This document shows positions 1 through 64,000 of a stretch of DNA of 64,000 nucleotides, piece by piece. The DNA is from Halalkaliarchaeum desulfuricum (GTDB taxonomy: Archaea; Halobacteriota; Halobacteria; Halobacteriales; Haloferacaceae), in assembly GCF_002952775.1 (NCBI RefSeq), contig NZ_CP025066.1, forward strand, positions 2,852,001-2,916,000, given 5' to 3'. Each line of letters begins with the position of its first letter. Position 1 is the first letter of the stretch. Under the pieces are notes generated by a model. That model did no database searches. It was not told the origin of the DNA and saw only the letters and a list, made by a program, of their open reading frames with translations. The position numbers and the translations under genes are program-made.

Positions 1-111
1 AGCGAGCAGCCCACCGTCGAACGCCCGTCGCTCGTCGGGTCGCGGGGTGGAGGAGACGACCGGGACTACCCGGGTCGGAACGCCGGGCAATCTCGGGGCG
101 TCCACATTCAT
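1..111 (-). CDS. Possible 5' end of a minus-strand gene leaving the window
   Basis: From an ATG at 111 the minus strand is open for 37 codons to the window edge (MNVDAPRLPGVPTRVVPV...). It is divergent from the DUF2240 gene at 174, leaving a 62-base gap that could hold promoters for both. I do not recognise the family from so short a fragment. The open frame in GC-rich DNA is weak evidence by itself, so this is a tentative call. Confidence 0.35.
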   Translation of the reverse strand, partial: MNVDAPRLPGVPTRVVPVVSSTPRPDERRAFDGGLLA

Positions 112-173
112 AACCTGCTGTCGATACGATCCGTACCAGTCATTACGCTGGGCGCACATCGGTCTACCGTTCA

Positions 174-629
174 ATGAGTCTCGAAATCGCCGTCGCGGTC
201 CCGTTCCGTCAGGAGGGGACCGACCGGCTGGGGAGAGGCGAGTTCGTCGTCGCCCTCTCGCTGGATCGCGACTGGTTTTCCCCGGATCAGGCCAAGCGGC
301 TCGTCGACATCGCGCAGGGCCGCGGTCTGCTCGCGGAGGAGGAGGGGGCGCTCCGAGCCCAGTTCGAACCCTCAAACGTCGAGGTGCCGGAAGAGTTCGT
401 CCCCGACGAGTCGATACTTCGGGAGCAGTCTACGTTCGAACGGGTGCTCGATGCCCTGACCGAGGCAGGGGTCGAAAAGCGGGACGCCGTCGCCTCGATC
501 AACGAGCGCCAGCGTCGGCTCGGCGTGGCGAACGAGGCGGCCGCGATACTCGTCGCACGCGAGCACGGGATCCAACTCGACGGGATCGCGGACCGTGCGC
601 GAAGCGATCTGGTCGGGGAGGACGGGTGA
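174..629 (+). CDS. DUF2240 family protein
   Basis: A soluble 151-residue protein of a conserved haloarchaeal family with no established function. Seen: N-terminal MSLEIAVAVPF, then a conserved segment (SLDRDWFSPDQAKRLVD) around residues 30-46 and a C-terminal helical part with INERQ. No membrane segment or metal motif is visible. The stop codon overlaps the ATG of the next gene (TGATG at 627-631), so the two are translationally coupled and probably act together. The family assignment is from recall of the conserved pattern; the role is unknown. Confidence 0.8.
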   Translation: MSLEIAVAVPFRQEGTDRLGRGEFVVALSLDRDWFSPDQAKRLVDIAQGRGLLAEEEGALRAQFEPSNVEVPEEFVPDESILREQSTFERVLDALTEAGVEKRDAVASINERQRRLGVANEAAAILVAREHGIQLDGIADRARSDLVGEDG

Positions 630-1018
630 TGGTCGAAGACCGGCTGTCCGACGGCCCACGGATTGCAGCGCTTCTCGCCTCGGAGCTCACCGGCGGGACT
701 GGGGCGCTCCGCGAGCTCGACGTCGTGGACGCCGACGCCGACGTCGAACCGTCCGTCGACGGTGCGTTCGCCTACGGCGTAACACAGGTCGACGGCGGGA
801 GCGACGGTCGGACTGTCGCGGAGGTGTACGTGCAGCCGGACCGAGCCTACGTCGAGTTCCGGGCGGCTCCTGACGCCGTCGCCAGCGCGGCTCGCGAACG
901 GGACCTGCGGGTGCGGCCGAAGGCGGTCCATCCGCCCCGAACGATCGTGTTCCTGGAGGACGGCGCCCAGGTGAAGCGGATCCTCGACGCGTTCGAGATC
1001 GTCACGAAAAAGAGGTAA
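629..1018 (+). CDS. Conserved haloarchaeal hypothetical protein coupled to DUF2240
   Basis: A 129-residue acidic soluble protein (MVEDRLSDGPRIAALLA...). The same frame stays open upstream to base 47, but the ATG at 629 is chosen because it overlaps the upstream stop and the extension is arginine-rich shadow sequence of the DUF2240 gene. No signal peptide or membrane segment is seen. The C-terminal half (TIVFLEDGAQVKRILDAFE) reads like a small alpha-beta domain. Function unknown; expression is probably coupled to the DUF2240 partner. Confidence 0.7.
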   Translation: MVEDRLSDGPRIAALLASELTGGTGALRELDVVDADADVEPSVDGAFAYGVTQVDGGSDGRTVAEVYVQPDRAYVEFRAAPDAVASAARERDLRVRPKAVHPPRTIVFLEDGAQVKRILDAFEIVTKKR

Positions 1019-1093
1019 CGCAACTGCTTGCGGTCGGCCGGGAAGCGCAACTGAAGTCACTGGGTACAAAAGCCGCCGTCCCGACCCACAGGT

Positions 1094-2044
1094 ATGCACA
1101 CCGCCGAGACGCTGACGCTCGCCCGGCTCCCCTCCGGCGTGTCGCTTTCGACGACGGTTCACACCTACGGCGACGGCGAGCCCGTCGTCTACGTCCAGGC
1201 AGCCCAGCACGGCCGCGAGGTGAACGGCACCGAGGTTCTCCGTCGGCTCCACGGGGTCCTCGTCGAGGCTGACCTCGAGGGGACTGTCGTCGCGGTCCCG
1301 ATCGCGGATCCCCTCACCTTCGATCGCGTAGCGTACGTCACACCCGAACCCATCGATCCGGTCAACTCGAATATGAACCGGGTGTGGCCGGGCGACCCGG
1401 AGGGAACCGTCCACCAACGGATGGCAGACCGCCTGTGGGAGTACGCCGGCCGGGCCGACTACGCCGTCGACCTGCATACTGGAAGCCCGGATACGCTGCT
1501 CCATACGGTCTATTACGAGGGAAAACCGGCGTGTCGACGACTCGCGGAGGCGTTCGGGACGGAGCTCCTGCTCGCGGAGCCGGCCGGCGACGAGGCGGAC
1601 ACGGAGTGGGACCAGCGGTCGTTCGCCGGCAAGTTCCGGGTCGCCGCCACCCGGGAGGGGATCCCGACGATCACTCCGGAACTGGCACACAACAGGCAAC
1701 TTGTCGAGCCCGCAATCGAGGCCGGCGTCGACGGTATTCTGGACATCCTCCGGGAGATTGGCGTGCTCTCCGGGGAGCCGGAACCGTGGGATGGCACCGT
1801 CGCGCGGAACCACCTCGGACGGATCCGGGCGGAGGAGTCGGGGCTGTTCCGTCCTGCCGATGTGGCGACGCTGGGCCGGGAGGTCTCCCCCGGCGATCGA
1901 CTGGGGACGCTCTATCATCCGACGACCTACGAGGAACTCCAGGCGGTCGAGGCTGATCGGGAGGGAATCCTGTATTCGGTCACCCGGGAGCCGACCGTCA
2001 CCGCCGGCAGTAGCCTCGTGGGCGTCGCCGAACGCGTCGAGTGA
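1094..2044 (+). CDS. Succinylglutamate desuccinylase/aspartoacylase family hydrolase
   Basis: A 316-residue zinc-dependent deacylase of the AstE/AspA (M14-like) family, which removes acyl groups from N-acyl amino acids. Seen: zinc ligands in QHGREVNG (H39, E42) and DLHTG (H128), and the catalytic glutamate in TPELAH (E196). The C-terminal third (residues 240-316) is a beta-rich domain, as in many AstE/AspA-like proteins. No signal peptide, so cytoplasmic. It lies alone upstream of the iron transporter promoter. The real substrate cannot be told from sequence. Confidence 0.85.
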   Translation: MHTAETLTLARLPSGVSLSTTVHTYGDGEPVVYVQAAQHGREVNGTEVLRRLHGVLVEADLEGTVVAVPIADPLTFDRVAYVTPEPIDPVNSNMNRVWPGDPEGTVHQRMADRLWEYAGRADYAVDLHTGSPDTLLHTVYYEGKPACRRLAEAFGTELLLAEPAGDEADTEWDQRSFAGKFRVAATREGIPTITPELAHNRQLVEPAIEAGVDGILDILREIGVLSGEPEPWDGTVARNHLGRIRAEESGLFRPADVATLGREVSPGDRLGTLYHPTTYEELQAVEADREGILYSVTREPTVTAGSSLVGVAERVE

Positions 2045-2094
2045 GGCAGTTTCGAGGCAAGGCGTTCTCTCAAAATGGGAACCTCCCACGTCTT

Positions 2095-2110
2095 TTTAGG
2101 GGACCCTAAA
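2095..2110. promoter_or_regulatory. DtxR/IdeR-like iron-regulator operator 1
   Basis: TTTAGGG-GA-CCCTAAA: seven-base perfect inverted arms with a two-base centre. The TTAGG/CCTAA half-sites match the pattern of DtxR-family (IdeR/SirR/Idr) metal-regulator boxes. It lies about 60 bases upstream of the start of the iron-binding protein gene. Confidence 0.65.
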
Positions 2111-2142
2111 CGATTTTCTTTGTGTGAGAAGCAGCGGAACCC

Positions 2143-2167
2143 TTTTATTTTTAGGTCGACCTAAAAA
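2143..2167 (+). promoter_or_regulatory. TATA box overlapped by a perfect DtxR-like operator (operator 2)
   Basis: TTTTTAGGTCGACCTAAAAA at 2148-2167 is a perfect 20-base palindrome with TTAGG/CCTAA half-sites. It overlaps a T-rich TATA-like element (TTTTATTTTTA, 2143-2153) and ends five bases before the ATG at 2173. A regulator bound here would cover both the TATA box and the start point of a leaderless transcript, the expected geometry for iron-dependent repression. Confidence 0.75.
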
Positions 2168-2172
2168 CACAT

Positions 2173-3360
2173 ATGCGACAGAGTGATACTGGTGACGAAG
2201 CCGTTTACGGCGTTGAAACCAACGATTTCGTGGACGAGAGCCGATCGAGTCGATCACCGGGAATCTACCCACGGAGTGGGCGTCGCCAGTTCCTCGCGGC
2301 GGGCGCCACGGCGGTCGGAATCGGCCTGGCCGGTTGCCTCGGCGGGGATGGTGGAACGACGTACGAGCGCAACTACGACGGGCCGGGCGTCTCACCCGAA
2401 GGGACCGACTGGGAGGATCTGCCCGACCTCCACGGCGAACTCACTATTTATTCCGGCCGGCGGGAGGCACAGATTGGGCCCGTATTGACGGAAATCGAGT
2501 CCTACTACGATGACCTCACGGTCAACGTCCGGTACGAGGACAACGAAACCCATCTCCGCGCCATCGACGAGGAGGGGCAAAACAGTCCGGCGGACATCCT
2601 CTATACGCAGGATTCTGGAACGCTCGGTGCCCTGAAGGCGCTCGGTCGGACCGTCGATCTCACTGACGACGTGCTCGAGACGGTACCCGGTAGCTGGCGC
2701 GATCCGGAGGGAACCTGGACGGGCCTTTCGGGACGAACGCGGTGTATTGCGTACAACACGGACACCTGGGACGGTGACGATCTGCCGACGGATCTGTTTG
2801 CGTATCCCGAAGACGACCGGTTCCACGGCGAGATGGGCTGGCGAGTCGATTCGGGGTCGTTCCTCGGGTTCGTTCGGGCGATGATGGTCGCAAACGGCGC
2901 GGACCGAACCGAGCAGTTCCTCGAGGACATGCTCGCGGCCGACGTCAACAACTACGAGGGCGGTTCAACGACGCCGAACGCGCTCGCCGACGGCGAAGTG
3001 TCGATCGGGCTCGTAAACCACTACTACGTCGGACGACTGATCGCAGATCAGCCGGACGCGCCGGTTGCTATTACCTTCACCGAAGGGGACGTCGGATCGC
3101 TATTTAACGTCTCGGGGGCAGCCGTTCTCGATTCGAGTGACGAACGGGAGCTCGGACAGGACTTCATCAGGCATCTGCTTGGTCGTCAGGGACAGGAGTT
3201 CTTCGTGGACACGAACAAAGAGTACGCGGTGATCGAGGGTGTCGACTACGTCGGTGATCTTCCGACCCTCGAGGACCTCAACCCGCCGGAGTTCGACCTC
3301 AACGAGCTTGCAGACATCGAACCGGCCGTCGACCTGCTCCGGGAGGTCGGGATGCGGTGA
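2173..3360 (+). CDS. Iron(III) ABC transporter substrate-binding lipoprotein (FbpA/IdiA type)
   Basis: A 395-residue exported solute-binding protein of the Fe3+ family. A Tat signal with lipobox (RRQFLAAG...GLAGC; RR37-38, C55) means Tat export and lipid anchoring at C55. It is preceded by an unusually long 36-residue hydrophilic N-terminal extension. The start is kept because the ATG follows the operator/TATA by the distance typical of leaderless genes. The mature part begins the fold with ELTIYSGRREAQIGPVL and contains the ILYTQDSGTLGALKALG segment typical of FbpA-like proteins. It is followed by the permease at 3462. Three DtxR-like boxes around the pair support iron as substrate and repression when iron is plentiful. 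Confidence 0.88.
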   Translation: MRQSDTGDEAVYGVETNDFVDESRSSRSPGIYPRSGRRQFLAAGATAVGIGLAGCLGGDGGTTYERNYDGPGVSPEGTDWEDLPDLHGELTIYSGRREAQIGPVLTEIESYYDDLTVNVRYEDNETHLRAIDEEGQNSPADILYTQDSGTLGALKALGRTVDLTDDVLETVPGSWRDPEGTWTGLSGRTRCIAYNTDTWDGDDLPTDLFAYPEDDRFHGEMGWRVDSGSFLGFVRAMMVANGADRTEQFLEDMLAADVNNYEGGSTTPNALADGEVSIGLVNHYYVGRLIADQPDAPVAITFTEGDVGSLFNVSGAAVLDSSDERELGQDFIRHLLGRQGQEFFVDTNKEYAVIEGVDYVGDLPTLEDLNPPEFDLNELADIEPAVDLLREVGMR

Positions 3361-3416
3361 ATCCTCCCTCGCTGTCGACGACTCGCGTCCGTCCCCCGGC
3401 AGGGAACGCAGCCACG

Positions 3417-3432
3417 TTTAGGAACCCCTAAA
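3417..3432. promoter_or_regulatory. DtxR-like operator 3 before the permease gene
   Basis: TTTAGG-AACC-CCTAAA: six-base perfect arms, four-base spacer, the same half-sites as the two boxes upstream of the binding-protein gene. It sits 30 bases before the permease ATG, so the permease may have its own iron-controlled promoter. Confidence 0.6.
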
Positions 3433-3461
3433 AACGTCCGGGAGCAAGAAGAGGCAACCTC

Positions 3462-5081
3462 ATGGGTGTGACGGAGACGGAATCCGGGACGTCCGGAACC
3501 GCGGGCGGGGGCCCCGACGCCAGACAGGTGGGGCTCACGTTTCTCAGCGGCGCGATCGCCGCCGCGATGTTGCTCCCAGTCTCCTGGATCCTGCTGCGCG
3601 CGACCAGCGTGAACCTCGACCGTGCAATGGGGATCGTTTTTCGGGCCCGCACGCTGGAGATCGCTTTCAACAGCCTTCTCCTGATGGGTGTCGTGACCGG
3701 GTTGTCGGTTCTCATCGGGGTTCCGCTGGCGTATCTCACTGTCCGGACCGATCTCCCGTTTAGACGGTTCTGGACAATCGCCGTCGCGCTTCCGCTTGCG
3801 GTCCCCAGCTATCTGGGCGCGTTCGCGTTCATCGCCGTCTTTAGTCCCCGTGGACAGCTCCAGAGCCTACTCGAACCGTTGGGAGTTGAATCGCTCCCCT
3901 CGATCTACGGCCTCCACGGTGCGATCCTCATCATCACGCTGTACACGTATCCGTACGTGTATCTGACCACCAGAGCCGCGCTGAAGACGTTCGACACGTC
4001 GCTGGTCGACGCCGCACGGATGTTGAATCACGGCCGCTGGGAGACGTTCAAGCGGGTGACGTTCCCGCACGTCCGTCCGGCGGTCGTCGCCGGCGCGCTG
4101 CTTGTCGCCCTGTATGCCGTTTCCGACTTCGGGACGCCGGCGTTCCTGCAGGCTGAGGTGTTCACCCGGCAGATCTATCTGGAGCACCGATCGCTCGGCG
4201 GCGGCGATTACGCGGCGTTCCTCTCGTTGCAACTCGTGGTGTTGACGGTGTTCATTCTCGCACTCGAATCCCGGATCCGGGGCGACGAGACGATGCACGG
4301 CGACACCGCACGCGCCGGGACCCACCGGATCTCGCTGGGTCGATGGAAGTGGGTCGGCATGGCCGCCTGTGCCGCTATCGTCTTTTTCGCGATCGTTCTC
4401 CCGGTCGGCGTGTTCCTCCAGTGGCTCGCGACCTCGCAGGCGGACGTGCCCGCGAGCTTCCAGTTCCGGCTCGAGTACGTCGTAAACTCCGTTTCCGTGT
4501 CGCTTGCGGCGGCGGTCGTGGCGGGACTTGCGGCGCTACCGGTGGCGTATCTGGCGACACAGTACGACTCGTGGCTCGGTTTCCTCTTCGAACGGGCGAC
4601 CTACGTCGGCTACGCCGTGCCGGGCATCGTCATCGGGCTCGCGCTGGTGTTCTTCGGGGCGAACTACGGCGGGCTCTTGTATCAGTCGATCCCGATCCTC
4701 GTGTTCGCGTACGTCGTTCGGTTCATCCCCCAGTCCGTGGGTTCGACCCGGACGTCGATGCTACAGGTCGATCCGAAGTTGGTCGAGGCATCGCGGTCGC
4801 TGGGGCGGTCGTCGACGTCGACGTTCCGGGAGGTGACCCTGCCGCTCATCGCGCCGGGGGTCGTCGCCGGCGCAGCACTGGTGTTTCTCACCACAATGAA
4901 GGAGCTTCCGGCGACGCTTCTGTTGCGTCCGACCGGCTTCGAGACGCTGGTAACTCGCATCTGGGCGGCCGAGTCGGCCGGACTCCACGGCTACGCCGCG
5001 ATTCCGGCGCTGATCCTGGTCCTGGTGTCCGGGCTTTCGATGGTCGTCATACTGCGGCAGGAAGGCTACACCGAGGAGTGA
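3462..5081 (+). CDS. Iron ABC transporter permease (FbpB type, fused double domain)
   Basis: A 539-residue membrane protein with about 12 transmembrane segments and two BPD_transp_1 domains. Each half has the cytoplasmic EAA loop that docks the ATPase: DAARMLNHGRWETFKRVTFP near residues 184-203 and EASRSLG...FREVTLPLIAPG near 443-468. This is the single-chain layout of FbpB/SfuB-type Fe3+ permeases. It lies 101 bases after the binding-protein gene. No ATP-binding subunit follows: the next gene is convergent and unrelated, so the ATPase must be encoded elsewhere. Confidence 0.9.
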   Translation: MGVTETESGTSGTAGGGPDARQVGLTFLSGAIAAAMLLPVSWILLRATSVNLDRAMGIVFRARTLEIAFNSLLLMGVVTGLSVLIGVPLAYLTVRTDLPFRRFWTIAVALPLAVPSYLGAFAFIAVFSPRGQLQSLLEPLGVESLPSIYGLHGAILIITLYTYPYVYLTTRAALKTFDTSLVDAARMLNHGRWETFKRVTFPHVRPAVVAGALLVALYAVSDFGTPAFLQAEVFTRQIYLEHRSLGGGDYAAFLSLQLVVLTVFILALESRIRGDETMHGDTARAGTHRISLGRWKWVGMAACAAIVFFAIVLPVGVFLQWLATSQADVPASFQFRLEYVVNSVSVSLAAAVVAGLAALPVAYLATQYDSWLGFLFERATYVGYAVPGIVIGLALVFFGANYGGLLYQSIPILVFAYVVRFIPQSVGSTRTSMLQVDPKLVEASRSLGRSSTSTFREVTLPLIAPGVVAGAALVFLTTMKELPATLLLRPTGFETLVTRIWAAESAGLHGYAAIPALILVLVSGLSMVVILRQEGYTEE

Positions 5082-5139
5082 TCGCGTGATAGCGTTTCGC
5101 CTTGGATTCGTAAGGTAGGCAAAATCCCCCAGCGTGACC

Positions 5140-5424
5140 TCACAGGATCGTCGCCAGGATCATGCCGACCCCCGTCAAGATCCCGAGAACGACAAACAGC
5201 GCGTGCTCGAGGCGGATACCCTCCGGTTCGATAGAGCGCCCCTCGTTTTTGACTCCGTCCGGACCGACCTCGTCGACCTCGAACCGCCATTCGGATTCGA
5301 CGTTGCTGGCTTCCTCGTCGCTGGCTTCCCTCTCGCTGGCTTCCTCGTCGCTAGCTTCCCTCTCGCTGGCTTCCTCGTCGCTCTCGTGTGTGTTGCCGCC
5401 TCCGTCCTGGGGACGATCACTCAT
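5140..5424 (-). CDS. Small acidic haloarchaeal membrane protein with tandem repeats
   Basis: A 94-residue protein: an acidic repeat region (residues ~14-40, built of ESDEEASERE/ASDEEAS units), a conserved block (ESEWRFEVDEVGPDGV), and one C-terminal transmembrane helix (LEHALFVVLGILTGVGMILATIL). It is probably tail-anchored with the acidic part in the cytoplasm. A TATA-like TATACG on the minus strand at 5451-5456, 27 bases before the ATG, suggests a leaderless transcript. The conserved core looks like a haloarchaeal DUF family, but the function is unknown. It is convergent with the iron permease. Confidence 0.75.
   Translation of the reverse strand: MSDRPQDGGGNTHESDEEASEREASDEEASEREASDEEASNVESEWRFEVDEVGPDGVKNEGRSIEPEGIRLEHALFVVLGILTGVGMILATIL
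5305..5382. repeat. 30-bp in-frame tandem repeat
   Basis: 2.6 copies of a 30-base unit (5305-5334, 5335-5364, 5365-5382) with one mismatch, coding for the acidic EASEREASDE repeat of the small membrane protein. The length is a multiple of three, so copy-number change would keep the frame. Confidence 0.85.
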
Positions 5425-5469
5425 CGCTCATACATCCTTACTGGGGCGTGCGTATAGGCGTGACGACCC

Positions 5470-5517
5470 GGCGTTCGTGCACGGGAATGATTAGGCGTTC
5501 GTGCACGGGAATGATTA
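5470..5517. repeat. 24-bp perfect tandem duplication in a divergent intergenic region
   Basis: GGCGTTCGTGCACGGGAATG plus ATTA occurs twice in perfect tandem (5470-5493 and 5494-5517). It lies between the divergent genes for the small membrane protein and SRP19, just upstream of the minus-strand TATA-like element. It is either a recent slippage duplication or a duplicated activator site. Confidence 0.85.
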
Positions 5518-5580
5518 CGCCGGTTGTGGGTGGTGTATCCGAGTCGAAACGGTATTACGCCCGGCCGTCGGCGTGTGTGT

Positions 5581-5862
5581 ATGGTCGAGAACGTGCTGTG
5601 GCCCGCGTACTTCGACGCGGCGCTGTCCCGGTCGGAGGGACGGCGCGTCCCGGTCGAACAGGCCGTAGAGGAGCCGGAGGTCGACGAGATCGCGACTGCG
5701 GTCCAGCAGGTCGGCTACGACGCGGTGATCGAACGCGACAAGGCCTACTCGCGGGAGTACCGCACCCGAGGTCGCGTCCTGGTTCAGGGTGCGACGGACG
5801 CCTCGAAGAACGATCTGGTGCAGGCGACGGCCGCCTACCTGAACCTGCTTCGGGAGGAGTAA
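5581..5862 (+). CDS. srp19: Signal recognition particle subunit SRP19
   Basis: A 93-residue SRP19 that binds 7S RNA and primes SRP54 loading, for co-translational targeting to the membrane. Family features seen: [22 protein letters not shown] at the N-terminus, then [24 protein letters not shown] and a C-terminal RGRVLV segment. The ATG at 5581 is chosen over upstream in-frame codons because it gives the normal archaeal length and follows a TATA-like GGTATTACG at about 5551. The stop overlaps the ATG of gar1 (TAATG), so the two genes are coupled. Confidence 0.93.
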
Positions 5863-6089
5863 TGCACCGGCTCGGCACCGTCTCCCGGACCGCACAGGGG
5901 CTGGCCATTATCCAGTGTGACGCGGCCGACCCGCCCGACATCGGGGCGGAAGTCGTCGACGAGTCGCTGTCTCGGGTCGGTCGGGTCGTCGACGTCTTCG
6001 GACCGGTTTCGGCGCCGTACGTCGCGGTCACGACCGACGACCGGATCGACCTGGTCGATCTCGTCGGAGAGAAACTGTACGTGCGATGA
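5862..6089 (+). CDS. gar1: H/ACA ribonucleoprotein subunit Gar1
   Basis: A 75-residue Gar1/Naf1-fold protein of the H/ACA RNP, which works with Cbf5 in RNA-guided pseudouridylation. Seen: [19 protein letters not shown], then VVDESLSRVGRVVDVFGPVSAPYVAV, the conserved beta-barrel core of archaeal Gar1. The start is the ATG that overlaps the srp19 stop. Its partner pseudouridine synthase (Cbf5/TruB) is encoded at 39903 in this window. Confidence 0.9.
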   Translation: MHRLGTVSRTAQGLAIIQCDAADPPDIGAEVVDESLSRVGRVVDVFGPVSAPYVAVTTDDRIDLVDLVGEKLYVR

Positions 6090-6151
6090 TCGGTTCTTCC
6101 AGACGGACGCGAACGGAAACCCACAAACGTCTCGACACCGAGCGGTAGAAC

Positions 6152-7153
6152 ATGGTTCCTCGCGAGTATCCGGCCGTCGGCTTCGCGGTCGCGATCTTCC
6201 TTCTCGTCCAGTTGGGCGCGCTGGCGCTGGTTCCGGGCTTTTTCGAGAGCGGTTACCAGGCGGTCGAAAACCCCGAAGACCCGGCCATCAGTCTCCTGTT
6301 TATCGGCGTCATCCTCGTGGCGACTGCGCTCATGCTCGCGGCGTTCAAGTACGATCTCGACCGCGTCGTCCGTGGGTTTATTCTGTTTGCGAGCGGGATG
6401 CTCGCGTGGTACGTTTTCAGCGTTCTCGTCCCGCCCGTCTACGCGTTGATCCCGGGAGTGTTGGTCGTGCTCGGGCTACTGTATCACCCGGAGTGGTACG
6501 TCATCGACCTCACTGGTGTCGTAATGGGAGCCGGCGCGGCAGGGCTGTTCGGGATCAGTTTCGGGCTGCTTCCGTGTATCCTGCTTTTGAGCGCGCTCGC
6601 GGTGTACGACGCGATCAGCGTCTACGGCACCGAACACATGCTCTCGCTGGCCGAGGGTGTAATGGAGCTGCGGATCCCGGTCGTCCTCGTCGTTCCGCTG
6701 TCGCTTTCATACTCGCTTCTGGATGACGATTTCGCCGGGCCGGAGGCGGGCGAAGAACAGACCCCCGAGGAGGGCGAGGAACAGATCCCGGATGAGGGCG
6801 AGGAACAGATCCCGGATGAGGGCGAGGAAGGTGAAGACGAGTCCCCACGACGGGACGCGTTCTTCATCGGCCTCGGCGACGCGGTGATGCCGGCGATCAT
6901 GGTAGCCAGCGCCGCGTTCTTCTCGCCGGCGCCGAACTACGACGTCCCGATCATCGCGGTGAACCTGCCCGCGATCGGTGCGATGGTGGGCACGCTCCTG
7001 GGCTTGCTCGTGTTGCTCCGGTGGGTGATGCGCGGCCGGGCCCACGCCGGCCTCCCGCTTTTGAACGGCGGCGCGATCGGTGGCTATCTGCTCGCGTCGC
7101 TCGCGGCGGGGGTCACGCTCGCCGAGGCGCTCGGCGTCGCCGGATTCTTTTGA
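6152..7153 (+). CDS. Presenilin-family (A22) intramembrane aspartyl protease
   Basis: A 333-residue polytopic membrane protein of the archaeal presenilin homologue family, which cleaves membrane-embedded substrates. The two catalytic aspartates lie in VYDAIS (D153) and GLGD (D243), the YD/GLGD pair of the family. A cytoplasmic loop between them (about residues 190-230) is strongly acidic and carries tandem EEGEEQIPD repeats. About nine transmembrane segments are visible. It lies 62 bases after gar1, on the same strand. Its natural substrates are not predictable. Confidence 0.9.
   Translation: MVPREYPAVGFAVAIFLLVQLGALALVPGFFESGYQAVENPEDPAISLLFIGVILVATALMLAAFKYDLDRVVRGFILFASGMLAWYVFSVLVPPVYALIPGVLVVLGLLYHPEWYVIDLTGVVMGAGAAGLFGISFGLLPCILLLSALAVYDAISVYGTEHMLSLAEGVMELRIPVVLVVPLSLSYSLLDDDFAGPEAGEEQTPEEGEEQIPDEGEEQIPDEGEEGEDESPRRDAFFIGLGDAVMPAIMVASAAFFSPAPNYDVPIIAVNLPAIGAMVGTLLGLLVLLRWVMRGRAHAGLPLLNGGAIGGYLLASLAAGVTLAEALGVAGFF
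6770..6828. repeat. 24-bp in-frame tandem repeat in the presenilin loop
   Basis: Two perfect 24-base units (6770-6793, 6794-6817) and a partial third. They code for EGEEQIPD repeats in the acidic loop between the two catalytic aspartates of the intramembrane protease. Confidence 0.85.
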
Positions 7154-7184
7154 AGTCGCGGTCGGCACGTAGTCGCACAAGAGG

Positions 7185-8018
7185 TTAACTTCCGAGGTAC
7201 TCCCCGGCGATCGCGGCGAGTTCCGACCGGAGCGCTCCGAGGTCGACTGTCGACTCGGGGTGGTGTAGTCGGCGGTGATGTCGCCTGAGCGCGTCTTCGA
7301 GCAGCCGTTCGTACAGCGAATCGACCGTCACCGGCGTGCCATGCGTTTCGAGGCGTCCCGCGATCCAGTCGAGTCGCGCGCCGGTCGCGTACTCCCGGGC
7401 GAACTCCGACGTGGACGCGGTGATCGGCTCCGGCGGTGATCCCGACTCGATGTCGAGGTCCGGATGGAGAAGCTTCCCCCGGGGACCGCGGGTGTTGCGG
7501 ATCTCGATCCCGGCTGCGGGACCGTCGTACCACTGTGAGTCCGGTATCGCAGCCGGGGACGGATCGAAATCCCGCGGAGAAATCTCCTTGCGAACGGCGT
7601 TGATCGGCTCCAGTCCGAGGCGTTCGAAGACGCGGTCTGCGGCGTCGGGCGGCAGGAACCCGTCGTCGGACCACACCTCGACCCCCAGCACGGACGGCAG
7701 CCTGTCGAAGTCGTATTCGACAGTCAGTCGCTGGGTTGCGACGCCGAACAGGACCACAGATTCGACGTCCTCGACGGCCGCAACGAGTGCCTCCCTGTCG
7801 AGTCGTTCCCGCACGTGTCTGACCGCGTGTCGATACGCGTCCGGGACGTCGTCGTCCCCGAAAACGCGCTCGGCGTCGCCGAACCTGACGACGCCGGAGT
7901 GTTGGAGCTGGAACCGAAGCGGGGCGCCGTCGATCCACTCCCGGATCCACAGGTGTCCGCCCCCGAACAGCTCCCCGTCGACCGCCTCGAGATCCGGCGC
8001 CGGTGGGTACGGTCGCAT
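7185..8018 (-). CDS. RNA-ligase-like nucleotidyltransferase-fold protein lacking the usual lysine
   Basis: A 277-residue soluble protein whose order of motifs resembles covalent nucleotidyltransferases of the RNA ligase family: an IDG motif I region (REWIDGAPLRF, about residues 26-36), VVLFGVATQR as motif III, a WYDGPAAGIEIRN region as motif IV, and GPRGKLLHPD as motif V. In motif I the lysine nucleophile of KxDG is replaced (WIDG), so adenylylation is doubtful. It is convergent with the presenilin gene. It could be an RNA-binding or repurposed member; the family assignment is moderate and the activity unknown. Confidence 0.6.
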   Translation of the reverse strand: MRPYPPAPDLEAVDGELFGGGHLWIREWIDGAPLRFQLQHSGVVRFGDAERVFGDDDVPDAYRHAVRHVRERLDREALVAAVEDVESVVLFGVATQRLTVEYDFDRLPSVLGVEVWSDDGFLPPDAADRVFERLGLEPINAVRKEISPRDFDPSPAAIPDSQWYDGPAAGIEIRNTRGPRGKLLHPDLDIESGSPPEPITASTSEFAREYATGARLDWIAGRLETHGTPVTVDSLYERLLEDALRRHHRRLHHPESTVDLGALRSELAAIAGEYLGS

Positions 8019-8132
8019 GCTCGTTTCCGACGAGCGACCGCCGGACCCATATAGCCGTCGGCACGCTCCCGGTTGTGAGGGAAAGCGCTTTACTGCCCGG
8101 GGCCAGTGTCACGTCGTAGACGAAACCCCAGA

Positions 8133-8804
8133 ATGACCGATCACGGAACTCCCGCCGGCGACGAGCGATCCGAGAGCCTGGTCGACTGGTATCGCGACAT
8201 CCGTCTCCGGCTCTCGAGAGGTGTCGACCGATCGGCGATCGCCGGCGTCGGTCGTCGCGCGGCGGGCGCGGGCGAACGACTCGCCGACGTCGTCAAGGGG
8301 TCGTGGCTCTACCGCTGGCTCACCGCAGAACCCGAGCCGGACGTCATCGTGATCGACCTCCGGGAGACGTACACAGTCGGGCCGTTCATCCGCGTACTCG
8401 ATTACCTCCTGGAACGCGCCGCAACGTCGGCCGAGGGATCTCGAGTCGTCTCCGGCGTGACGGCTGGCGTCGATCGCACCACTGCAGCCCCACTCCGCAT
8501 CGGCGGCGCGGTCCTCGCGATCGCCGCGGCAGGTGGGCTGATCGCGAGCCTGCTATCGGGGGACATCTCGATGGCGGTCGGAGTCGGCTTCGTGGGACTG
8601 CTGCTCGTCGGCGCGCTGGCGACACGGGACGAACGGTCCTGGAAGGAACTGCGAGAGACGCGTCCCGTGCGACTGCTGGCTGCTGCGTTCGAACCGCCAG
8701 AGCCGCCTGGTTCCACGGAGCCGACCGAATCTACGGAGCCGACCGAATCTACGGAGCAGCTCGAAACAGCAGACCCGGGCCACGACAGTGAACGCACCGG
8801 GTGA
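8133..8804 (+). CDS. Haloarchaeal membrane protein of unknown function
   Basis: A 223-residue protein. The ATG at 8133 is preferred over one nine codons upstream because the extension is a basic run (SRRRRNPR) not seen elsewhere in the protein. A cytoplasmic N-terminal part contains the conserved-looking VIVIDLRETYTVGPFI. Two transmembrane helices follow at about 120-165 (LRIGGAVLAIAAAGGLIASLL, then MAVGVGFVGLLLVGAL), then a TEPTES repeat tail. Its stop overlaps the GTG start of the metallo-hydrolase gene. Function unknown. Confidence 0.7.
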   Translation: MTDHGTPAGDERSESLVDWYRDIRLRLSRGVDRSAIAGVGRRAAGAGERLADVVKGSWLYRWLTAEPEPDVIVIDLRETYTVGPFIRVLDYLLERAATSAEGSRVVSGVTAGVDRTTAAPLRIGGAVLAIAAAGGLIASLLSGDISMAVGVGFVGLLLVGALATRDERSWKELRETRPVRLLAAAFEPPEPPGSTEPTESTEPTESTEQLETADPGHDSERTG

Positions 8805-9568
8805 TCGACGTGCGGGTGACGATTCTTGGGACCGGCGCCGCGCTCGCGACGGGCGACCGCGTCCAGACGGGTCTGCTCGTGGATGTTAGCGGCTCGACGC
8901 TACTCGTCGACTGCGGGAGCGGCGTCCTCCACCGTCTCGCGGGTGTCGGTCGTGATCCAACCGAAATCGACGCCGTCCTGCTTTCCCACACACACCTCGA
9001 TCACGTCTCGGACCTCCCGGGACTCGTGAAAGCGCGCTGGATGATCGATCAGTCACCGACCCAAATTATCGGCCCCCCGGGCACCCCCGACGACGTCGGT
9101 CCGCTGTTCGAGATCGACGGTCAGTCCGACCGAGTCGAGGTCAGTTCCTTCGAGACCGGCGCAAAACCGGGAGATCGGATCGAAATCGACGTTCCGGGAA
9201 CGACTTGTGAAAGCGTTTCCGCGACGCCGACGGTTCATTCCAGACAGGGTGTGGGCTATCGATTCGGTACCCGGTTCGGCTTTGCCGGCGACACGGAAGC
9301 GAGCGCGACACTGCTCGCGTTCTTCGACGGGGTCGACGTGCTCGTCCACGACTGCGCGTTCCCCTCTGGTGGGGAGCCGGACAACCATCCGACGCCGGAG
9401 GCGCTCGCCGAGGCTCTCGAGAGCGCTGATCCCGACATCGATCGGCTGTATCTAACCCACCTGTATCCGGACGCCGCGTGCCGCGCGGACGAAGCGCGGG
9501 AAATCGTCGCCGAGGCGACCGACGCAGCGGTCCACGTCGCCGACGATACGGACGACGTCGTGGAATGA
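8801..9568 (+). CDS. MBL-fold metallo-hydrolase (RNase Z/arylsulfatase-like)
   Basis: A 255-residue metallo-beta-lactamase fold enzyme. Zinc-binding SHTHLDH (H63, H65, D67, H68), GFAGDTE, and a later LTHLYPDA segment fit the RNase Z/ElaC-like branch. It starts with GTG at 8801 overlapping the upstream stop (GTGA), so it is coupled to the membrane protein gene. It lacks clear tRNase Z-specific features in the part I can read, so the substrate is left open. Confidence 0.85.
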   Translation: MIDVRVTILGTGAALATGDRVQTGLLVDVSGSTLLVDCGSGVLHRLAGVGRDPTEIDAVLLSHTHLDHVSDLPGLVKARWMIDQSPTQIIGPPGTPDDVGPLFEIDGQSDRVEVSSFETGAKPGDRIEIDVPGTTCESVSATPTVHSRQGVGYRFGTRFGFAGDTEASATLLAFFDGVDVLVHDCAFPSGGEPDNHPTPEALAEALESADPDIDRLYLTHLYPDAACRADEAREIVAEATDAAVHVADDTDDVVE

Positions 9569-9623
9569 GGGCGATCACAGATATTGTTGTACGCTGCTGT
9601 CGAGCAGCGGGAGTATCCTTCGA

Positions 9624-10376
9624 CTATCGATCGCGGATCCGTTCGGATGCCCGGTCGAGATCCGCCGGGCGGTTGACGTTCAGTCGCCATCCGCCCAGCG
9701 ACGCGAGGTCGATTGCCTCCACCCGTGCGCCGGCCGCACAGAGGACGTCGACGGCGTCGGAGAGTTCGTACTCGCCGCGATCGCTCGGCCGGAGCAGCGA
9801 CAGCGCCGAAAAGATCTCGGTGGGGAGTACATAACAGCCCGCGCTGGCGAGCGTCGACGGGGGATTCTCCGGCTTCTCGACGACGCCGCAGACGCGGACT
9901 GCTCCGTCGCCGCCGGGTGAATCGACCGGTTCGAACACCCCTGTCTCCGTCGCGTCTTCGAGCGACAGTCGTTCCGCGAGCGCTGTCACTGCGGCGTCGC
10001 TTTCGGCGTGTCGATCGAGCAGTTCGCCGAAGTCGAACGCCGAATCGAACACGTTGTCCCCGTTTACGAGCAAGAATTCCCCGTCCACGAACGGTTCCGA
10101 AAGCGACACTGCGTGACCGAGCCCGAGCCTGTCGCGCTGGTGGACGTACTGAAGGTCGAGCTCCCGATAGGAGTCGCCGTACCGGGCGACGACATCGCTG
10201 GCCCGGTAGCCGACCACGACGACCGCCTCCTCGATCCCGGCGGCGAGCAACTGGTCGAAAATGCGGGTCAAGAGCGGCGTCCCGTCGACCGCGAGCAATC
10301 CCTTCGGGCGCTCGCGAGTGAGCGGACGGAGCCGGGTCCCCTCCCCTGCCGCGGGGACGACAGCCTGTCGGATCAT
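9624..10376 (-). CDS. Sugar-phosphate nucleotidyltransferase
   Basis: A 250-residue enzyme of the nucleotidyltransferase family (glucose-1-phosphate thymidylyl/uridylyltransferase-like), which makes NDP-sugars for surface glycans. Signature seen at the N-terminus: VPAAGEGTRLRPLTRERPKGLL. Also seen: the active-site stretch LLVNGDNVFD and the VVEKPENPP loop. The ATG at 10376 is chosen because the signature begins four residues later; the open frame upstream is low quality. It lacks a C-terminal left-handed beta helix, so it is the short form without an acetyltransferase domain. Confidence 0.88.
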   Translation of the reverse strand: MIRQAVVPAAGEGTRLRPLTRERPKGLLAVDGTPLLTRIFDQLLAAGIEEAVVVVGYRASDVVARYGDSYRELDLQYVHQRDRLGLGHAVSLSEPFVDGEFLLVNGDNVFDSAFDFGELLDRHAESDAAVTALAERLSLEDATETGVFEPVDSPGGDGAVRVCGVVEKPENPPSTLASAGCYVLPTEIFSALSLLRPSDRGEYELSDAVDVLCAAGARVEAIDLASLGGWRLNVNRPADLDRASERIRDR

Positions 10377-10455
10377 CGATCGATCCAACAACCGCGACGG
10401 TGTTGTCCCTTTCGCTCGCCGGGCAAACGACCGGATCGTCCTGACCAGCCTCCGG

Positions 10456-10908
10456 CTACTGGACCGGTGGTTGAAGCTCTCCGAGTTTCCGGATCCGGTA
10501 AAAGCGCACGTACCGGGCGACCCCACGCCACAGACCGACTGCGACGGCCGCACCCACGGCGTTTACGACCATGTCGCGGGTGCTGTAGGTCCGCTCTGGA
10601 ACGGTCGCCTGAACGAGTTCGACGCCGGCCCCGTAGCCGACTGCGACCAGGAACACGACCGACAGGATCTGCCAGTCCGGTCGGGGAGAGTCGTGGAGCG
10701 CGTACGCGAGCACCAGCGCGAGCCCGCCATACGCCAGGAGATGCATCCACTTGCTGAACGGGAGGACCCCAAACGGCCCGGTTCTGAAGGCGTCGCCGCC
10801 CGGCATCGGGATGATGGAGTAGTAGAGAATCGTCCCCATTACCGCAGCCACGAGCGCCAGCCGAACCCAGCGCGGGAAAAGCGGGAGTCGGTACCGGCGG
10901 GATCGCAT
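10456..10908 (-). CDS. VanZ-like family membrane protein
   Basis: A 150-residue protein with about four transmembrane segments. VanZ-like features: YSIIPMPGG, then FSKWMHLLAYGGLAL, and the C-terminal YSTRDMVVNAVGAAVAVGL (RDMxxNxxG motif). The start at 10908 (MRSRRYRLP) gives the usual length; the frame is open further upstream but is shadow sequence of the divergent hydrolase. The role in archaea is unknown. It lies 79 bases upstream of the nucleotidyltransferase on the same strand, so the two could be co-transcribed. Confidence 0.85.
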   Translation of the reverse strand: MRSRRYRLPLFPRWVRLALVAAVMGTILYYSIIPMPGGDAFRTGPFGVLPFSKWMHLLAYGGLALVLAYALHDSPRPDWQILSVVFLVAVGYGAGVELVQATVPERTYSTRDMVVNAVGAAVAVGLWRGVARYVRFYRIRKLGELQPPVQ

Positions 10909-11013
10909 ACTCGCAGGTGGTTCGGCCCGCCACTTAAACCACCGATCTCGGTGACGGGCGCGCCGAACATCGTTCCCCCAAACGGTAAGCGATCGCCCCG
11001 CGAACCGGTTCTC

Positions 11014-11769
11014 GTGACGTGGACGCGCCGGAGCATTGCGATCGCGCTCGTCGGGGGAGTGATCGTTCTCGCGGTCGCCGCCGGAGGGCTGTACCTCGAA
11101 CTCGGCCAGGGTCCCGACCCGGCGGCGCTGTCGGCGGTCGAGGACGATCCGGACGTGACCGTCACTCACACCGTCGGCGGCCACCTGGTTCACTCCGGAC
11201 CCGTTTCGTCCGACACGACGGGGATCGTGCTGTATCCGGGGGGACTGGTCGATCCGGAGAGTTACGTCCCGACCGCCGCAGCGATCGCCGCCGGGCACGA
11301 CGTCGCCGTCGTCATTCCGAAGATGCCGTACAACCTGGCGATACTCGACGTCGACCGCGCAGGGTCGGCCCGCGACGCAGCCCCGGAGATCCGAGACTGG
11401 TACGTCGCCGGCCACTCGCTGGGCGGCGTGGCCGCCTGTCGGTACGCCGTCGCAAACCCGGAGGTGGTCGAGGGGATCGTGCTGTTCGCCTCCTACTGCG
11501 ATCGCGACCTCTCCGACACTGATATCCGGGCGCTGTCGGTTTTGGGTACCGAAGACGAGGTACTCGATCGGGACGCCGAACACCGAAACCGGGAGCTGCT
11601 TCCAGCGAGTGCACGGATCGTCGAAATCGAGGGGATGAACCACGCACAGTTCGGTGCCTACGGGTCACAGCGTGGTGACGGCACCGCAACCATCGAAAAC
11701 GAGGCGGCGAGAGCACAGCTCGCAGCCGAAGTGGTCGCCTGGCTGGAAGATCGAAAAACCGACGATTGA
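11014..11769 (+). CDS. Membrane-anchored alpha/beta hydrolase
   Basis: A 251-residue alpha/beta hydrolase with an N-terminal signal anchor (IAIALVGGVIVLAVAAGGLYL, residues 8-28), so the catalytic part should be outside the cell. Likely triad: nucleophile S135 in GHSLGG, D181 in GTEDEVL, H210 in MNHAQFG. The start is GTG at 11014, placed so that the signal anchor begins right after the initiator. It is divergent from the VanZ gene. Substrate unknown (esterase, lipase or peptidase-like). Confidence 0.82.
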   Translation: MTWTRRSIAIALVGGVIVLAVAAGGLYLELGQGPDPAALSAVEDDPDVTVTHTVGGHLVHSGPVSSDTTGIVLYPGGLVDPESYVPTAAAIAAGHDVAVVIPKMPYNLAILDVDRAGSARDAAPEIRDWYVAGHSLGGVAACRYAVANPEVVEGIVLFASYCDRDLSDTDIRALSVLGTEDEVLDRDAEHRNRELLPASARIVEIEGMNHAQFGAYGSQRGDGTATIENEAARAQLAAEVVAWLEDRKTDD

Positions 11770-11803
11770 AGCCCTTCAACAGTCGGAGAGACCGATCCCC
11801 ATA

Positions 11804-12352
11804 TCAGGGGAGCTCGTCCGTTTCGATGGCGAACTCCTCGCGGGGCTGGCCGGTGCAGGTGAGGACGTACCCCTCCTCGATCTCGTCGTCGTCGAGGTAG
11901 TCGTTGCTCGTCATTTCGACGAGTTCGTGGCCGTCGCCGTCGACCTTCGCGGTACACTGGCCACAGACGCCGACTTCACACTGGTAGGGAAGATCCCAGC
12001 CCTGGTCGAGCCCGGCGTACAGCAGTTCCTCGTCTTCCGCCACCGGAATCGTCTCGCCCTCATTCAGGAACTCGATGTCGTACCCAGTACCGTCGTCCTC
12101 GCCAGTATCGGCATCGTCGTCATCCTGGTCTGCGCCGTCGCCCGGCTCCTCCGTCTCCTGAAGGTATTCAGGTTCCTCGAACAGGCCGATACAGCCGGCC
12201 GTCCCGGCAGCTGCGGCACCGGAGATGGCGGCCAGCAGTTTCCGGCGCTGTGTTTTACAGCCGCTGCGACCGTCACAGCCGGCACCGTTTCCACCGTCAC
12301 ACTCGCTCGCTTCCGGTACGTGGGGCGTTTCCCCCGGGGAACTCTCGTCCAT
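11804..12352 (-). CDS. Tat-exported lipoprotein-type [2Fe-2S] ferredoxin
   Basis: A 182-residue protein with a C-terminal plant-type ferredoxin domain (residues ~90-182). Cluster ligands are C125, C130 and C133 (CEVGVCGQC) plus C166. The N-terminus has QRRKLLAAISGAAAAGTAGC, a twin-arginine signal with lipobox cysteine C54, so the ferredoxin should be outside the membrane. Before the signal are three extra cysteines (C18, C26, C32). An acidic linker rich in D/E follows the lipobox. The ATG at 12352 is chosen because it gives a normal Tat n-region. It is divergent from the HerA-like ATPase gene. Confidence 0.82.
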   Translation of the reverse strand: MDESSPGETPHVPEASECDGGNGAGCDGRSGCKTQRRKLLAAISGAAAAGTAGCIGLFEEPEYLQETEEPGDGADQDDDDADTGEDDGTGYDIEFLNEGETIPVAEDEELLYAGLDQGWDLPYQCEVGVCGQCTAKVDGDGHELVEMTSNDYLDDDEIEEGYVLTCTGQPREEFAIETDELP

Positions 12353-12526
12353 TATGTTCGTGACTTGGCTTCTGTTTATTTCGGGGTTCGGTTGAATATG
12401 ACAGTGGTTTAAATACCTCCGTCGGGTCGTCGGTCCGACGCACGGACTCACCGCGCACCGGTATCGCGTGTGGACGTGCGTCCTCGGAACCGACATTATA
12501 AGTCGACGGCTCCCGGCCCCAGTACC

Positions 12527-14416
12527 ATGGGTCTGGAGGACTTCAGCGACTTCTCGGCGGACGACGAGGACGGTTCCGACGGGGACAACTCCGGCAGGAA
12601 TTCCTCCGACGGGTCGGAGGGTACGTCGGAGACTCTCGAGGAGGAACCGGAGTCGACCGCGAGCAGCTTCCAGCGGTACGCAATGGAGCCGGTCGGCGAC
12701 GACGCCGGGCTGGGGACGATATCCGTCTCCCAGGGCCTCCGTGTCGCGGAAGACGGCGACGAGACGACGCTCCGTGCGTTCATCACGACCGGGAACCGGG
12801 AGTCCGTCCGGATCGGAACGTACCTCCTCGTGCCGTATCCGGACGACGAACGGCTGTTCTGTCGGATCACGGCCCTGGAGTACGCCCAGGAGTTCCAGTC
12901 GGACGACGCGACCGAGATCCACGCCAGACGACAGATGCGACGCGACGAGTTCGAGGAGCGCGATTACAAGTTCACGGCGACGCTGGAACCGGTCGCCGTG
13001 CTCTTCGAGGACGAAAGCGACAGTTCGAAAGGGGCGGACGGATCGAGCGACGAGGGGCCGGAACTGAAGCGGCGGATGACCGATCGAGTGCCGAAACCCG
13101 GGGCAGTCGTCCGGGAAGCCACCGACGCGACAGACATCAAGACCGGTCTCAACATCCCCGAGGAGGGCGTCTTTTTGGGTCATCTCTCCGTCGGCGGCGA
13201 GAAGATCCGGACCGCCGCGGAGCCACCGACAGTCGATTATCGGATCGCCGACGACTACGCCGACGGGGATCCGCTGGTGTTTCGCCACACGCTCGTCGCC
13301 GGCGGCACCGGCTCCGGGAAGACGCACGCCTCGAAGAACGTCCTTCGGCAGTATCTCGCCGAGGACAGGCGATACCCGATGGACGACGGTCGACGGGTGG
13401 CTCCGGCGCTGGTGCAGTTCGACCCGCAAGACGAGTACGCCCAGATGCACGACGACAACCCCGAGATGGACGACGCGTTCCGGCGGCGGCTCGACAGGGA
13501 GGGAGTCGATTACGGCGGATACGACGACACGGTCGCGTTGATCCCGACCGAGGCGGGCGTCGAGTACGGCGGCGGCACTCACCGCGCCGAACAGCTCCGG
13601 TTTACGATCCCGTTTTCGATCGTCGACGAGTACGACATGCCGTGGCTGGTCGCGGGCGCGTCGCTCAACGACAACCAGTACGGGGCACTCACGCACCTGC
13701 TCTCGCGGTTCTTCCGACAGACAGGTGGCGCGGGAACCTATCGGGAGTTCTGTACCTTCCTGGACGACCCCGCGCTGAAGGAGGAACTCGACGAAACTGG
13801 ACGGGTTCACGAGGCGACCTTCGACGCCGTGAAGCGTCGCGTTCACGGAGTGCCCTCGGGCGTGTTCGACGGCGACGCGGCGCCGATAACCGACCTCGAT
13901 CACGAACTCGTCCGTCCCGGAGGGCTGTCGGTCGTGCCGACGTATCACCTCTCCTCGAGCCGGGCGAAAGAGCTCGTCGTGCTCGCGGTCTCGACGATGC
14001 TCGTGGACGACAAGCTCTCGAACAGCCCGAACAGCGAGCGCATCAAGCGGACGCCGATGATCCTCGGGATGGACGAGGCCCACAACTTCCTTTCGGAGGC
14101 CGACAACGTCCAGGCCCGGAAGGTTGTCCAGAAGTTCACCGAGGCGGCAAAGCAGGGCCGAAAGGAGCGGCTCGGCCTGTTTCTCATCACCCAGGACCCC
14201 CAGGACGTCGCCGAACCGGTGTTCAAGCAGGTGAACACGAAGGTCGTGCTCAACCTCGGCGACGAGGACGCCATCCAGAGCGTGAACATTCCGGCGAACC
14301 TCCAGCAGAAGGTGCCGTACATGGAGAAAGGCCAGATGGTCGTGTACTCGCCGGACAACTCTGACCCCGTCGAACTCATCGGGCTTTCGACGTGTCTGAC
14401 CCGCCACGGGGATTGA
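12527..14416 (+). CDS. HerA-like/DUF87 ATP-binding protein
   Basis: A 629-residue hexameric-type ATPase of the HerA/VirB4-like superfamily. Seen: a HerA-type beta-barrel-like N-terminal part, Walker A GGTGSGKTHASK near residue 260, Walker B LGMDEAHNF near residue 512, and LFLITQDPQDVAE as the sensor/arginine-containing region. An acidic low-complexity N-terminus precedes the fold. The ATG at 12527 is favoured over an earlier in-frame ATG because it begins the acidic N-terminus after basic shadow sequence. The nurA/mre11/rad50 partners of classical HerA are not next to it, so its repair role is inferred only. Confidence 0.85.
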   Translation: MGLEDFSDFSADDEDGSDGDNSGRNSSDGSEGTSETLEEEPESTASSFQRYAMEPVGDDAGLGTISVSQGLRVAEDGDETTLRAFITTGNRESVRIGTYLLVPYPDDERLFCRITALEYAQEFQSDDATEIHARRQMRRDEFEERDYKFTATLEPVAVLFEDESDSSKGADGSSDEGPELKRRMTDRVPKPGAVVREATDATDIKTGLNIPEEGVFLGHLSVGGEKIRTAAEPPTVDYRIADDYADGDPLVFRHTLVAGGTGSGKTHASKNVLRQYLAEDRRYPMDDGRRVAPALVQFDPQDEYAQMHDDNPEMDDAFRRRLDREGVDYGGYDDTVALIPTEAGVEYGGGTHRAEQLRFTIPFSIVDEYDMPWLVAGASLNDNQYGALTHLLSRFFRQTGGAGTYREFCTFLDDPALKEELDETGRVHEATFDAVKRRVHGVPSGVFDGDAAPITDLDHELVRPGGLSVVPTYHLSSSRAKELVVLAVSTMLVDDKLSNSPNSERIKRTPMILGMDEAHNFLSEADNVQARKVVQKFTEAAKQGRKERLGLFLITQDPQDVAEPVFKQVNTKVVLNLGDEDAIQSVNIPANLQQKVPYMEKGQMVVYSPDNSDPVELIGLSTCLTRHGD

Positions 14417-14506
14417 TCCGTCGTCGGGATGCGCGTGCGGCGATTTTCTCGCCACTTATTTTAAAATCCCCACCCGTTTTTGTAGCCGGACGGCGAACTG
14501 CCACAC

Positions 14507-14935
14507 ATGGTAGAACACGTGGTGATCGGGGTCGACGAGTCCGCGAAATCGAGAGCTGCAGTCCAGTTCGTCGTCGACGAGTGGGACGAGCTGAAAGTGA
14601 CTCTCGTTCACGTGCTCAATCCCGGCGAGGCGGCAAGCGGCGGGAGCGTCGGTGGGTTCCCGTCGGGCGCCGAAGACTGGTACGAGGACGCAAACGAACG
14701 TGGACACCGGTATCTCTCGGACGCTGCTGAGACGATTCCCGACGGGTTCGAGGTGGACACCCGGGTCGAACTCGGCTCGCCGGCCGAACGGATCGTCGCC
14801 GTCGCCGAAGAGGAGGGCGCCGATCACATAGTCCTCGGGAGCCACGGTCGAAGCGGGGTTTCGCGGTTGCTGCTCGGGAGCGTCGCCGAACGGGTCGTTC
14901 GAACCTCGCCGGTTCCGGTGACGGTGATCAGGTAA
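14507..14935 (+). CDS. Universal stress protein (UspA family) 1
   Basis: A 142-residue single-domain UspA protein. ATP-binding motif G-2x-G-9x-G(S): GSHGRSGVSRLLLGSVAERV at the C-terminus, and HVVIGVDESAKS at the N-terminus. It is preceded by an AT-rich stretch (TTATTTTAAAAT, about 14456-14467) that may be its promoter. It is one of four such genes in the window. It probably responds to stress; the partner is unknown. Confidence 0.92.
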   Translation: MVEHVVIGVDESAKSRAAVQFVVDEWDELKVTLVHVLNPGEAASGGSVGGFPSGAEDWYEDANERGHRYLSDAAETIPDGFEVDTRVELGSPAERIVAVAEEEGADHIVLGSHGRSGVSRLLLGSVAERVVRTSPVPVTVIR

Positions 14936-14953
14936 CTCCAACCGGACGCCAGC

Positions 14954-16075
14954 CTACTCTTCTTCGCGTGTTGCTTCCGTTTTCGGGCGGCTCGATCGCC
15001 GATCTCGGTGATCTGTATCGTGATCTCCGTGACCCTCCCTGTAGCTGAGCTCACGCTGTGGGTACGGGATGTCGATCCCCTCCTCGGAAAAGCGGTCGCT
15101 GATCGCGGCGATCAGTTCGCCGCGAGCCCTGGCCATCTCCCGGGGTGTGGGTTCCTCGACCCAGAGTCGAACGACGAACACCACTGCCGAGTCGTCGAAC
15201 CGATCGATCACGACCTCCGGGGACGAGCCCGGAAACTCCTCGACGTCGACGAGGTCGCGTGCGACCGACAGCGCGACCTCCCGTGCGTGCTCGATGTCAA
15301 CGCCGTAGTCAATCCCGACCTCGACTTCCGTCCGGAGCCGACCGTTCCGGGATCGGTTGGCGAGGATCTCGTTGCCGATGACGTCGTTCGGGACGACGAC
15401 GTATTCCCCGTCGAACGCCTGGATTCGCGTACTCATCATCGTGATGTCGGTGACGATCCCCTCGTCGCCGTCGACGGCGACCCAGTCGCCGATCTCGAAC
15501 GGGCGAGAGAACATGAGGACGAAGCCGGCGATCATCGATCCGAACGTCTTCCGCGCTGCCAGCCCGACCACGATCCCCAGGAACCCTGCGCCGACGAGTA
15601 GCCCGGCGATGTCGACGTTCCAGACGCCGAGTATCACGATGATCCCTCCGCCCCACAGTGTGAGCTGTGTCACGCGGAGGCTCACCTCGCGCTGGTGCCG
15701 GGTCAGCGCGTCGCTTTCGTCGGTAATATCATCGAGCAGTCGACCGGCGATCCCGGTGAACACCTGGACTGCGATCAGGACGATTATCGTGACGATCAGC
15801 TGGGGGGCGCGATCGTCGAGCCGGAGCACGCCGAACTGATCGAGAAGCGCCTCCGTCTGTCCCCAGATGTCCGCTAATGCAAGCGCCGTGAGGATCACGA
15901 GTCCGACGATCACCGCCGAACTCACCAGATCGACGCCAACAGGATGGAGTCGGCGGATGACCCGGCGACGTATGCTGCGAACCAGATACGCAAGGGCAAT
16001 CGCCACCATCGGCACTATCACGGTGGCGAGCAGCTTCAGTTCCCAGGACGGGAATAGTTCCTGTAGTCCGAACAT
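14954..16075 (-). CDS. MscS-family mechanosensitive ion channel
   Basis: A 373-residue small-conductance mechanosensitive channel, which releases solutes on hypo-osmotic shock. About four N-terminal membrane segments end in the pore helix (LLVGAGFLGIVVGLAARKTFG, residues ~175-195). The MscS beta domain follows (FEIGDWVAVDGDEGIVTDI... VVPNDVIGNEILANRS), then an alpha-beta C-terminus and a charged His/Arg-rich tail. The start at 16075 gives a normal N-terminal helix; the upstream open frame is shadow. It is convergent with UspA 1. Confidence 0.92.
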   Translation of the reverse strand: MFGLQELFPSWELKLLATVIVPMVAIALAYLVRSIRRRVIRRLHPVGVDLVSSAVIVGLVILTALALADIWGQTEALLDQFGVLRLDDRAPQLIVTIIVLIAVQVFTGIAGRLLDDITDESDALTRHQREVSLRVTQLTLWGGGIIVILGVWNVDIAGLLVGAGFLGIVVGLAARKTFGSMIAGFVLMFSRPFEIGDWVAVDGDEGIVTDITMMSTRIQAFDGEYVVVPNDVIGNEILANRSRNGRLRTEVEVGIDYGVDIEHAREVALSVARDLVDVEEFPGSSPEVVIDRFDDSAVVFVVRLWVEEPTPREMARARGELIAAISDRFSEEGIDIPYPQRELSYREGHGDHDTDHRDRRSSRPKTEATREEE

Positions 16076-16285
16076 TCGATCGTGAGTTCCTGTCTTCGAC
16101 GTCGTCTCTCGAAACCGCTGGCGGGGACTGTTCGCGTGGCGAAGGGAGTGGATTCGGGAGTACTCGGCCGTGAGTACACATGTATCCTCCGATATCGATG
16201 GACGAAAAGGCGGTGTCACCTGGCGTGAATCGACCCGGCGACTGAGAACAGTAGGTTTGAGTAGTTGCCTCGGGTTCTCCAGGGT

Positions 16286-17419
16286 ATGGAGACGCACGGA
16301 ACGACCGATCCCGACGATGGGGAAGTCGACTCCGGCGAACCGCTCCCCCGTCGGATCGCCGGACGGATCGCCGGGAGCGGGCGCGTTCCGACCTCGCTGC
16401 GGGCGGCGCTGGACCACTACGCCGACACGGGACGGCCCGCAATCGGGTCGATCCGAGCCCATCGCCGGGCCGAAGACCGGGTCGACGAAATCGTCGACGA
16501 GGCGTTCGGCGACGTCGAGCGAGCGATCGCGGCGGAGTTCGACCGGGGGGCCGAGGAGGTGACGTTCGACTACGGCACCAAACTCACGATGCCGGTCGAG
16601 TTGACGCTCGCACACGTATACGCCGATCGGGACGAACGCGGAGACGCCACCGTCGAAACCGCGGAGGCGGTCACGGAACTCGTGGTCGTGGCGCTGCTCG
16701 ACGGCGACGTTCGGGACGCCCTGAACGACGGCGAGTACGATGATTTCCGGGTCAACTTCCCGCTGGAGGGCGAGACGGATCGTCGCCGACTCGCGGAGGT
16801 GGTCCAGGCGACGCTCCAGGCCGACGTCGACGCCCGGTTCGATGCGTTCGACGACGAGGTAAAAGCCGCATATGATCGCGCAGTAGAACTGTCTGAGGCT
16901 CACCAGGACAGGGATCCCCACTTCCGACAGCTCTTCGTGGACGCCAAGGAGGGCGAGGCGGAAGCACTCGACTCGATTCGCGAGGAGTACAAGTTCGCGG
17001 AGTTCGACGATCCGCCAGCGCTACTCTCGGAACTCCCAGTCGATCTGCCCTACTTCAAAACGCAGTACGGCCGTGTCGGCGTCATCTACGACGGGATGAT
17101 CGACATGTACCGCGCCGCCGGAATCGACATCGACCCCGCCTTCGAACTGTCGATCGTGCTGTCGATCATCGGCGCACAGGTCTGGCTCGACGACGTCGAC
17201 GACTATCGACGGGATCTCGCCGACGATCAACTGACTCCCGTCACCGCGGAATATCTGCTCGCCGAGTCGGACGCACAAGCGTACGACCGGATCGTCTCGA
17301 TCACCGAGGCGTACCTCGACGCCGCGAAGCGCCGCGCCCTGGCGGCGGATTCGGACCTCGTCAGCATCGGCTCCCGGTACATCTACTACTCGGGTGACCC
17401 CGACGTTTTGCCGCGGTGA
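16286..17419 (+). CDS. Conserved haloarchaeal protein with an aspartate-rich C-terminal motif
   Basis: A 377-residue helical protein I do not recognise. Seen: a largely alpha-helical, acidic chain; a hydrophobic helix ELSIVLSIIGAQVW (about residues 290-305) followed directly by LDDVDDYRRDLADDQLTP, then YLDAAKRR and YIYYSGDPDVLPR. The helix-DDxxDD-basic arrangement recalls the second aspartate motif of class I isoprenoid synthases, but a first DDxxD motif is not evident. The ATG at 16286 is chosen because the upstream seven residues are not family-like. Function unknown. Confidence 0.7.
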   Translation: METHGTTDPDDGEVDSGEPLPRRIAGRIAGSGRVPTSLRAALDHYADTGRPAIGSIRAHRRAEDRVDEIVDEAFGDVERAIAAEFDRGAEEVTFDYGTKLTMPVELTLAHVYADRDERGDATVETAEAVTELVVVALLDGDVRDALNDGEYDDFRVNFPLEGETDRRRLAEVVQATLQADVDARFDAFDDEVKAAYDRAVELSEAHQDRDPHFRQLFVDAKEGEAEALDSIREEYKFAEFDDPPALLSELPVDLPYFKTQYGRVGVIYDGMIDMYRAAGIDIDPAFELSIVLSIIGAQVWLDDVDDYRRDLADDQLTPVTAEYLLAESDAQAYDRIVSITEAYLDAAKRRALAADSDLVSIGSRYIYYSGDPDVLPR

Positions 17420-17443
17420 GGGGCTCGTTTCCTCTGGGTCACG

Positions 17444-18604
17444 TCAGGCGACGTTCCGCTCGACGTGGGTGAGGCCGGTTTCGAACCGGTCGCTCGCGAG
17501 CCCTGAGACGTCTATCGTCGACGCCTCGCCGTCGACGTACAGTTCGGCGACGACGGTGCCGGTCGCCGGGGCGTGCTGGAATCCATGGCCCGAATAGCCG
17601 ACGGCGTTGATAAATCCGGGGACAGTCTCCTCGAGTATCGGGTGGTTGTCCGGGGTGACAGCGTACAGGCCGGCCCAACCGCGCCTGATCCGGGTTTCGG
17701 GACCGAAGTACGAGGCAACGTCGGCCGCCCGCTCGATCGCCGTCGCGGCCCACTCGAGGTCCGTTTTCTCGTCGTACCTGTCGGGATCCTGTTCCGGATC
17801 TTCGCCGCCGAATTCGCCACCGACGATCGCTGCCCCCTCCCGTTCGGGCCGGAAGTAGACGCCGACGTCGAGGTCGATCGAAAGCGGCGCGTCCTCGGGC
17901 ACTGGCGTCGTGGGGTCCACCACGAGCGCCTGTCGCCGACGCGGCGAAACCGGCAGGTCAACCTCGGCCATCGCCGCCACTTCGCCCGCCCAGGGTCCAG
18001 CCGCGTTCACGACGGCGTCGGCGTCGACCTGTTCTCCGTCGGCAACCACGCCGGACACGGGGGCGTCTTCGTCGGACCCGTCCCGGAGCACGTCGGTCAC
18101 CGGCGAGTGGGTGTGGATCGTCGCGCCTTCCTCGCGAGCGGCGGCGGCGTATCCCTGCAACGCGAGGTACGGGTCCGCAAACCCGTCACAGTCGGCGTAG
18201 GTACCGCCCTCGAACGCTTCGGCGTGGAGGTTCGGATACCGATCCCGGAGCTCTTCGGGTGCGAGAAACTCCACGGGGACGCCGAACTCCCGCTGCATGG
18301 CGACGTTTTCCCGGAACGTCGCCGCCGTTTTCTCCTCGCGGGCCAAGAAGAGATAGCCGACCTGTCGAAAGCCGATGTCGACGCCGAACTCTTCCTCGAA
18401 GGACTCCCAGACCGGAAGCGACGCCCGCGAGAGTTCGACGTTCACCGGAGTCGAGAACTGCGACCGGACGCCCCCCGCAGATCGGGCGGTGCTCCCGCCG
18501 CCGATCGATCCCGACTCGTACACGTCGACGTCGACGCCTCTCGAGGCGAGTTCGTACGCACAGGCCGCGCCGACGATCCCACACCCGACAACCACGACAG
18601 TCAT
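17444..18604 (-). CDS. FAD-dependent amino-acid/amine oxidoreductase (DAO family)
   Basis: A 386-residue DAO-family flavoprotein (sarcosine/proline/glycine oxidase-like). Rossmann motif at the start: VVVVGCGIVGAACAYELASRG with the ribose-binding YE at its end. GGSTARSAGGVRSQF is the second FAD-contact region. NAAGPWAGEVA and the C-terminal GYSGHGFQHAPATG are also family hallmarks. The ATG at 18604 starts directly at the FAD motif. It is divergent from the ornithine cyclodeaminase homologue, and both probably act in amino-acid catabolism. The substrate is not resolved. Confidence 0.9.
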   Translation of the reverse strand: MTVVVVGCGIVGAACAYELASRGVDVDVYESGSIGGGSTARSAGGVRSQFSTPVNVELSRASLPVWESFEEEFGVDIGFRQVGYLFLAREEKTAATFRENVAMQREFGVPVEFLAPEELRDRYPNLHAEAFEGGTYADCDGFADPYLALQGYAAAAREEGATIHTHSPVTDVLRDGSDEDAPVSGVVADGEQVDADAVVNAAGPWAGEVAAMAEVDLPVSPRRRQALVVDPTTPVPEDAPLSIDLDVGVYFRPEREGAAIVGGEFGGEDPEQDPDRYDEKTDLEWAATAIERAADVASYFGPETRIRRGWAGLYAVTPDNHPILEETVPGFINAVGYSGHGFQHAPATGTVVAELYVDGEASTIDVSGLASDRFETGLTHVERNVA

Positions 18605-18711
18605 ACACTCACGTTCGTGCCGGCACGCAAAACCGTTGCGACGGCGGCGACGTCCACCGGACACGATCCAGCGGACGCAAACTCCTTGTCCTGGCGCGTC
18701 GTTTTCCCCCC

Positions 18712-19710
18712 ATGCGCGTACTCTCCGACCACGACGTGAGCGCGGTTCTGGACCTTTCGGCGCTGCTTCCCGAGATCGCAGCGGCGTTTCGAAAGGACGC
18801 GGCCGGCGAGGTAGAGCGTCCCGAACGGCCTCACGTGCCGATCGGCGCGGGACTCGACGGCGACCGTCGAACCGATATGGATCCGCAGTCGATCGATGAA
18901 CCGCTCGGGACTGGGCTCGTGATGCCGGCGTACATCCACGGATCGCCGTACTTCGTGGTCAAACTCGCGAACGTCCACGAGGGGAACCTAAAGCGGGGAT
19001 ATCCCACCGTGAACGCCACGATCTCACTTATTGCCGCCGATACTGGGCTTCCCGTCGGCTATCTGGCGGGCACTCGGATTACTAACGCGCGGACCGGCTG
19101 TATCGGCGGGCTCGCCGCGCGGGAACTCGCTGTCGACGGCCCGATCACGGTGGGAGTGATCGGCGCGGGTGCGCAGGCTCGATGGCAGGTCCGTGCGATC
19201 GCCGCCTCGAGGGAGCTCGAGGAAGTGTTCGTCTACTCGCCGAGCGACTCCCGGGACGTCTGTGCGTCCGATCTGCGGGACCGCGGGATCCCCGCCCGAG
19301 CAGTCGATACGACGGATGCCGCAGTCGAGGAAGGGGACGTCGTCGTCACGGCGACAACTGCGACCCGTCCGGTGTTCGACGGCGAGTCGCTCTCTCCGGG
19401 CACGCTCGTCGTCGCAGTCGGTGCCTACGAGGAATCGATGCGGGAGTTGGACGACCGGACGGTCGATCGCGCCGATCGACTGTTCGCCGACGTGCCGGAA
19501 GAGGTGGCAGAGACCGGCGACTTTCCACACCAGGAACCGGCGGATCTCACGCCGTTTTCTGCGGCGCTCTCCGGGGAGTCTGGCAGAACCGACGACGAGG
19601 AAATCATCGTGGTCGGCTCCGTCGGCACCGCCGTTCTCGATGCGGCCGCCGCCGCGTTCGTCTACGATCGTGCGGTCGACGCCGGCGTCGGCACGACAGT
19701 CGACCTGTGA
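18712..19710 (+). CDS. Ornithine cyclodeaminase/mu-crystallin family protein
   Basis: A 332-residue NAD(P)-dependent enzyme of the OCD/mu-crystallin/archaeal alanine dehydrogenase family. Seen: a substrate domain with KLANVHEGNLKRGYPTVNATISL, then a Rossmann fold VGVIGAGAQARWQVRAI (about residues 145-161) and VVTATTATRPVFDG. The start at 18712 follows an A/T-poor gap of 107 bases from the divergent flavoprotein gene. It could catalyse ornithine cyclisation, alanine dehydrogenation or imine reduction; sequence alone does not decide. The divergent pairing with a DAO-family oxidoreductase supports a role in amino-acid/imine metabolism. Confidence 0.88.
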   Translation: MRVLSDHDVSAVLDLSALLPEIAAAFRKDAAGEVERPERPHVPIGAGLDGDRRTDMDPQSIDEPLGTGLVMPAYIHGSPYFVVKLANVHEGNLKRGYPTVNATISLIAADTGLPVGYLAGTRITNARTGCIGGLAARELAVDGPITVGVIGAGAQARWQVRAIAASRELEEVFVYSPSDSRDVCASDLRDRGIPARAVDTTDAAVEEGDVVVTATTATRPVFDGESLSPGTLVVAVGAYEESMRELDDRTVDRADRLFADVPEEVAETGDFPHQEPADLTPFSAALSGESGRTDDEEIIVVGSVGTAVLDAAAAAFVYDRAVDAGVGTTVDL

Positions 19711-19777
19711 ACCGGCAATCTGTTCCGGGAGGAAAGATTAAGTCGTTCGGCCCGAAGATTGAGACGAGTTCACCCGA

Positions 19778-20287
19778 ATGTACAGCCGTATCTTGATTCC
19801 GACGGACGGTTCGGCGGAAGTCGAACGCGCCGTCGACCACGCGCTCGACCTCGCCGAGGCCCACGGTGCGACAGTTCACGCGCTGTACGTCGTAAACACT
19901 GCAAGCTACGCGGGTCTACCGATGGAAACCGCCTGGGAGGGGGTCGACGAGCTGCTCCGGTCGGACGCAGAGGAGGCTGTCGAGACGGTTCGAGAGCGAG
20001 CCGAGGACCGTTCGATCCCGGTCGAAACGTCGATCGTGGAAGGGACGCCGAGCCGTTGTATCGTTCGGGAGGCCGAAGAGACCGGCTGTGATCTCATCGT
20101 GATGGGGACCCACGGTCGCGGGGGGATCGACCGTCTGCTGCTCGGCTCCGTCGCCGAGAAGGTCGTTCGTGCGTCTTCACTTCCCGTACTGACAGTCAGC
20201 GTCTCCCCGAGGGAAGACGATGCGATCGCCGAACGCCAGCCCGCGGAGAGTCGACCGTCCGACGCCGAAGCCGATCAGTCGTCTTGA
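19778..20287 (+). CDS. Universal stress protein (UspA family) 2
   Basis: A 169-residue UspA protein: YSRILIPTDGSAEVERAVDHAL at the start and the ATP motif GTHGRGGIDRLLLGSVAEKV. It has a longer hydrophilic C-terminal tail than its paralogues (about residues 148-169). The stop codon lies at the outer edge of a tnpB-type element, within what looks like that element's right end. The final residues may therefore derive from the insertion. A TATA-like AAAGATTAAG occurs upstream at about 19733. Confidence 0.92.
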   Translation: MYSRILIPTDGSAEVERAVDHALDLAEAHGATVHALYVVNTASYAGLPMETAWEGVDELLRSDAEEAVETVRERAEDRSIPVETSIVEGTPSRCIVREAEETGCDLIVMGTHGRGGIDRLLLGSVAEKVVRASSLPVLTVSVSPREDDAIAERQPAESRPSDAEADQSS

Positions 20288-20293
20288 GTTCCT

Positions 20294-20312
20294 CTCCGCG
20301 TGAAGGGCGAAG
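20294..20312 (-). ncRNA. Right-end hairpin of the tnpB element (possible omega/sot-RNA end)
   Basis: On the minus strand, CTTCGC-CCTTCAC-GCGGAG forms a six-pair stem (one G-U) with a seven-base loop, 30 bases after the original tnpB stop. IS200/IS605-type tnpB genes carry a guide-like RNA at the right end, and similar hairpins are common there in archaea. Whether this decayed copy is transcribed is unknown. Confidence 0.4.
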
Positions 20313-20341
20313 ATTCCTCCGTGGGTAATCCACCCAGTCGA

Positions 20342-21513
20342 TTACCCCGGCTGTGAACTTGCGGGTTCGCTGATGCTGGGTTGGTCAACTGAACCCGACT
20401 GTTCCCCAACCTCGGCGGGTCTCCAGTCGTGTTCGTTCCACTGCCAGTACGCTCCTTCACACTCATAATGATTATTGTAGCGATTTACCGGTCGATCGGC
20501 CACCCGGTGGGCCGATCGTCCGGTTACGGCCGAGAATAATCATTATCAGGGGAGTTCTCGGATGCGTCCCTGTCGCGTCCAGCAGACAGGCCAGCAGGCC
20601 GAGCCATCGGCCCCACTTCAGACTGCAACAGGTTCCACGCGCCTGCCACGTCACTGTGTGCCTCCAGCGCACAGTCGTGACAGCGGAATGAATCGCCACG
20701 CCGCGTCACCGTCTCACTCCCGTACGACGGGCACTCGCTGCTCGAGTCGGCTTCGCTCACCGCCTCGATTGCGATCCCACCGTCACCGAACGTCACTCGA
20801 ATCCGGTCGAGCAGTTGGCGATGCGATCAGAACGCATGCGTCTTCTCGTTCACATCCGCCGGCCAGTGCGTCTCCAGTACATCAGTCAACTCGCCGACGT
20901 AGACGGTATCGACGTTGCGTGCAAGCAGCCACTCGGCGGCGTGTTTGATCGCCCCGTCCCGGCTGTGGTCCCGTGTGCGCGACCGCTGATCGTACAGGCG
21001 CTGGATCAACTGGCTCGTACACTGCTCGTCAGGGAGTGCTGACTGCAGTGTGGCAATTCGCTCGGTGTACTCCTGGAACCGTTCGAACTCGGGTCGGGCG
21101 TGGTAGACGGCCCTCTCACCCGTGTCGGTGACGATCGCGAGCGTGTTGTTCGTCCCGACGTCGATCGCGGCTGACTGCGTCGTGTTCTCTGAATCGAGTG
21201 TGCTCGTGGTCTCCTCCCAGTCGAAGCTGTACAGGTCGTTGCGGACGAGCCCGTGCAACTGGTAGCCGTCCTCCCGGGTGCCCCAGTATCCCGGTGGCGC
21301 TGGCTTTTCTGTGACTCTGGTGTCGGACGCGTCGTGGTAGGTCTCGAGCAACGAGAAGTGACTCCGCCAGGCCTCGCTGTTTTTGCGCGCGAGTTGCTGG
21401 CACGTCGCTTTCCCGAGGACCGGCGCGTACTCGTCGTAGAGGTCGGTGTATTCGGCATCCCACACGTCGCCGTTCTCAGCGAAGTACTGTTGCCGGCGTC
21501 GATAGGTAATCAC
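20342..21513 (-). pseudogene. tnpB: tnpB (IS1341/IS200-IS605 type) pseudogene 1
   Basis: An N-terminally truncated RuvC-type nuclease gene. Seen on the minus strand: RuvC-I motif AIDVGTNNTLAIV, an acidic motif in YVGELTDVL, the zinc finger starting CPSYGSE and ending CHDC, and RuvC-III AHSDVAGAWNLL. Three lesions: loss of the N-terminus at the IS6 junction (about 21511); an in-frame TGA at 20827-20829 where NEKTHxFW would be expected (Trp to stop); and an 80-bp palindromic element at 20466-20545. With the element and one TCA removed, the frame runs on through YWQWNEHDWRPAEVGEQ to the TAA at 20342. Not functional. Confidence 0.88.
20466..20545. mobile_element. 80-bp palindromic MITE-like element, copy 1
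   Basis: A near-palindrome: terminal arms TAATGATTATT / AATAATCATTA are perfect inverted repeats and inner arms CGATCGGCC / GGCCGATCG and ACCGG / CCGGT also pair. The whole unit can form one long interrupted hairpin. TCA flanks it on both sides (20463-20465 and 20546-20548), consistent with a 3-bp target duplication. It is inserted in the tnpB coding sequence; its excision together with one TCA restores the reading frame exactly. Confidence 0.85.
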
Positions 21514-22052
21514 GTTTCTGCGGTAGGTGGGTCGACGTGACTGAAACAGTTTGAAAACAAATGATTTCGTCGTTCTACTTCTCTAAATACATGTTCGACG
21601 GCGTTTCTGAAGCCGTGTTGTTCGACGCGATAGCTGTAGCCTTCACGGCGGAGCCCACCGATCAGATCGTCGGCGACATCGACGAGAAATACAGCATTTT
21701 CGATGTCGTGTTTCTCAGCTAATTCAGTAAGAAATTCTCGTGCGATCGAAATCGTATACGTCGGAAACAGCCCTGAGGGAAGGATCCTGTTCGTCTGTGG
21801 GTCGACAGCAGCGTACAGCCAGTACTGCTCGTCATTGAACCGGATCGCCTTTTGATCAACCGCAACGCGATCCGGATTATCACCGTCAGCTGGCTGTATA
21901 TCGGCTTTTTGGATTCTGTTGTAAACAGCGACACGACTCCAGTCCACACCCAAATAATCAAGAAGAATAACTGTATTCGAGAGTGATAGTCCACCAAGAT
22001 GGTGGCGAATACCCTTTTCAATGATCTTGCGGGGTGTCCGTTCTCGCTCCAC
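21510..22052 (-). pseudogene. IS6-family transposase remnant 1
   Basis: A 180-codon piece of a haloarchaeal IS6-type DDE transposase. Seen: VERERTPRKIIEKGIRHHLGGLSLSN, DRVAVDQKAIRFNDEQYWLYAAVD (first Asp), FLVDVADDL (second Asp) and FREVERRNHLFSNCFSHVD (Glu). It lacks about 20 residues at the N-terminus (the open frame begins at a GTG codon) and about 30-40 at the C-terminus, where it fuses to the tnpB pseudogene. The upstream side fuses to another tnpB fragment. All three catalytic residues are kept but the protein is truncated at both ends. Confidence 0.85.
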
Positions 22053-22104
22053 AAATTAGTCGGACACGCCTCGGATACCATCGGGAAGATGCCCTCGGGC
22101 GGTA

Positions 22105-22470
22105 TCAGAGGCCACGGTCGGGCCGTCCACAGGCCCCGATGCCTGCCGTCGCAACTCCCACTTCTGAACCTGCGGAAGTGTGTCGAGAGCAGGCACGGCA
22201 GTTGAACCGCTTTCCTCGCCGGTTCGCCCGTTCTGTGTGTCCGCAGACCGGGCACCGTTGACTGGTGGACTCAGAGTCAATATCGTCTGAAGGACTCCCC
22301 TGCCACGCCGCTTTGTACGTGATAACTCGCATATCTTTGAGGTCTTCAAAGACAATGACGGGTCGCCCGAACTGCTGTATCCACTCGACAACGCGCCGTG
22401 ATACCGTGTGTAAGAGCAAGGACTCACAACCCCCGAGGTGGTGGTCGACGACCGAAGACTGCATAGCCAC
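22105..22470 (-). pseudogene. tnpB: tnpB fragment 2 (C-terminal part)
   Basis: A C-terminal tnpB fragment unlike pseudogene 1 in sequence: RRVVEWIQQFGRPVIVFEDLKDMR (RuvC-II glutamate), then the zinc finger CPVCGHTERANRRGKRFNC...C. The frame is lost just after the fourth cysteine, so the RuvC-III Asp segment is absent in frame. The N-terminal half is missing. It ends abutting the stop of the CoA-transferase gene at 22511 and, on the other side, the IS6 remnant. Confidence 0.8.
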
Positions 22471-22510
22471 ACGGTCAGGACCGGAACAACCACCACCGAC
22501 CCGTCGCTGA

Positions 22511-23743
22511 TCAGACGACTCCGTCCTCTTTCAGCCGTGCGACCTCGTCGTCGGAGTATCCGAGTTCGGCGAGCAGTTCGTCAGTGTGCTCGCCGAGTTC
22601 TGGCGGGTGTTTTCGGATCGATGTAGGTGTGCCGGAGAGATGCATCGGACATCCAGCCATCTCGATCGATCCGACCGACGGGTGATCGACCTGTCGGTGC
22701 ATGTTCCGGGCTTCGACCTGGGGGTGGTCGAAAACGTCCGCCATGTCGTGAACTGCCCGCGCGGGCACGTCGTGGTCCTCGAACACCGCGAGGAGGTCAT
22801 CAGTCTCGTAATCGGCCAGTTCTGCCTCGAGGAGGTCCTCGAGTGCCTCCCTGTGTTCCACCCGGTCGGCGTTCGTCAGGAACCGGTCGTCCTCGAGGAG
22901 ATCCGGTCGCTCGAGGGCCTCACAGAAGTTCTCCCAGAGGTTCTCGGAGGCAGCCGCGACGACGACGTAGCCATCCCGAGTCGGAAAGGCCTGGTAGGGC
23001 GCGATAGTCGGGTGTTTGCTCCCCATTCGCTCGGGGGATTCGCCCGTCGCGAAGTAGTAGCTGGCCATGTAGGACATCCAGGCTACCTGGCCGTCGAAGA
23101 GGCTGACGTCCACCTTCTGACCGCCGGCGTCATGGAGTTCGCGGTGGAACAGCGCCGCGAGGATCGCCTGCGTTGCGTACATCCCCGCCCCGATGTCGGC
23201 GATCGCGACGCCGACCCGGACTGGCGTCTCGTCCGGATGGCCGGTGATGCTCATCAGCCCTCCTTCGGCCTGCATGATCAGATCGTATGCGGGCCGATCG
23301 GCGTAGGGTCCCCACTCCCCGTAGCCCGAAAGGGAACAGTAGACCAGATCGGGATTCTCGGCGGCGAGGTCCTCGTAGCCGAGACCCCACTCCTCGAGCG
23401 TTCCGACTCGGAAGTTCTCGACGAAGACGTCAGCCTCCCTGGCGAGATCACGTAGGATGTCACGTCCGCGTTCCGTCTTGAGGTTGAGGGTTACCGATCG
23501 CTTGTTGCGGTTCACACTCGCGTAGTAGGCGCTGACCGCGTTCTCACTCTCACCGAACTGCGGCGGATACCACCCGCGTGTCTGGTCGCCACCATCCGGC
23601 CGTTCGATCTTGATCACGTCGGCACCGAGGTCGCCGAGTTGCATCGTACAGAACGGCCCGACGAGGACCTGTGACGCGTCGACGACGGTGATTCCCTCGA
23701 GCGGCCCCGTCGTCCCTTCCGGTTTGCGTGCTTCGCCAACCAT
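22511..23743 (-). CDS. CaiB/BaiF (class III) CoA-transferase 1
   Basis: A 410-residue family III CoA-transferase, which moves CoA between carboxylic acids. Seen: LGADVIKIERPDGGDQTRGW near residues 40-59, VNRNKRSVTLNLKT, VENFRVGTLEEWGLGYEDL, and the catalytic aspartate in RPAYDLIMQAEGGLMS (D154). The ATG at 23743 lies four bases after the stop of the acyl-CoA dehydrogenase gene, so the two form an operon. Paired with a glutaryl-CoA-dehydrogenase-like enzyme, it may activate glutarate or a similar dicarboxylate, as SUGCT-type transferases do. That substrate is inference. Confidence 0.92.
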   Translation of the reverse strand: MVGEARKPEGTTGPLEGITVVDASQVLVGPFCTMQLGDLGADVIKIERPDGGDQTRGWYPPQFGESENAVSAYYASVNRNKRSVTLNLKTERGRDILRDLAREADVFVENFRVGTLEEWGLGYEDLAAENPDLVYCSLSGYGEWGPYADRPAYDLIMQAEGGLMSITGHPDETPVRVGVAIADIGAGMYATQAILAALFHRELHDAGGQKVDVSLFDGQVAWMSYMASYYFATGESPERMGSKHPTIAPYQAFPTRDGYVVVAAASENLWENFCEALERPDLLEDDRFLTNADRVEHREALEDLLEAELADYETDDLLAVFEDHDVPARAVHDMADVFDHPQVEARNMHRQVDHPSVGSIEMAGCPMHLSGTPTSIRKHPPELGEHTDELLAELGYSDDEVARLKEDGVV

Positions 23744-23747
23744 CGTC

Positions 23748-24911
23748 CTACTGGTAGGCCGGGATTCCGGTGAGGTCTTCACCGAGGATCAGCGTGTGGA
23801 TGTCGTGGGTTCCCTCGTACGTGTAGACTGTCTCCATATTGGCCATGTGACGCATTGGGGAGTAGTCGGTAGTGATACCGTTGCCCCCGATGATCTCCCG
23901 GGCGACGCGGGCCTGGTCGCGGGCCATCCGGACGTTGTTGCGTTTTGCCATCGAGACGTGTTGGGGACGGAGGTCACCGCGTTCCTTGAGATCGGCCAGC
24001 CGGTAGACCAGCAACTGCCCGAGCGTAATCTGGGTGGCCATCTCCGCGAGTTTCTCCTGCTGGAGTTGGAACCGGGCGATCGGACCGCCGAACTGGTCCC
24101 GATCGAGCGCGTACTGGCGGGCTTGTTCGAAACAATCCCTCGCCGCCCCGACGGCCCCCCAGGCGATGCCATAGCGGGCCTGCGTCAGGCAGGACAGTGG
24201 ACCTTTCATCCCTGTTACACCCGGGAGAACGTTCTCCTCGGGGACGATGACGTCGTTGAGGCCGATCTCACCTGTGATCGACGCCCGGAGGGAGATCTTG
24301 TCGGTGATCTTGTTGGTGGTGACCCCGTCGCGATCTGTCTCGACGAGAAAGCCCCGGACCGGCTGATCGTCGACTGAGCGGTCGCGGGCCCAGACGATCG
24401 CCACGTCCGATATCGGCGAGTTAGTGATCCAGGTTTTCGATCCGTTGAGAACGTAGTCGTTGCCGTCACGCTCGGCGGAGGTGTTCATCGCGGAGGGGTT
24501 CGAGCCGTGTTCCGGTTCGGTTAGGCCGAAGCAACCGACGGCCTCTCCCTGGCCGAGTTTCGGGAGCCACTCCGTTTTCTGCTCCTCACTCCCGTACGCG
24601 TGGATCGGGTACATCACGAGCGCACCCTGGACGGACACCATCGAGCGAAAGCCCGAGTCGCCCGCTTCCAGTTCCTGCATCAAGAGCCCGTAGGCCGTCT
24701 CGGAGACGTTCGGCGAGCCGTATCCCTCGAGGTTCGGGGCGTAGAATCCCAATTCACCCATCTTCGGGATCAGTTCCGTCGGAAACGTCCCCTCCTCGAA
24801 GTTGTCGCCGATGTCTGGTTTGACGTGTTCGTCGACGAACTCCCGGGCGGTGTCCCGGATCATTCGCTCCTCCTGGTCGAGGTCCGCCTCTAGAGAGACA
24901 TAGTCTAACAT
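23748..24911 (-). CDS. Acyl-CoA dehydrogenase, glutaryl-CoA dehydrogenase-like
   Basis: A 387-residue FAD acyl-CoA dehydrogenase. Glutaryl-CoA dehydrogenase features: DSGFRSMVSVQGALVMYPI with an arginine (R89) at the place that binds the distal carboxylate, CFGLTEPEHGSNPS, and the catalytic glutamate in YEGTHDIH (about E366), with the ending GEDLTGIPAYQ. Such enzymes oxidise and decarboxylate glutaryl-CoA to crotonyl-CoA, passing electrons to ETF. The ATG at 24911 is chosen by homology; a TATA-like GGTATTTGAA on the minus strand lies about 20 bases upstream. It is the first gene of a two-gene operon with CoA-transferase 1. Confidence 0.9.
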   Translation of the reverse strand: MLDYVSLEADLDQEERMIRDTAREFVDEHVKPDIGDNFEEGTFPTELIPKMGELGFYAPNLEGYGSPNVSETAYGLLMQELEAGDSGFRSMVSVQGALVMYPIHAYGSEEQKTEWLPKLGQGEAVGCFGLTEPEHGSNPSAMNTSAERDGNDYVLNGSKTWITNSPISDVAIVWARDRSVDDQPVRGFLVETDRDGVTTNKITDKISLRASITGEIGLNDVIVPEENVLPGVTGMKGPLSCLTQARYGIAWGAVGAARDCFEQARQYALDRDQFGGPIARFQLQQEKLAEMATQITLGQLLVYRLADLKERGDLRPQHVSMAKRNNVRMARDQARVAREIIGGNGITTDYSPMRHMANMETVYTYEGTHDIHTLILGEDLTGIPAYQ

Positions 24912-25104
24912 TACAGGTGGAGATTCAAATACCAGCGCAATAATCTTTTTCGTCGGTCCGATCCAGTGCTGTTTTCGCCTCCGACGAAAGGCGATTGACG
25001 TGGTGATCGCCGCATCGTCCACGATCGCGAGGACCGCCGCCAGAACCCGAGAATGTCGACGGGACACCTCGAGGCCGGGGGGCCTGCCGTTTCACTGCTG
25101 GCGA

Positions 25105-25119
25105 AACTGGACTCCAGTT
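25105..25119. promoter_or_regulatory. Inverted repeat AACTGGA-C-TCCAGTT
   Basis: Perfect seven-base arms around one base, midway in the acyl-CoA dehydrogenase/iclR divergent region. It is a candidate operator, for example for the IclR protein next door. No second copy was noticed in front of the other island operons. Confidence 0.4.
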
Positions 25120-25172
25120 CGATGGTGGGACATCTCAAATCTGGGCTCAACTCCGTGACCGTGGCCACAGCG

Positions 25173-25200
25173 GTTCATGTTGTAGTGTTCATGTTGTAGT
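25173..25200. repeat. 14-bp perfect tandem repeat
   Basis: GTTCATGTTGTAGT occurs twice in direct tandem (25173-25186, 25187-25200) in the control region upstream of iclR. It could be a paired protein-binding site or a slippage duplication. Confidence 0.7.
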
Positions 25201-25208
25201 CTGGAGTG

Positions 25209-25225
25209 TTTCGGTATTGCCGAAA
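25209..25225. promoter_or_regulatory. Inverted repeat TTTCGG-TATTG-CCGAAA
   Basis: Six-base perfect arms with a five-base spacer, about 200 bases upstream of iclR and directly after the tandem repeat. The size fits a dimeric IclR-type operator, but this is inference from position only. Confidence 0.45.
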
Positions 25226-25424
25226 TAAGACCGCTCCGGGTCTGGTTCTGTACTCCCGTTTTCCTCACCCCTCCCCGCCCACGTCCCCTTGTGAGAGACA
25301 TATCTATTACAACCATAGATGCGTGATGTCCAACGACTTCGTTCAGGCGGAAACAGGTAACCAGTTCTAGGGGGTCATGACATAGAAACTACTATACGCC
25401 AAGTGCGGATACGATAGTACACCA

Positions 25425-26195
25425 ATGGCCGACGAATCGGGTACAGGAACGGGGATCGGGGCGACGAAGACGACGTTCGCCATCGTCAAAACTCTCCACG
25501 AACTCCAGTACGCGCGACTGACAGAACTCGCCGAACGCGTCGGAATCGCGAACAGTACCGCACACAGCCACCTCGAAACGTTACAGGAACTGGATTACGT
25601 GATCAAAAAGGACGGGACGTACCGATTGGGGCTGAAGTTTCTCGGTGACGGGGTCCGTGCCAGACAGAACTACCAGGACCTCACGGAGGTTTCCCGACCG
25701 GTGCTCGAACAGTTGATCGAGCACACAGACGAAGCGGTGAATCTGCTCGTCGAAGAGTGTGGGTACGCAGTGTATCTGGATCGACTGACCGGCGATCGTG
25801 GCGTTCCGACCAACTCCTGGATGGGTCAACGAAAGAAGCTCCACACCCTCGCCGGGGGGAAGGCCATACTGGCCCACCTCCCCGACGAAACAGTCGACGA
25901 AATCGTCGAAACTCGCGGGCTCGCCCCGGTTACCGATCGGACGATAACGACCCGGGACCGGTTGCAGGAGGAACTCGAATCGGTCATCGACGACGGGGTC
26001 GCCTTCAACGACTGCGAGTCTCACGACAGCATCCGCGCCGTTGCTTCCCCGGTCATCCTCGAGGGAGAGGTCCAGGGCTCGGTTTCCATAGCAGGTCCCG
26101 CAAAACGACTGACTGGCACGTACTACCGGCGTGAAATACCGGACCTGTTGCTGGGCGCGGTCAACGAAATCGAGCTGAAACTATCCAACCGCTGA
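25425..26195 (+). CDS. IclR family transcriptional regulator
   Basis: A 256-residue regulator. The N-terminal winged helix (about residues 14-65: TKTTFAIVKTLHELQYARLTELAERV...STAHSHLETL) binds DNA. The C-terminal IclR effector domain (about 80-250) includes LHTLAGGKAILAHLP and RAVASPVILEGEVQGSVSIAGPAKR. The ATG at 25425 lies about 30 bases after an ACTATAC promoter-like box. It sits between the two catabolic operons and probably senses their substrate. A degenerate relative of its DNA-binding domain is found at 30646-30852. Confidence 0.93.
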   Translation: MADESGTGTGIGATKTTFAIVKTLHELQYARLTELAERVGIANSTAHSHLETLQELDYVIKKDGTYRLGLKFLGDGVRARQNYQDLTEVSRPVLEQLIEHTDEAVNLLVEECGYAVYLDRLTGDRGVPTNSWMGQRKKLHTLAGGKAILAHLPDETVDEIVETRGLAPVTDRTITTRDRLQEELESVIDDGVAFNDCESHDSIRAVASPVILEGEVQGSVSIAGPAKRLTGTYYRREIPDLLLGAVNEIELKLSNR

Positions 26196-26315
26196 CGGAC
26201 TCGTTCGGGGCGTCCGGATCGGTGCTCACGTTCGCTATTCGGGGGTATGCTGCCGGATGACGAAATGGGTGCGGGGAACATCGGTTTCGGGTTGACGCGC
26301 CGACTGGCCAAGGCG

Positions 26316-27488
26316 TCACTCGCCTTGCTGGAGGAGTGCCGTCACGGTCTCTATAGGCAGTACTTCAGAGAGGACGGAATCCGTGTGCTCGCCGAGCCGT
26401 GGCTGTCCGTGACCCGACCGCTTCGTCGCGCCGGAGAATTCGATCGGGCAGACCGGAAACGGAAGGTCGACGCCGTCGATTTCGAGATCCGCAAGCGTCC
26501 CACTCGCCCGGAGGTGGTCGTCCTCGAACACTTCGATCGTGTTCCTCACCGGCGCGCCGGGAAGCCCATGATCGCGGAACAGTTCGAACCACTCCGCGGC
26601 CGTTTTCCGTTCGAAGATCCCCTCGAGTTCCGCAGCGAGAGCGTCTCGGTTTGCGACGCGGTCGTCGTTCGTCTCGAAGCGATCGTCAGTCATCAGGTCG
26701 GGACGGGCGATCGCGTCACAGAGTTCCCGCCAGGTACCCTCACTGCCGATCGCGACCGCGAACCAGCCGTCCGCTGTTTCGAATGCGCGGTATGGGGCCA
26801 GTGTCGGGTGGACCGTCCCCAGTCGGGGGTACGGTTCGTCGGTCACGAACGTCCGAGCCGCACGCTCGGTGAGCCAGGAAACGAGCCCCTCGAACATCGG
26901 GACCTCGACGCGACGACCGCCGCCTGAGTACAGCGCAGTCGTGATCCCAACGACGGCGTAAGTCCCGGCGCAGATGTCCCCGATCGGGATCCCCGGCCGC
27001 GCCGGTGGTCCATCAGGCTGGCCAGTGATGCTCATGCTGCCGGCGAGTGCCTGGACGACCATGTCGAACGCCGGGAGGTCCCGGTGCGGTCCGTTGAGAA
27101 AGCCCGTGATCGAACAGTAAATGAGATCCTCGTTGACCGATCGGAGGTCATCGTATCCGAGACCCCAGCCGGCCATCGTCCCGGGGCGGTAGTTCTCGAC
27201 GAGAACGTCGGCCGTCTCTGCCAGCGACTCGAGTGCAGCGGCACCCTCTCCAGTGGACAGGTCCAGTTCGACGCTACGTTTACCCCTGTTCAGCGACGCG
27301 AAGTAGGCGCTGATCCCAGAATCGCCGATCTCGGGTCCGACGTTTCGCGTGATGTCTCCCTGGCCCGGCCGTTCGACTTTGATCACGTCCGCGCCGAGGT
27401 CAGCGAGCAACTGCGTCGCGAACGGCCCGGAGAGCATCTGGGTGCAGTCAATTACGGTGATGTCGTCGAGGGGTGGTGTTCCAGTCAT
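26316..27488 (-). CDS. CaiB/BaiF (class III) CoA-transferase 2
   Basis: A 390-residue family III CoA-transferase, distinct from the one at 22511. Seen: LGADVIKVERPGQGDITRNV, LNRGKRSVELDLSTGEG, VENYRPGTMAGWGLGYDDL, and the catalytic aspartate in LPAFDMVVQALAGSMS (D132). It lies eight bases after the enolase-superfamily gene on the same strand, so the dehydratase and transferase are probably co-transcribed. It would activate the product acid as a CoA ester. The frame is open upstream of 27488, but that is shadow sequence. Confidence 0.92.
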   Translation of the reverse strand: MTGTPPLDDITVIDCTQMLSGPFATQLLADLGADVIKVERPGQGDITRNVGPEIGDSGISAYFASLNRGKRSVELDLSTGEGAAALESLAETADVLVENYRPGTMAGWGLGYDDLRSVNEDLIYCSITGFLNGPHRDLPAFDMVVQALAGSMSITGQPDGPPARPGIPIGDICAGTYAVVGITTALYSGGGRRVEVPMFEGLVSWLTERAARTFVTDEPYPRLGTVHPTLAPYRAFETADGWFAVAIGSEGTWRELCDAIARPDLMTDDRFETNDDRVANRDALAAELEGIFERKTAAEWFELFRDHGLPGAPVRNTIEVFEDDHLRASGTLADLEIDGVDLPFPVCPIEFSGATKRSGHGQPRLGEHTDSVLSEVLPIETVTALLQQGE

Positions 27489-27496
27489 GGTGGTGG

Positions 27497-28714
27497 TTAG
27501 AACGTCGTGGTCCCCTCGAGCGCATGTTCCGCGACGACGTCGCGATCGAGTTCGACGCCGATCCCCGGCGCTTCCGGTACCTCGACGTACCCGTCCTGGA
27601 TGACTGGTTCGTCGCGAGCGAGTAGATCGTCCCACCACTCGACGTCCAAGGCGTGGTATTCCAGGACGTCGAAGTTGGGTATGGCGGCGCCAAGGTGCAC
27701 GCAGGCCATCGTTCCGACAGGGGTGCAGACGTTGTGCGGAGAAATCGGAATGTAGTTCTCCTCGGCGCGATCGGCGATCCGCATCGTCTCGCCGAGGCCG
27801 CCGACGGTGGTCGGGTCCGGCGTCACGATATCGACCCCGTGCTCGTAGATCAGCTTCGAGAGTTCGTGGACGCGAAACCGGTTCTCGCCGGTCGCGACGG
27901 GGGTTCTGGTCGCCTTCGATACCTCGATCTGCGCGTCGATGTTCTCCGGCGGGATCAGGTCCTCCAGCCACATCAGGTCGTAGGGCTCCAGTTCTGTGCC
28001 GAGGCGTTTCGCGCTCTCGACGGTGTAGTCCCAGTGACAGTCGAAGGCAAGGTCAACCTCGTCGCCGATCTCGTCGCGGACGGCCCCGACGATCTGCCGT
28101 TTGTGCTCGATGGCCGCGTTCGAGAGCCGACCGTTGAACGGGTCCGGGTCGTTGTCCATCTCGAGGTCGAGGTCGAACTTGAGCGCGGTAAAGCCCATGT
28201 CGACGACGCGACGGGCCTCGTTGGCGTATGCCGCCGGCGAGTAGGCGTCGGCGTCGGCGTACTCGGTGTAGCCGTCCTCGACGGCGTAGGCTTCGCCGGC
28301 ATGACAATCACAGTAAATACGGACCTCGTCGCGAAATTTTCCTCCCAATAGCTGGTAGACGGGCACGTCCAGTATCTTGCCCGCCACATCCCACAGCGCG
28401 ATTTCGATTCCGGAGGCCGCTGTGACGACCTTTCCGGTCGTGCCGCCGTGACCTGACATCTCCTGGATGATTCGCCGGTAGAGTCGCTGGACGTCGAGGG
28501 GATTTTCGCCGATAAGGAATCGTTTCGTGTATTCGACCAGTTCGGGAATTCCGCCACCACGGTAGGCTTCGCCGATACCGATGACGCCCGCGTCGGTCTC
28601 GATTTCGATCAGGTTCCACTCGAAATTTCCCTCGACGACGCAGGTCCGGATGTCCGTGATCTTGACCTCGCGTCGCTCAGTTCGGTTCGTTATCTGGTTG
28701 GAGAAATCTTTCAT
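27497..28714 (-). CDS. Mandelate racemase/muconate lactonizing-type (enolase superfamily) sugar-acid dehydratase
   Basis: A 405-residue enolase-superfamily enzyme. The N-terminal capping domain is about residues 15-135. In the barrel, metal ligands are in FDCHWDY, WLEDLIPPEN and TGENRF. General acid/base candidates are the His of D-C-H, the His of SPHNVCTP and the Glu of LEYH. The D-x-H arrangement is that of the galactonate/gluconate/mannonate dehydratase group, so dehydration of an aldonic or related hydroxy acid is likely. It is the first gene of an operon with CoA-transferase 2. A broken paralogue lies just upstream at 28728-29073. The exact substrate is unknown. Confidence 0.88.
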   Translation of the reverse strand: MKDFSNQITNRTERREVKITDIRTCVVEGNFEWNLIEIETDAGVIGIGEAYRGGGIPELVEYTKRFLIGENPLDVQRLYRRIIQEMSGHGGTTGKVVTAASGIEIALWDVAGKILDVPVYQLLGGKFRDEVRIYCDCHAGEAYAVEDGYTEYADADAYSPAAYANEARRVVDMGFTALKFDLDLEMDNDPDPFNGRLSNAAIEHKRQIVGAVRDEIGDEVDLAFDCHWDYTVESAKRLGTELEPYDLMWLEDLIPPENIDAQIEVSKATRTPVATGENRFRVHELSKLIYEHGVDIVTPDPTTVGGLGETMRIADRAEENYIPISPHNVCTPVGTMACVHLGAAIPNFDVLEYHALDVEWWDDLLARDEPVIQDGYVEVPEAPGIGVELDRDVVAEHALEGTTTF

Positions 28715-28727
28715 TGGCGTAACGTCC

Positions 28728-29073
28728 TCAGTGGTCGGTCCTAAATCGGTCGATCGAGTCCCCGTCTATGGCCACACCGTCTCCCGGGTCGTCGGAGAGC
28801 GGCATCGTCCCGACGTCGGGCAAAAGGGGATCCTCGTCGACGAGCAGCGACACGATCGGCGGCTCGAACGTCTCGCCGAGTGGGTGTGCCCTTGTAGCCA
28901 AGCGTGTAGCCGATGTACTCACAGCAGCCGTCGGTCCGGGCTGACGAGATCGCGTGATCGCGATTGGTCAGCGTCCCCTTCGAGAACGAGGCAGGCCCCT
29001 CGAACGGTATCGCTACCGGTACGCTTTCGATCGTTGTGATCTCCACACCACTAGCAGGGCGGACTACTGCCAA
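28728..29073 (-). pseudogene. Internally deleted enolase-superfamily gene
   Basis: From the ATG at 29073 the first ~57 codons read as the start of an MR/MLE-type capping domain (EITTIESVPVAIPFEGPASF... YIGYTLGYKG). The frame then shifts by one and the remaining ~50 codons (HPLGETFEPPIVSLLVDEDP ... GVAIDGDSIDRFRTD, stop at 28728) resemble the C-terminal end of the same superfamily. The roughly 250 residues of barrel between them are missing. A deletion has fused the two ends. It is next to the intact MR/MLE gene, so it may be a lost paralogue or partner of the pathway. Confidence 0.7.
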
Positions 29074-29127
29074 AAGGGTTTACCCCTCGTCAAACGTTCG
29101 CACGGCAAACCACCGCCGTCGGAATTG

Positions 29128-29193
29128 TCCACCTCCTTCTCCGCTCCCTCTCCCCACTCCTTTCCACCGCCCCCATCTCCCCTCTCTCGCCTC
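29128..29193. repeat. Pyrimidine-rich tract upstream of the racemase gene
   Basis: A 66-base tract with only seven purines on the plus strand, in the gap between the broken dehydratase gene and the racemase gene. Such homopyrimidine runs are unusual here. It may be a relic of insertion or have structural effects; no gene is seen in it. Confidence 0.6.
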
Positions 29194-29279
29194 ATCGAAC
29201 TCGGATCCTGATTTCGTGTGTCGCATTAGGCAGGTTCGAGAGTTCATACTATATACGTCGAGCCTCGATATATTTCAGT

Positions 29280-30581
29280 ATGGAATTTCCCGATCGTTCC
29301 GAGATCGTCGATCTCATCGATCCCATATCTCATCCATCGTTCGTCAGGGTCAACTACGAACCGTCCACGATCAGCCTCGAGGACCCGCTCGCAGCGACGC
29401 GAGCGGAACTGGCGACCCTCCCGCTCGGCGACCTCGAGACTGGCGCAACGATCGCCATCGGCGTCGGCAGCAGGGGGATCCACAAAATCGACGACATCGT
29501 CGCCGAGACAGTCTCATTTCTCGACGATCGGGGATTCGAATCGGTCCTCGTTCCGGCTATGGGCAGCCACGGAGGCGCAACGGCTGCGGGCCAGCGCGAG
29601 GTACTCGAGGCGCTCGAAATCACGGAAGAACGCGTGGGAGCACCGATTGATGCGCGGATGGAGGGCGAACAGATCGGTACCGTTGATGTCGGCGGGTCGG
29701 AGACGGCAGTACATATCGCCGTCGCTGCCCTCGAAGCAGACGCGGTGATGGTGATCAACCGAGTGAAGCCACATACGAACTTCACCGGTCGAATCGAGAG
29801 CGGACTCTGCAAAATGCTCGCGGTCGGCCTCGGCAAACAGGCCGGGGCACGGATCTTTCATTCGACGGCCATCGAGCAGGGGTACGTCCCGACGATCGAA
29901 TCGATGGTCGAAAGAATCCGCGAATCGGTACCGCTGCTTGGCGGACTCGCGATTGTCGAGAACTTCCACGAGGAAACGGGCCACGTCGAAGCGATCCCCG
30001 CGGATTGCCTCGAGGAGCGCGAGGAGGAACTGCTCGAATTGGCCCGCGAGGAAATGGCGACGTTGCCGTTCGAAGATCTCGACCTCCTCGTGGTCGACGA
30101 AGTCGGTAAAGAGATCTCCGGGGCGGGGATGGACACGAACGTGATCGGCCGTTACCGCGTCCTCAACGCGCCCGACCCAGCATCGCCAGACATCTCCCTG
30201 ATATACGCCCGCAGCCTGACCGAAGGGACGAAAGGCAACGGAAACGGAATCGGGCTGGCCGACGTCACCCGACAGGCGGCGATCGAACAACTCGACCTGC
30301 AGAAAACCTACGCGAACGCGCTGACGAGCGGTTCTCTCGCAAAGTCGAAACTCCCTATCGTCGCGCCGGATGACGAACTGGCCCTGCGGATCGCGCTCAA
30401 TGCACTCGGCAGGTACGACTCCGAGACGGTCCGGGTGGCCTGGATCGAGAACACGACCCATCTCAATGAGTTCCGCGTCTCCGAAGCGCTGCTCGAGGAC
30501 CTGCCGGCCGACGCCGTCATCCGCGAGCACGAACGTCTCGCCTTCGGAAACGGGACCGCGACGTTCGAATCGGTCGAGTGA
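29280..30581 (+). CDS. LarA-like (DUF2088) 2-hydroxyacid racemase family protein
   Basis: A 433-residue member of the lactate-racemase LarA superfamily. Conserved histidines/lysines: PAMGSHGGATAAGQ (H97), NRVKPHTNFTG (K163, H165), CKMLAVGLGKQAGA (K178, K186). LarA enzymes invert the C2 of 2-hydroxyacids using a nickel-pincer cofactor made by LarB/LarC/LarE, which are not in this window. The ATG at 29280 follows an ACTATATACG box by about 25 bases, fitting a leaderless transcript. Paired with the dehydratase, CoA-transferase and acyl-CoA dehydrogenase of the island, it may supply the right stereoisomer of a hydroxy acid. The substrate is not known. Confidence 0.85.
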   Translation: MEFPDRSEIVDLIDPISHPSFVRVNYEPSTISLEDPLAATRAELATLPLGDLETGATIAIGVGSRGIHKIDDIVAETVSFLDDRGFESVLVPAMGSHGGATAAGQREVLEALEITEERVGAPIDARMEGEQIGTVDVGGSETAVHIAVAALEADAVMVINRVKPHTNFTGRIESGLCKMLAVGLGKQAGARIFHSTAIEQGYVPTIESMVERIRESVPLLGGLAIVENFHEETGHVEAIPADCLEEREEELLELAREEMATLPFEDLDLLVVDEVGKEISGAGMDTNVIGRYRVLNAPDPASPDISLIYARSLTEGTKGNGNGIGLADVTRQAAIEQLDLQKTYANALTSGSLAKSKLPIVAPDDELALRIALNALGRYDSETVRVAWIENTTHLNEFRVSEALLEDLPADAVIREHERLAFGNGTATFESVE

Positions 30582-30645
30582 GTGAGGACCGAAGGCGGGC
30601 CGTCACGGACCGAGCCGCGTCGCGCTCGCGGACGGACTCGCGTTC

Positions 30646-30852
30646 CTACCCCGCGGACAGACAGTGGAGGTGGATCTGTAGGTGGCGGTGTATCCTCCGT
30701 TCGGGGTGATCGACGTGATCCGCGATCATCCAGAGCCAGGCAGGCCCGAACTCCCGGAGCCCCTGGACGATCACGAAGTTCGTTTTCGTATTCCGAATGC
30801 TTTGTAACCCCCTCTTCCGTTCGGAGTTAACATCACCGTTCGTTCGGTTCAT
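30646..30852 (-). pseudogene. Degenerate IclR-type DNA-binding fragment
   Basis: A 68-codon frame from an ATG at 30852, at the very edge of palindromic element copy 2. Residues ~19-57 (RNTKTNFVIVQGLREFGPAW... IADHVDHPERRIHRHLQ) line up with the winged helix of the intact IclR protein at 25425 (TKTTFAIVKTLHEL... LAERV...AHSHLETL): the spacing is the same and about a third of positions match. The effector domain is absent. It is most likely a decayed regulator; a small functional DNA-binding protein cannot be excluded. Confidence 0.55.
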
Positions 30853-30930
30853 ATGATTATTGTAGCGATTTACCGGTCGGTCGGCCACCCGGCCCGCCGA
30901 TCGTCCGGTTACGGCCGAGAATAATCATTA
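30852..30930. mobile_element. 80-bp palindromic MITE-like element, copy 2
   Basis: It matches copy 1 (20466-20545) at nearly all positions and in the same orientation: TATGATTATTGTAGCG...AATAATCATTA, with changes only near the hairpin tip (GGTCGG for GATCGG and CCGGCCCG for CCGGTGGG) and one base missing at the left end. No clear target duplication is visible (TCA on the left, TGA on the right). It sits between the IclR fragment and the IS6 remnant. Confidence 0.85.
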
Positions 30931-31115
30931 TGATTCGCACCTTGTTCGTGCCGTATGATTCCACCCTGTTGGATTTGATTGTCGAAACGCAAACCGGCGG
31001 TGTTCAGATGAGCTGATTTCACGCAAAACTGAATGATCTGAACCAGCCGGCAGCAGATTTTTGCTTCGGCGTTTCTGAAGAAGTTTGCAAACAGGTAGGT
31101 ACGTTATTTTACTAT

Positions 31116-31607
31116 TTAGTAGATATGTTCGACGCTGTTGTGATCTTCGTGGCGTTCGACGCGGAGATCAAGGCCGTGTCGAGTGCATGCGTCTTTCAGA
31201 GAAAGCGAGCCGTCGGTGAGAAAGACAGCGTCGTCAACGTCGTGTTTCTCGCGGTGTTGTGCGAGAAACTGTTGAACGAGAACGCTGTTTGTTGTCGGCT
31301 CAAGCTGTGTATAGAGCAATTTGTTTGTTTGAGGACCGACAGCGGCGTACAGCCAGCATTGCTCGTCGTTGAGTCCGATCACAGTCTCATCAACCGCAAC
31401 GTGATCCGGACTCAGTCCGTTCTCGTGCTGTAGATCTGCTTTGTGAACCCAATTATGGACCGTCGAACGAGCCCGTTTTATACCAAATATATCAAAAAGA
31501 GAAATAATATTCAAAAGAAATAATTCAGCAAGGTACAACTGAATACCGAGCTTCATCAGAAATCGCGGTGTCGCTTCGCGTTCATAAACGCAACCGTCCA
31601 TATGCAT
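31116..31607 (-). pseudogene. IS6-family transposase remnant 2
   Basis: An IS6-type transposase piece with recognisable YEREATPRFLMKLGIQLYLA, STVHNWVHKADLQ, DHVAVDETVIGLNDEQCWLYAAV (first Asp) and FLTDGSLSL (second Asp). The frame ends early at NSVEHIY, before the catalytic glutamate; remains of the C-terminus (SLFANFFRNAEA, near 31060-31095) lie downstream in another frame. The start of homology is near 31600 and about ten N-terminal residues are lost. It diverges from IS6 remnant 1 in sequence but lies in the same orientation, at the other end of the catabolic cluster. Confidence 0.82.
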
Positions 31608-31714
31608 GATTGCAACCTTCGACGCGTCAGCCCCCGACTGAGGCCCGCCAACCCCCTTTATGAAGCGATATATTGATCCACCGCTTTTAAGCAATCCCCA
31701 CCCGAATCAGTGGT

Positions 31715-32248
31715 ATGGCAGACATCGAACTCACAACCAGCCAGAAAACTATTCTCTCGGCACTCGTGAACCTCTATGGGGAATCGGAAGACGCCGTCAA
31801 GGGGGAGGAGATCGCCGAAGAAGTCGACAGGAACCCGGGCACGATTCGCAACCAGATGCAGAGCCTCAAAGCCCTCCAGCTCGTGGAGGGAGTCCCGGGG
31901 CCGAAAGGCGGGTACAAGCCGACCGCGACCGCCTACGACGCGCTGGAGATCCAGCGAATGGACGAACCCGCCTCGGTACCGCTGCAACACAACGGGGAGA
32001 CGGTCGAAAACGCAAACGTCGAGGAGATCAACCTCTCTTCTGTCCACCATCCGGAGCTGTGCCGTGCCGAGGTCCACCTCCAGGGATCGATCCGTGAGTT
32101 CCACGAGGGCGACTCGGTGAGAGTCGGACCGACGCCGCTTTCGAAACTCGTCATCGAGGGGACCATCGACGGAAAAGACGACACCGCGAACGTGCTCGTC
32201 CTGCGGATCGACGACATGCGGGCCCCCGTGGCAGACCCAGTTCGCTGA
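31715..32248 (+). CDS. Winged-helix transcriptional regulator (TrmB/Rrf2-like)
   Basis: A 177-residue protein. The N-terminal winged helix (about residues 5-70: LTTSQKTILSALVNLY... GEEIAEEVDRNPGTIRNQMQSLKALQLVEG) includes a typical 'wing' PGPKGGYKPT. The C-terminal half (about 85-177) is an acidic alpha-beta domain of unknown ligand. A TATA-like CTTTTAAGC at 31684-31692 lies about 25 bases before the ATG, fitting a leaderless transcript. It lies right outside the island, so it probably belongs to the older chromosome. Target genes unknown. Confidence 0.82.
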   Translation: MADIELTTSQKTILSALVNLYGESEDAVKGEEIAEEVDRNPGTIRNQMQSLKALQLVEGVPGPKGGYKPTATAYDALEIQRMDEPASVPLQHNGETVENANVEEINLSSVHHPELCRAEVHLQGSIREFHEGDSVRVGPTPLSKLVIEGTIDGKDDTANVLVLRIDDMRAPVADPVR

Positions 32249-32288
32249 GAAACCGACGACTATTCGACTACTTCTGGCGAGTGCAACG

Positions 32289-33473
32289 CTACATGTCCGG
32301 CCAGGCGTCCACGCTCCGCTTCGCCGAGGCGACGGTGTAGATCCACCTGGCGGCGATTGCCTTTTTCAACACTTTCGCCGGAAGGCCGCCGAACGTCGAC
32401 ACCGGGACACCCTGAACGTCGTGAGCGACCGCCTTCTCGCCGACGGAAACGACGGTCCCTTTGTCAGTGTGTGTCCATGTTTGCAGGGGTTCGCCACGGA
32501 CGACACGCGCGAGGTTCTCCCCGGCGACCTCGGCTGCCTGCCAGGCCGCCTGTGCCGTCGGCGGGGCAAACTCTCGGTCGCCCTGGTCGACCAGTGCCGC
32601 GTCCCCGATCGCGAACACCCGGTCGTCGCTGGTGCGGAAATCCGACTCGGCGTACACCCGCCGGGATCGATCGTCCTTCTCGACGTTCACGTCGGCCATC
32701 TCTTCCTGGCCGGTTATCCCGCCGGTCCACACGAGCACGTCGTACGGGATAGGTTCGCCGTCAGCGTCCTCGCTTTGCCCATCGAGCGTAAGCGTGCCCT
32801 CGTCGACCTCGGAGACGAACTTCCCCGTACGGATCTCGATGTCGAGCGCTTCGAGACGGTTCCGGAGCGCCTCCTGGACTGCCGGATCCTTTCCGGGGAA
32901 CACCTCGTCGAGCCCCTCCACGAGGGTGACCTCGATCGGGAGCTGCTTGTCGTCGCGGTAGGTCGCGATCTCACCGGCCGTCTGTATCCCCGAAAGGCCC
33001 GCACCGCCGACGACTACCCTGGCAGGCTCCGAGCGCGTTGCGTTCTTTCCTGCCTCAGTCACCTCGCTGTGGATCCGCTGGGCGTCCTCGAGCCCATTCA
33101 AGGTGACTGAGTGTTCCTCGAGGCCGTCGATTCCGTAAAACGCCGTCGTGGAGCCGATCCCGACGAGCAGGTAATCGTACGCGACCTCGCGACCGTCCGA
33201 AAGCGAGACGGTCCGCTCGTCGGTGTCGATCCCGGTGACGCGGCCGTGCAGGAAATCGGTGGCGTCGGACTTGATCTCCGACACCGGGATGGTGATCTTC
33301 GACGCGACATCGGGATCGCGGATGACGCGGTGGACCTCGTGTAACACGAGGTGATACTCGCGGTCCGAGATCCAGGTCAGTTCGGCTTCGCCGTCGCGAA
33401 TGGCATCCTCGAAGGCCGTTACGGTCCCGGCACCGGCGTATCCGGAACCGACGACCACTACCTGGGCACCCAT
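32289..33473 (-). CDS. NAD(P)/FAD-dependent oxidoreductase, NDH-2-like
   Basis: A 394-residue pyridine nucleotide-disulfide oxidoreductase fold protein of the type II NADH dehydrogenase group. Two dinucleotide motifs are seen: VVVVGSGYAGAGT at residues 5-17 and VVVGGAGLSGIQTAGEIA near 155. The FAD-closing motif is VFAIGDAALVD, followed by the PPTAQAAWQAAEVAGENLAR helix. The C-terminal amphipathic region (PAKVLKKAIAARWIYTVAS) could hold it on the membrane. It probably passes electrons from NADH to menaquinone without pumping; sulfide:quinone reductase is a less likely alternative. Confidence 0.87.
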   Translation of the reverse strand: MGAQVVVVGSGYAGAGTVTAFEDAIRDGEAELTWISDREYHLVLHEVHRVIRDPDVASKITIPVSEIKSDATDFLHGRVTGIDTDERTVSLSDGREVAYDYLLVGIGSTTAFYGIDGLEEHSVTLNGLEDAQRIHSEVTEAGKNATRSEPARVVVGGAGLSGIQTAGEIATYRDDKQLPIEVTLVEGLDEVFPGKDPAVQEALRNRLEALDIEIRTGKFVSEVDEGTLTLDGQSEDADGEPIPYDVLVWTGGITGQEEMADVNVEKDDRSRRVYAESDFRTSDDRVFAIGDAALVDQGDREFAPPTAQAAWQAAEVAGENLARVVRGEPLQTWTHTDKGTVVSVGEKAVAHDVQGVPVSTFGGLPAKVLKKAIAARWIYTVASAKRSVDAWPDM

Positions 33474-33545
33474 AGCAAGCGATGGGAAGCGATCGGATAA
33501 ATGGCCTTTGAAACACCGTCGTGTGACGGCAAAAAATCGTGAAGA

Positions 33546-34763
33546 TTAGGCGAACGCCAGCGCCTCGTCGGGATCGTCGTCGCCGGTCTGTGAGATCTTC
33601 TCGTAGGCGTCGAGGAAGTCCTGCATGTAGACTTCGGTCCGGTCGTCGCGGATCGCGAACATCCCCGCCTCCGTGCACATCGCCTTGATGTCCGCCCCGG
33701 AGGCCTCCCCGGTGAGATCGGCGAGCTCGGCGAAGTCGACGTCGACGTCGACGTTCATCTTCCGGGTGTGGATCTGGAAGATGACTTCGCGTCCCTCCTC
33801 GTCGGGCTTGGGGATCTCGATGAGCCGATCGAACCGACCGGGCCGCAGGATCGCCTCGTCGAGCATGTCGAAGCGGTTGGTGGCGGCGATGATCCGCACC
33901 TCCCCACGGTCCTCGAAGCCGTCCATCTCCGAGAGCAGTTGCATCATCGTCCGCTGGACCTCCGCGTCGCCGGAGGTCTTCGAGTCCGTCCGCTTCGAGG
34001 CGATCGCGTCGATCTCGTCGATGAAAAGCACAGCCGGCTCGTTTTCCCTCGCCACCTCGAACAGGTCGCGAACGAGCTTCGCGCCCTCGCCGATGAACTT
34101 GTGGACGAGCTCGGAGCCGGCCATCTTGATGAACGTCGCGTCCGTCTGGTTCGCGACCGCCTTCGCGAGCATCGTTTTGCCCGTCCCGGGCGGGCCGTAC
34201 AGCAGGACGCCCGATGGCGGCTGGATTCCGACCTGTTCGAACATCTCCGGGCGATCCAGCGGCATCTCGACGGTTTCGCGGACCTCCTGCATCTGCTCTT
34301 CGAGGCCGCCGATGTCGGCGTAGGTGACGTCGGGGCTGTGTTCGACCTGCATCACGCGTGCCCGGACGTCGGTTTCGTTGTCCAGCCGCTTGACGATCGA
34401 AAGCGAGTTGTTGACCGCGACGCGCGAGTCCGGCTCGAGTTCCTCGCGCATCTCCTCGGTGACCTCGGTGAGCGCCTCCTGGTTGTTGCCGTGCTGTTTG
34501 ATGACGACGCCCTCGTCGGCGATCTCCTGGACCGTCGCGACGAACAGCGGCGACTGCTTGAGCTTCTTGTTCTCGTGGGTCAGCCGCTCGAGTTTCTGCT
34601 GATATTTGTTGTTCTCCGCGTTCGCGTCGAGGAGTTGATCCCGCATCTCCTCGTTTTGTGACTCGAGGACCTCGAGCCGTTCACGAAGCGCCGATATCTT
34701 CTCCTGTTCGGACGAAACGTCTTCGTCGTACGGGAGATCTACGTCCTCAACCGTATCGCTCAT
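33546..34763 (-). CDS. pan: Proteasome-activating nucleotidase PAN
   Basis: A 405-residue AAA ATPase that unfolds proteins and feeds them to the 20S proteasome. The N-terminal coiled coil is about residues 18-75 and is followed by an OB domain. Walker A is GPPGTGKTMLAK (near residue 190), Walker B is AVLFIDEIDAI, and the second region of homology includes ATNRFDMLDEAILRPGRFDR. The extreme C-terminus AFA fits the hydrophobic-aromatic-X (HbYX-type) gate-opening motif with Phe for Tyr. The proteasome beta subunit gene lies 1.2 kb away at 35971. Confidence 0.95.
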   Translation of the reverse strand: MSDTVEDVDLPYDEDVSSEQEKISALRERLEVLESQNEEMRDQLLDANAENNKYQQKLERLTHENKKLKQSPLFVATVQEIADEGVVIKQHGNNQEALTEVTEEMREELEPDSRVAVNNSLSIVKRLDNETDVRARVMQVEHSPDVTYADIGGLEEQMQEVRETVEMPLDRPEMFEQVGIQPPSGVLLYGPPGTGKTMLAKAVANQTDATFIKMAGSELVHKFIGEGAKLVRDLFEVARENEPAVLFIDEIDAIASKRTDSKTSGDAEVQRTMMQLLSEMDGFEDRGEVRIIAATNRFDMLDEAILRPGRFDRLIEIPKPDEEGREVIFQIHTRKMNVDVDVDFAELADLTGEASGADIKAMCTEAGMFAIRDDRTEVYMQDFLDAYEKISQTGDDDPDEALAFA

Positions 34764-34885
34764 TGGGGCTGGGTAAGGCCGTTGTGAATAAGAGGCTTCG
34801 GGTCACGACCCACCTCGCCGGTGACGAAACGGTTGCGTCCATGCGAAACGGTTCGCCAATCCGATCCCGTATCGCGGGACGGACG

Positions 34886-35314
34886 TCACCGGACGACTGT
34901 TACCGGGACCGGTGCACGCCGGACCACCGTTTCGGCGACGCTGCCGAGAAGGATCCTGGCGGTGCCGTCGCGACCGTGGCTTCCCATGACGATCGCGTCG
35001 AAGTCGTGGTCCTCCGCGTACTCGATGATCTCCTGGGACGGCTTGCCTTCGGCGGTCTCGGTCTCCAGTTCGCCCTCGTAGCCGGCTTCGCTCGCGATCT
35101 CGCCAGCCTGTTCGAACAGCTGTTCGGCGTGGCCGTACGCCCCCTCCAGCATCGGCTCCTCGAACGTGATCACCGACCCCTTGCCCGGGAGCGGTTCGAG
35201 GTGGATCACGTACAAGACTGTGATCTCCGCGTCGGGGTGGGTGTCGATCGCGTACTGCAGTGCTTTCTCCGCCACCGGCGATTCGTCCATCGGAACGAGG
35301 ATCTGCTGTGTCAT
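34886..35314 (-). CDS. Universal stress protein (UspA family) 3
   Basis: A 142-residue UspA protein: QQILVPMDESPVAEKALQYAI at the start and GSHGRDGTARILLGSVAETVV as the nucleotide motif. It lies 122 bases upstream of the PAN gene on the same strand. It could share a transcript with PAN, giving a stress-protein/unfoldase pair, but an own promoter for PAN is equally possible. Confidence 0.92.
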   Translation of the reverse strand: MTQQILVPMDESPVAEKALQYAIDTHPDAEITVLYVIHLEPLPGKGSVITFEEPMLEGAYGHAEQLFEQAGEIASEAGYEGELETETAEGKPSQEIIEYAEDHDFDAIVMGSHGRDGTARILLGSVAETVVRRAPVPVTVVR

Positions 35315-35444
35315 GGTTGCGTTGAGTCTGATTCCGTCTCTGTCGGTTCGTCGGCGAACTCGATACCTCTAATTCATAGTACACATACCCCGGTAATAAC
35401 TGTACAGGTGTGTTGGACTCGAGCGAGAAAACGTTCACGTGGAC

Positions 35445-35516
35445 AGAACCCGTGGGACCACGGTGAAACAACAACCATCGTTGGGTTCTCCCGCATGGAG
35501 CGGCTGCATCAATGCA
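35445..35516. ncRNA. Candidate structured RNA or multi-hairpin element
   Basis: In the 275-base gap between UspA 3 and the small winged-helix gene. Outer stem AGAACCC (35445-35451) / GGGTTCT (35483-35489) encloses hairpins GTGG-GA-CCAC (35452-35461) and CAAC-CATC-GTTG (35472-35483, sharing one base with the outer stem). A further hairpin TGCAT-CA-ATGCA follows at 35505-35516. Four stems in 72 bases suggest a folded RNA. No open frame or known RNA family was recognised and the strand is undecided. Confidence 0.4.
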
Positions 35517-35518
35517 CC

Positions 35519-35562
35519 AATATATTACTATAAGACATATATAGAGATAGTAAATATTATCA
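35519..35562 (+). promoter_or_regulatory. AT-rich promoter region
   Basis: A 44-base strongly AT-rich stretch (with AATATATTACTATAAG and CATATATAGAG) in otherwise GC-rich DNA, ending about 28 bases before the ATG of the winged-helix gene at 35590. It contains several TATA-like boxes. Confidence 0.6.
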
Positions 35563-35589
35563 CACGGCATCTCATACGGGCTGGTACAG

Positions 35590-35853
35590 ATGAGCGTAAC
35601 CGAAGCCGTCCCGGCGGAAGAGGACAATAGAGATCGGTGGCAGGACGTCCGCGATCTCCCCCCGAGCGCGAAACTCGTCGCAAAAGTACTCGACTACAAC
35701 GGCACTCTCACGCAGAGTCAACTGGCCGAAGAGACGCTGTTGCCGCCCCGTACGGTGCGGTACGCCCTCTCCCGGCTCGAGGAGGAGAACGTCGTCGAGT
35801 CCCGATTTTCCTTTTCGGACGCGCGCAAACGTCTATACTCACTTCAAGTGTGA
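35590..35853 (+). CDS. Small winged-helix (MarR-like) DNA-binding protein
   Basis: An 87-residue protein that is essentially a single winged helix: LPPSAKLVAKVLDYNGTLTQSQLAEETLLPPRTVRYALSRLEEENVV, with the recognition helix at PPRTVRYALSRL, then a wing with SRFSFSDARKRLYSL. Several haloarchaeal MarR/TrmB-like single-domain proteins look like this. It stands alone between UspA 3 and psmB with its own AT-rich promoter. Targets unknown; the location among proteasome and stress genes is only suggestive. Confidence 0.85.
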   Translation: MSVTEAVPAEEDNRDRWQDVRDLPPSAKLVAKVLDYNGTLTQSQLAEETLLPPRTVRYALSRLEEENVVESRFSFSDARKRLYSLQV

Positions 35854-35922
35854 TTACTCGCACCGAGTGAGATCACTGAGGCAGTCTTTGGACTGTGATC
35901 CCTCGGAGGACCAGATCCGAAA

Positions 35923-35939
35923 GCAACCCGAAAGGTTGC
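35923..35939. terminator. Hairpin between the winged-helix gene and psmB
   Basis: GCAACC-CGAAA-GGTTGC: six-base perfect stem with a five-base loop, followed by CTTT. It lies 70 bases after the winged-helix stop and directly overlaps the area where the psmB TATA box (CCTTTATC, 35939-35946) lies. It could end the upstream transcript or act as a dyad operator for psmB. Confidence 0.45.
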
Positions 35940-35970
35940 CTTTATCAGCGTTCCGCCGCAACGACCGACC

Positions 35971-36702
35971 ATGCGAAATCCGACCAGCGAGACAGGAGCG
36001 TTGGACCTCGGCGTCGACGAGTCGTCCGTCTTCGGCCCGGAGCTCGGTGAGTTCTCCGACTCCGAACGGCGGGCGGCCGAGATGGCCGAAGACAAGGAAC
36101 TGAAGACGGGGACGACGACAGTCGGCCTGCGAACCGACGACGGAGTCGTCCTCGCGACGGACATGCGCGCGAGCATGGGACGGATGGTCTCCTCGAAGGA
36201 CGTCCAGAAGGTCGAGCAGATCCATCCCACCGCCGCCTTGACGATCGCCGGCGGCGTCTCCGCCGCACAGTCGCTGATCTCTACCCTCCGCGCCGAGACG
36301 AACCTCTACGAGGCCCGCCGCGGAAAGCACATGTCGATGCAGGCGCTGTCGACACTCACCGGGAACCTGCTCCGGACCGGCGGGTTCCTCATCGTCCAGC
36401 CGATCCTGGGCGGCGTCGACGAGGAGGGCCCTCACGTCTACAGCATCGATCCGCTCGGATCGATCATCGAGGAGGAGTACACCGTAACTGGCTCCGGCAG
36501 CCAGTTCGCGCTGGGCGTTCTCGAACAGGAGTACGACGACGCGTTGTCCCTCGATGAGGCGAAACACGTGGCCGCAAAGGCGATCAAAAGCGCCCTCGAA
36601 CGCGACACCGCCACCGGTAACGGCATCAACGTCGCCATCGTCACCGAAGACGGCGTCGAGGTATCCCGGCACAAGGACATCGACGAACTACTCGAAGACT
36701 GA
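35971..36702 (+). CDS. psmB: 20S proteasome beta subunit
   Basis: A 243-residue N-terminal nucleophile protease subunit. Residues 1-47 are a propeptide; self-cleavage in ELKTG-TTTVGL frees the catalytic threonine T48. Other active-site residues seen: D in ATDMRAS, K in the KDVQKVEQIH segment, and the SGSQFALGVLE loop. It forms the inner rings of the 20S core that works with PAN (encoded at 33546). The ATG at 35971 gives the normal haloarchaeal propeptide length. No alpha subunit gene is in the window. Confidence 0.96.
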   Translation: MRNPTSETGALDLGVDESSVFGPELGEFSDSERRAAEMAEDKELKTGTTTVGLRTDDGVVLATDMRASMGRMVSSKDVQKVEQIHPTAALTIAGGVSAAQSLISTLRAETNLYEARRGKHMSMQALSTLTGNLLRTGGFLIVQPILGGVDEEGPHVYSIDPLGSIIEEEYTVTGSGSQFALGVLEQEYDDALSLDEAKHVAAKAIKSALERDTATGNGINVAIVTEDGVEVSRHKDIDELLED

Positions 36703-36749
36703 TTCTCTCGAACGACCGGACCTCACCGCGAAAGAAAGTCGACCGGGTT

Positions 36750-37178
36750 TCAGCAAGGTACGGAAACGACGGTCGTGTCCGCGGATCTGATCACCCGTTC
36801 GGTCGTACTTCCCAGCATGTCGGACGCGGCAGCACTCAACCCACGTTTGCCGAGCACGATCGCGTCTGCGTCGATCGATTCGGCGTAGTCGACGATCTCC
36901 CGTGAGGGAACTCCCTCGAGAATGGCGGTCTCGCAGTCGATTCCCGCTTCGTCCGCCAGGGTCGATGCCCGCTCGATCGCCGCTTCGGCACGGTCGTGTC
37001 GTTCCGGATCCCCCTCGTCGAACTTTCCGGCCTTGCCCGAGCGCCTGTACATCGGCAACTCCTCGATGACGAATAGCGCGTGGAGAACACCGTCGGCAGC
37101 CACGAGTTCGACGGCCTCCTCCGCTGCGCTATACGACTCGTCGCTACCGTCGATCGGAACGAGGATGGTGTCGTACAT
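36750..37178 (-). CDS. Universal stress protein (UspA family) 4
   Basis: A 142-residue UspA protein: YDTILVPIDGSDESYSAAEEAV at the start, and GKRGLSAAASDMLGSTTERV as a G-2x-G-9x-GS nucleotide site. The ATG at 37178 matches the usual start; the frame upstream is not family-like. It is convergent with psmB, 47 bases apart. Confidence 0.92.
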   Translation of the reverse strand: MYDTILVPIDGSDESYSAAEEAVELVAADGVLHALFVIEELPMYRRSGKAGKFDEGDPERHDRAEAAIERASTLADEAGIDCETAILEGVPSREIVDYAESIDADAIVLGKRGLSAAASDMLGSTTERVIRSADTTVVSVPC

Positions 37179-37284
37179 CGTTTTAAAATACACCCGGGGG
37201 GAAATTGTGCTTTTCGGCGGAACGGCTCGACACACGTGCGGCGGGACCGAAGTCGTTTTCGGCGGCGCAATCGATCGGTTCCGC

Positions 37285-37836
37285 ATGGACGGGCCGATCG
37301 ACGGAAATCAACTGGAGGAGTTCGTCGCCGAGAACCTCGACCGGTACGGCGAGACCCAGGGTGTGTTGCCCGACCGTCTCGACGAGTTCGGCACATTGTA
37401 CCGCGAGCAGGGGCATCTCACCCGCGAACAGCTGTACGAGATCGCCTACGAGTCCTCGACACGGAGTGCATATCACGTCGAGCGAAACCCCGGGGACCGC
37501 TGCCGTGAGGTGACCGAAAACGCGCGCAGGGTCGATGGAGACTTCTCCACGATCCAGTTGCTGACCGGGCTGTACGGCTTCAAGGCGCCGACCGCCTCGT
37601 GTGTGCTCGCTGCGCTGGACCCGGATCGACACGCCGTCGTCGATACCCGCGTGTGGGCGTCGCTCGAGCGGCTCGGCTACCTCGAGGGGCCCAAGGAGTC
37701 GTTCGACGCCGACGACTACGTCACGATGATCGATCCGATCCGCGATATCGCCGCTGAAACCGGCTACACTGCAGCCGAGGTCGGCTACGCGCTGTTCGCG
37801 TACGACATCGAAGTCAGGGACGGTACGCTTCACTAG
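37285..37836 (+). CDS. Haloarchaeal hypothetical protein, possibly helix-hairpin-helix
   Basis: A 183-residue soluble helical protein. The middle (LLTGLYGFKAPTASCVLAALDPDRHAVVDTRVWASLERLGYLE, about residues 92-134) resembles a helix-hairpin-helix segment followed by the aspartate-containing helix found in HhH-GPD-like proteins, but the catalytic lysine/zinc features of glycosylases are not evident. The ATG at 37285 is chosen because the upstream frame is the shadow of UspA 4. Function unknown; a DNA-related role is only a guess. Confidence 0.7.
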   Translation: MDGPIDGNQLEEFVAENLDRYGETQGVLPDRLDEFGTLYREQGHLTREQLYEIAYESSTRSAYHVERNPGDRCREVTENARRVDGDFSTIQLLTGLYGFKAPTASCVLAALDPDRHAVVDTRVWASLERLGYLEGPKESFDADDYVTMIDPIRDIAAETGYTAAEVGYALFAYDIEVRDGTLH

Positions 37837-37957
37837 TCAAAAGAACACGTTGAACAGCCACAGGACGAGCGGGAAGAAGGTGCCCGATACCAGGCTGAAC
37901 AGCTGACTGTTGTCGATGGGCTAGACCGGCGCCTGCGAGCGGATCCGCCACCCCGAG

Positions 37958-39226
37958 TCAGAAGAACTCTCTGAGACACACCCGCTGGGAAGGGAACGCT
38001 GCGGTCAACACTTCCCGCACGTCCGGTTCCCGGATCGTACAGTCGCCGACGCGTTCGGCAACCGGTACGTCGACGCTTCCCAGGTAGAGTCGAGAGAGCG
38101 TTCCGACGTCGAGTGACACGTCCGGCGTCACGTCGGCCGATGTGTCTCCGGCGGCCGATGTGTCTCCGGCGGCCGATGTGTTGCCGGAGGGCGCAGGTTC
38201 CACCGTCGCCGAGCCGTCGGAGACCCGAACCGCGAACCCACGGTCGTTGCGCTCCAGAAGTGGATCGTCGACGGCCAGGGAGAATCCGACGTCGACGCCG
38301 TCGGGCCATCCGTACCCCTCCAGGGCGGCCGCGACGTCGACGAGGCGGGCCATCGGCCCGACCCGAACGGTGCACTCCACGTCTCCGGGATCGTGGACCC
38401 GGTCGAGCAGTTCGGTCTCCGCCGCCCGGGGGAGTCGGACCGACGCCACCTGGGAGTCGTGGTCGGAAAGGAACGCGAGCAGCCCCAGGTATGCGTCGTC
38501 GTCGACGTGCGCGAGGTCCATCACCCGGAGCGTTCGATCGCCGTCTTCGGCGCGATCGACCGTGTACAGGACGTACCCACGGAGCTCGCCGCCGCGTTCG
38601 TAGCCGTACACGTACGGCTCGTTCCGTCCACTCCACGCCGACAACGTCCGATCCTGCCACCAGCGTTTCGAGCGGCGCATCGACAGCGCGGTTCCGGAGC
38701 CGAACGCGACCTCCACGGACCTGAGCCGCCCCCAGTCGTCTGGATCGAGCCGGTGGACCGTTCCCGCCGCCCCCCGGGCGAAGCGTAGCTGCTCGGGAGG
38801 GAGTTCGTAGACGGTGTACTTGTTCGCGATTCCCCAGCCAAGCTGCCGGTAGAAGGGTACTGAAAAGGGCCACAGCGTCACGACGTCGACGCCGACGTCC
38901 CGATACTCCGCGAGGGCCTCGGAAAGCAGCTGTCGGACGTACCCCTGTCTGCGGTGTTCGGGGGGCGTGGCGACGGCGCCGAGACCGCCGACAGTCGTGA
39001 ACCCGTCGTGGAGATACGCGTCGAAATAGTACAGCTTGCAGACGCTGACGAGTTCCCCGTCGTCGAACAGCCCCCGGGGATCGAACAGCTCCGGCGGCCA
39101 GTCGTCCGTCTCCGGACCCGGGTCGTCCTCGTCGGCGCCGGGGCCCGCCTCGATATCGAAGGCGTGCTGGAGGACCGCCCAGTACTTCGCCGTTTGATCC
39201 GCCTCGATCGGGCGAAATTCGACCAT
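37958..39226 (-). CDS. GNAT-family N-acetyltransferase, Eis-like
   Basis: A 422-residue protein with the Eis layout: an N-terminal GNAT domain with acetyl-CoA binding loop VATPPEHRRQGYVRQLLSEAL (about residues 83-103), a second GNAT-like domain, and a C-terminal sterol-carrier-like domain. It ends with the free C-terminal carboxylate VCLREFF, as in Eis where that carboxylate is catalytic. A threonine/serine/alanine repeat (TSAAGD units) interrupts the C-terminal domain. The ATG at 39226 starts at VEFRPIEADQ. Acetylates amines in the family; the substrate is unknown. Confidence 0.88.
   Translation of the reverse strand: MVEFRPIEADQTAKYWAVLQHAFDIEAGPGADEDDPGPETDDWPPELFDPRGLFDDGELVSVCKLYYFDAYLHDGFTTVGGLGAVATPPEHRRQGYVRQLLSEALAEYRDVGVDVVTLWPFSVPFYRQLGWGIANKYTVYELPPEQLRFARGAAGTVHRLDPDDWGRLRSVEVAFGSGTALSMRRSKRWWQDRTLSAWSGRNEPYVYGYERGGELRGYVLYTVDRAEDGDRTLRVMDLAHVDDDAYLGLLAFLSDHDSQVASVRLPRAAETELLDRVHDPGDVECTVRVGPMARLVDVAAALEGYGWPDGVDVGFSLAVDDPLLERNDRGFAVRVSDGSATVEPAPSGNTSAAGDTSAAGDTSADVTPDVSLDVGTLSRLYLGSVDVPVAERVGDCTIREPDVREVLTAAFPSQRVCLREFF
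38135..38176. repeat. 18-bp in-frame tandem repeat
   Basis: Two perfect 18-base units (38135-38152, 38153-38170) and a partial third, coding for the SAAGDT repeat in the C-terminal domain of the Eis-like protein. Confidence 0.8.
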
Positions 39227-39321
39227 GGAATACGATCCGGAGGGGACGACAAGAATCTGTCTCACCGCTCGTCCCGCGTGCGAACGACAACGCCTTTTAC
39301 CGCGAGGGGCGCACGACCGGT

Positions 39322-39900
39322 ATGTTACTGACCGTCTCCGGTCCGCCGGGCAGCGGGAAAAGCACCACCGCCGCCGCCCTGGCGGACGCGTTCGATCTCG
39401 AGCACGTCTCCGGGGGAGACATCTTCCGGGAGATGGCCGCCGAACGGGGGATGTCACCCGTCGAGTTCAACGAGCACGCCGAGGACGACGACACCATCGA
39501 CCGCGAACTGGATCGCCGGCTGCGATCGATCGCGATCGAACGCGACGACGTCCTGCTGGAGTCGCGGCTCGCCGGCTGGCTCGCCGGCGAACACGCCGAT
39601 CTCAAGGTGTGGCTCGACGCCCCCCTCACGGTACGGGCCGAGCGGATCGCCGACCGGGAGGACAAAGACGTCGAACTCGCACGGGTCGAGACCGCCCGCC
39701 GCGAGAAAAGCGAGGCGAAGCGGTACGAGGAGTACTACAGCATCGACATCCACGATCTCACGATCTATGACATCGCCTACAACACCGCCCGGTGGAGTCC
39801 CGAAGGGGTACTCGGCATGTTGACGACCGCGATCGACTCCTACGACCCCGACAGCGACGAGGGAAAGGCACCGGTCGAGGGCGTCAGCTACGACTTTTGA
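39322..39900 (+). CDS. cmk: Cytidylate kinase, archaeal type
   Basis: A 192-residue CMP/dCMP kinase of the short archaeal form. P-loop GPPGSGKST at residues 8-16; GGDIFREMAAERGMS after it binds CMP; LESRLAGW and RIADREDK follow. A TATA-like CCTTTTAC lies about 30 bases upstream. It is followed two bases later by the ATG of the pseudouridine synthase gene, a common haloarchaeal pairing, so the two are co-transcribed. Confidence 0.95.
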   Translation: MLLTVSGPPGSGKSTTAAALADAFDLEHVSGGDIFREMAAERGMSPVEFNEHAEDDDTIDRELDRRLRSIAIERDDVLLESRLAGWLAGEHADLKVWLDAPLTVRAERIADREDKDVELARVETARREKSEAKRYEEYYSIDIHDLTIYDIAYNTARWSPEGVLGMLTTAIDSYDPDSDEGKAPVEGVSYDF

Positions 39901-39902
39901 GT

Positions 39903-40871
39903 ATGACAGACCCGACCGAAACCAGTGGTGCGCTCCGTCCGCCCCCGGACCAGCGAAGCCTCCCGGAACTGCTCCAGTTCGGCGTCGTCAACCTGGACAA
40001 ACCACCGGGACCGTCGGCACACCAGGTCGCCGCCTGGGTCCGGGACCTCGCGGACGACGCGGTTCGGGAGCTGTCGGAGGGCACATCCGGGGAGACGGAC
40101 GGCGTCTCCGAGGCCGCCCACGCCGGCACCCTCGACCCGAAGGTGACCGGCTGCCTGCCGGTGTTGACCGGCGCTGCCACCAGGCTGGCGCAGGCGTTCC
40201 TCGAAGGGGAAAAAGAGTACGTCACCGTCCTCGAACTCCACCGTCCCGCCCCCGCCGACCTGGAGTCGGTGCTCGACTCCTTCGAGGCGCCCCTGTACCA
40301 GAAGCCGCCCCGGAAAAGCGCCGTCTCCCGTCGGCTCCGGATCAGAGAGATCTACGAACTGGAGGCGCTCGAAACGCAGGAACGCCGGGTGCTCCTCCGG
40401 ATCCGGTGTGAATCGGGGACGTACGTGCGGAAGCTGTGTCACGACCTCGGGCTCGCGCTGGGAACAGGCGCGCACATGGGCGACCTCCGGCGGACCGCGA
40501 CGACCCCGTTCGACGACGCCACGCTCGTGACCCTTCACGACCTCGTCGACGCGCTGGAGTGGGCTATGGACGGTCACACGGAACAGCTCAGAACTGTCGT
40601 TCAGCCGGCCGAGCGAGCGATCTCGCATCTCCCCGCGGTGACGATCGCCGAGTCTGCAGCGAGGGAGGTCGCCAACGGCGCACCGGTGTACGCGCCGGGG
40701 GTGATCGCTGCCGACGACGACATCTACGCGGCGCTGGATGCCGATCCCGACGACGCTCCCCTCGTGGCGTGTTTCACGCCGGAGGGAACCGCAGTGTGTC
40801 TCGGTCGTCCCGTCGGCGACCCCGACGCGGACCAGGGGACTGTCGTCGATCTCGATCGCGTCCTTGTGTGA
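39903..40871 (+). CDS. truB: RNA pseudouridine synthase Cbf5/TruB
   Basis: A 322-residue catalytic subunit of the H/ACA RNP (archaeal Cbf5). The signature AAHAGTLDPKVTGCLPV carries the catalytic aspartate D78. LQFGVVNLDKPPGPSAHQV precedes it, and IRCESGTYVRKLCHDLG follows. A C-terminal PUA domain spans about residues 235-322. The ATG at 39903 is preferred over an upstream in-frame codon because it abuts the cmk stop. It modifies rRNA with guide RNAs, Gar1 (5862 in this window), Nop10 and L7Ae. Confidence 0.95.
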   Translation: MTDPTETSGALRPPPDQRSLPELLQFGVVNLDKPPGPSAHQVAAWVRDLADDAVRELSEGTSGETDGVSEAAHAGTLDPKVTGCLPVLTGAATRLAQAFLEGEKEYVTVLELHRPAPADLESVLDSFEAPLYQKPPRKSAVSRRLRIREIYELEALETQERRVLLRIRCESGTYVRKLCHDLGLALGTGAHMGDLRRTATTPFDDATLVTLHDLVDALEWAMDGHTEQLRTVVQPAERAISHLPAVTIAESAAREVANGAPVYAPGVIAADDDIYAALDADPDDAPLVACFTPEGTAVCLGRPVGDPDADQGTVVDLDRVLV

Positions 40872-40929
40872 ACCGGAGACGTCATCACAGATCGTACGGG
40901 TTTTTGGTCCACACCGACGAGTTCGGGAT

Positions 40930-41655
40930 ATGGCCAAACAGCCGCACCTGCTCGTCGAGGAGGGCGACGTAACCGACATCGCGATCATCCCGGGAGATCC
41001 GGGGCGCGTCGATCGAATCGCCGCCCAGTGTGAGAACGTCGAGGAGGTTTCACAGAATCGGGAGTACAAGGTCGTCAACGCCACCTACGACGGCCGCCCG
41101 GTGACGATCTGTTCGACCGGGATCGGCTGCCCCTCGGCGGCGATCGCCCTCGAGGAGCTCTCCCGCGTCGGCGTCGAGACGTTCCTGCGGTGTGGCACCA
41201 CCGGCGCCCTCCAGGAGGGCATCGAGATCGGCGACATGGTGGTCGCCACTGGCGCTGCCAAAGAAGAGGGAACCAGCAAGCGCTACGAGCCCGAGGTGTA
41301 CCCGGCGGTGCCCGACTACGGGGCGCTGTCTGCACTCGTCGACGCCGCCGAGGAGAACGACGAGGATGTCCACGTCGGACCGATCGTCTCAGACGACGCC
41401 TACTACAACGAATCCGACGAGTACATCGTCGACTGGGAGGACGCCGGACTGCTCGCGATCGAGATGGAGGCGGCGGCGGTGTTCTCGCTGGGCCGCCGGA
41501 AGGGGCTGGCCGCCAGCGCGATCTGTACCGTCGACGGCAATCTCGTCGAGGGCACTCAAAAGGGTGCGACCGACGACGAGGAACTCCCCGAAAAGGCCAA
41601 GAACAACGTCGAACGTGCGATCGCGATCACGCTCGAGGCAGCGACTGAATTGTAG
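40930..41655 (+). CDS. udp: Uridine/nucleoside phosphorylase
   Basis: A 241-residue PNP/UDP-family phosphorylase, which splits uridine (or a related nucleoside) with phosphate to base and ribose-1-phosphate. Seen: phosphate loop IIPGDPGRVDRIA, STGIGCPSAAIALEEL, RCGTTGALQ, and the ribose/base-binding IEMEAAAVFSL. The ATG at 40930 begins the family domain. The split specificity between uridine and purine nucleosides is not certain. Confidence 0.9.
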   Translation: MAKQPHLLVEEGDVTDIAIIPGDPGRVDRIAAQCENVEEVSQNREYKVVNATYDGRPVTICSTGIGCPSAAIALEELSRVGVETFLRCGTTGALQEGIEIGDMVVATGAAKEEGTSKRYEPEVYPAVPDYGALSALVDAAEENDEDVHVGPIVSDDAYYNESDEYIVDWEDAGLLAIEMEAAAVFSLGRRKGLAASAICTVDGNLVEGTQKGATDDEELPEKAKNNVERAIAITLEAATEL

Positions 41656-42840
41656 TCAGTCTTCGTCGTCGGGGTCGGGAGAATCACCCAGGATGTCGGC
41701 GACCAGTCGGTCGGTGTCGTCGGTGTCGTCGGTGCCGAGCGCAGACTCGACGAGCAGGTGACCGCCGATCGCGGCTGGGCTCACCACCTCGTCTGCGCCG
41801 GCCCGGCGGAGCTTGTTCACGTTTTCCCGCTGGGTCGCGGCGGCGACGATCCGGACGTCGGGGTTGAGCTGCCGGGCGGTGAGGATCGCCAGCGCGTCCT
41901 GTGCGTCGTTGTTCGTCGCAACGAGCACCGCCCTGGCAGTGCCGATCCGAGCCTGCTGTAACGGCTCCACGTCGCTCGGATCCGCCGTCAACACCGGGAT
42001 CTCCCGACTGGAGAGCTGCCGGGTAATGTTCTCTTCGGACGTGACGACGACGAATTCGATGTCGTCAGCCGCGGCGAGTTCTTCGAGTATCGGTTCCGTC
42101 AGTTCCCCGTACCCGAGCACGAGGACGTGGTCTTCCAGGAGTTCGAACTGTGTTTCTGTCATTCTTCCGAGTGCTTTCGAGAGCTGCGCTTCGATGGCAG
42201 GCGTGATCAGGACCCCGAGCGCGACCGCAAACGCAGCGACGTTCAAGATCAGCACCGAGAGGCTGAACAGCCGGCTGATCTCTGTCGTCGCGTGGACGTC
42301 ACCGTAGCCGACGGTGCTCGCGGTGACGACCGTGTAGTAGAACGCGTCGGTGATGGTGACGATGCCCTCGAACTCATCGCGCAATGCATACGAGCCTAAT
42401 GTGCCATACAGAAGCGCCGTCACGAGGGCCGTCCCAGCCGCCAGTTGCGTTGGCGAAGGGGAAACCGGGCGTCTGAACCGACGGCGGTTGATCACGAGTG
42501 CCGGGACAGCAAGCCCCGACAGCACGACCAGGGGATACGCGAACGGCGACGTCTGCAGGAGACCCTGGGCGGCCGTCACCGGGAGCAACACGATCGTCGC
42601 GTACCAGCCGAGGCGGTAGCCGCGCGCGAGGGCGAACGCGCCAAGCAGCATCACGAAGCCGGTGATGGTGCCGGTGAAGCCCACCGTCTGGCGGACGATC
42701 GGGGGGACAAACTCCACGAGCGGTCCCTCGACGCCGCCGGTGGCGATGTGGACGAGCCCGACGACGATCGACAGCACGCCCACGAGAAACGTGAGCACCA
42801 CTGCCGCCCGCGCGGAAACCCACTCGCGGCTCCACTCCAT
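41656..42840 (-). CDS. Potassium channel with TrkA-N (RCK) domain
   Basis: A 394-residue membrane protein. Four N-terminal helices (about residues 10-125) precede the pore module, in which the K+ selectivity filter TASTVGYGD (about residues 183-191) lies between two helices. The RCK/TrkA-N NAD-binding domain follows (VLVLGYGELTEPILEEL, then ILTADPSDVEPLQQA and VLVATNNDAQDAL). A TDDTDD tail ends the chain. It is convergent with udp with no spacer. A ligand-gated K+ channel is likely. Confidence 0.9.
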   Translation of the reverse strand: MEWSREWVSARAAVVLTFLVGVLSIVVGLVHIATGGVEGPLVEFVPPIVRQTVGFTGTITGFVMLLGAFALARGYRLGWYATIVLLPVTAAQGLLQTSPFAYPLVVLSGLAVPALVINRRRFRRPVSPSPTQLAAGTALVTALLYGTLGSYALRDEFEGIVTITDAFYYTVVTASTVGYGDVHATTEISRLFSLSVLILNVAAFAVALGVLITPAIEAQLSKALGRMTETQFELLEDHVLVLGYGELTEPILEELAAADDIEFVVVTSEENITRQLSSREIPVLTADPSDVEPLQQARIGTARAVLVATNNDAQDALAILTARQLNPDVRIVAAATQRENVNKLRRAGADEVVSPAAIGGHLLVESALGTDDTDDTDRLVADILGDSPDPDDED

Positions 42841-43001
42841 GGCCGGCACCTCGGCGTCGGAGATATAAATGGCTGCGCTTCCCTCTCGGGAACGAGGCCA
42901 ATCGCGATGATTGTTCACAAACGTCCACTGGGTACAGTTATCACCGTACAATATACAGAAATATCTGAAAATTCATCCGTGTGGGTTGGTTCGGTCACAA
43001 C

Positions 43002-43421
43002 ATGGGACGACAATCCCTTACCCGCCGACGCTTCGGTACAGGTCTCGCTGCCCTCACTGTTGTCGGTCTTGCCGGCTGTACGGGCGAGGATAACGGCGAA
43101 GAGACGGGGGACGAACAGGAGTTCGACCTCGATAACCCCGGAGATCTCACCATCCACCTCGAAAACGAGGACGGTGAACCGGTATCCTCCGGCGTGGTCG
43201 TGACGATCGAAAGCGTCGAGGAAGACTTCAGCGCCAACTTCCAGACCGCCATCCAGGACGGGGAACTCTCCGGTGCGAGCCTCATCTACGAGGGCGAGTA
43301 CCGCATCACGGTCGAGAGCACCGAAGACGAGTTCGATCCCGTCGAGGAAACCGTCACGCTGGAGGAAGACGAAGACGAAACCGTGACGATCGTACTCGAG
43401 GGTGCAACCGGCGACGAATAG
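43002..43421 (+). CDS. Tat-exported lipoprotein with an Ig-like beta domain
   Basis: A 139-residue secreted lipoprotein. Tat signal RRRFGTGLAALTVVGLAGC with lipobox cysteine at residue 26; an acidic linker; then a beta-rich domain (LTIHLENEDGEPVSSGVVVTIESV... EGEYRITVESTEDEFDPVEETVTL) that looks like a carboxypeptidase-regulatory or PEGA-type sandwich. The ATG at 43002 gives a proper Tat n-region (MGRQSLTRRRF). It is divergent from the K+ channel gene. Function unknown, probably cell-surface. Confidence 0.82.
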   Translation: MGRQSLTRRRFGTGLAALTVVGLAGCTGEDNGEETGDEQEFDLDNPGDLTIHLENEDGEPVSSGVVVTIESVEEDFSANFQTAIQDGELSGASLIYEGEYRITVESTEDEFDPVEETVTLEEDEDETVTIVLEGATGDE

Positions 43422-43445
43422 CGTCGAGCGACTCCGCGTTCCGTT

Positions 43446-45251
43446 TTATCTCTCCCATCGCGCGTCCGACAGCGTCCGCTGAACCGCCTCCTCGCCGACT
43501 GCCTCCGCCAACTTCTCGAACCCCTGTCGTGCGGCCCGGTCCCGGGCGTTCGCGACCAGCCGGGAGACGATGAACTCCGGGGTCGACTTGCCGATCGTTC
43601 CGAACCGGGGCTGGTAATCTACCTCGAGTTCGAGGTCCTGTGTGAGTCCCTCCGCGAAGATCCCGTCCACGCGGGCGGAATCGGGAAGCGGACTGAGATC
43701 GTCTGCGAGGTGGGTGACGTACACGCCGAGCGCGTCGCGGGAAACCGTAAGTTCGACGAGCCCGTTCAACAGGTCCGCCGCCCGGCCGGGTTCGGTGATC
43801 GCCTCGAACTCGTCGACCAGCATCAGCGTCCGGTCCTCGTCCGACAGCGGTGGCACGATACTTTTCAGTGTCGACTCCAGCACGCCGGCGTTGAAGGAAG
43901 CGTGACGTCGGTGAAAGACCACGGTGTCGAAGCGCCCGACAGTCGCCCGGTCGGCCGGCACCGGCAGCCCCATGTCGGCGAGCAAGGTCACCTGACACAG
44001 CGTCTCCAGGAGAGTCGTCTTCCCGCCGGAGTTGGCGCCGGTGAGGACCGCGACGCGATCGCCCGAGGGCGGCGCGGGTTCGCCTCCGTTCGAGGTGCCG
44101 GCGAGATCGTGCTCCCCCACCGCGTACGTCACCGGCTGGACCTCCCCCGAGAGGAAAAGGTTCCGCGCGTTCGAGACTGCAAGCACCGCCTCGTCGACCA
44201 GCGTCGGCTTCTGTAAGTCGTGAGCTGCGGCGAACCGCCCCAGCGAGAGCGCAAAGGCGATGTCGTCGACCGCAGCGATCGCCGCCTCGACGTCCTCGTC
44301 GGCGGTGGCGACGTCTTCCTGTAGCTCCGCGGCGACCTCCCGCTCCCGGTCGGTGACGCGCTCGCGCTGCTCGGCCACCAGTTCCCGGAGCGTCCGGCTG
44401 ACGTAATCGGAGGCGTCGACTGCGTCGTCGGGCGCCGCCGACCGGATCTCGCCGGTCGAGAGGCCGGTTTCGCTTGCCACGTACTCCACGACGCCGCTTT
44501 GAAACGCCTCGAGATCCTGGGCCCCTCGTTCGCGAACCGTCTCGATCACGTCGAAGGCGGCGTTTTCCAGCTCCTCGACTGCCTCCAGCTCCTCCCGCAG
44601 CCGGTCGAGGCGACCATCGGTCCCGGACCGAACCGCCAGGTCGTCGGAATCCGCCTCGGCGACAGCGGCGCCCGGCGGGGCAGAATCCGCGAGTCTGACA
44701 GCTCCCAGGGCGTCGGCGGCGTCGGAGAGCCCACCCTCGTCGAGGTCGGCAAGCGCCCCGAAGGTCCCGCCCCGAAAGCCGGCCTCCCGGAGCGAAAGCG
44801 CAGCCCGCACTGCGGCCCGGTCGGTGGCGCCGGCGTCGTCGTAGGCGGCAAACGCCTCCGTGACCCGTTCGCGGGTCGGTTCCTCGAGGTCAATCCAGGC
44901 GTCCCGGGCTGCCGTCACCGTCTCGAGTCGCTCCCGTCTGGCCCCGTCGCTCGACAGGGGGGACATCACCCGAATCCGATCGCCCGCCCGTTCGGTCAGG
45001 GCATAGGAGGCCGCAAGCGACAGCAGCTCGTCGTACACGTCTCGGGCGTCGGAGGTACCGAACCGGTCGACGTCGCCGTCGGCGTTCGCGCGCCGCAGGA
45101 TCCGAACCACGCGCCCCCGGGGGATCCCCGCGTCGACGAGCGCACCGATGTCCGCCGACTCGATCGCCTCGACGGCGCGTTCGGCCCCCAGTTCCGCTTC
45201 GAGCCGCTCGCGCGTCTTCGGCCCGACGCCCCAGTACGCTTCCAGTTGCAT
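43446..45251 (-). CDS. MutS-like ATPase with N-terminal helix-hairpin-helix (archaeal MutS2-type)
   Basis: A 601-residue DNA-repair-type ATPase. The N-terminus (YWGVGPKTRERLEAELGAE... DAGIPRGRVVRILRRA) has tandem HhH elements. A long helical lever region follows, then the MutS ATPase domain: Walker A LTGANSGGKTTLLETL, MGLPVPADRATVGRFDTVVFHR, and Walker B LMLVDEFEAIT. The Smr nuclease domain of bacterial MutS2 is absent. It lies 69 bases after the XPB gene on the same strand, so these two DNA-processing genes may share a transcript. Confidence 0.9.
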   Translation of the reverse strand: MQLEAYWGVGPKTRERLEAELGAERAVEAIESADIGALVDAGIPRGRVVRILRRANADGDVDRFGTSDARDVYDELLSLAASYALTERAGDRIRVMSPLSSDGARRERLETVTAARDAWIDLEEPTRERVTEAFAAYDDAGATDRAAVRAALSLREAGFRGGTFGALADLDEGGLSDAADALGAVRLADSAPPGAAVAEADSDDLAVRSGTDGRLDRLREELEAVEELENAAFDVIETVRERGAQDLEAFQSGVVEYVASETGLSTGEIRSAAPDDAVDASDYVSRTLRELVAEQRERVTDREREVAAELQEDVATADEDVEAAIAAVDDIAFALSLGRFAAAHDLQKPTLVDEAVLAVSNARNLFLSGEVQPVTYAVGEHDLAGTSNGGEPAPPSGDRVAVLTGANSGGKTTLLETLCQVTLLADMGLPVPADRATVGRFDTVVFHRRHASFNAGVLESTLKSIVPPLSDEDRTLMLVDEFEAITEPGRAADLLNGLVELTVSRDALGVYVTHLADDLSPLPDSARVDGIFAEGLTQDLELEVDYQPRFGTIGKSTPEFIVSRLVANARDRAARQGFEKLAEAVGEEAVQRTLSDARWER

Positions 45252-45320
45252 GTCCGGGGCGACGGGCGGTTTTTACTTATAAGATCGGATGCCGACCCGA
45301 GCAGCCCTCAAAAGGGCACC

Positions 45321-47213
45321 TCAGCCGCTCACGTTCGTCTCCCGCACGCGGATCCCCTTGCCAGCCAGGTGGCGGAGCTGCCGCCGGGCGAACTCCTCCT
45401 CGCGGCTCCCGCGGGTGGCGAGTACGAACACCAGCGCCGACCCGGCCGGACGCATCGTCCGACCCGCCCGCTGGGCGCCCTGCCGCCGGGAGCCGCCCAG
45501 TCCCGACGCCAGGATCGCCACCTCGGCGTCCGGGAGGTCGATCCCCTCGTCGGCGATCCGGGAGACGACGAGGGTCCGCCGCGTCCCCTCGCGGAGCTCG
45601 GAGAACAACTGTTCGCGACGGTAGTGAGGCGTGTCGCCGCTGACGAACGGCACCGATAGGGCCTCGGCGATCTTCTCGCCCTGGTCGAGGTAGTCGACGA
45701 ACACGAGCGCCTTGCGATCGTCGTGTCTGGCGAGCAGGTACTCTACCTCGTCCAGTTTGGCGGGGTTCTGTGCGGCCAGTCGGTAGCGTTCCCGCCCGTC
45801 GGTGCTCGTGTACTCGTTTCTCGCCGTGTCGTCGCGCCATGGAACGTACCGGATCTCGAGTTCGGGCTCCTGGACGAACCCCGCCTCGAACAGCGCGTCC
45901 CAGTCGGTGCCGATCGGTGGCCCGATGAGCGTGAAGATCTCCGCCTCGCTTTCGTCCTCCCGGACCGGCGTCGCCGACAGCCCGAGCCGGTGGACCGCCT
46001 GGAGGTCGGCGCTGCGGCGGTAGACGTCGCTGGGGACGTGATGGACCTCGTCGTAGACGATCAGCCCCCACTTGCGGGAGTCGAACAGTTGACGATGTCT
46101 GTCCATCCCGGCGGTCTGGTAGGTCGCGATCGTGACCGGCCGGATCCGCTTTTCGCCGCCGTGGTAGGCGCCGATCTGCTCGCGAGTGAGGTCCGTGTGC
46201 GCGAGCAGTTCCTCCCGCCACTGTTCGGCGAGTTCGCGGGAGGGAACCAGAATCAGGGTCTCGCCGTCGACGGCGGCGATCGTCGCGATTGCGGCGACAG
46301 TCTTCCCGCTTCCGGGCGGCCCGACGAACACCCCCGCCTGTTTGTCGAGGAACGACTCGACCCACGACTGCTGGTATTCGCGCAGGTCCGTGGTGAGTTC
46401 GACGTCGAGACCGTCGCCGGTCTCCAGTTCGCGGTCGTCGACGACGGGGTAGCCGGCGTCGTACAGCGTCCGCTTGATCCCGGCGATACGGTCGCCGTTG
46501 ATCCACGCCTCGGTGTCGGAGATCGGTGCCCGGATCGCGTCCTCGTCGAGTTTCTCCTCGGCGACGTTGCCCATCAAGCTCTCGGAGGCTGCCTCGAGCA
46601 CGACGTAGCCGTCCTCGTGGGTGTACAGACGAAACTGGTGGGCGCGCTCCCACTGGTCTTCCATCCACTCCTCGAGGTGTGAATACCGCCGTGGGAGAGC
46701 GGATCGAACGGTCGACAGCAGTTCCTCGAACTCCTCGAACGGCGCGACCCAGACGTCTTCGGGCCGGACCCGGTAGAGGTACCCTCGAGTCCCGGGGTCG
46801 GTTCCGGTCGTGTCCACGAGATGGGCGAACTGCGTCAGTTGTGCCCGGGTGTACTGGGTGGGCTGATCGACGACGATCTCCCGCCGGGTCGGAAAGACGA
46901 CGACACGCTCGCGACGCGCCAGTTTGCGCCACTCCGTGGGGTAGTACACGACTGGGTCAGTCTCCACGTCGACCCGTTCGATCTCTCCTCGCCTTGCGAG
47001 GTCGTCGAGCGCGTCCCTGGCCTGTGCCTGGGTACAGTCAAGTCGACGGGCAGCCTGCTGGGCGGTCAGTACGGGACGCTCTTCGCGCTCGACGACGTCG
47101 AGGAACCGGGAGAGCTGGATGGGGGTGGCGTCAGCGTCGGGGTCGGAGGGGTTCCCCTCGGTGTCGGTGTCGGGGGCGTTCCCTTCGGCGTCCGAATCGC
47201 CTCCGTCGGTCAT
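45321..47213 (-). CDS. XPB/Rad25-type DNA helicase
   Basis: A 630-residue superfamily 2 helicase. The N-terminal winged helix (about residues 30-85, AQQAARRLDCTQAQARDALDDL) precedes the XPB-type DRD-like domain. Walker A is VGPPGSGKTVAAIA, the DEVH-box is IVYDEVHHVPSDVYRR, motif III is LGLSATPVREDE, and the C-terminal helicase half has VVSRIADEGIDLPDAEVAILASG and QRAGRTMRP. It unwinds DNA with 3'-5' polarity in the family, in repair or transcription. The N-terminal ~30 residues are an acidic low-complexity leader. Confidence 0.92.
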   Translation of the reverse strand: MTDGGDSDAEGNAPDTDTEGNPSDPDADATPIQLSRFLDVVEREERPVLTAQQAARRLDCTQAQARDALDDLARRGEIERVDVETDPVVYYPTEWRKLARRERVVVFPTRREIVVDQPTQYTRAQLTQFAHLVDTTGTDPGTRGYLYRVRPEDVWVAPFEEFEELLSTVRSALPRRYSHLEEWMEDQWERAHQFRLYTHEDGYVVLEAASESLMGNVAEEKLDEDAIRAPISDTEAWINGDRIAGIKRTLYDAGYPVVDDRELETGDGLDVELTTDLREYQQSWVESFLDKQAGVFVGPPGSGKTVAAIATIAAVDGETLILVPSRELAEQWREELLAHTDLTREQIGAYHGGEKRIRPVTIATYQTAGMDRHRQLFDSRKWGLIVYDEVHHVPSDVYRRSADLQAVHRLGLSATPVREDESEAEIFTLIGPPIGTDWDALFEAGFVQEPELEIRYVPWRDDTARNEYTSTDGRERYRLAAQNPAKLDEVEYLLARHDDRKALVFVDYLDQGEKIAEALSVPFVSGDTPHYRREQLFSELREGTRRTLVVSRIADEGIDLPDAEVAILASGLGGSRRQGAQRAGRTMRPAGSALVFVLATRGSREEEFARRQLRHLAGKGIRVRETNVSG

Positions 47214-47289
47214 CGGGGGCCGTATGGGACCAGGCGGGATACGGGTTGCGGCTGCCGGTCGTTTCCCGGATCGGGCTACATGCCCGACA

Positions 47290-47931
47290 TCAGTCCGTGT
47301 CTGCCGACAGTTCGATCACTGCCCGCGACTGGGTGGGACGCCGGAGCGTCCCGTCGAAGTACTCGGCGAGTCGCTCCAGGAACGATTCGTCCGTATCGTC
47401 GGTGACCGCGAGTTCGATACGCCCGTACCTGGTCACGTCGTGTCCGTGTTCGAGCGCCAGCGAGAACAGTTCCCTGGACGTTATCGGCTGTCCAGTCTCG
47501 AGCCGGGCGGCGATCTCTTCGTGGGCCATCTCCACGCTCGTCTCGACGTCGAAACGGACGTCGACATCAACCATCGCCTCGAACTGGTCGGCGGCGTACG
47601 CTTCCTCCGCGCTGCGTACGGCCGGAACGAGGGCGTCTTCGAAATCTACACCCTGCTCTTTCAGTCCCAGATACGCGAACGCGATCATCGCCGTCACCCC
47701 GTCGAGCAACTGGTCGTCGTCCCCGACCGGCTCGAACACTTGTCGTCGATCCTTCTTCGAGAGCATCTGGACCAGGAGGTCGAAATCGAGAATGGCGTCG
47801 GTGACTCGCTGCCGGATGCGTGCCTCGGCGTTTCGCTTCGAGCCCTCGTGAGTCATCTCCCGTCTCCCGAGGAGATACGCCCTGTCTGCCTCCGTAAGGA
47901 AACCGCGGTCGCGGTTGATATCCGTGTTCAT
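47290..47931 (-). CDS. Haloarchaeal protein of unknown function, possible regulator
   Basis: A 213-residue soluble protein. The conserved-looking N-terminus (GFLTEADRAYLLGRREMTHEGSKRNAEARIRQRVTDAILDFDLLVQML, residues 10-57) recalls a segment in several haloarchaeal proteins of unknown function. The rest is acidic and helical, ending with a small alpha-beta part (RYGRIELAVTDD... SRAVIEL). The start is at 47931, immediately next to repeated ATAATCC half-sites. It is divergent from the surface protein/RND transporter pair and could control it. A regulatory role is inferred from the site on its own promoter. Confidence 0.7.
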   Translation of the reverse strand: MNTDINRDRGFLTEADRAYLLGRREMTHEGSKRNAEARIRQRVTDAILDFDLLVQMLSKKDRRQVFEPVGDDDQLLDGVTAMIAFAYLGLKEQGVDFEDALVPAVRSAEEAYAADQFEAMVDVDVRFDVETSVEMAHEEIAARLETGQPITSRELFSLALEHGHDVTRYGRIELAVTDDTDESFLERLAEYFDGTLRRPTQSRAVIELSADTD

Positions 47932-47958
47932 AATCGGATTTGGATTATCAATAATCCA
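47930..47958. promoter_or_regulatory. Palindromic operator on the promoter of the 47290-47931 gene
   Basis: TGGATTAT-CA-ATAATCCA (47941-47958) is a perfect inverted repeat with eight-base arms. A third half-site, ATAATC, lies at 47930-47935. The palindrome covers the place where the TATA box of the leaderless minus-strand gene should be. It is a good candidate for autoregulation and for control of the divergent transporter genes. Confidence 0.6.
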
Positions 47959-48131
47959 TTCATGAACATACTTAATAGTATAGGTCCCATGATCTGGGCT
48001 ATCAGAATGCGATTTGACGTTCGTTCGACACGGCCCTGGAGAAAGCGCCTATACAAAACGATTGTTCCTCTCCGTGCGGCGATACCGCGTCGAAGTCGCC
48101 GGGGATCGCTCTTTTCGAGGAGTGATCGTCC

Positions 48132-50051
48132 GTGATCGCCCGCAGGTGGCTGGCGGTCGGGATCTCGGTGGTAGCGATCCTCGCCCTGCTGAGTGTTCCC
48201 GTTGCGGGCGAGATATTCACGCGGGGTGAACCCGATATCGACGTGTATCTTCCGGAAAACGAAGTCTCACCCGGCGAGGTCACCACCCTCGAGTTACAGC
48301 TCCAGAACGATGGTGATCTCTCGGCCGGAACCCAGCGCGAGGCCGTGACGACCGCCCGGAGCGTCACCGTCGAAGTCAGGGACTCCGGCCCCTTCGAACT
48401 CCGAACCGGCACGACCCCTGTGGGAACCATCCAAGACGGTATGACCGTGCCCGCGCCCGTCGGGATTACCGTCCCCGAAGACCTCGAACCCGGCGAGTAC
48501 GAAATCGACGTCCGGGTCCGGTACTCCTACACACAACAGATTCAGGCGGACGCGAACTTCGCACAGGACCGCACCGCCAGAGACACCCACACGCTGACGG
48601 TGAAGGTCCTGCCCGATTCACAGTTCGAAATCGTTTCCGTTACGGGTGACGTCCAGCCCGGCTCCGGCGGCGACGCCACCGTCGAGATCCGCAACGTCGG
48701 CTCGGAAACCGCCCAGCAGGCCCGGGCGACGATCGTCGGCGGCGGCGGACTCGTCTTCGATGACGGCACCGCCGAAACCTTCCTCGGCGACCTCGAACCC
48801 AACGAATCAACCACCGTCGACGTCGACGCGTCGCTGGCGCCGGACGCAACCCAGTCGCCGAAACCCGTCTCGGCCACCATCCAGTACCGCGACGGCGACG
48901 GCCGAGATCTCGAAGCCCCCGCACGCAACGGGAGCCTCGCCCCCATCGCCGCCCAGGAGTTCGACGTCCGCGATCTCGACAGCGCGCTATCGGTCGGCTA
49001 CGGCGGAGAAATCACCGCCACCGTCGTCAACGAAGGCCCCCGGACGGTCTCGGGTGCGACCGTCGCGCTCGAGGCGGACTCCCCCGCCGTAACGCTTGAA
49101 GAACCGCGTGCGCCGATCGGCACGCTCGATCCCGGCGAATCGACGACCGTCCGGTTCGACGCGGGCGTCGCCTCCGACATCGATCCCGGCCTCCGGGAAG
49201 TATCGTTCGTCGTCGAGTACGACGACGAGGCCCAAGACGACCTGCGCTCCGATCGGATGAAACGCGTCGTCGCCATCGAGGATCGCCAGTTCGAAGTGGT
49301 GGATCTGGCGGACACGCTGTCGGTGGGCTACGACGGGGAAATCACGGGGACACTGGTCAACGACGGGCCGGTGCCGATCGAGGACGGCGTGTTGACGATC
49401 GAACCGGCGACGGAGTCGTTGTTCGTCGAGGAGCGACGGTTCGCGTTGCCGCACCTCGAGCCGGGCGAGTCGGCCGCGTTTGCGTTCCCCACCGACGTCA
49501 GTGGACAGGCGGATGCGGGGCCTCGACAGGTGAGCTTCACCGTCGAGTACCGGAGCGCGACGGACAAGCGGGTGCAGTCCGAGACGATTACCCGACGGGT
49601 TATGGTAGAACCCAAGCGTCCGGAGTTTGCGCTGTCGAGTCCTGACGCTCGGGTGGATGCCGGCGGCGAGACGACATTGGAGATCGAAATCACGAACGAG
49701 CGACCGGAAACGCTGTCGAACATCGACGCGCGACTGTACGCGGAAAGCCCGTTCGACTCGACGAGCGACGAAGCGTTCGTTTCGACGTTGGAGTCGGGCG
49801 AAAGCGCAACGCTACAGTTCCACCTGTCGGCGGACCAGGGGACAATGGCAAAAACCTACCCCGTCGAACTGGACTTCCAGTACGACACCGAACGCGGTGA
49901 CACCGTCCTCTCCGATACGTATCAGTATCCCGTCGAGGTGATTGAACCCGAGGACGGCGACGATGGCTGGGAGACACTCCTGCTTGTGATCGGAGCGGTG
50001 CTCGTGATAGCCGGGATCGTCGGTGGGGTTCTCCTCTTCCGGCGGCGTTGA
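48132..50051 (+). CDS. Exported surface protein with repeated Ig-like/CARDB domains (COG1361 type)
   Basis: A 639-residue extracellular protein. It has an N-terminal signal (LAVGISVVAILALLSVPVAG), about five beta-sandwich repeats (each with a pattern like SVGYGGEITATVVNEGPRTV and GTLDPGESTTVRFDA) and a C-terminal transmembrane anchor followed by FRRR. COG1361 'S-layer domain' proteins have this layout. The GTG at 48132 is used because a GGAG lies about ten bases before it and the signal peptide begins there. It ends four bases before the RND transporter ATG, so the two act together. It may bind the transported molecule or the S-layer. Confidence 0.85.
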   Translation: MIARRWLAVGISVVAILALLSVPVAGEIFTRGEPDIDVYLPENEVSPGEVTTLELQLQNDGDLSAGTQREAVTTARSVTVEVRDSGPFELRTGTTPVGTIQDGMTVPAPVGITVPEDLEPGEYEIDVRVRYSYTQQIQADANFAQDRTARDTHTLTVKVLPDSQFEIVSVTGDVQPGSGGDATVEIRNVGSETAQQARATIVGGGGLVFDDGTAETFLGDLEPNESTTVDVDASLAPDATQSPKPVSATIQYRDGDGRDLEAPARNGSLAPIAAQEFDVRDLDSALSVGYGGEITATVVNEGPRTVSGATVALEADSPAVTLEEPRAPIGTLDPGESTTVRFDAGVASDIDPGLREVSFVVEYDDEAQDDLRSDRMKRVVAIEDRQFEVVDLADTLSVGYDGEITGTLVNDGPVPIEDGVLTIEPATESLFVEERRFALPHLEPGESAAFAFPTDVSGQADAGPRQVSFTVEYRSATDKRVQSETITRRVMVEPKRPEFALSSPDARVDAGGETTLEIEITNERPETLSNIDARLYAESPFDSTSDEAFVSTLESGESATLQFHLSADQGTMAKTYPVELDFQYDTERGDTVLSDTYQYPVEVIEPEDGDDGWETLLLVIGAVLVIAGIVGGVLLFRRR

Positions 50052-50054
50052 GAG

Positions 50055-52523
50055 ATGTCCAACAACGACCCGATTACCCGAGGGATAAACCGGCTCATCG
50101 TGGGCCATCCCTGGAAGGTGGTAGTGGGGTTTCTACTGGCAACAGTGGTGCTCGCCGGCGGGCTCGGCGCCGTCGAACAGGAGGCTGGCGGCGGGCAATA
50201 CACCGCCGGACTCGAAGAGGAGCAGGCACTCGAGGATATGGAGGCGGAATTCGAGGCTGGGATCCGGTCGGGCGGCGGGGCAAGCGCGGTGATCGTGATC
50301 AGCGACGAGCGGAACGTCCTCTCGAAGTCGTCCCTGGAGCGTATGCTGTTGCTACAGTATCGGCTCGAAACGCGCGACAGGCTACGGATCAGCTCCACGA
50401 CCAGCCCCGCCGACGCCGTCGCCATGGCGCTCGATCCGGACGCAAGAACCGTAGAAGGTCGGCTGCGTGCCGTGACTAGCGCTACCCAGCAGCAAGTACA
50501 GCACGCCGTTCGAGCCGCGGCGGCGGATGACGGGCTGGGAGCGGTCAGCGAAGACTTCTCGGAAGGATCCGCGAGCGCATCCGTAGTGCAGATGGGCGTC
50601 TCCTACGACCTTCCGCCGTCCGCAGACGATGACGATGCATTGGCCCTCCAGCAACGTACTCAAGGGGTCGTCGACGGGGTAGACGGCTACGACGAAGGGG
50701 AAAACGCGATCGTGTTCAGCACCGAGTTGACCGATCAGGAGGTGGTCGGGGTGCTCGGCGATACCGCGATTATCGTGTTCCCTGCCGCCATCCTGTTGAT
50801 CTCGTTTTTCCTCCTCCTGGCGTATCGCGACCCGATTGATCTAGCCGGGGGCGTACTCACGCTCGCGATGACGCTGGTATGGGTGTTCGGCCTGATGGGA
50901 TATCTCGGGATACCGTTCTCGGATGCCTTGACGCCCATCTTGCCGCTGTTGCTCGCAGTCGGGATCGACTTCGGGATCCACATCATCAACAGATACCGGG
51001 AGGAGCGCGACAACGGAAAGCCGATCGGGGAGGCGATGGAGATCACCGGTTCGCAGCTCTCGGCGGCGTTCCTCATCGTCGCCGCGACGACCGTCGCCAG
51101 CCTGGCGGCGAACCTCGCGAGTCCGTTCGATGCCCTCCAGGAATTCGGTATCGTCGCCTCCATCGGGCTCGTGTTCACGTTCCTCCTGTTTGCCGTCTTT
51201 CTCCCTGCTGGCAAGGTGGCCACCGATAGATTCCGGGAACGATTCGGCATCCCGACGTTTGGGACGGCTCCGCTGGGTCACGAGAACTCTTTCATTGGGC
51301 GGACCCTCCCAGTGAGTGTTCGGTTCGCCAAGGTCGCACCCGTCGTTATCGTTCTCGTCGTCGCAGTCGCCACCGGTGGGATCGCGTACTACGGAACCGG
51401 TATCGATACGGAGTTCTCTCAGGACGCGTTCTTCCCGGAAGAGGATCGGGTCGAACGATATCAGGAGGTACTGCCGGATCCGATCGCCCCCGGTGACTAC
51501 TCGTTTATCAAGGTAAACCGCGTTCTCGAAGACGATTTCGACCAGGGGGTGATCGGGTCAGTCACCGTCTTTATCGACGACATCGACATCCGGTCTGACG
51601 GCGCCCTCCGGGACCTCGACAGGGCTCATCGGAACCCACCGGAGACGTTTGCGACGACCGACCGTCGGGCGGAAGCAAACAGCGTGGTGTCGATCATGAG
51701 AGCGCAGGCGGACACCGATTCCGAGGTGAACAACGCCGTGAGGCGAAACGACCGCACCGGCGACGGCGTGCCGGATCGGAACGTCGAGGAGGTGTACGAC
51801 GCTCTGTTCGAAGCCGACGAGGAAACGGGGGTGTACCTGACCGAGGACCGAACCGCGACGCGGATCGAGTACCAACTGACGTCCGACGCCGACGCATCGA
51901 CGGCCACAGCAAACGCCCGCGAGATCGCAAAACAGCTCGAACTAGATGCGACCGCGACAGGGGAGCTCGTCGTCAATCAGGCAGTCATCGAACTGCTGAC
52001 CGAGTCCTCGATCAGATCGCTCGGCGTGGCGTTCCTGCTTACGACCATCGTCCTCGTCGCGAGCTATCGGCTGCTCGAAGGGAGAGGCGTGTACGGACTG
52101 CTCAACCTGTTTCCCGTGCTCGTCGGGGTCGCCGTCCTCGCCGGCTCGATGCGGCTGTTCGGCATTCCACTGACCCCGATCAACGCGCCGATATTCGCCC
52201 TCTCGATCGGTCTCGGGGTCGACTATACCGTCCATCTCATGCATCGCTACGTCGACGAGCGGGAAACGACAGACGACCCGGTGGAAGCGCTCGTTATCTC
52301 CATACGCGGGACGGGCGGCGCATTGACCGGGAGCATGCTCACGACCGTCAGCGGAATCGGCATCCTGTATCTGGCGTTGATTCCGGTGATCTCGGAGTAC
52401 GGAATATTGATCGCGTTGGGTGTGCTGTACGCGTATCTCGCCGCTATTCTCGTCTTGCCCCCGACGATCCTTGCCTGGGAGCGGGTGAGAACGATCCGAC
52501 GCTCACAGGAACACGTGCCTTGA
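50055..52523 (+). CDS. RND-superfamily (MMPL/SSD) transporter
   Basis: An 822-residue membrane exporter of the hydrophobe/MMPL type. It has two repeats, each with one helix, a large outer domain and a block of five helices (about residues 235-390 and 650-815). The sterol-sensing-like motif ILPLLLAVGIDFGIHIINRYREER in the first block and FALSIGLGVDYTVHLMHRYVDER in the second include the conserved aspartates (GIDFG, GVDYT) for proton coupling. It probably exports lipids or other hydrophobic compounds. It lies directly after the COG1361 protein gene. Confidence 0.92.
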   Translation: MSNNDPITRGINRLIVGHPWKVVVGFLLATVVLAGGLGAVEQEAGGGQYTAGLEEEQALEDMEAEFEAGIRSGGGASAVIVISDERNVLSKSSLERMLLLQYRLETRDRLRISSTTSPADAVAMALDPDARTVEGRLRAVTSATQQQVQHAVRAAAADDGLGAVSEDFSEGSASASVVQMGVSYDLPPSADDDDALALQQRTQGVVDGVDGYDEGENAIVFSTELTDQEVVGVLGDTAIIVFPAAILLISFFLLLAYRDPIDLAGGVLTLAMTLVWVFGLMGYLGIPFSDALTPILPLLLAVGIDFGIHIINRYREERDNGKPIGEAMEITGSQLSAAFLIVAATTVASLAANLASPFDALQEFGIVASIGLVFTFLLFAVFLPAGKVATDRFRERFGIPTFGTAPLGHENSFIGRTLPVSVRFAKVAPVVIVLVVAVATGGIAYYGTGIDTEFSQDAFFPEEDRVERYQEVLPDPIAPGDYSFIKVNRVLEDDFDQGVIGSVTVFIDDIDIRSDGALRDLDRAHRNPPETFATTDRRAEANSVVSIMRAQADTDSEVNNAVRRNDRTGDGVPDRNVEEVYDALFEADEETGVYLTEDRTATRIEYQLTSDADASTATANAREIAKQLELDATATGELVVNQAVIELLTESSIRSLGVAFLLTTIVLVASYRLLEGRGVYGLLNLFPVLVGVAVLAGSMRLFGIPLTPINAPIFALSIGLGVDYTVHLMHRYVDERETTDDPVEALVISIRGTGGALTGSMLTTVSGIGILYLALIPVISEYGILIALGVLYAYLAAILVLPPTILAWERVRTIRRSQEHVP

Positions 52524-52598
52524 CTGTCTTCCGTCGCCTCGAACGGAAACCCGCGTCAAAGAGGAACGGACTTAAAACGCCCTCCCTACGGGGGAGAC

Positions 52599-54176
52599 AT
52601 GGACGTTGCGCTCGTGATTCTCGACGGCTGGGGGCTGGGCGATCACGACCGGCTCGACGCGGTGAAAGCTTCCGACACGCCGACATTCGACGCCTGCGCC
52701 GACGCAGGCGCGGACGGAACCCTCGAGGTGTCGGGTCGCCGCGTGGGCCTCCCGGCCGGACAGATGGGAAACAGCGAGGTGGGACATCTCAATATCGGCG
52801 CCGGACGGGTGGTAAAACAGGCGTACACCCGGATCAACGACGCGATAGCCGACGGGAGCTTCCGCGAGAACGACGCGATCCGGTCCGCCCTGTCGTACGC
52901 CGACGAGAATGACGGTTCGGTCCACCTGATGGGGCTGGTCTCGGACGGCGGCGTCCACTCGGATCTCCGGCACTTCGAGGCGCTCGTCGAACTGTGCGCT
53001 GACGCGGACGTGCCTGCCGTCATCCACGCGTTTACGGACGGGCGCGACACCGACCCCTACGGCGGAGCGGAGTTCCTCTCGCGGCTCGAATCGGCGATCG
53101 ACGACGCCGGGACCGGCCACGTCGCCACCGTCTCGGGGCGCTATTACGCGATGGACAGGGACCACAACTGGGAACGCACGAAACGGGCCTACGACGCGAT
53201 CGTCCACCGGGAGGCGGATCACGAGGCCCCTTCGGCTGTCGACGCGGTCGAGTCCTCCTACGATCGGGGAGATACCGACGAGTTCGTCGAGCCGACGGTC
53301 GTCCGTTCCCGAAACCCGGACCGCCGTGAGGAGGACTGGCAGCTCGCGGACGGCGATGCGGTCGTCTTCGTCAACTTCCGCGGGGACCGTGCGCGACAGC
53401 TCGTCCGGATGCTCTCGGACACCCAACCGGAGTGGCCCTTCGAGACGGACCCCCCGGAGACGCAGCTCGTGACGATGACCGAGTACGACCGGACATTCGA
53501 GTTCCCGGTGGCGTTTCCACCCGAGGAACCGACGGAGACGCTCGGAGAGGTTTTCGCGAACGCGGGGCACAGTCAGTTGCGGATCGCCGAATCCGAGAAG
53601 TACGCCCACGTGACGTACTTCCTCAACGGCGGACGGGAGGTCGAGTTCGACGGGGAGATCCGCCGAATCGTCGAGAGCCCCGACGTTCCCACCTACGATC
53701 TGCAGCCGGAGATGTCCGCCGCCGGCGTGACCGACGCGGCGATCGGCGTGATCGAGACCGCCGATCCCGACCTGGTGGTGCTCAACTACGCGAACCCGGA
53801 CATGGTCGGTCACACCGGCGACTTCGGGGCGGCCGTCGAGGCCGTCGAGGCCGTCGACGAGCAGCTGGGGCGGCTACTCGCGGCGATCGACGCGGCCGGC
53901 GGGCACGCGATCGTCACTGCCGATCACGGGAACGCAGACGACATGGGGACTCCCGAAGAGCCGCACACTGCACACACCTGCAACCCCGTACCGTTCGTGT
54001 ACCTGGCACCGACCGGCGGCGACGGGGTCGAGGAATCCGGCTCGACCGCGACGGATCGCTCCGGCGGCTACCGCGTTCGTGAGGGGGGCTCGCTTTGTGA
54101 CATCGCTCCGACAGTGCTCGACCTTGTGGGGCTCGACCGGCCGGACGCGATGACGGGAACGGCGCTGCTGGAGTGA
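52599..54176 (+). CDS. gpmI: 2,3-bisphosphoglycerate-independent phosphoglycerate mutase
   Basis: A 525-residue enzyme that interconverts 3- and 2-phosphoglycerate in glycolysis/gluconeogenesis with two manganese ions. Alkaline-phosphatase-fold hallmarks: VILDGWG (D9), the phosphorylated serine in [13 protein letters not shown] (S59), [34 protein letters not shown] and [10 protein letters not shown] Glu/Asp/Ser-rich insertion near residue 485 shortly before [18 protein letters not shown] is slightly longer than usual. The start at 52599 gives the normal N-terminus. Confidence 0.96.
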
Positions 54177-54230
54177 AGCGTATCCGTACAGCGTTCTCAC
54201 GCGGTCGTGTCGGCAGACCCACGAATCCAC

Positions 54231-54329
54231 GCCTTTTTATTACCAGCGTGATATGGTCCCTGTACCGACTCCCGCGGGACACTGGCCGCCGACGTCGATG
54301 CCGAGGTCGGCGGGCCAGAGCGGGGACCA
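54231..54329 (+). promoter_or_regulatory. Promoter and structured upstream region of RNase J
   Basis: A TATA-like CCTTTTTATTA at 54232-54242 lies about 155 bases before the RNase J ATG, so the transcript should have a leader of roughly 130 bases. In it, CTGGCCGCCGAC (54282-54293) pairs with GTCGGCGGGCCAG (54306-54318): a 12-pair stem with one bulged G and a 12-base loop. TGGTCCC (54254-54260) can pair with GGGACCA (54323-54329) or, in part, with GGGAC (54276-54280), which would be alternative folds if this segment is transcribed. Confidence 0.5.
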
Positions 54330-54396
54330 GCGACCGACGTGTTGGAACGCGCCGGGGCCGTTGCCCCCACAGCGGGTACGATACTTGGAGGAAACT

Positions 54397-55743
54397 ATGG
54401 AAATAGAAATCGCAACAATCGGCGGATTCGAAGAGGTCGGGCGCCAGATGACGGCGGTCCGTGCGGGCGAGGACGTCGTCGTCTTCGACATGGGCCTGAA
54501 CCTCTCGCAGGTACTGATCCACGACAACGTGGAGACCGAACAGATGCACAGTCTCGATCTGATAGACATGGGCGCGATCCCGGACGACCGGGTGATGTCC
54601 GACCTCGAGGGGGACGTACAGGCGATCGTGCCGACACACGGCCACCTCGACCACATCGGCGCCATCTCGAAGCTCGCTCACCGGTACAACGCGCCGGTGG
54701 TGGCAACACCCTACACGATCGAGCTGGTGAAACAGCAGGTAAAAGGCGAAAACAAGTTCTCCGTCGACAACGACCTCGTAAAGATGGATGCCGGCGGGAC
54801 GATGTCGATCGGACCGCAGTGCGAACTCGAATTCGTCAACGTCAGCCACTCGGTAATCGACGCCATCAATCCGGTGCTCCACACGCCGGAAGGGTCGGTC
54901 GTCTACGGGCTCGACAAGCGCATCGACCACAACCCGGTGATCGGCGACCCGATCGACATGGAGCGGTTCCGCGAGATCGGCCGCGAGGACAACGGCGTGC
55001 TCTGTTACATCGAAGACTGCACCAACGCCGGACACAAGGGTCGGACGCCGAGCGAATCGGTCGCCAGGACCCACCTGAAGGACACGCTCCAGTCCATCGA
55101 GGACTACGACGGCGGCATCGTGGCGACGACGTTCTCGAGTCACATCGCCCGGGTGAAGTCGCTCGTCGAGTTCGCCGAGGAAATCGGCCGCAAACCCGTG
55201 CTGCTCGGTCGATCGATGGAGAAGTACTCCGGCACCGCAGAACGGCTGGACTTCGTCGAGTTCCCCGGCGATCTCGGGATGTACGGTCACCGCAAGAGCG
55301 TCGACCGGACGTTCAAGCGGATCATGAAGGAGGGCAAAGAGAAGTTCCTCCCCGTGGTGACCGGACACCAGGGAGAGCCGCGCGCGATGCTCACCCGGAT
55401 GGCCCGCGGCGAGACACCCTTCGAGCTCGACGACGGCGACAAGGTCATCTTCTCGGCGCGGGTAATCCCCGAGCCGACCAACGAGGGACAGCGCTACCAG
55501 GCCGAACGCCTGCTGAAGATGCAGGGTGCCCGGATCTACGACGAGATCCACGTCTCGGGACACCTTCGAGAGGAGGGTCACTACCAGATGCTCGACGCCC
55601 TCCAGCCCCAGCACGTCATCCCCGGCCACCAGGACCTCCAGGGCTTTGCTCCCTACGTGGACCTGGCGGAGTCACAGGGGTACGCGGTCGGCCGTGACCT
55701 TCACGTGACCAGAAACGGGAACATGATCACACTGGTGGAATGA
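54397..55743 (+). CDS. rnj: Ribonuclease J (archaeal type)
   Basis: A 448-residue beta-CASP metallo-beta-lactamase nuclease, a 5'-3' exoribonuclease of archaeal RNA decay. Zinc motif [39 protein letters not shown], the beta-CASP segment with LLGRSMEKY and [14 protein letters not shown], and the final [11 protein letters not shown] and PGHQDLQ motifs are present. The ATG at 54397 is preceded by GGAGG and begins the conserved [17 protein letters not shown]. An upstream in-frame ATG (54253) is rejected because that segment forms strong RNA stems. Its stop overlaps the next gene's ATG. Confidence 0.93.
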
Positions 55744-56831
55744 CACAGACCGCCGAGGAACGCGTCCTGGAAGCGATCCGGAAGCGACGCGAACTGGTGA
55801 ACGGGTCCATCGACGAGGAGTTGCCGATCGGCAAGCCCGAGCGGCTCTACGAGGCCTCGCGGTACATCCTCGAGGCCGGCGGCAAGCGCCTCCGGCCGAC
55901 GGTGACGCTGCTCGCAGCGGAGTCGCTGTCGGACATCGAACCGTTCTCACAGGAGTATCGGTCGTTCCCGACGCCCAGTTCCGACCGCGCCGGTCCGAAC
56001 GCTATCGAGGGGACGACCACGGACGGCGCCGACCGGATCGACGTCCTCCGTGCGGCCGTCGCGATCGAGATCGTCCAGTCGTTCACGCTTATCCACGACG
56101 ACATCATGGACGACGACGATCTCAGGCGCGGAGTTCCGGCGGTACACAAGCAGTACGACACCTCGACGGCGATCCTCGCGGGCGATACCCTCTACTCGAA
56201 GGCGTTCGAGTTGATGACCGACACCGGGGCGACACCGCACAACGGCCTGGAGACGATGCGGCTGCTCGCGACCACCTGCACGAAGATCTGCGAGGGACAG
56301 GCGCTGGACGTCGCCTTCGAGAGCCGAAACGACATCCTCCCCGACGAGTACCTCGAGATGGTGGAACTCAAGACGGCGGTCCTCTACGGGGCCGCCGCGT
56401 CGACGCCGGCGGTGCTTTTCGGCACGGACTCGGACGTCTCCGAGGCGCTGTACCGGTACGGGATCGACTCGGGACGCGCGTTCCAGATCCAGGACGACGT
56501 CCTGGATCTCACCGTCCCGAGCGAGAAACTCGGCAAGCAGCGTGGCTCCGACCTCGTCGAGAACAAGGAGACGCTCATCACGCTTCACGCCCGTCAACAG
56601 GGGATCGACGTCGACGACCTGGTCGAGACGGAGGACGTGGACGCAGTGACGGAAGCGGAGATCGACGACGCCGTAGAGGCCCTCGAAGCGGCCGGAAGCA
56701 TCGACTGGGCCCGCGAGAAGGCCCGCGACCTCACCGAGCGGAGCAAAGACCACCTCTCGGTCCTGCCGGACAACGACGCGCGGCAGCTCCTCGAGGAGCT
56801 TGCGGACTACCTCATCACTCGCGGATACTGA
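55740..56831 (+). CDS. idsA: Isoprenyl (farnesyl/geranylgeranyl) diphosphate synthase
   Basis: A 363-residue trans-prenyltransferase that makes the C20 chain of archaeal lipids. First aspartate motif [15 protein letters not shown] (with the two-residue arrangement of archaeal enzymes), second [10 protein letters not shown], plus [13 protein letters not shown] slightly long acidic insertion (residues ~63-95) is peculiar to halophiles. The ATGA overlap with the RNase J gene shows coupling; this gene order is seen in other haloarchaea. Confidence 0.94.
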
Positions 56832-56862
56832 ACCCCCGTTCCGACGGTCCCGCCGCGCCGGT

Positions 56863-59091
56863 TCAAAGCTCCGGCACGTTGAGGTGGAACCCACCTTCGC
56901 GGGTTTCGACCAGACAGAGGTGGAAGCCGTTTTTCCGGGAGAGTTTCACGAAGCTCGCCCGCTTGCTGCGGTTGAGCAGCCCGCCGCCGGTCGCATCGGC
57001 CACGGCGTCGAGCGCGCCGGGGTCGAAGAAGCTCGCAGTGACCGAAAGCGCTGCCGCGAGTCCGTCGTGTTTCCCCGCGACGGAGACGGCATCGGAGACC
57101 AGCGTGTCGACCATCGGCTGGGTTGTCGGCTCCCTGGAGTCGTTCAGGTTCGCGACGAACAGCGGATCGCCCATCCGGTCGCGGAACACGACATCGAACT
57201 CGAACGCCTCGTTTTCCCGCTGTCCGTCCTCGCCGGTGCTCGAAACCGCGACGGTGCCGTCGAACTCGACGCGATCGATTTCGGGAATCGCGTCGTACAG
57301 GTCGCGGAGCCTGTCGACGTTGCCGGTTTCGCGGATCTCGAAGGGGAGCTGTTGGACGACCCAACGGCAGAACGTGTATTCGACCGTGTCCCGGAGGAAC
57401 TCCCGATAGGCAACCCCATCGACGAGGAGATCCTCCTCCTCGAAGGTGGTGTGATGCTCCAGTTTGAGGTTCGATGAAAGCTCCTCGCGGGTCGCCTCCC
57501 CCGCATGGACAGCGTCGAGCGTCGGCTTCCCCTTGGACTCGTAGCGAACGAACAGGTTTGTCCCGGAGATCGCCGCCTCGGGCTCCATCGTCCGGTCGCC
57601 CTCGGGGACGTCGCCGGCCGTCGCCGACAGTTCGTCCCGGAGTCGTTCGATCTCCGTCTCCAGTTCCTCGACCCGGTCTTCGAGTTTCGAGGCCCGTTCC
57701 CGGAAACGGTCGCGTTCGGTTGTGAGCTCCTCGCGCCGCTCTTCGAGCGCCTCTTTCCTGTTTCGTTCCTCCTCGAGGGCGGCTTCGAGCTCCTCGATCC
57801 GGCTTTTCAGCGCGTCCGTGGCTTCGTCGGTCGCCTGTGGGTCGGCCGTGCCGGACGCCGCCCTGGACCCGTCACCGGACCGCCGACCGGCCGCGTCTCG
57901 GGTCGGTTCGACCTCCTCGCGTTCCCGCGAGCTCCGTCCGGATCGGCGTTCGACCGCGTTTCGACGGCCAGAGCGGTCCTGGGGACTCCGTCCCGGGCCC
58001 GTTTCGTCCCGAAGACGGGCAGTTTCCTCGGGATCCAGCGCCGGAATCGTCTGTGCCTGACGCCAGGCAGCCTCCTCGGAAAAGACGCCATCGGCTCCGT
58101 CAGTCCCCGATCGGTCGGTTTCCGATCGGGATCTTCTCTCCGGCGAGTTCGGCTGTCGCGGTGGTTCGGCCCCGTCGGATTCGTCCGGAGAGGCACCACC
58201 CTCGACCGATTCCGTGCTCGTAGCGTCCGTCCCCGCGTCCGACCCGGCGTCAACAACGATTTCCGCGTCGGCGTCCTGGTCGGCCGCTTCGTCGTCCTCT
58301 CTTTCGGTCGCTTCGTCGTCCTCTCTTTCGGCCGCTTCGTCGTCCTCTCTTTCGACCTCTTTTTTGCTCTCCGCGGAGGAAGGCCCCGAATCGGAGCCGA
58401 CCCGTTCGACCGACTCCGGTTCGCCGGGATCCGTCTCGTCGGCGGTCGCCTGGTCCGGAGACGTGTCCCCTGTCGTCGCGTCCTCACTCCGCGACCCCTC
58501 TACCGACTTGCTCTGTGAATCCGAGACGGCTGTCGATTCCTCCGGTTCCGCCGGCTCCGGGAGTTCGACGATATCGAGATTGACGTCGTAAACCTCGTAG
58601 ATCCCCACCTCGTCGTCTGCGCGCTCGAAGGCTTCCTCGCCAGTGTAGAGGGTTTCGTTGTTGCCGACGAAAGCGACTCCGGTCGACTTCCCTCCGGAGT
58701 AGACGACGTAGTAATCCCCCGAGAGCACGTTCTCGGAGAGTTCGACGTACCCGGTGAATCCCCCCTCAGAGAGGGTTTCGTCGACGGTGGAGATCGGAGT
58801 CTCTTCGGTGTAATACTGTGCCCTGGACTCGCCGCTTTTCTCCTGCATTGCGAAAAGCAACGCGAGTGACGGGTCCGGCGCCACGTAGGCGGTCCCGTCG
58901 GCGTCCTCGAACGCCGAGAGGTCCCCCCCGTAGACGCCCACGATTCGTCCGTTGACGAGCACCGCCCACGCCGCGCCCTCAGTGACCGCGCCGGAGAAGC
59001 CGCGGTCGACGAGCGAGCGCAGGCCGTCGTAGCCGCCGTCGAACGGTCGCGTCTCCCACTCGGTCATCCGCTCTGTCCGCTCGGGTTTCAT
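56863..59091 (-). CDS. Large haloarchaeal coiled-coil protein of unknown function
   Basis: A 742-residue protein in three parts. The N-terminal alpha-beta domain (about residues 1-180) contains RGFSGAVTEGAAWAVLVNGRIVGVYGG. A long acidic, low-complexity middle (about 180-420) has EREDDEA repeats and is followed by a heptad coiled coil (LKSRIEELEAALEEERNRKEALE... near 420-490). The C-terminal folded domain (about 510-742) ends RKNGFHLCLVETREGGFHLNVPEL. No signal peptide or membrane segment. I retain the 59091 start because KPERTERMTEWETRPFDGG resembles the family start; an alternative ATG is at 59067. Conserved in haloarchaea, function unknown. Confidence 0.75.
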   Translation of the reverse strand: MKPERTERMTEWETRPFDGGYDGLRSLVDRGFSGAVTEGAAWAVLVNGRIVGVYGGDLSAFEDADGTAYVAPDPSLALLFAMQEKSGESRAQYYTEETPISTVDETLSEGGFTGYVELSENVLSGDYYVVYSGGKSTGVAFVGNNETLYTGEEAFERADDEVGIYEVYDVNLDIVELPEPAEPEESTAVSDSQSKSVEGSRSEDATTGDTSPDQATADETDPGEPESVERVGSDSGPSSAESKKEVEREDDEAAEREDDEATEREDDEAADQDADAEIVVDAGSDAGTDATSTESVEGGASPDESDGAEPPRQPNSPERRSRSETDRSGTDGADGVFSEEAAWRQAQTIPALDPEETARLRDETGPGRSPQDRSGRRNAVERRSGRSSREREEVEPTRDAAGRRSGDGSRAASGTADPQATDEATDALKSRIEELEAALEEERNRKEALEERREELTTERDRFRERASKLEDRVEELETEIERLRDELSATAGDVPEGDRTMEPEAAISGTNLFVRYESKGKPTLDAVHAGEATREELSSNLKLEHHTTFEEEDLLVDGVAYREFLRDTVEYTFCRWVVQQLPFEIRETGNVDRLRDLYDAIPEIDRVEFDGTVAVSSTGEDGQRENEAFEFDVVFRDRMGDPLFVANLNDSREPTTQPMVDTLVSDAVSVAGKHDGLAAALSVTASFFDPGALDAVADATGGGLLNRSKRASFVKLSRKNGFHLCLVETREGGFHLNVPEL
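58282..58353. repeat. 24-bp tandem repeat, three copies
   Basis: Three near-perfect 24-base units (58282-58305, 58306-58329, 58330-58353; one base differs), coding on the minus strand for EREDDEAA/T repeats in the acidic linker of the coiled-coil protein. Confidence 0.9.
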
Positions 59092-59219
59092 TGACCTTAT
59101 TTCCCGAGAGCCGAGGCAAATACTTTCCGGAGCGGTCCGTCCCGTCGAAACGGAGGCCGAGCCGTCGAGACCCCCGCCGGTCGTGAACGTATCCGAACCC
59201 CTTAACCGATCCCCGCGAC

Positions 59220-60047
59220 ATGGGTGAACTGATGCGCCTGCTCGTGGTCGGTGCGGGGGAGATGGGCCGGTGGGTCGCCGACGCGATCGCGGCGTCCCCG
59301 GACGCCTTCGACGGCGACGTCTCGGTTACGTTCGCGGACGCGGACCGCGAGGTAGCAGAAGACGCCGCCGCCACCCGCGATGCTGCGGTGTACCCGTCCG
59401 ACGCCGAACCGGGATCGGAGGGGCCGTTCGACGCAGTCTGTCTCGCCGTGCCGATCCCGGCTGTCGAGCCGGCGATCGCCGAGTGGGCACCGGCCGCCGA
59501 CGGTGCCCTGTTCGACGTCGCCGGAACGATGGGGCTACCGCTTTCCGCCATGCGGTCGGCCGCGGCTGAAGCCGACGGTACCGTCCGCGAGTACGGCAGC
59601 TTCCACCCGCTTTTTGCACCCCCACGGACGCCAGGCACAGTCGCGTTCGTCCCCGGCGAGGACGGGCCGCTGCTTTCGGGCGTCCGCGAGGCGATCCGCG
59701 CGGGCGGAAACGAGGTGTTCGAAACGACCGCGGCCGAACACGACGCCGCCATGGAGACCGTTCAGGCGAGCGCCCACGCCGCCATCCTCGCGTACGGACT
59801 CGTCGCCGCCGACGCCGACGTCCGCGAGGAGTTTCACACCCCGGTGTCCGAGCGTCTCGAAGGGCTCGTAGAGACGGTCACCGAGGGATCACCGGACGTG
59901 TACGCCGACATCCAGCTCGCGTTCGACGGGGCCGAATCCGTCGCAGCGGCCGCAAGCCGGATCGCCGACGCGAGAGGGGACAGGGAGGCGTTCCGGACGC
60001 TGTACCGCGAGGCCGGGACCGCTCGGCGGAGGGAGAGACACGAGTAA
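59220..60047 (+). CDS. tyrA: Prephenate/arogenate dehydrogenase family protein
   Basis: A 275-residue NAD(P)-dependent dehydrogenase of tyrosine biosynthesis. Rossmann motif RLLVVGAGEMGRWVADAI; DAVCLAVPIPAV; DVAGTMGLPLSAM; the substrate-binding histidine segment EYGSFHPLFAPP; and VQASAHAAILAYGL. It may start at 59220 or at an in-frame ATG at 59232, which lies directly before the Rossmann strand. The stop overlaps the next ATG (TAATG), so it is coupled to the methyltransferase gene. It lacks a fused chorismate mutase domain. Confidence 0.88.
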   Translation: MGELMRLLVVGAGEMGRWVADAIAASPDAFDGDVSVTFADADREVAEDAAATRDAAVYPSDAEPGSEGPFDAVCLAVPIPAVEPAIAEWAPAADGALFDVAGTMGLPLSAMRSAAAEADGTVREYGSFHPLFAPPRTPGTVAFVPGEDGPLLSGVREAIRAGGNEVFETTAAEHDAAMETVQASAHAAILAYGLVAADADVREEFHTPVSERLEGLVETVTEGSPDVYADIQLAFDGAESVAAAASRIADARGDREAFRTLYREAGTARRRERHE

Positions 60048-61564
60048 TGATCGACAGAACCGCCGTCGTGAACAACGCGAAGTATCTGCGGAACGTCCGC
60101 CCGATCGATCCCGACGAACTGGTCGATTACCTCGAGGAGAGCGCCCATCCGGGCGTCGTCAGGCGTATCCTCCGAGAGGAGGCGTTCGACCTCGGACTGT
60201 TCGAGCGCCCGGACGGCACGTTCGTTCCCGTCGCGGACGAACCCGTCCACCCACGGGGCTGGGAGCCCGAGTCGTTTCCGGAGCCGTACGCGTTCGCGTT
60301 CGAGGAACTGCTCGTGGAACAGTACGGCCCGGACTGGCACACGGGAGCGACTGGGGATCGCCTGCGGACGACGATCGACCGCCTGAAAGCCGACTACTTC
60401 CACGGCAACGACGTCACCTACGACGAAGACGCCGCCTTCGGCTACGCAATATACCACCTCCCGGACTACTACGCAGTGATGGGATACGTGCTGGAAGAAC
60501 TCGCGGAGCCCGGACACCTCCCTCGACGGCTCCGCGTTTTGGATGTCGGCGCAGGGACCGGCGGTCCGGCGCTGGGACTGTGTGATTACCTGTTCGGACG
60601 CCCGGACGCCGACCCGCCGAACTCCCCGGAGGCGACGTCCGCCCCCGAATCGGCGACAGACAGTTCCGACGCCACAGGTCCGATCGTCGACTACCACGCC
60701 GTCGAACCGAGCGCAAACGCCGACGTTCTCGAAGCACTCCTCGAGGAAACCGACCGCAACTTCCGAACCGAGATCCACCGCGAGCGGATCGAAGCGGTCG
60801 ACCCGGCGTCGCTCGTCTCCGGTGACGGCTCGAAAGGTTGGGATCTCGTCGTCTTCGGCAACGTCCTCTCGGAACTCGAGGAGCCACAACGCGAGGTCGA
60901 ACGCGGCCTCGACGCGCTGGCCGAGTCGGGATCGCTCGTCGCACTCGCGCCGGCCGACCTGGAGACGTCGACGGGTCTCAGAGCCGTCGAACGGGCCCTC
61001 GCACGCGACCGGGAGGACGTCACCGTCTACGCCCCTGAGCTTCGTCTGTGGCCCGGCGCGGAGCCGTCCGATCGCGGGTGGTCGTTCGCGGTCGCTCCCG
61101 ACCTCGAGGTGCCGTCGTTCCAGCGACTGCTCGACGAGGCCGCCCCTCGCGGTCCCGAGGACGAGCCGGGACGATACGTGAACGTCGACGTGCAGTATTC
61201 GTACTCGATTCTCCGGCGGGACGGACGGAGACGGTTCCCGATCCGGGCGAATACGAACCGACACGCCCGGATGGCAGAAAGCGACCGCCACGTGACCCGG
61301 CGGATCGACCTGCTCGCGGTGAAGCTGAGCGAGAACCTCGCCGACGGGGACGCGAACCCGCTGTTCAGGATCGGCGACGGGAGCCAACAGTTCGACCATT
61401 ATGCGGTTCTCACCCGGGAGTCGGGCCTCAATCGGGCGCTCCGTGAAGCGCCGTACGGGGCGGTACTCGAATTTCAAAACGCCCTGCTGCTGTGGAACGA
61501 CGACGAGGGCGCGTACAACCTGGTCGTCGACGGGGAAACGACAGTCGACATCGCGGCGGCGTGA
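60047..61564 (+). CDS. Rsm22-like small ribosomal subunit methyltransferase family protein
   Basis: A 505-residue SAM-dependent methyltransferase-fold protein. Motif I VLDVGAGTGGPALGLCDYL (about residues 164-182) and VVFGNVLSELEEPQREVE (motif IV region) are seen. The N-terminal helical part (YFHGNDVTYDEDAAFGYAIYHLPDYYAVMGYVLEEL) is typical of Rsm22/METTL17-like proteins. The cysteines that bind iron-sulfur in eukaryotic homologues are not evident. Two haloarchaeal acidic inserts occur. It probably helps rRNA maturation or ribosome assembly; the direct methylation target is unknown. Coupled to the upstream dehydrogenase gene. Confidence 0.83.
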   Translation: MIDRTAVVNNAKYLRNVRPIDPDELVDYLEESAHPGVVRRILREEAFDLGLFERPDGTFVPVADEPVHPRGWEPESFPEPYAFAFEELLVEQYGPDWHTGATGDRLRTTIDRLKADYFHGNDVTYDEDAAFGYAIYHLPDYYAVMGYVLEELAEPGHLPRRLRVLDVGAGTGGPALGLCDYLFGRPDADPPNSPEATSAPESATDSSDATGPIVDYHAVEPSANADVLEALLEETDRNFRTEIHRERIEAVDPASLVSGDGSKGWDLVVFGNVLSELEEPQREVERGLDALAESGSLVALAPADLETSTGLRAVERALARDREDVTVYAPELRLWPGAEPSDRGWSFAVAPDLEVPSFQRLLDEAAPRGPEDEPGRYVNVDVQYSYSILRRDGRRRFPIRANTNRHARMAESDRHVTRRIDLLAVKLSENLADGDANPLFRIGDGSQQFDHYAVLTRESGLNRALREAPYGAVLEFQNALLLWNDDEGAYNLVVDGETTVDIAAA

Positions 61565-61576
61565 CGCTCGCGTCGG

Positions 61577-62797
61577 TCATCCGCCGACCGTCGGGACGCC
61601 CACGTCGGTCTCCGGGGAGATGCGCCGAACGGCCCGGGCGGCGACGATCGCGATCGCGACCTCGAGCCCGCCGACGAGCAGGAACGCCTCGAGGTACCCG
61701 ATCACGTCGGCCGTGATCCCGCCGACGAGAAAGCCCGCGAGGAACCCGAGCGAGCCGAACACGTTGAATCCGCCCATCGCGGCTCCGCGCTCGTCGACGG
61801 CTGCGACGTCGGTGACGAGCGCGAGCGTCGCCGGGGAGACGAGACCGCCACAGATTCCGACGAACACCATTCCCAGCGCCGCGATCGCGTAGGTCGGCGA
61901 CAGGCCGACGAACGCGATCGCGATCCCGTAACCGATCGAACCGACGACCACCGGGAGAAACCGACCGATCCGGTCGGAGAGAACGCCAAACGGGTACTGC
62001 AACAGCGCGAACGGGACGAAAAACAGCGCCAGTGTGAGTCCGGCGCCGAACGCGTCGAGTCCGAAGATGTCACGAAAGTAGTACACTCCAACGAGTGAGA
62101 AGAAGCCGGCGGTGAGCCGGTCGACGAAGCCGAAGGCGTATGGGACCGACAGCTGTGGCCGGCTGGAAAGCCCAGAGAGCACCTCTCCGACGGGAATCGC
62201 GCCGCCGGAGGCCCGGTCCGGGACGGTCGCCGCAAGCAACGCGACGGCAACCAGGGCGACCGCCCCGCCGTAGACGGGCGCGAGCGGATCGATCGTCGCG
62301 AGCCCCCCACCGACGACGGCACCAAGGCCCGCCCCCGCTCCGATGGCGATCCCGGCGGCGCCCATGTTCCGACCGTGCCCCCCGGACAGATCCATCAGCA
62401 TCGTGATCGAAAGGGAGAAAGCGCCGATCGTGAGCGCGCCGCCGAGCACGCGGACGAACAGGACGCCGCCGAATCCGACCTCCAGCGACGGAAGCGTTAC
62501 CAACAACAGGTACGCGACCGCACCCCCCAGGGCGCCGGCCACGACGAGGGGGACCCGCCGCCCGAGCGCGTCGCTCGCGGCGCCCCACACCGTCGCGAAC
62601 GCGACGAACGCGGCGAACTCCGCGACGAGGAACCACATCCCGGCGCGGATCCCCGGCGGTCCGCCGAGCGCCGCGATGACGTCCTCGACACCCGGATAAA
62701 GCATGACCTGTGAGACCAACACGCCCCACACGACCATCGCGAGTTTCGCGCGCTCGCCCGGGAACTGCTCCCCTCCGACTGCATCGGCAGTGACCAC
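61577..62797 (-). CDS. MFS transporter
   Basis: A 406-residue major facilitator protein with 12 predicted helices. It has the loop 2-3 motif GAASDALGRRVPLVV near residues 73-87 and the mirrored VLSDRIGRFLPVVVG near 275. The start is GTG at 62797. It is convergent with the Rsm22-like gene, with a 12-base gap. The substrate is unknown (drug, sugar or metabolite). Confidence 0.9.
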   Translation of the reverse strand: MVTADAVGGEQFPGERAKLAMVVWGVLVSQVMLYPGVEDVIAALGGPPGIRAGMWFLVAEFAAFVAFATVWGAASDALGRRVPLVVAGALGGAVAYLLLVTLPSLEVGFGGVLFVRVLGGALTIGAFSLSITMLMDLSGGHGRNMGAAGIAIGAGAGLGAVVGGGLATIDPLAPVYGGAVALVAVALLAATVPDRASGGAIPVGEVLSGLSSRPQLSVPYAFGFVDRLTAGFFSLVGVYYFRDIFGLDAFGAGLTLALFFVPFALLQYPFGVLSDRIGRFLPVVVGSIGYGIAIAFVGLSPTYAIAALGMVFVGICGGLVSPATLALVTDVAAVDERGAAMGGFNVFGSLGFLAGFLVGGITADVIGYLEAFLLVGGLEVAIAIVAARAVRRISPETDVGVPTVGG

Positions 62798-62895
62798 GGT
62801 ATCTTCCTCTGTTAGGGAGGGCTACATAAAGGTAGTTTCGTCGGCGCTTCCGAACGATCCTCGAACGGTCGATCGACGATCGTCGACCGGCTCGC

Positions 62896-63162
62896 TCAGA
62901 TGCGCCCGACGTTCTCGACGGAGACGGATTCGACGTCGTCGACGCCCGCGAACGCCTCCTCGACGGCTTCGGTGCCGCCAGCGTCGTCGGGGACGATCAC
63001 TGTCGGGAGCAACGCGACCAGGCCGAACGCGACGTCGTCGCGTTCGAACCCCTTGATCTTTGCACCCTCCGGAAGCGCGGCCTCGAGTCGCTCCTGGAGC
63101 GAATCGAGATCGACCTCCGGGCTCTGCGGCATGACCTTGAGTTTGGCTGCGACCTTCCCCAT
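62896..63162 (-). CDS. ef1b: Translation elongation factor aEF1B (1-beta)
   Basis: An 88-residue guanine-nucleotide exchange factor for aEF1A. Seen: [22 protein letters not shown], then [25 protein letters not shown] and [21 protein letters not shown]. The full-length archaeal size fits. It lies two bases after the zinc-ribbon gene on the same strand, so the two are one operon. Confidence 0.95.
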
Positions 63163-63164
63163 GG

Positions 63165-63344
63165 TCAGGGCCCCCTGAACTCACAGTCGGGACACTCGTA
63201 GAGGTTGCTCTGTTTTCGACATTTCGCACACCGGCTGACCTCGGTGCCGCAGACCGGACAGTCGAACGTGGCCGCGTTCTTGCCGGACACGCGGATGCCA
63301 CAGGAAACGCAGTGTCGCGCTTCCCGTTGGTGGCTCTGGCTCAT
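63165..63344 (-). CDS. Small two-zinc-finger protein (HVO_2753-like)
   Basis: A 59-residue protein with four C-x-x-C pairs: CVSCG, CPVCG, CAKC and CPDC, ending [13 protein letters not shown]. It matches the length and motif spacing of HVO_2753 of Haloferax volcanii, a two-zinc-finger protein needed for swarming and biofilm formation. The ATG at 63344 ([16 protein letters not shown]) gives that exact length. It is the first gene of an operon with aEF1B. It may act in translation or nucleic-acid binding. Confidence 0.92.
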
Positions 63345-63464
63345 ACAGGTGTAAACCCGCGCGCTGCTTTTAACGGTTGTCTTTGGCAGCGACGACGAAG
63401 TCCGAGCCCCATACCGCAACCCGTGGTCATATAACTACGCGGCCCTGACTGATCGGTAACGCGA

Positions 63465-64000
63465 ATGAGCCAGGTGAGGCGACGCATCGCCGAGTACGTG
63501 CGTTCGAACCCCGGCGTCCACTTCAGCGCCATCGTCCGGGAGCTGGATCTCGCCACCGGACAGACGCAGTACCATCTGCGGAAGCTCCTGCGTCGGGGCG
63601 AGGTCACGGCCGAGGAGCGACACGGGCAGACCCACTACTTCGATGACGGATACGACGACTGGGAGCGGGCCGCGATCACGCTGCTGCGCAGGGAGACCGA
63701 CCGGGCGATCGTCGCGCTCGTGCTCGAAGCGGAGTCGATCGCCCCGGACGCGATCGCGACGCGACTCGACGTCGCCAGAAGCACCGTCGAGTGGCACCTC
63801 GACCGACTGACCGAAGAGCGCGTGCTCGAGAAACGGTACGACTCGAAGGGTCGAGTCACGGTCGTCGCCGTCGACCCCGAGAGGACCCGAACGTTGCTTT
63901 CGACGCTCGACCCCGGCGTCGCCGACCGGCTCGTCGATCGGTTCACGCGGCTGGTCGACGGGGCGATGACCGTAGACGATGTCGACTCCGGACACCTCGA
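63465..64000 (+). CDS. Winged-helix transcriptional regulator, 3' end outside the window
   Basis: The frame from the ATG at 63465 stays open for 178 codons to the window edge. Two winged helices are seen: QVRRRIAEYVRSNPGVHFSAIVRELDLATGQTQYHLRKLLRRGEV (about residues 3-47) and a second one, TDRAIVALVLEAESIAPDAIATRLDVARSTVEWHLDRLTEERV (about 77-119). Such tandem-wHTH regulators are common in haloarchaea. It is divergent from the zinc-ribbon/aEF1B operon. Incomplete at the C-terminus. Confidence 0.8.
   Translation, partial: MSQVRRRIAEYVRSNPGVHFSAIVRELDLATGQTQYHLRKLLRRGEVTAEERHGQTHYFDDGYDDWERAAITLLRRETDRAIVALVLEAESIAPDAIATRLDVARSTVEWHLDRLTEERVLEKRYDSKGRVTVVAVDPERTRTLLSTLDPGVADRLVDRFTRLVDGAMTVDDVDSGHL

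Follow-up and report, generated by a model that had tools for sequence, protein, structure and literature searches.

An 80-bp palindrome that interrupts a decayed tnpB gene of Halalkaliarchaeum desulfuricum belongs to a family of haloarchaeal MITEs, here called F1, which is very probably moved in trans by a transposase of an IS630-family subgroup, the TNA group. The element lies in a 64,000-nucleotide stretch of the genome (the window). At the level of sequence, genome comparison documents F1 copies, their ends, target duplications, empty sites, and recent copies, along with full-length insertion sequences that carry the same end signature.

In the proposed mechanism, F1 would consist of two back-to-back transposon ends joined by a short stem and loop. 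Each end would bear a two-part signature, TAnnG... within positions 1-14 and TTTACCGG at positions 19-26, together with an asymmetric 5-nt spacer (end type TAnnG-NTTATTGTA). A transposase of the haloarchaeal IS630 group, mostly DD51-56E, would act on these ends in trans, presumably through the cut-and-paste chemistry of the IS630 family. Insertion would occur at C-TNA-G targets with duplication of 3 bp: TGA, TCA, or, rarely, TTA.

The element and its host gene

The features of the window are as follows.

20342..21513, minus strand: decayed tnpB with the F1 insertion near its 3' end (OrfB_IS605 and TNB domains)
20463..20465, no strand: left target duplication copy, TCA (TGA on the other strand), from the sequence
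20466..20545, plus strand: whole 80-bp palindromic element of family F1, from the sequence and family comparison
20466..20479, plus strand: left outer terminal inverted repeat, TAATGATTATTGTA, from the sequence
20480..20484, plus strand: left 5-nt spacer GCGAT, which does not pair with the right spacer and marks orientation
20485..20491, plus strand: left inner motif TTACCGG, element positions 20-26, at the same positions in TNA-group IS630 ends
20492..20519, plus strand: variable stem (positions 27-35 and 46-54) with 10-nt loop, from covarying pairs
20520..20526, minus strand: right inner motif CCGGTTA, one mismatch relative to the left motif
20527..20531, minus strand: right 5-nt spacer CGGCC
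20532..20545, minus strand: right outer terminal inverted repeat, GAGAATAATCATTA, 12/14 complementary to the left
20546..20548, no strand: right target duplication copy, TCA, from the sequence
30852..30930, plus strand: second, older F1 copy, 79 bp

The near-palindrome at 20466-20545, with TCA on both sides, reads just as the preliminary description had it. The F1 layout is as follows: a 14-nt outer end; 5 nt of non-complementary spacer; the 7-nt motif TTACCGG; 9 nt of variable stem; a 10-nt loop; and the mirror image, which together make 80 bp. As single-stranded DNA, the window element is predicted to fold with −24.1 kcal/mol, compared with −11.4 ± 2.4 for shuffled sequences (z −5.3).

Domain search identified an OrfB_IS605 domain and a Cas12f1-like TNB domain in the host gene. 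Deletion of the element plus one TCA rejoins the tnpB frame, as had been proposed, reading from ...ASENSPE directly into CEGAYWQWNEHDW.... The gene also contains an in-frame stop upstream of the insertion (AF*SHRQ), and so is a pseudogene; the insertion broke the 3' part of what is in any case a pseudogene. The second copy announced at 30852-30930 does exist, but its left end is one base short and its flanks, TCA and TGA, are now unequal. Two IS6-like transposase remnants, recognized by eye from translated open reading frames, lie at 21510-22052 and 31116-31694, one near each window copy of F1.

Copies and distribution

The preliminary description would have been overturned had there been only these two copies, or copies lacking defined ends and empty sites. 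The opposite was found throughout: the window genome (3.31 Mb, a single contig) contains 13 distinct F1 copies with fixed ends, and empty sites are described below. A congener contains at least 14 copies. BLAST searches of genomes G000 and G001 yielded 27 copies, 17 of them with matched TSA flanks and one with GAT. Among the flanks fetched, those of the two sets differ, and no insertion site is common to both genomes. One G001 copy (L049:1451-1562) is 100 bp long through an internal 20-bp stem duplication; its flanks are still TGA and TGA.

Within the taxonomic family, a covariance model built from 30 copies detected F1 in 40 of 170 genomes; a second model, built from 32 diverse copies, detected it in 184 of 392 haloarchaeal genomes representing 56 of the 96 genera of the order. 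A phylum-wide draw of 295 genomes contained F1 in 25, every one in this same order and none outside it. F1 also occurs on plasmids of Haloplanus, Natronomonas, and Halomicrobium, and on contigs of Halalkalirubrum salinum and archaeon SHRA6. Searches of viral contigs and phage records found no F1, and an Rfam search with F1 returned nothing relevant.

Pattern counts in two genomes gave 181 and 116 end matches, compared with 0-1 for the reversed pattern; these counts correspond to about 90 and 58 copies. Solo ends, as the trace of an autonomous copy, were considered and rejected: nearly all end matches examined in G112 and G108 are part of 77-81 bp elements.

The unique copies number 122. Of these, 112 measure exactly 80 bp, and identical flanks, TGA or TCA, enclose 102; the sample is biased toward both properties because the models include six flanking bases, the pattern needs TSA, and the script admits 77-82 bp. 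The target context is CTSAG or, in the TGA orientation, GNC-TGA-G. F1 thus is short, non-coding, and multi-copy, with defined inverted ends, as MITEs are.

Mobility and sister families

Five identical F1 copies at unrelated sites in genome G112 show, as judged from their sequences, that mobility has been recent. One of the G112 insertions is matched by an empty site in G024 (CCTT-TCA-[80]-TCA-GTC versus CCTTTCAGTC). A second G112 copy lies inside a tandem repeat of which another unit lacks F1, and so provides an intragenomic empty site. Both empty states contain a single TCA or TGA. The further marks of a MITE, target duplication (TGA or TCA in 102 of 122) and empty sites (in G024 and within G112), are present as well. 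The fixed-end copies, the matched TSA flanks, the empty sites, and the identical copies together support the original view that the element is MITE-like, is mobilized in trans, and duplicates 3 bp of its target.

A third G112 copy of F1 is inserted within another 80-bp palindrome, which defines family F2. F2 elements are exactly 80 bp and palindromic with TAGTAGCGATTGAA-type ends, and follow the F1 layout with the spacer ACTGT/TGACT in common. Dozens of copies occur in several genomes of genus g24; examples lie at L177 (about 3345-3511) and L179:6614-6693, and on L254, L246, and L263. An F2 empty site in G109, which has matching counterparts in G111 and G113, reveals a 2-bp TA duplication. F2 ends resemble those of TA-group, DD34E IS630 elements (TAGTA..., with TTGC at position 20). 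Genome G108 contains a 78-bp variant family with TAGGGGTTATCGTA ends and the spacer as in F1 and F2 (L132:2977-3054; L134:1960-2037; L135:2851-2928).

A candidate transposase

The preliminary description invoked some transposase in trans but named none; ends and duplication now match those of a divergent IS630-family group, located on L254-L287. Domain and family searches of these insertion sequences returned DDE_3, HTH_32/33, and IS630 family matches. In G111, the DDE_3 (IS630) elements are multi-copy, about 1.12-1.15 kb long, with ends TAGTG... or TACGG... and TTTACCGG at positions 19-26; TCA or TGA duplications flank 13 copies, and TTA one. Relatives with like ends and TNA duplications occur in many genera. 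Duplications of 30 TNA-group copies are TCA in 15, TGA in 13, and TTA in 2; since the scan demanded T-N-A, the outer T and A were given, and the independent result is the predominance of S between them. The ends coincide with boundaries seen by comparing insertion sequence copies, which is independent of that scan.

TAnnG and TTTACCGG occupy identical positions in F1 and TNA-group ends; positions 7-14 differ. On a profile of 36 unique insertion sequence ends that disregards the initial TA, 72% of 164 F1 ends scored above the 99.9th percentile of control 26-mers. Both F1 and its matching insertion sequences have a 3-bp TNA duplication, not the classical 2-bp TA duplication of IS630. The spacing from the second D to the E likewise distinguishes the TNA group (51-56 residues, with one of 42) from the TAGTA-ended TA group (34). 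A third IS630 group (L301, L305, L306, and L314) has TACTG-type ends and a DD34E triad; its boundaries are ambiguous and would allow either TGA or TA as the duplication.

A full-length transposon with exactly TAATGATTATT ends, which the preliminary description had proposed to look for, was not found; the match is instead to the two-part signature. No full transposon bearing TTATTGTA, the F1-specific stretch at positions 7-14, was present among the IS630 elements examined, nor did relatives at 38-42% identity have TTATTGTA ends. The window genome retains only a broken relic of a TNA-type insertion sequence (83% identity over 209 bp). Genome G112 carries five identical F1 copies but no DDE_3 match, which means that its transposase has been lost, lies on unassembled sequence, or escaped the search.

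The palindrome and gene ends

Of 30 pairs in the F1 palindrome, 20 are kept with changes on both sides. The covariation value is 0.39; shuffled sequences give 0.12, and slid controls no more than 0.12. Pairs at positions 27-35, outside the part shared with transposons, are among the most covarying. The palindrome at these positions, together with the fixed 80-bp length, is not explained by transposase recognition.

One tentative account, possible though short of probable, is that template-switch correction during replication keeps the palindrome, so that covariation would reflect mutation and not function. Quasi-palindrome correction is a known mutational process, and the inner stem, a part that transposons do not share, often shows double changes. 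However, the 5-nt spacer is non-complementary in all lineages even though it lies between the corrected arms. This account bears on the palindrome alone and does not conflict with IS630-mediated mobility.

F1 copies also favor gene ends. Of 99 copies read in the TGA orientation, 61% end a long reading frame, scored without a gene caller as the longest of three frames and open for at least 100 codons, with copies that are partly non-independent. Control sites in the same loci do so at 15% of CTGA and 20% of CTGAG sequences (Fisher p 6e-23 and 1e-12, respectively). Probably F1 is found mostly at TGA stops because the duplicated TGA restores the stop, leaving the protein intact. Full insertion sequence copies lie at such stops in 18% of cases. 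This figure favors survival of harmless insertions over targeting, with the proviso that insertion sequence copies may lie in gene-poor regions.

A bolder and rather doubtful suggestion is that the hairpin is itself part of the transposition machinery: an IS630-like transposase, shifted from TA to TNA targets, would act on a fold of fixed 80-bp geometry, and since the 3-bp duplication can supply a stop codon, gene ends would be targeted while the protein is spared. If true, this would be a gene-sparing strategy common to two MITE families across the haloarchaea.

The gene-end preference over control sites and the strong hairpin covariation might instead suggest a functional host element, for example a terminator or a 3'-end mRNA hairpin, selected at gene ends and only secondarily mobile. 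G-T mismatches, somewhat commoner than A-C (30 versus 14), point the same way, but their excess comes largely from one column. Moreover, identical recent copies occupy unrelated sites, including the interior of another mobile element and of tnpB, and the stop-codon bias requires no function, since survival of harmless insertions accounts for it. A host role therefore appears unlikely.

Other mobilizers

Mobilization by an IS5/PIF-Harbinger-like transposase (IS1031 type, with a TNA duplication) in place of IS630 is highly unlikely. The 3-bp TNA duplication in a palindromic CTNAG target does recall that group. However, among sixty DDE_Tnp_1 loci checked in ten genomes, with G112 and G108 among these, none combines TAnnG ends with TNA duplications; the ends read are of the GGCTCY, GAGGGTGTCATAG, or CATCCGTCTTTAG types, and the duplications are longer. 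The right ends and duplications were found in IS630 elements instead, so this reading is largely refuted. Other DDE_Tnp_1 transposases were ruled out along with the IS5 type by their wrong ends and duplication lengths.

Transposition by Y1 enzymes leaves no target duplication. A REP/REPIN-like palindrome moved as folded single-stranded DNA by a Y1 (RAYT) transposase would account for the small size, the perfect hairpin with covarying arms, the high copy number, the gene-end preference, and the want of an autonomous copy with identical ends, but can hardly apply to F1 and, as stated, is refuted by the duplications: 102 of 122 copies have a matched TGA or TCA, and the empty sites are clean. IS605-type elements, too, transpose without target duplication (PMC3119063).

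Relation to known elements

The F1 and insertion sequence set resembles the IS630-Tc1-mariner group and its MITEs in several respects: DDE_3 proteins with HTH and DDE in separate frames; ends beginning with TA; and small non-coding derivatives. The TNA group differs in its 3-bp TNA duplication (versus TA), its spacing of mostly 51-56 (versus 34), and its two-part end with TTTACCGG. For IS630-Tc1-mariner elements the TA duplication is the rule; TAA, TAAA, and TATA are described exceptions (PMC7386202, PMC8533490), and TNA is not among them.

The SMR-A and SMR-B repeats of Haloquadratum walsbyi are, like F1, non-coding and present in many copies, with inverted ends and lengths of 80-110 bp (HqIRS41 is 80 bp), and they too insert into IS605-type (tnpB) elements (PMC3119063). 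However, SMRs are defined as lacking target duplications and as having ends unrelated to any transposon, whereas F1 has both a duplication and transposon-related ends (PMC3119063). PATEs (palindrome-associated elements) likewise are palindromic, non-coding, and haloarchaeal but, unlike F1, are of IS605-type origin without inverted ends or target duplication (PMC3119063). From the SMRs HqIRS40/41/42/43/55, F1 is set apart at the level of their published description.

Tourist-like MITEs and PIF/Harbinger elements have a 3-bp TNA duplication within a palindromic CTNAG-like target. F1 is alike in duplication and target; the transposase superfamily differs, as F1 ends match the IS630 type. REP/REPIN sequences are short hairpins in many copies near gene ends, without target duplication; F1 shares their hairpin, copy number, and siting, but it alone has the duplication. 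Absence of a target duplication, which characterizes SMRs, PATEs, and REPINs alike, thus does not hold for F1.

F1 is classed as a MITE family tied to a variant IS630 group because TNA falls outside the described IS630 exceptions and SMRs lack duplications. No report of haloarchaeal IS630-derived MITEs or of IS630 TNA duplications was found in a literature search that left ISfinder and most subscription papers outside its scope. As far as the searched literature shows, F1 appears to be a new MITE family, and the haloarchaeal IS630 group with mostly DD51-56E and TNA duplications apparently is undescribed there.

Implications

Together, these results give a well-studied archaeal group a mobile element that spans the order and reaches dozens of copies per genome; from this group, the searched literature had offered only the Haloquadratum MITEs and "enigmatic" small mobile repeats. 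They also link haloarchaeal MITEs to a transposase class. Moreover, they indicate that the IS630/Tc1/mariner group has exchanged its TA duplication for TNA, along with a lengthened catalytic spacing. Two questions become testable: why the palindrome is exactly 80 bp; and whether stop codons are targets or safe harbors.
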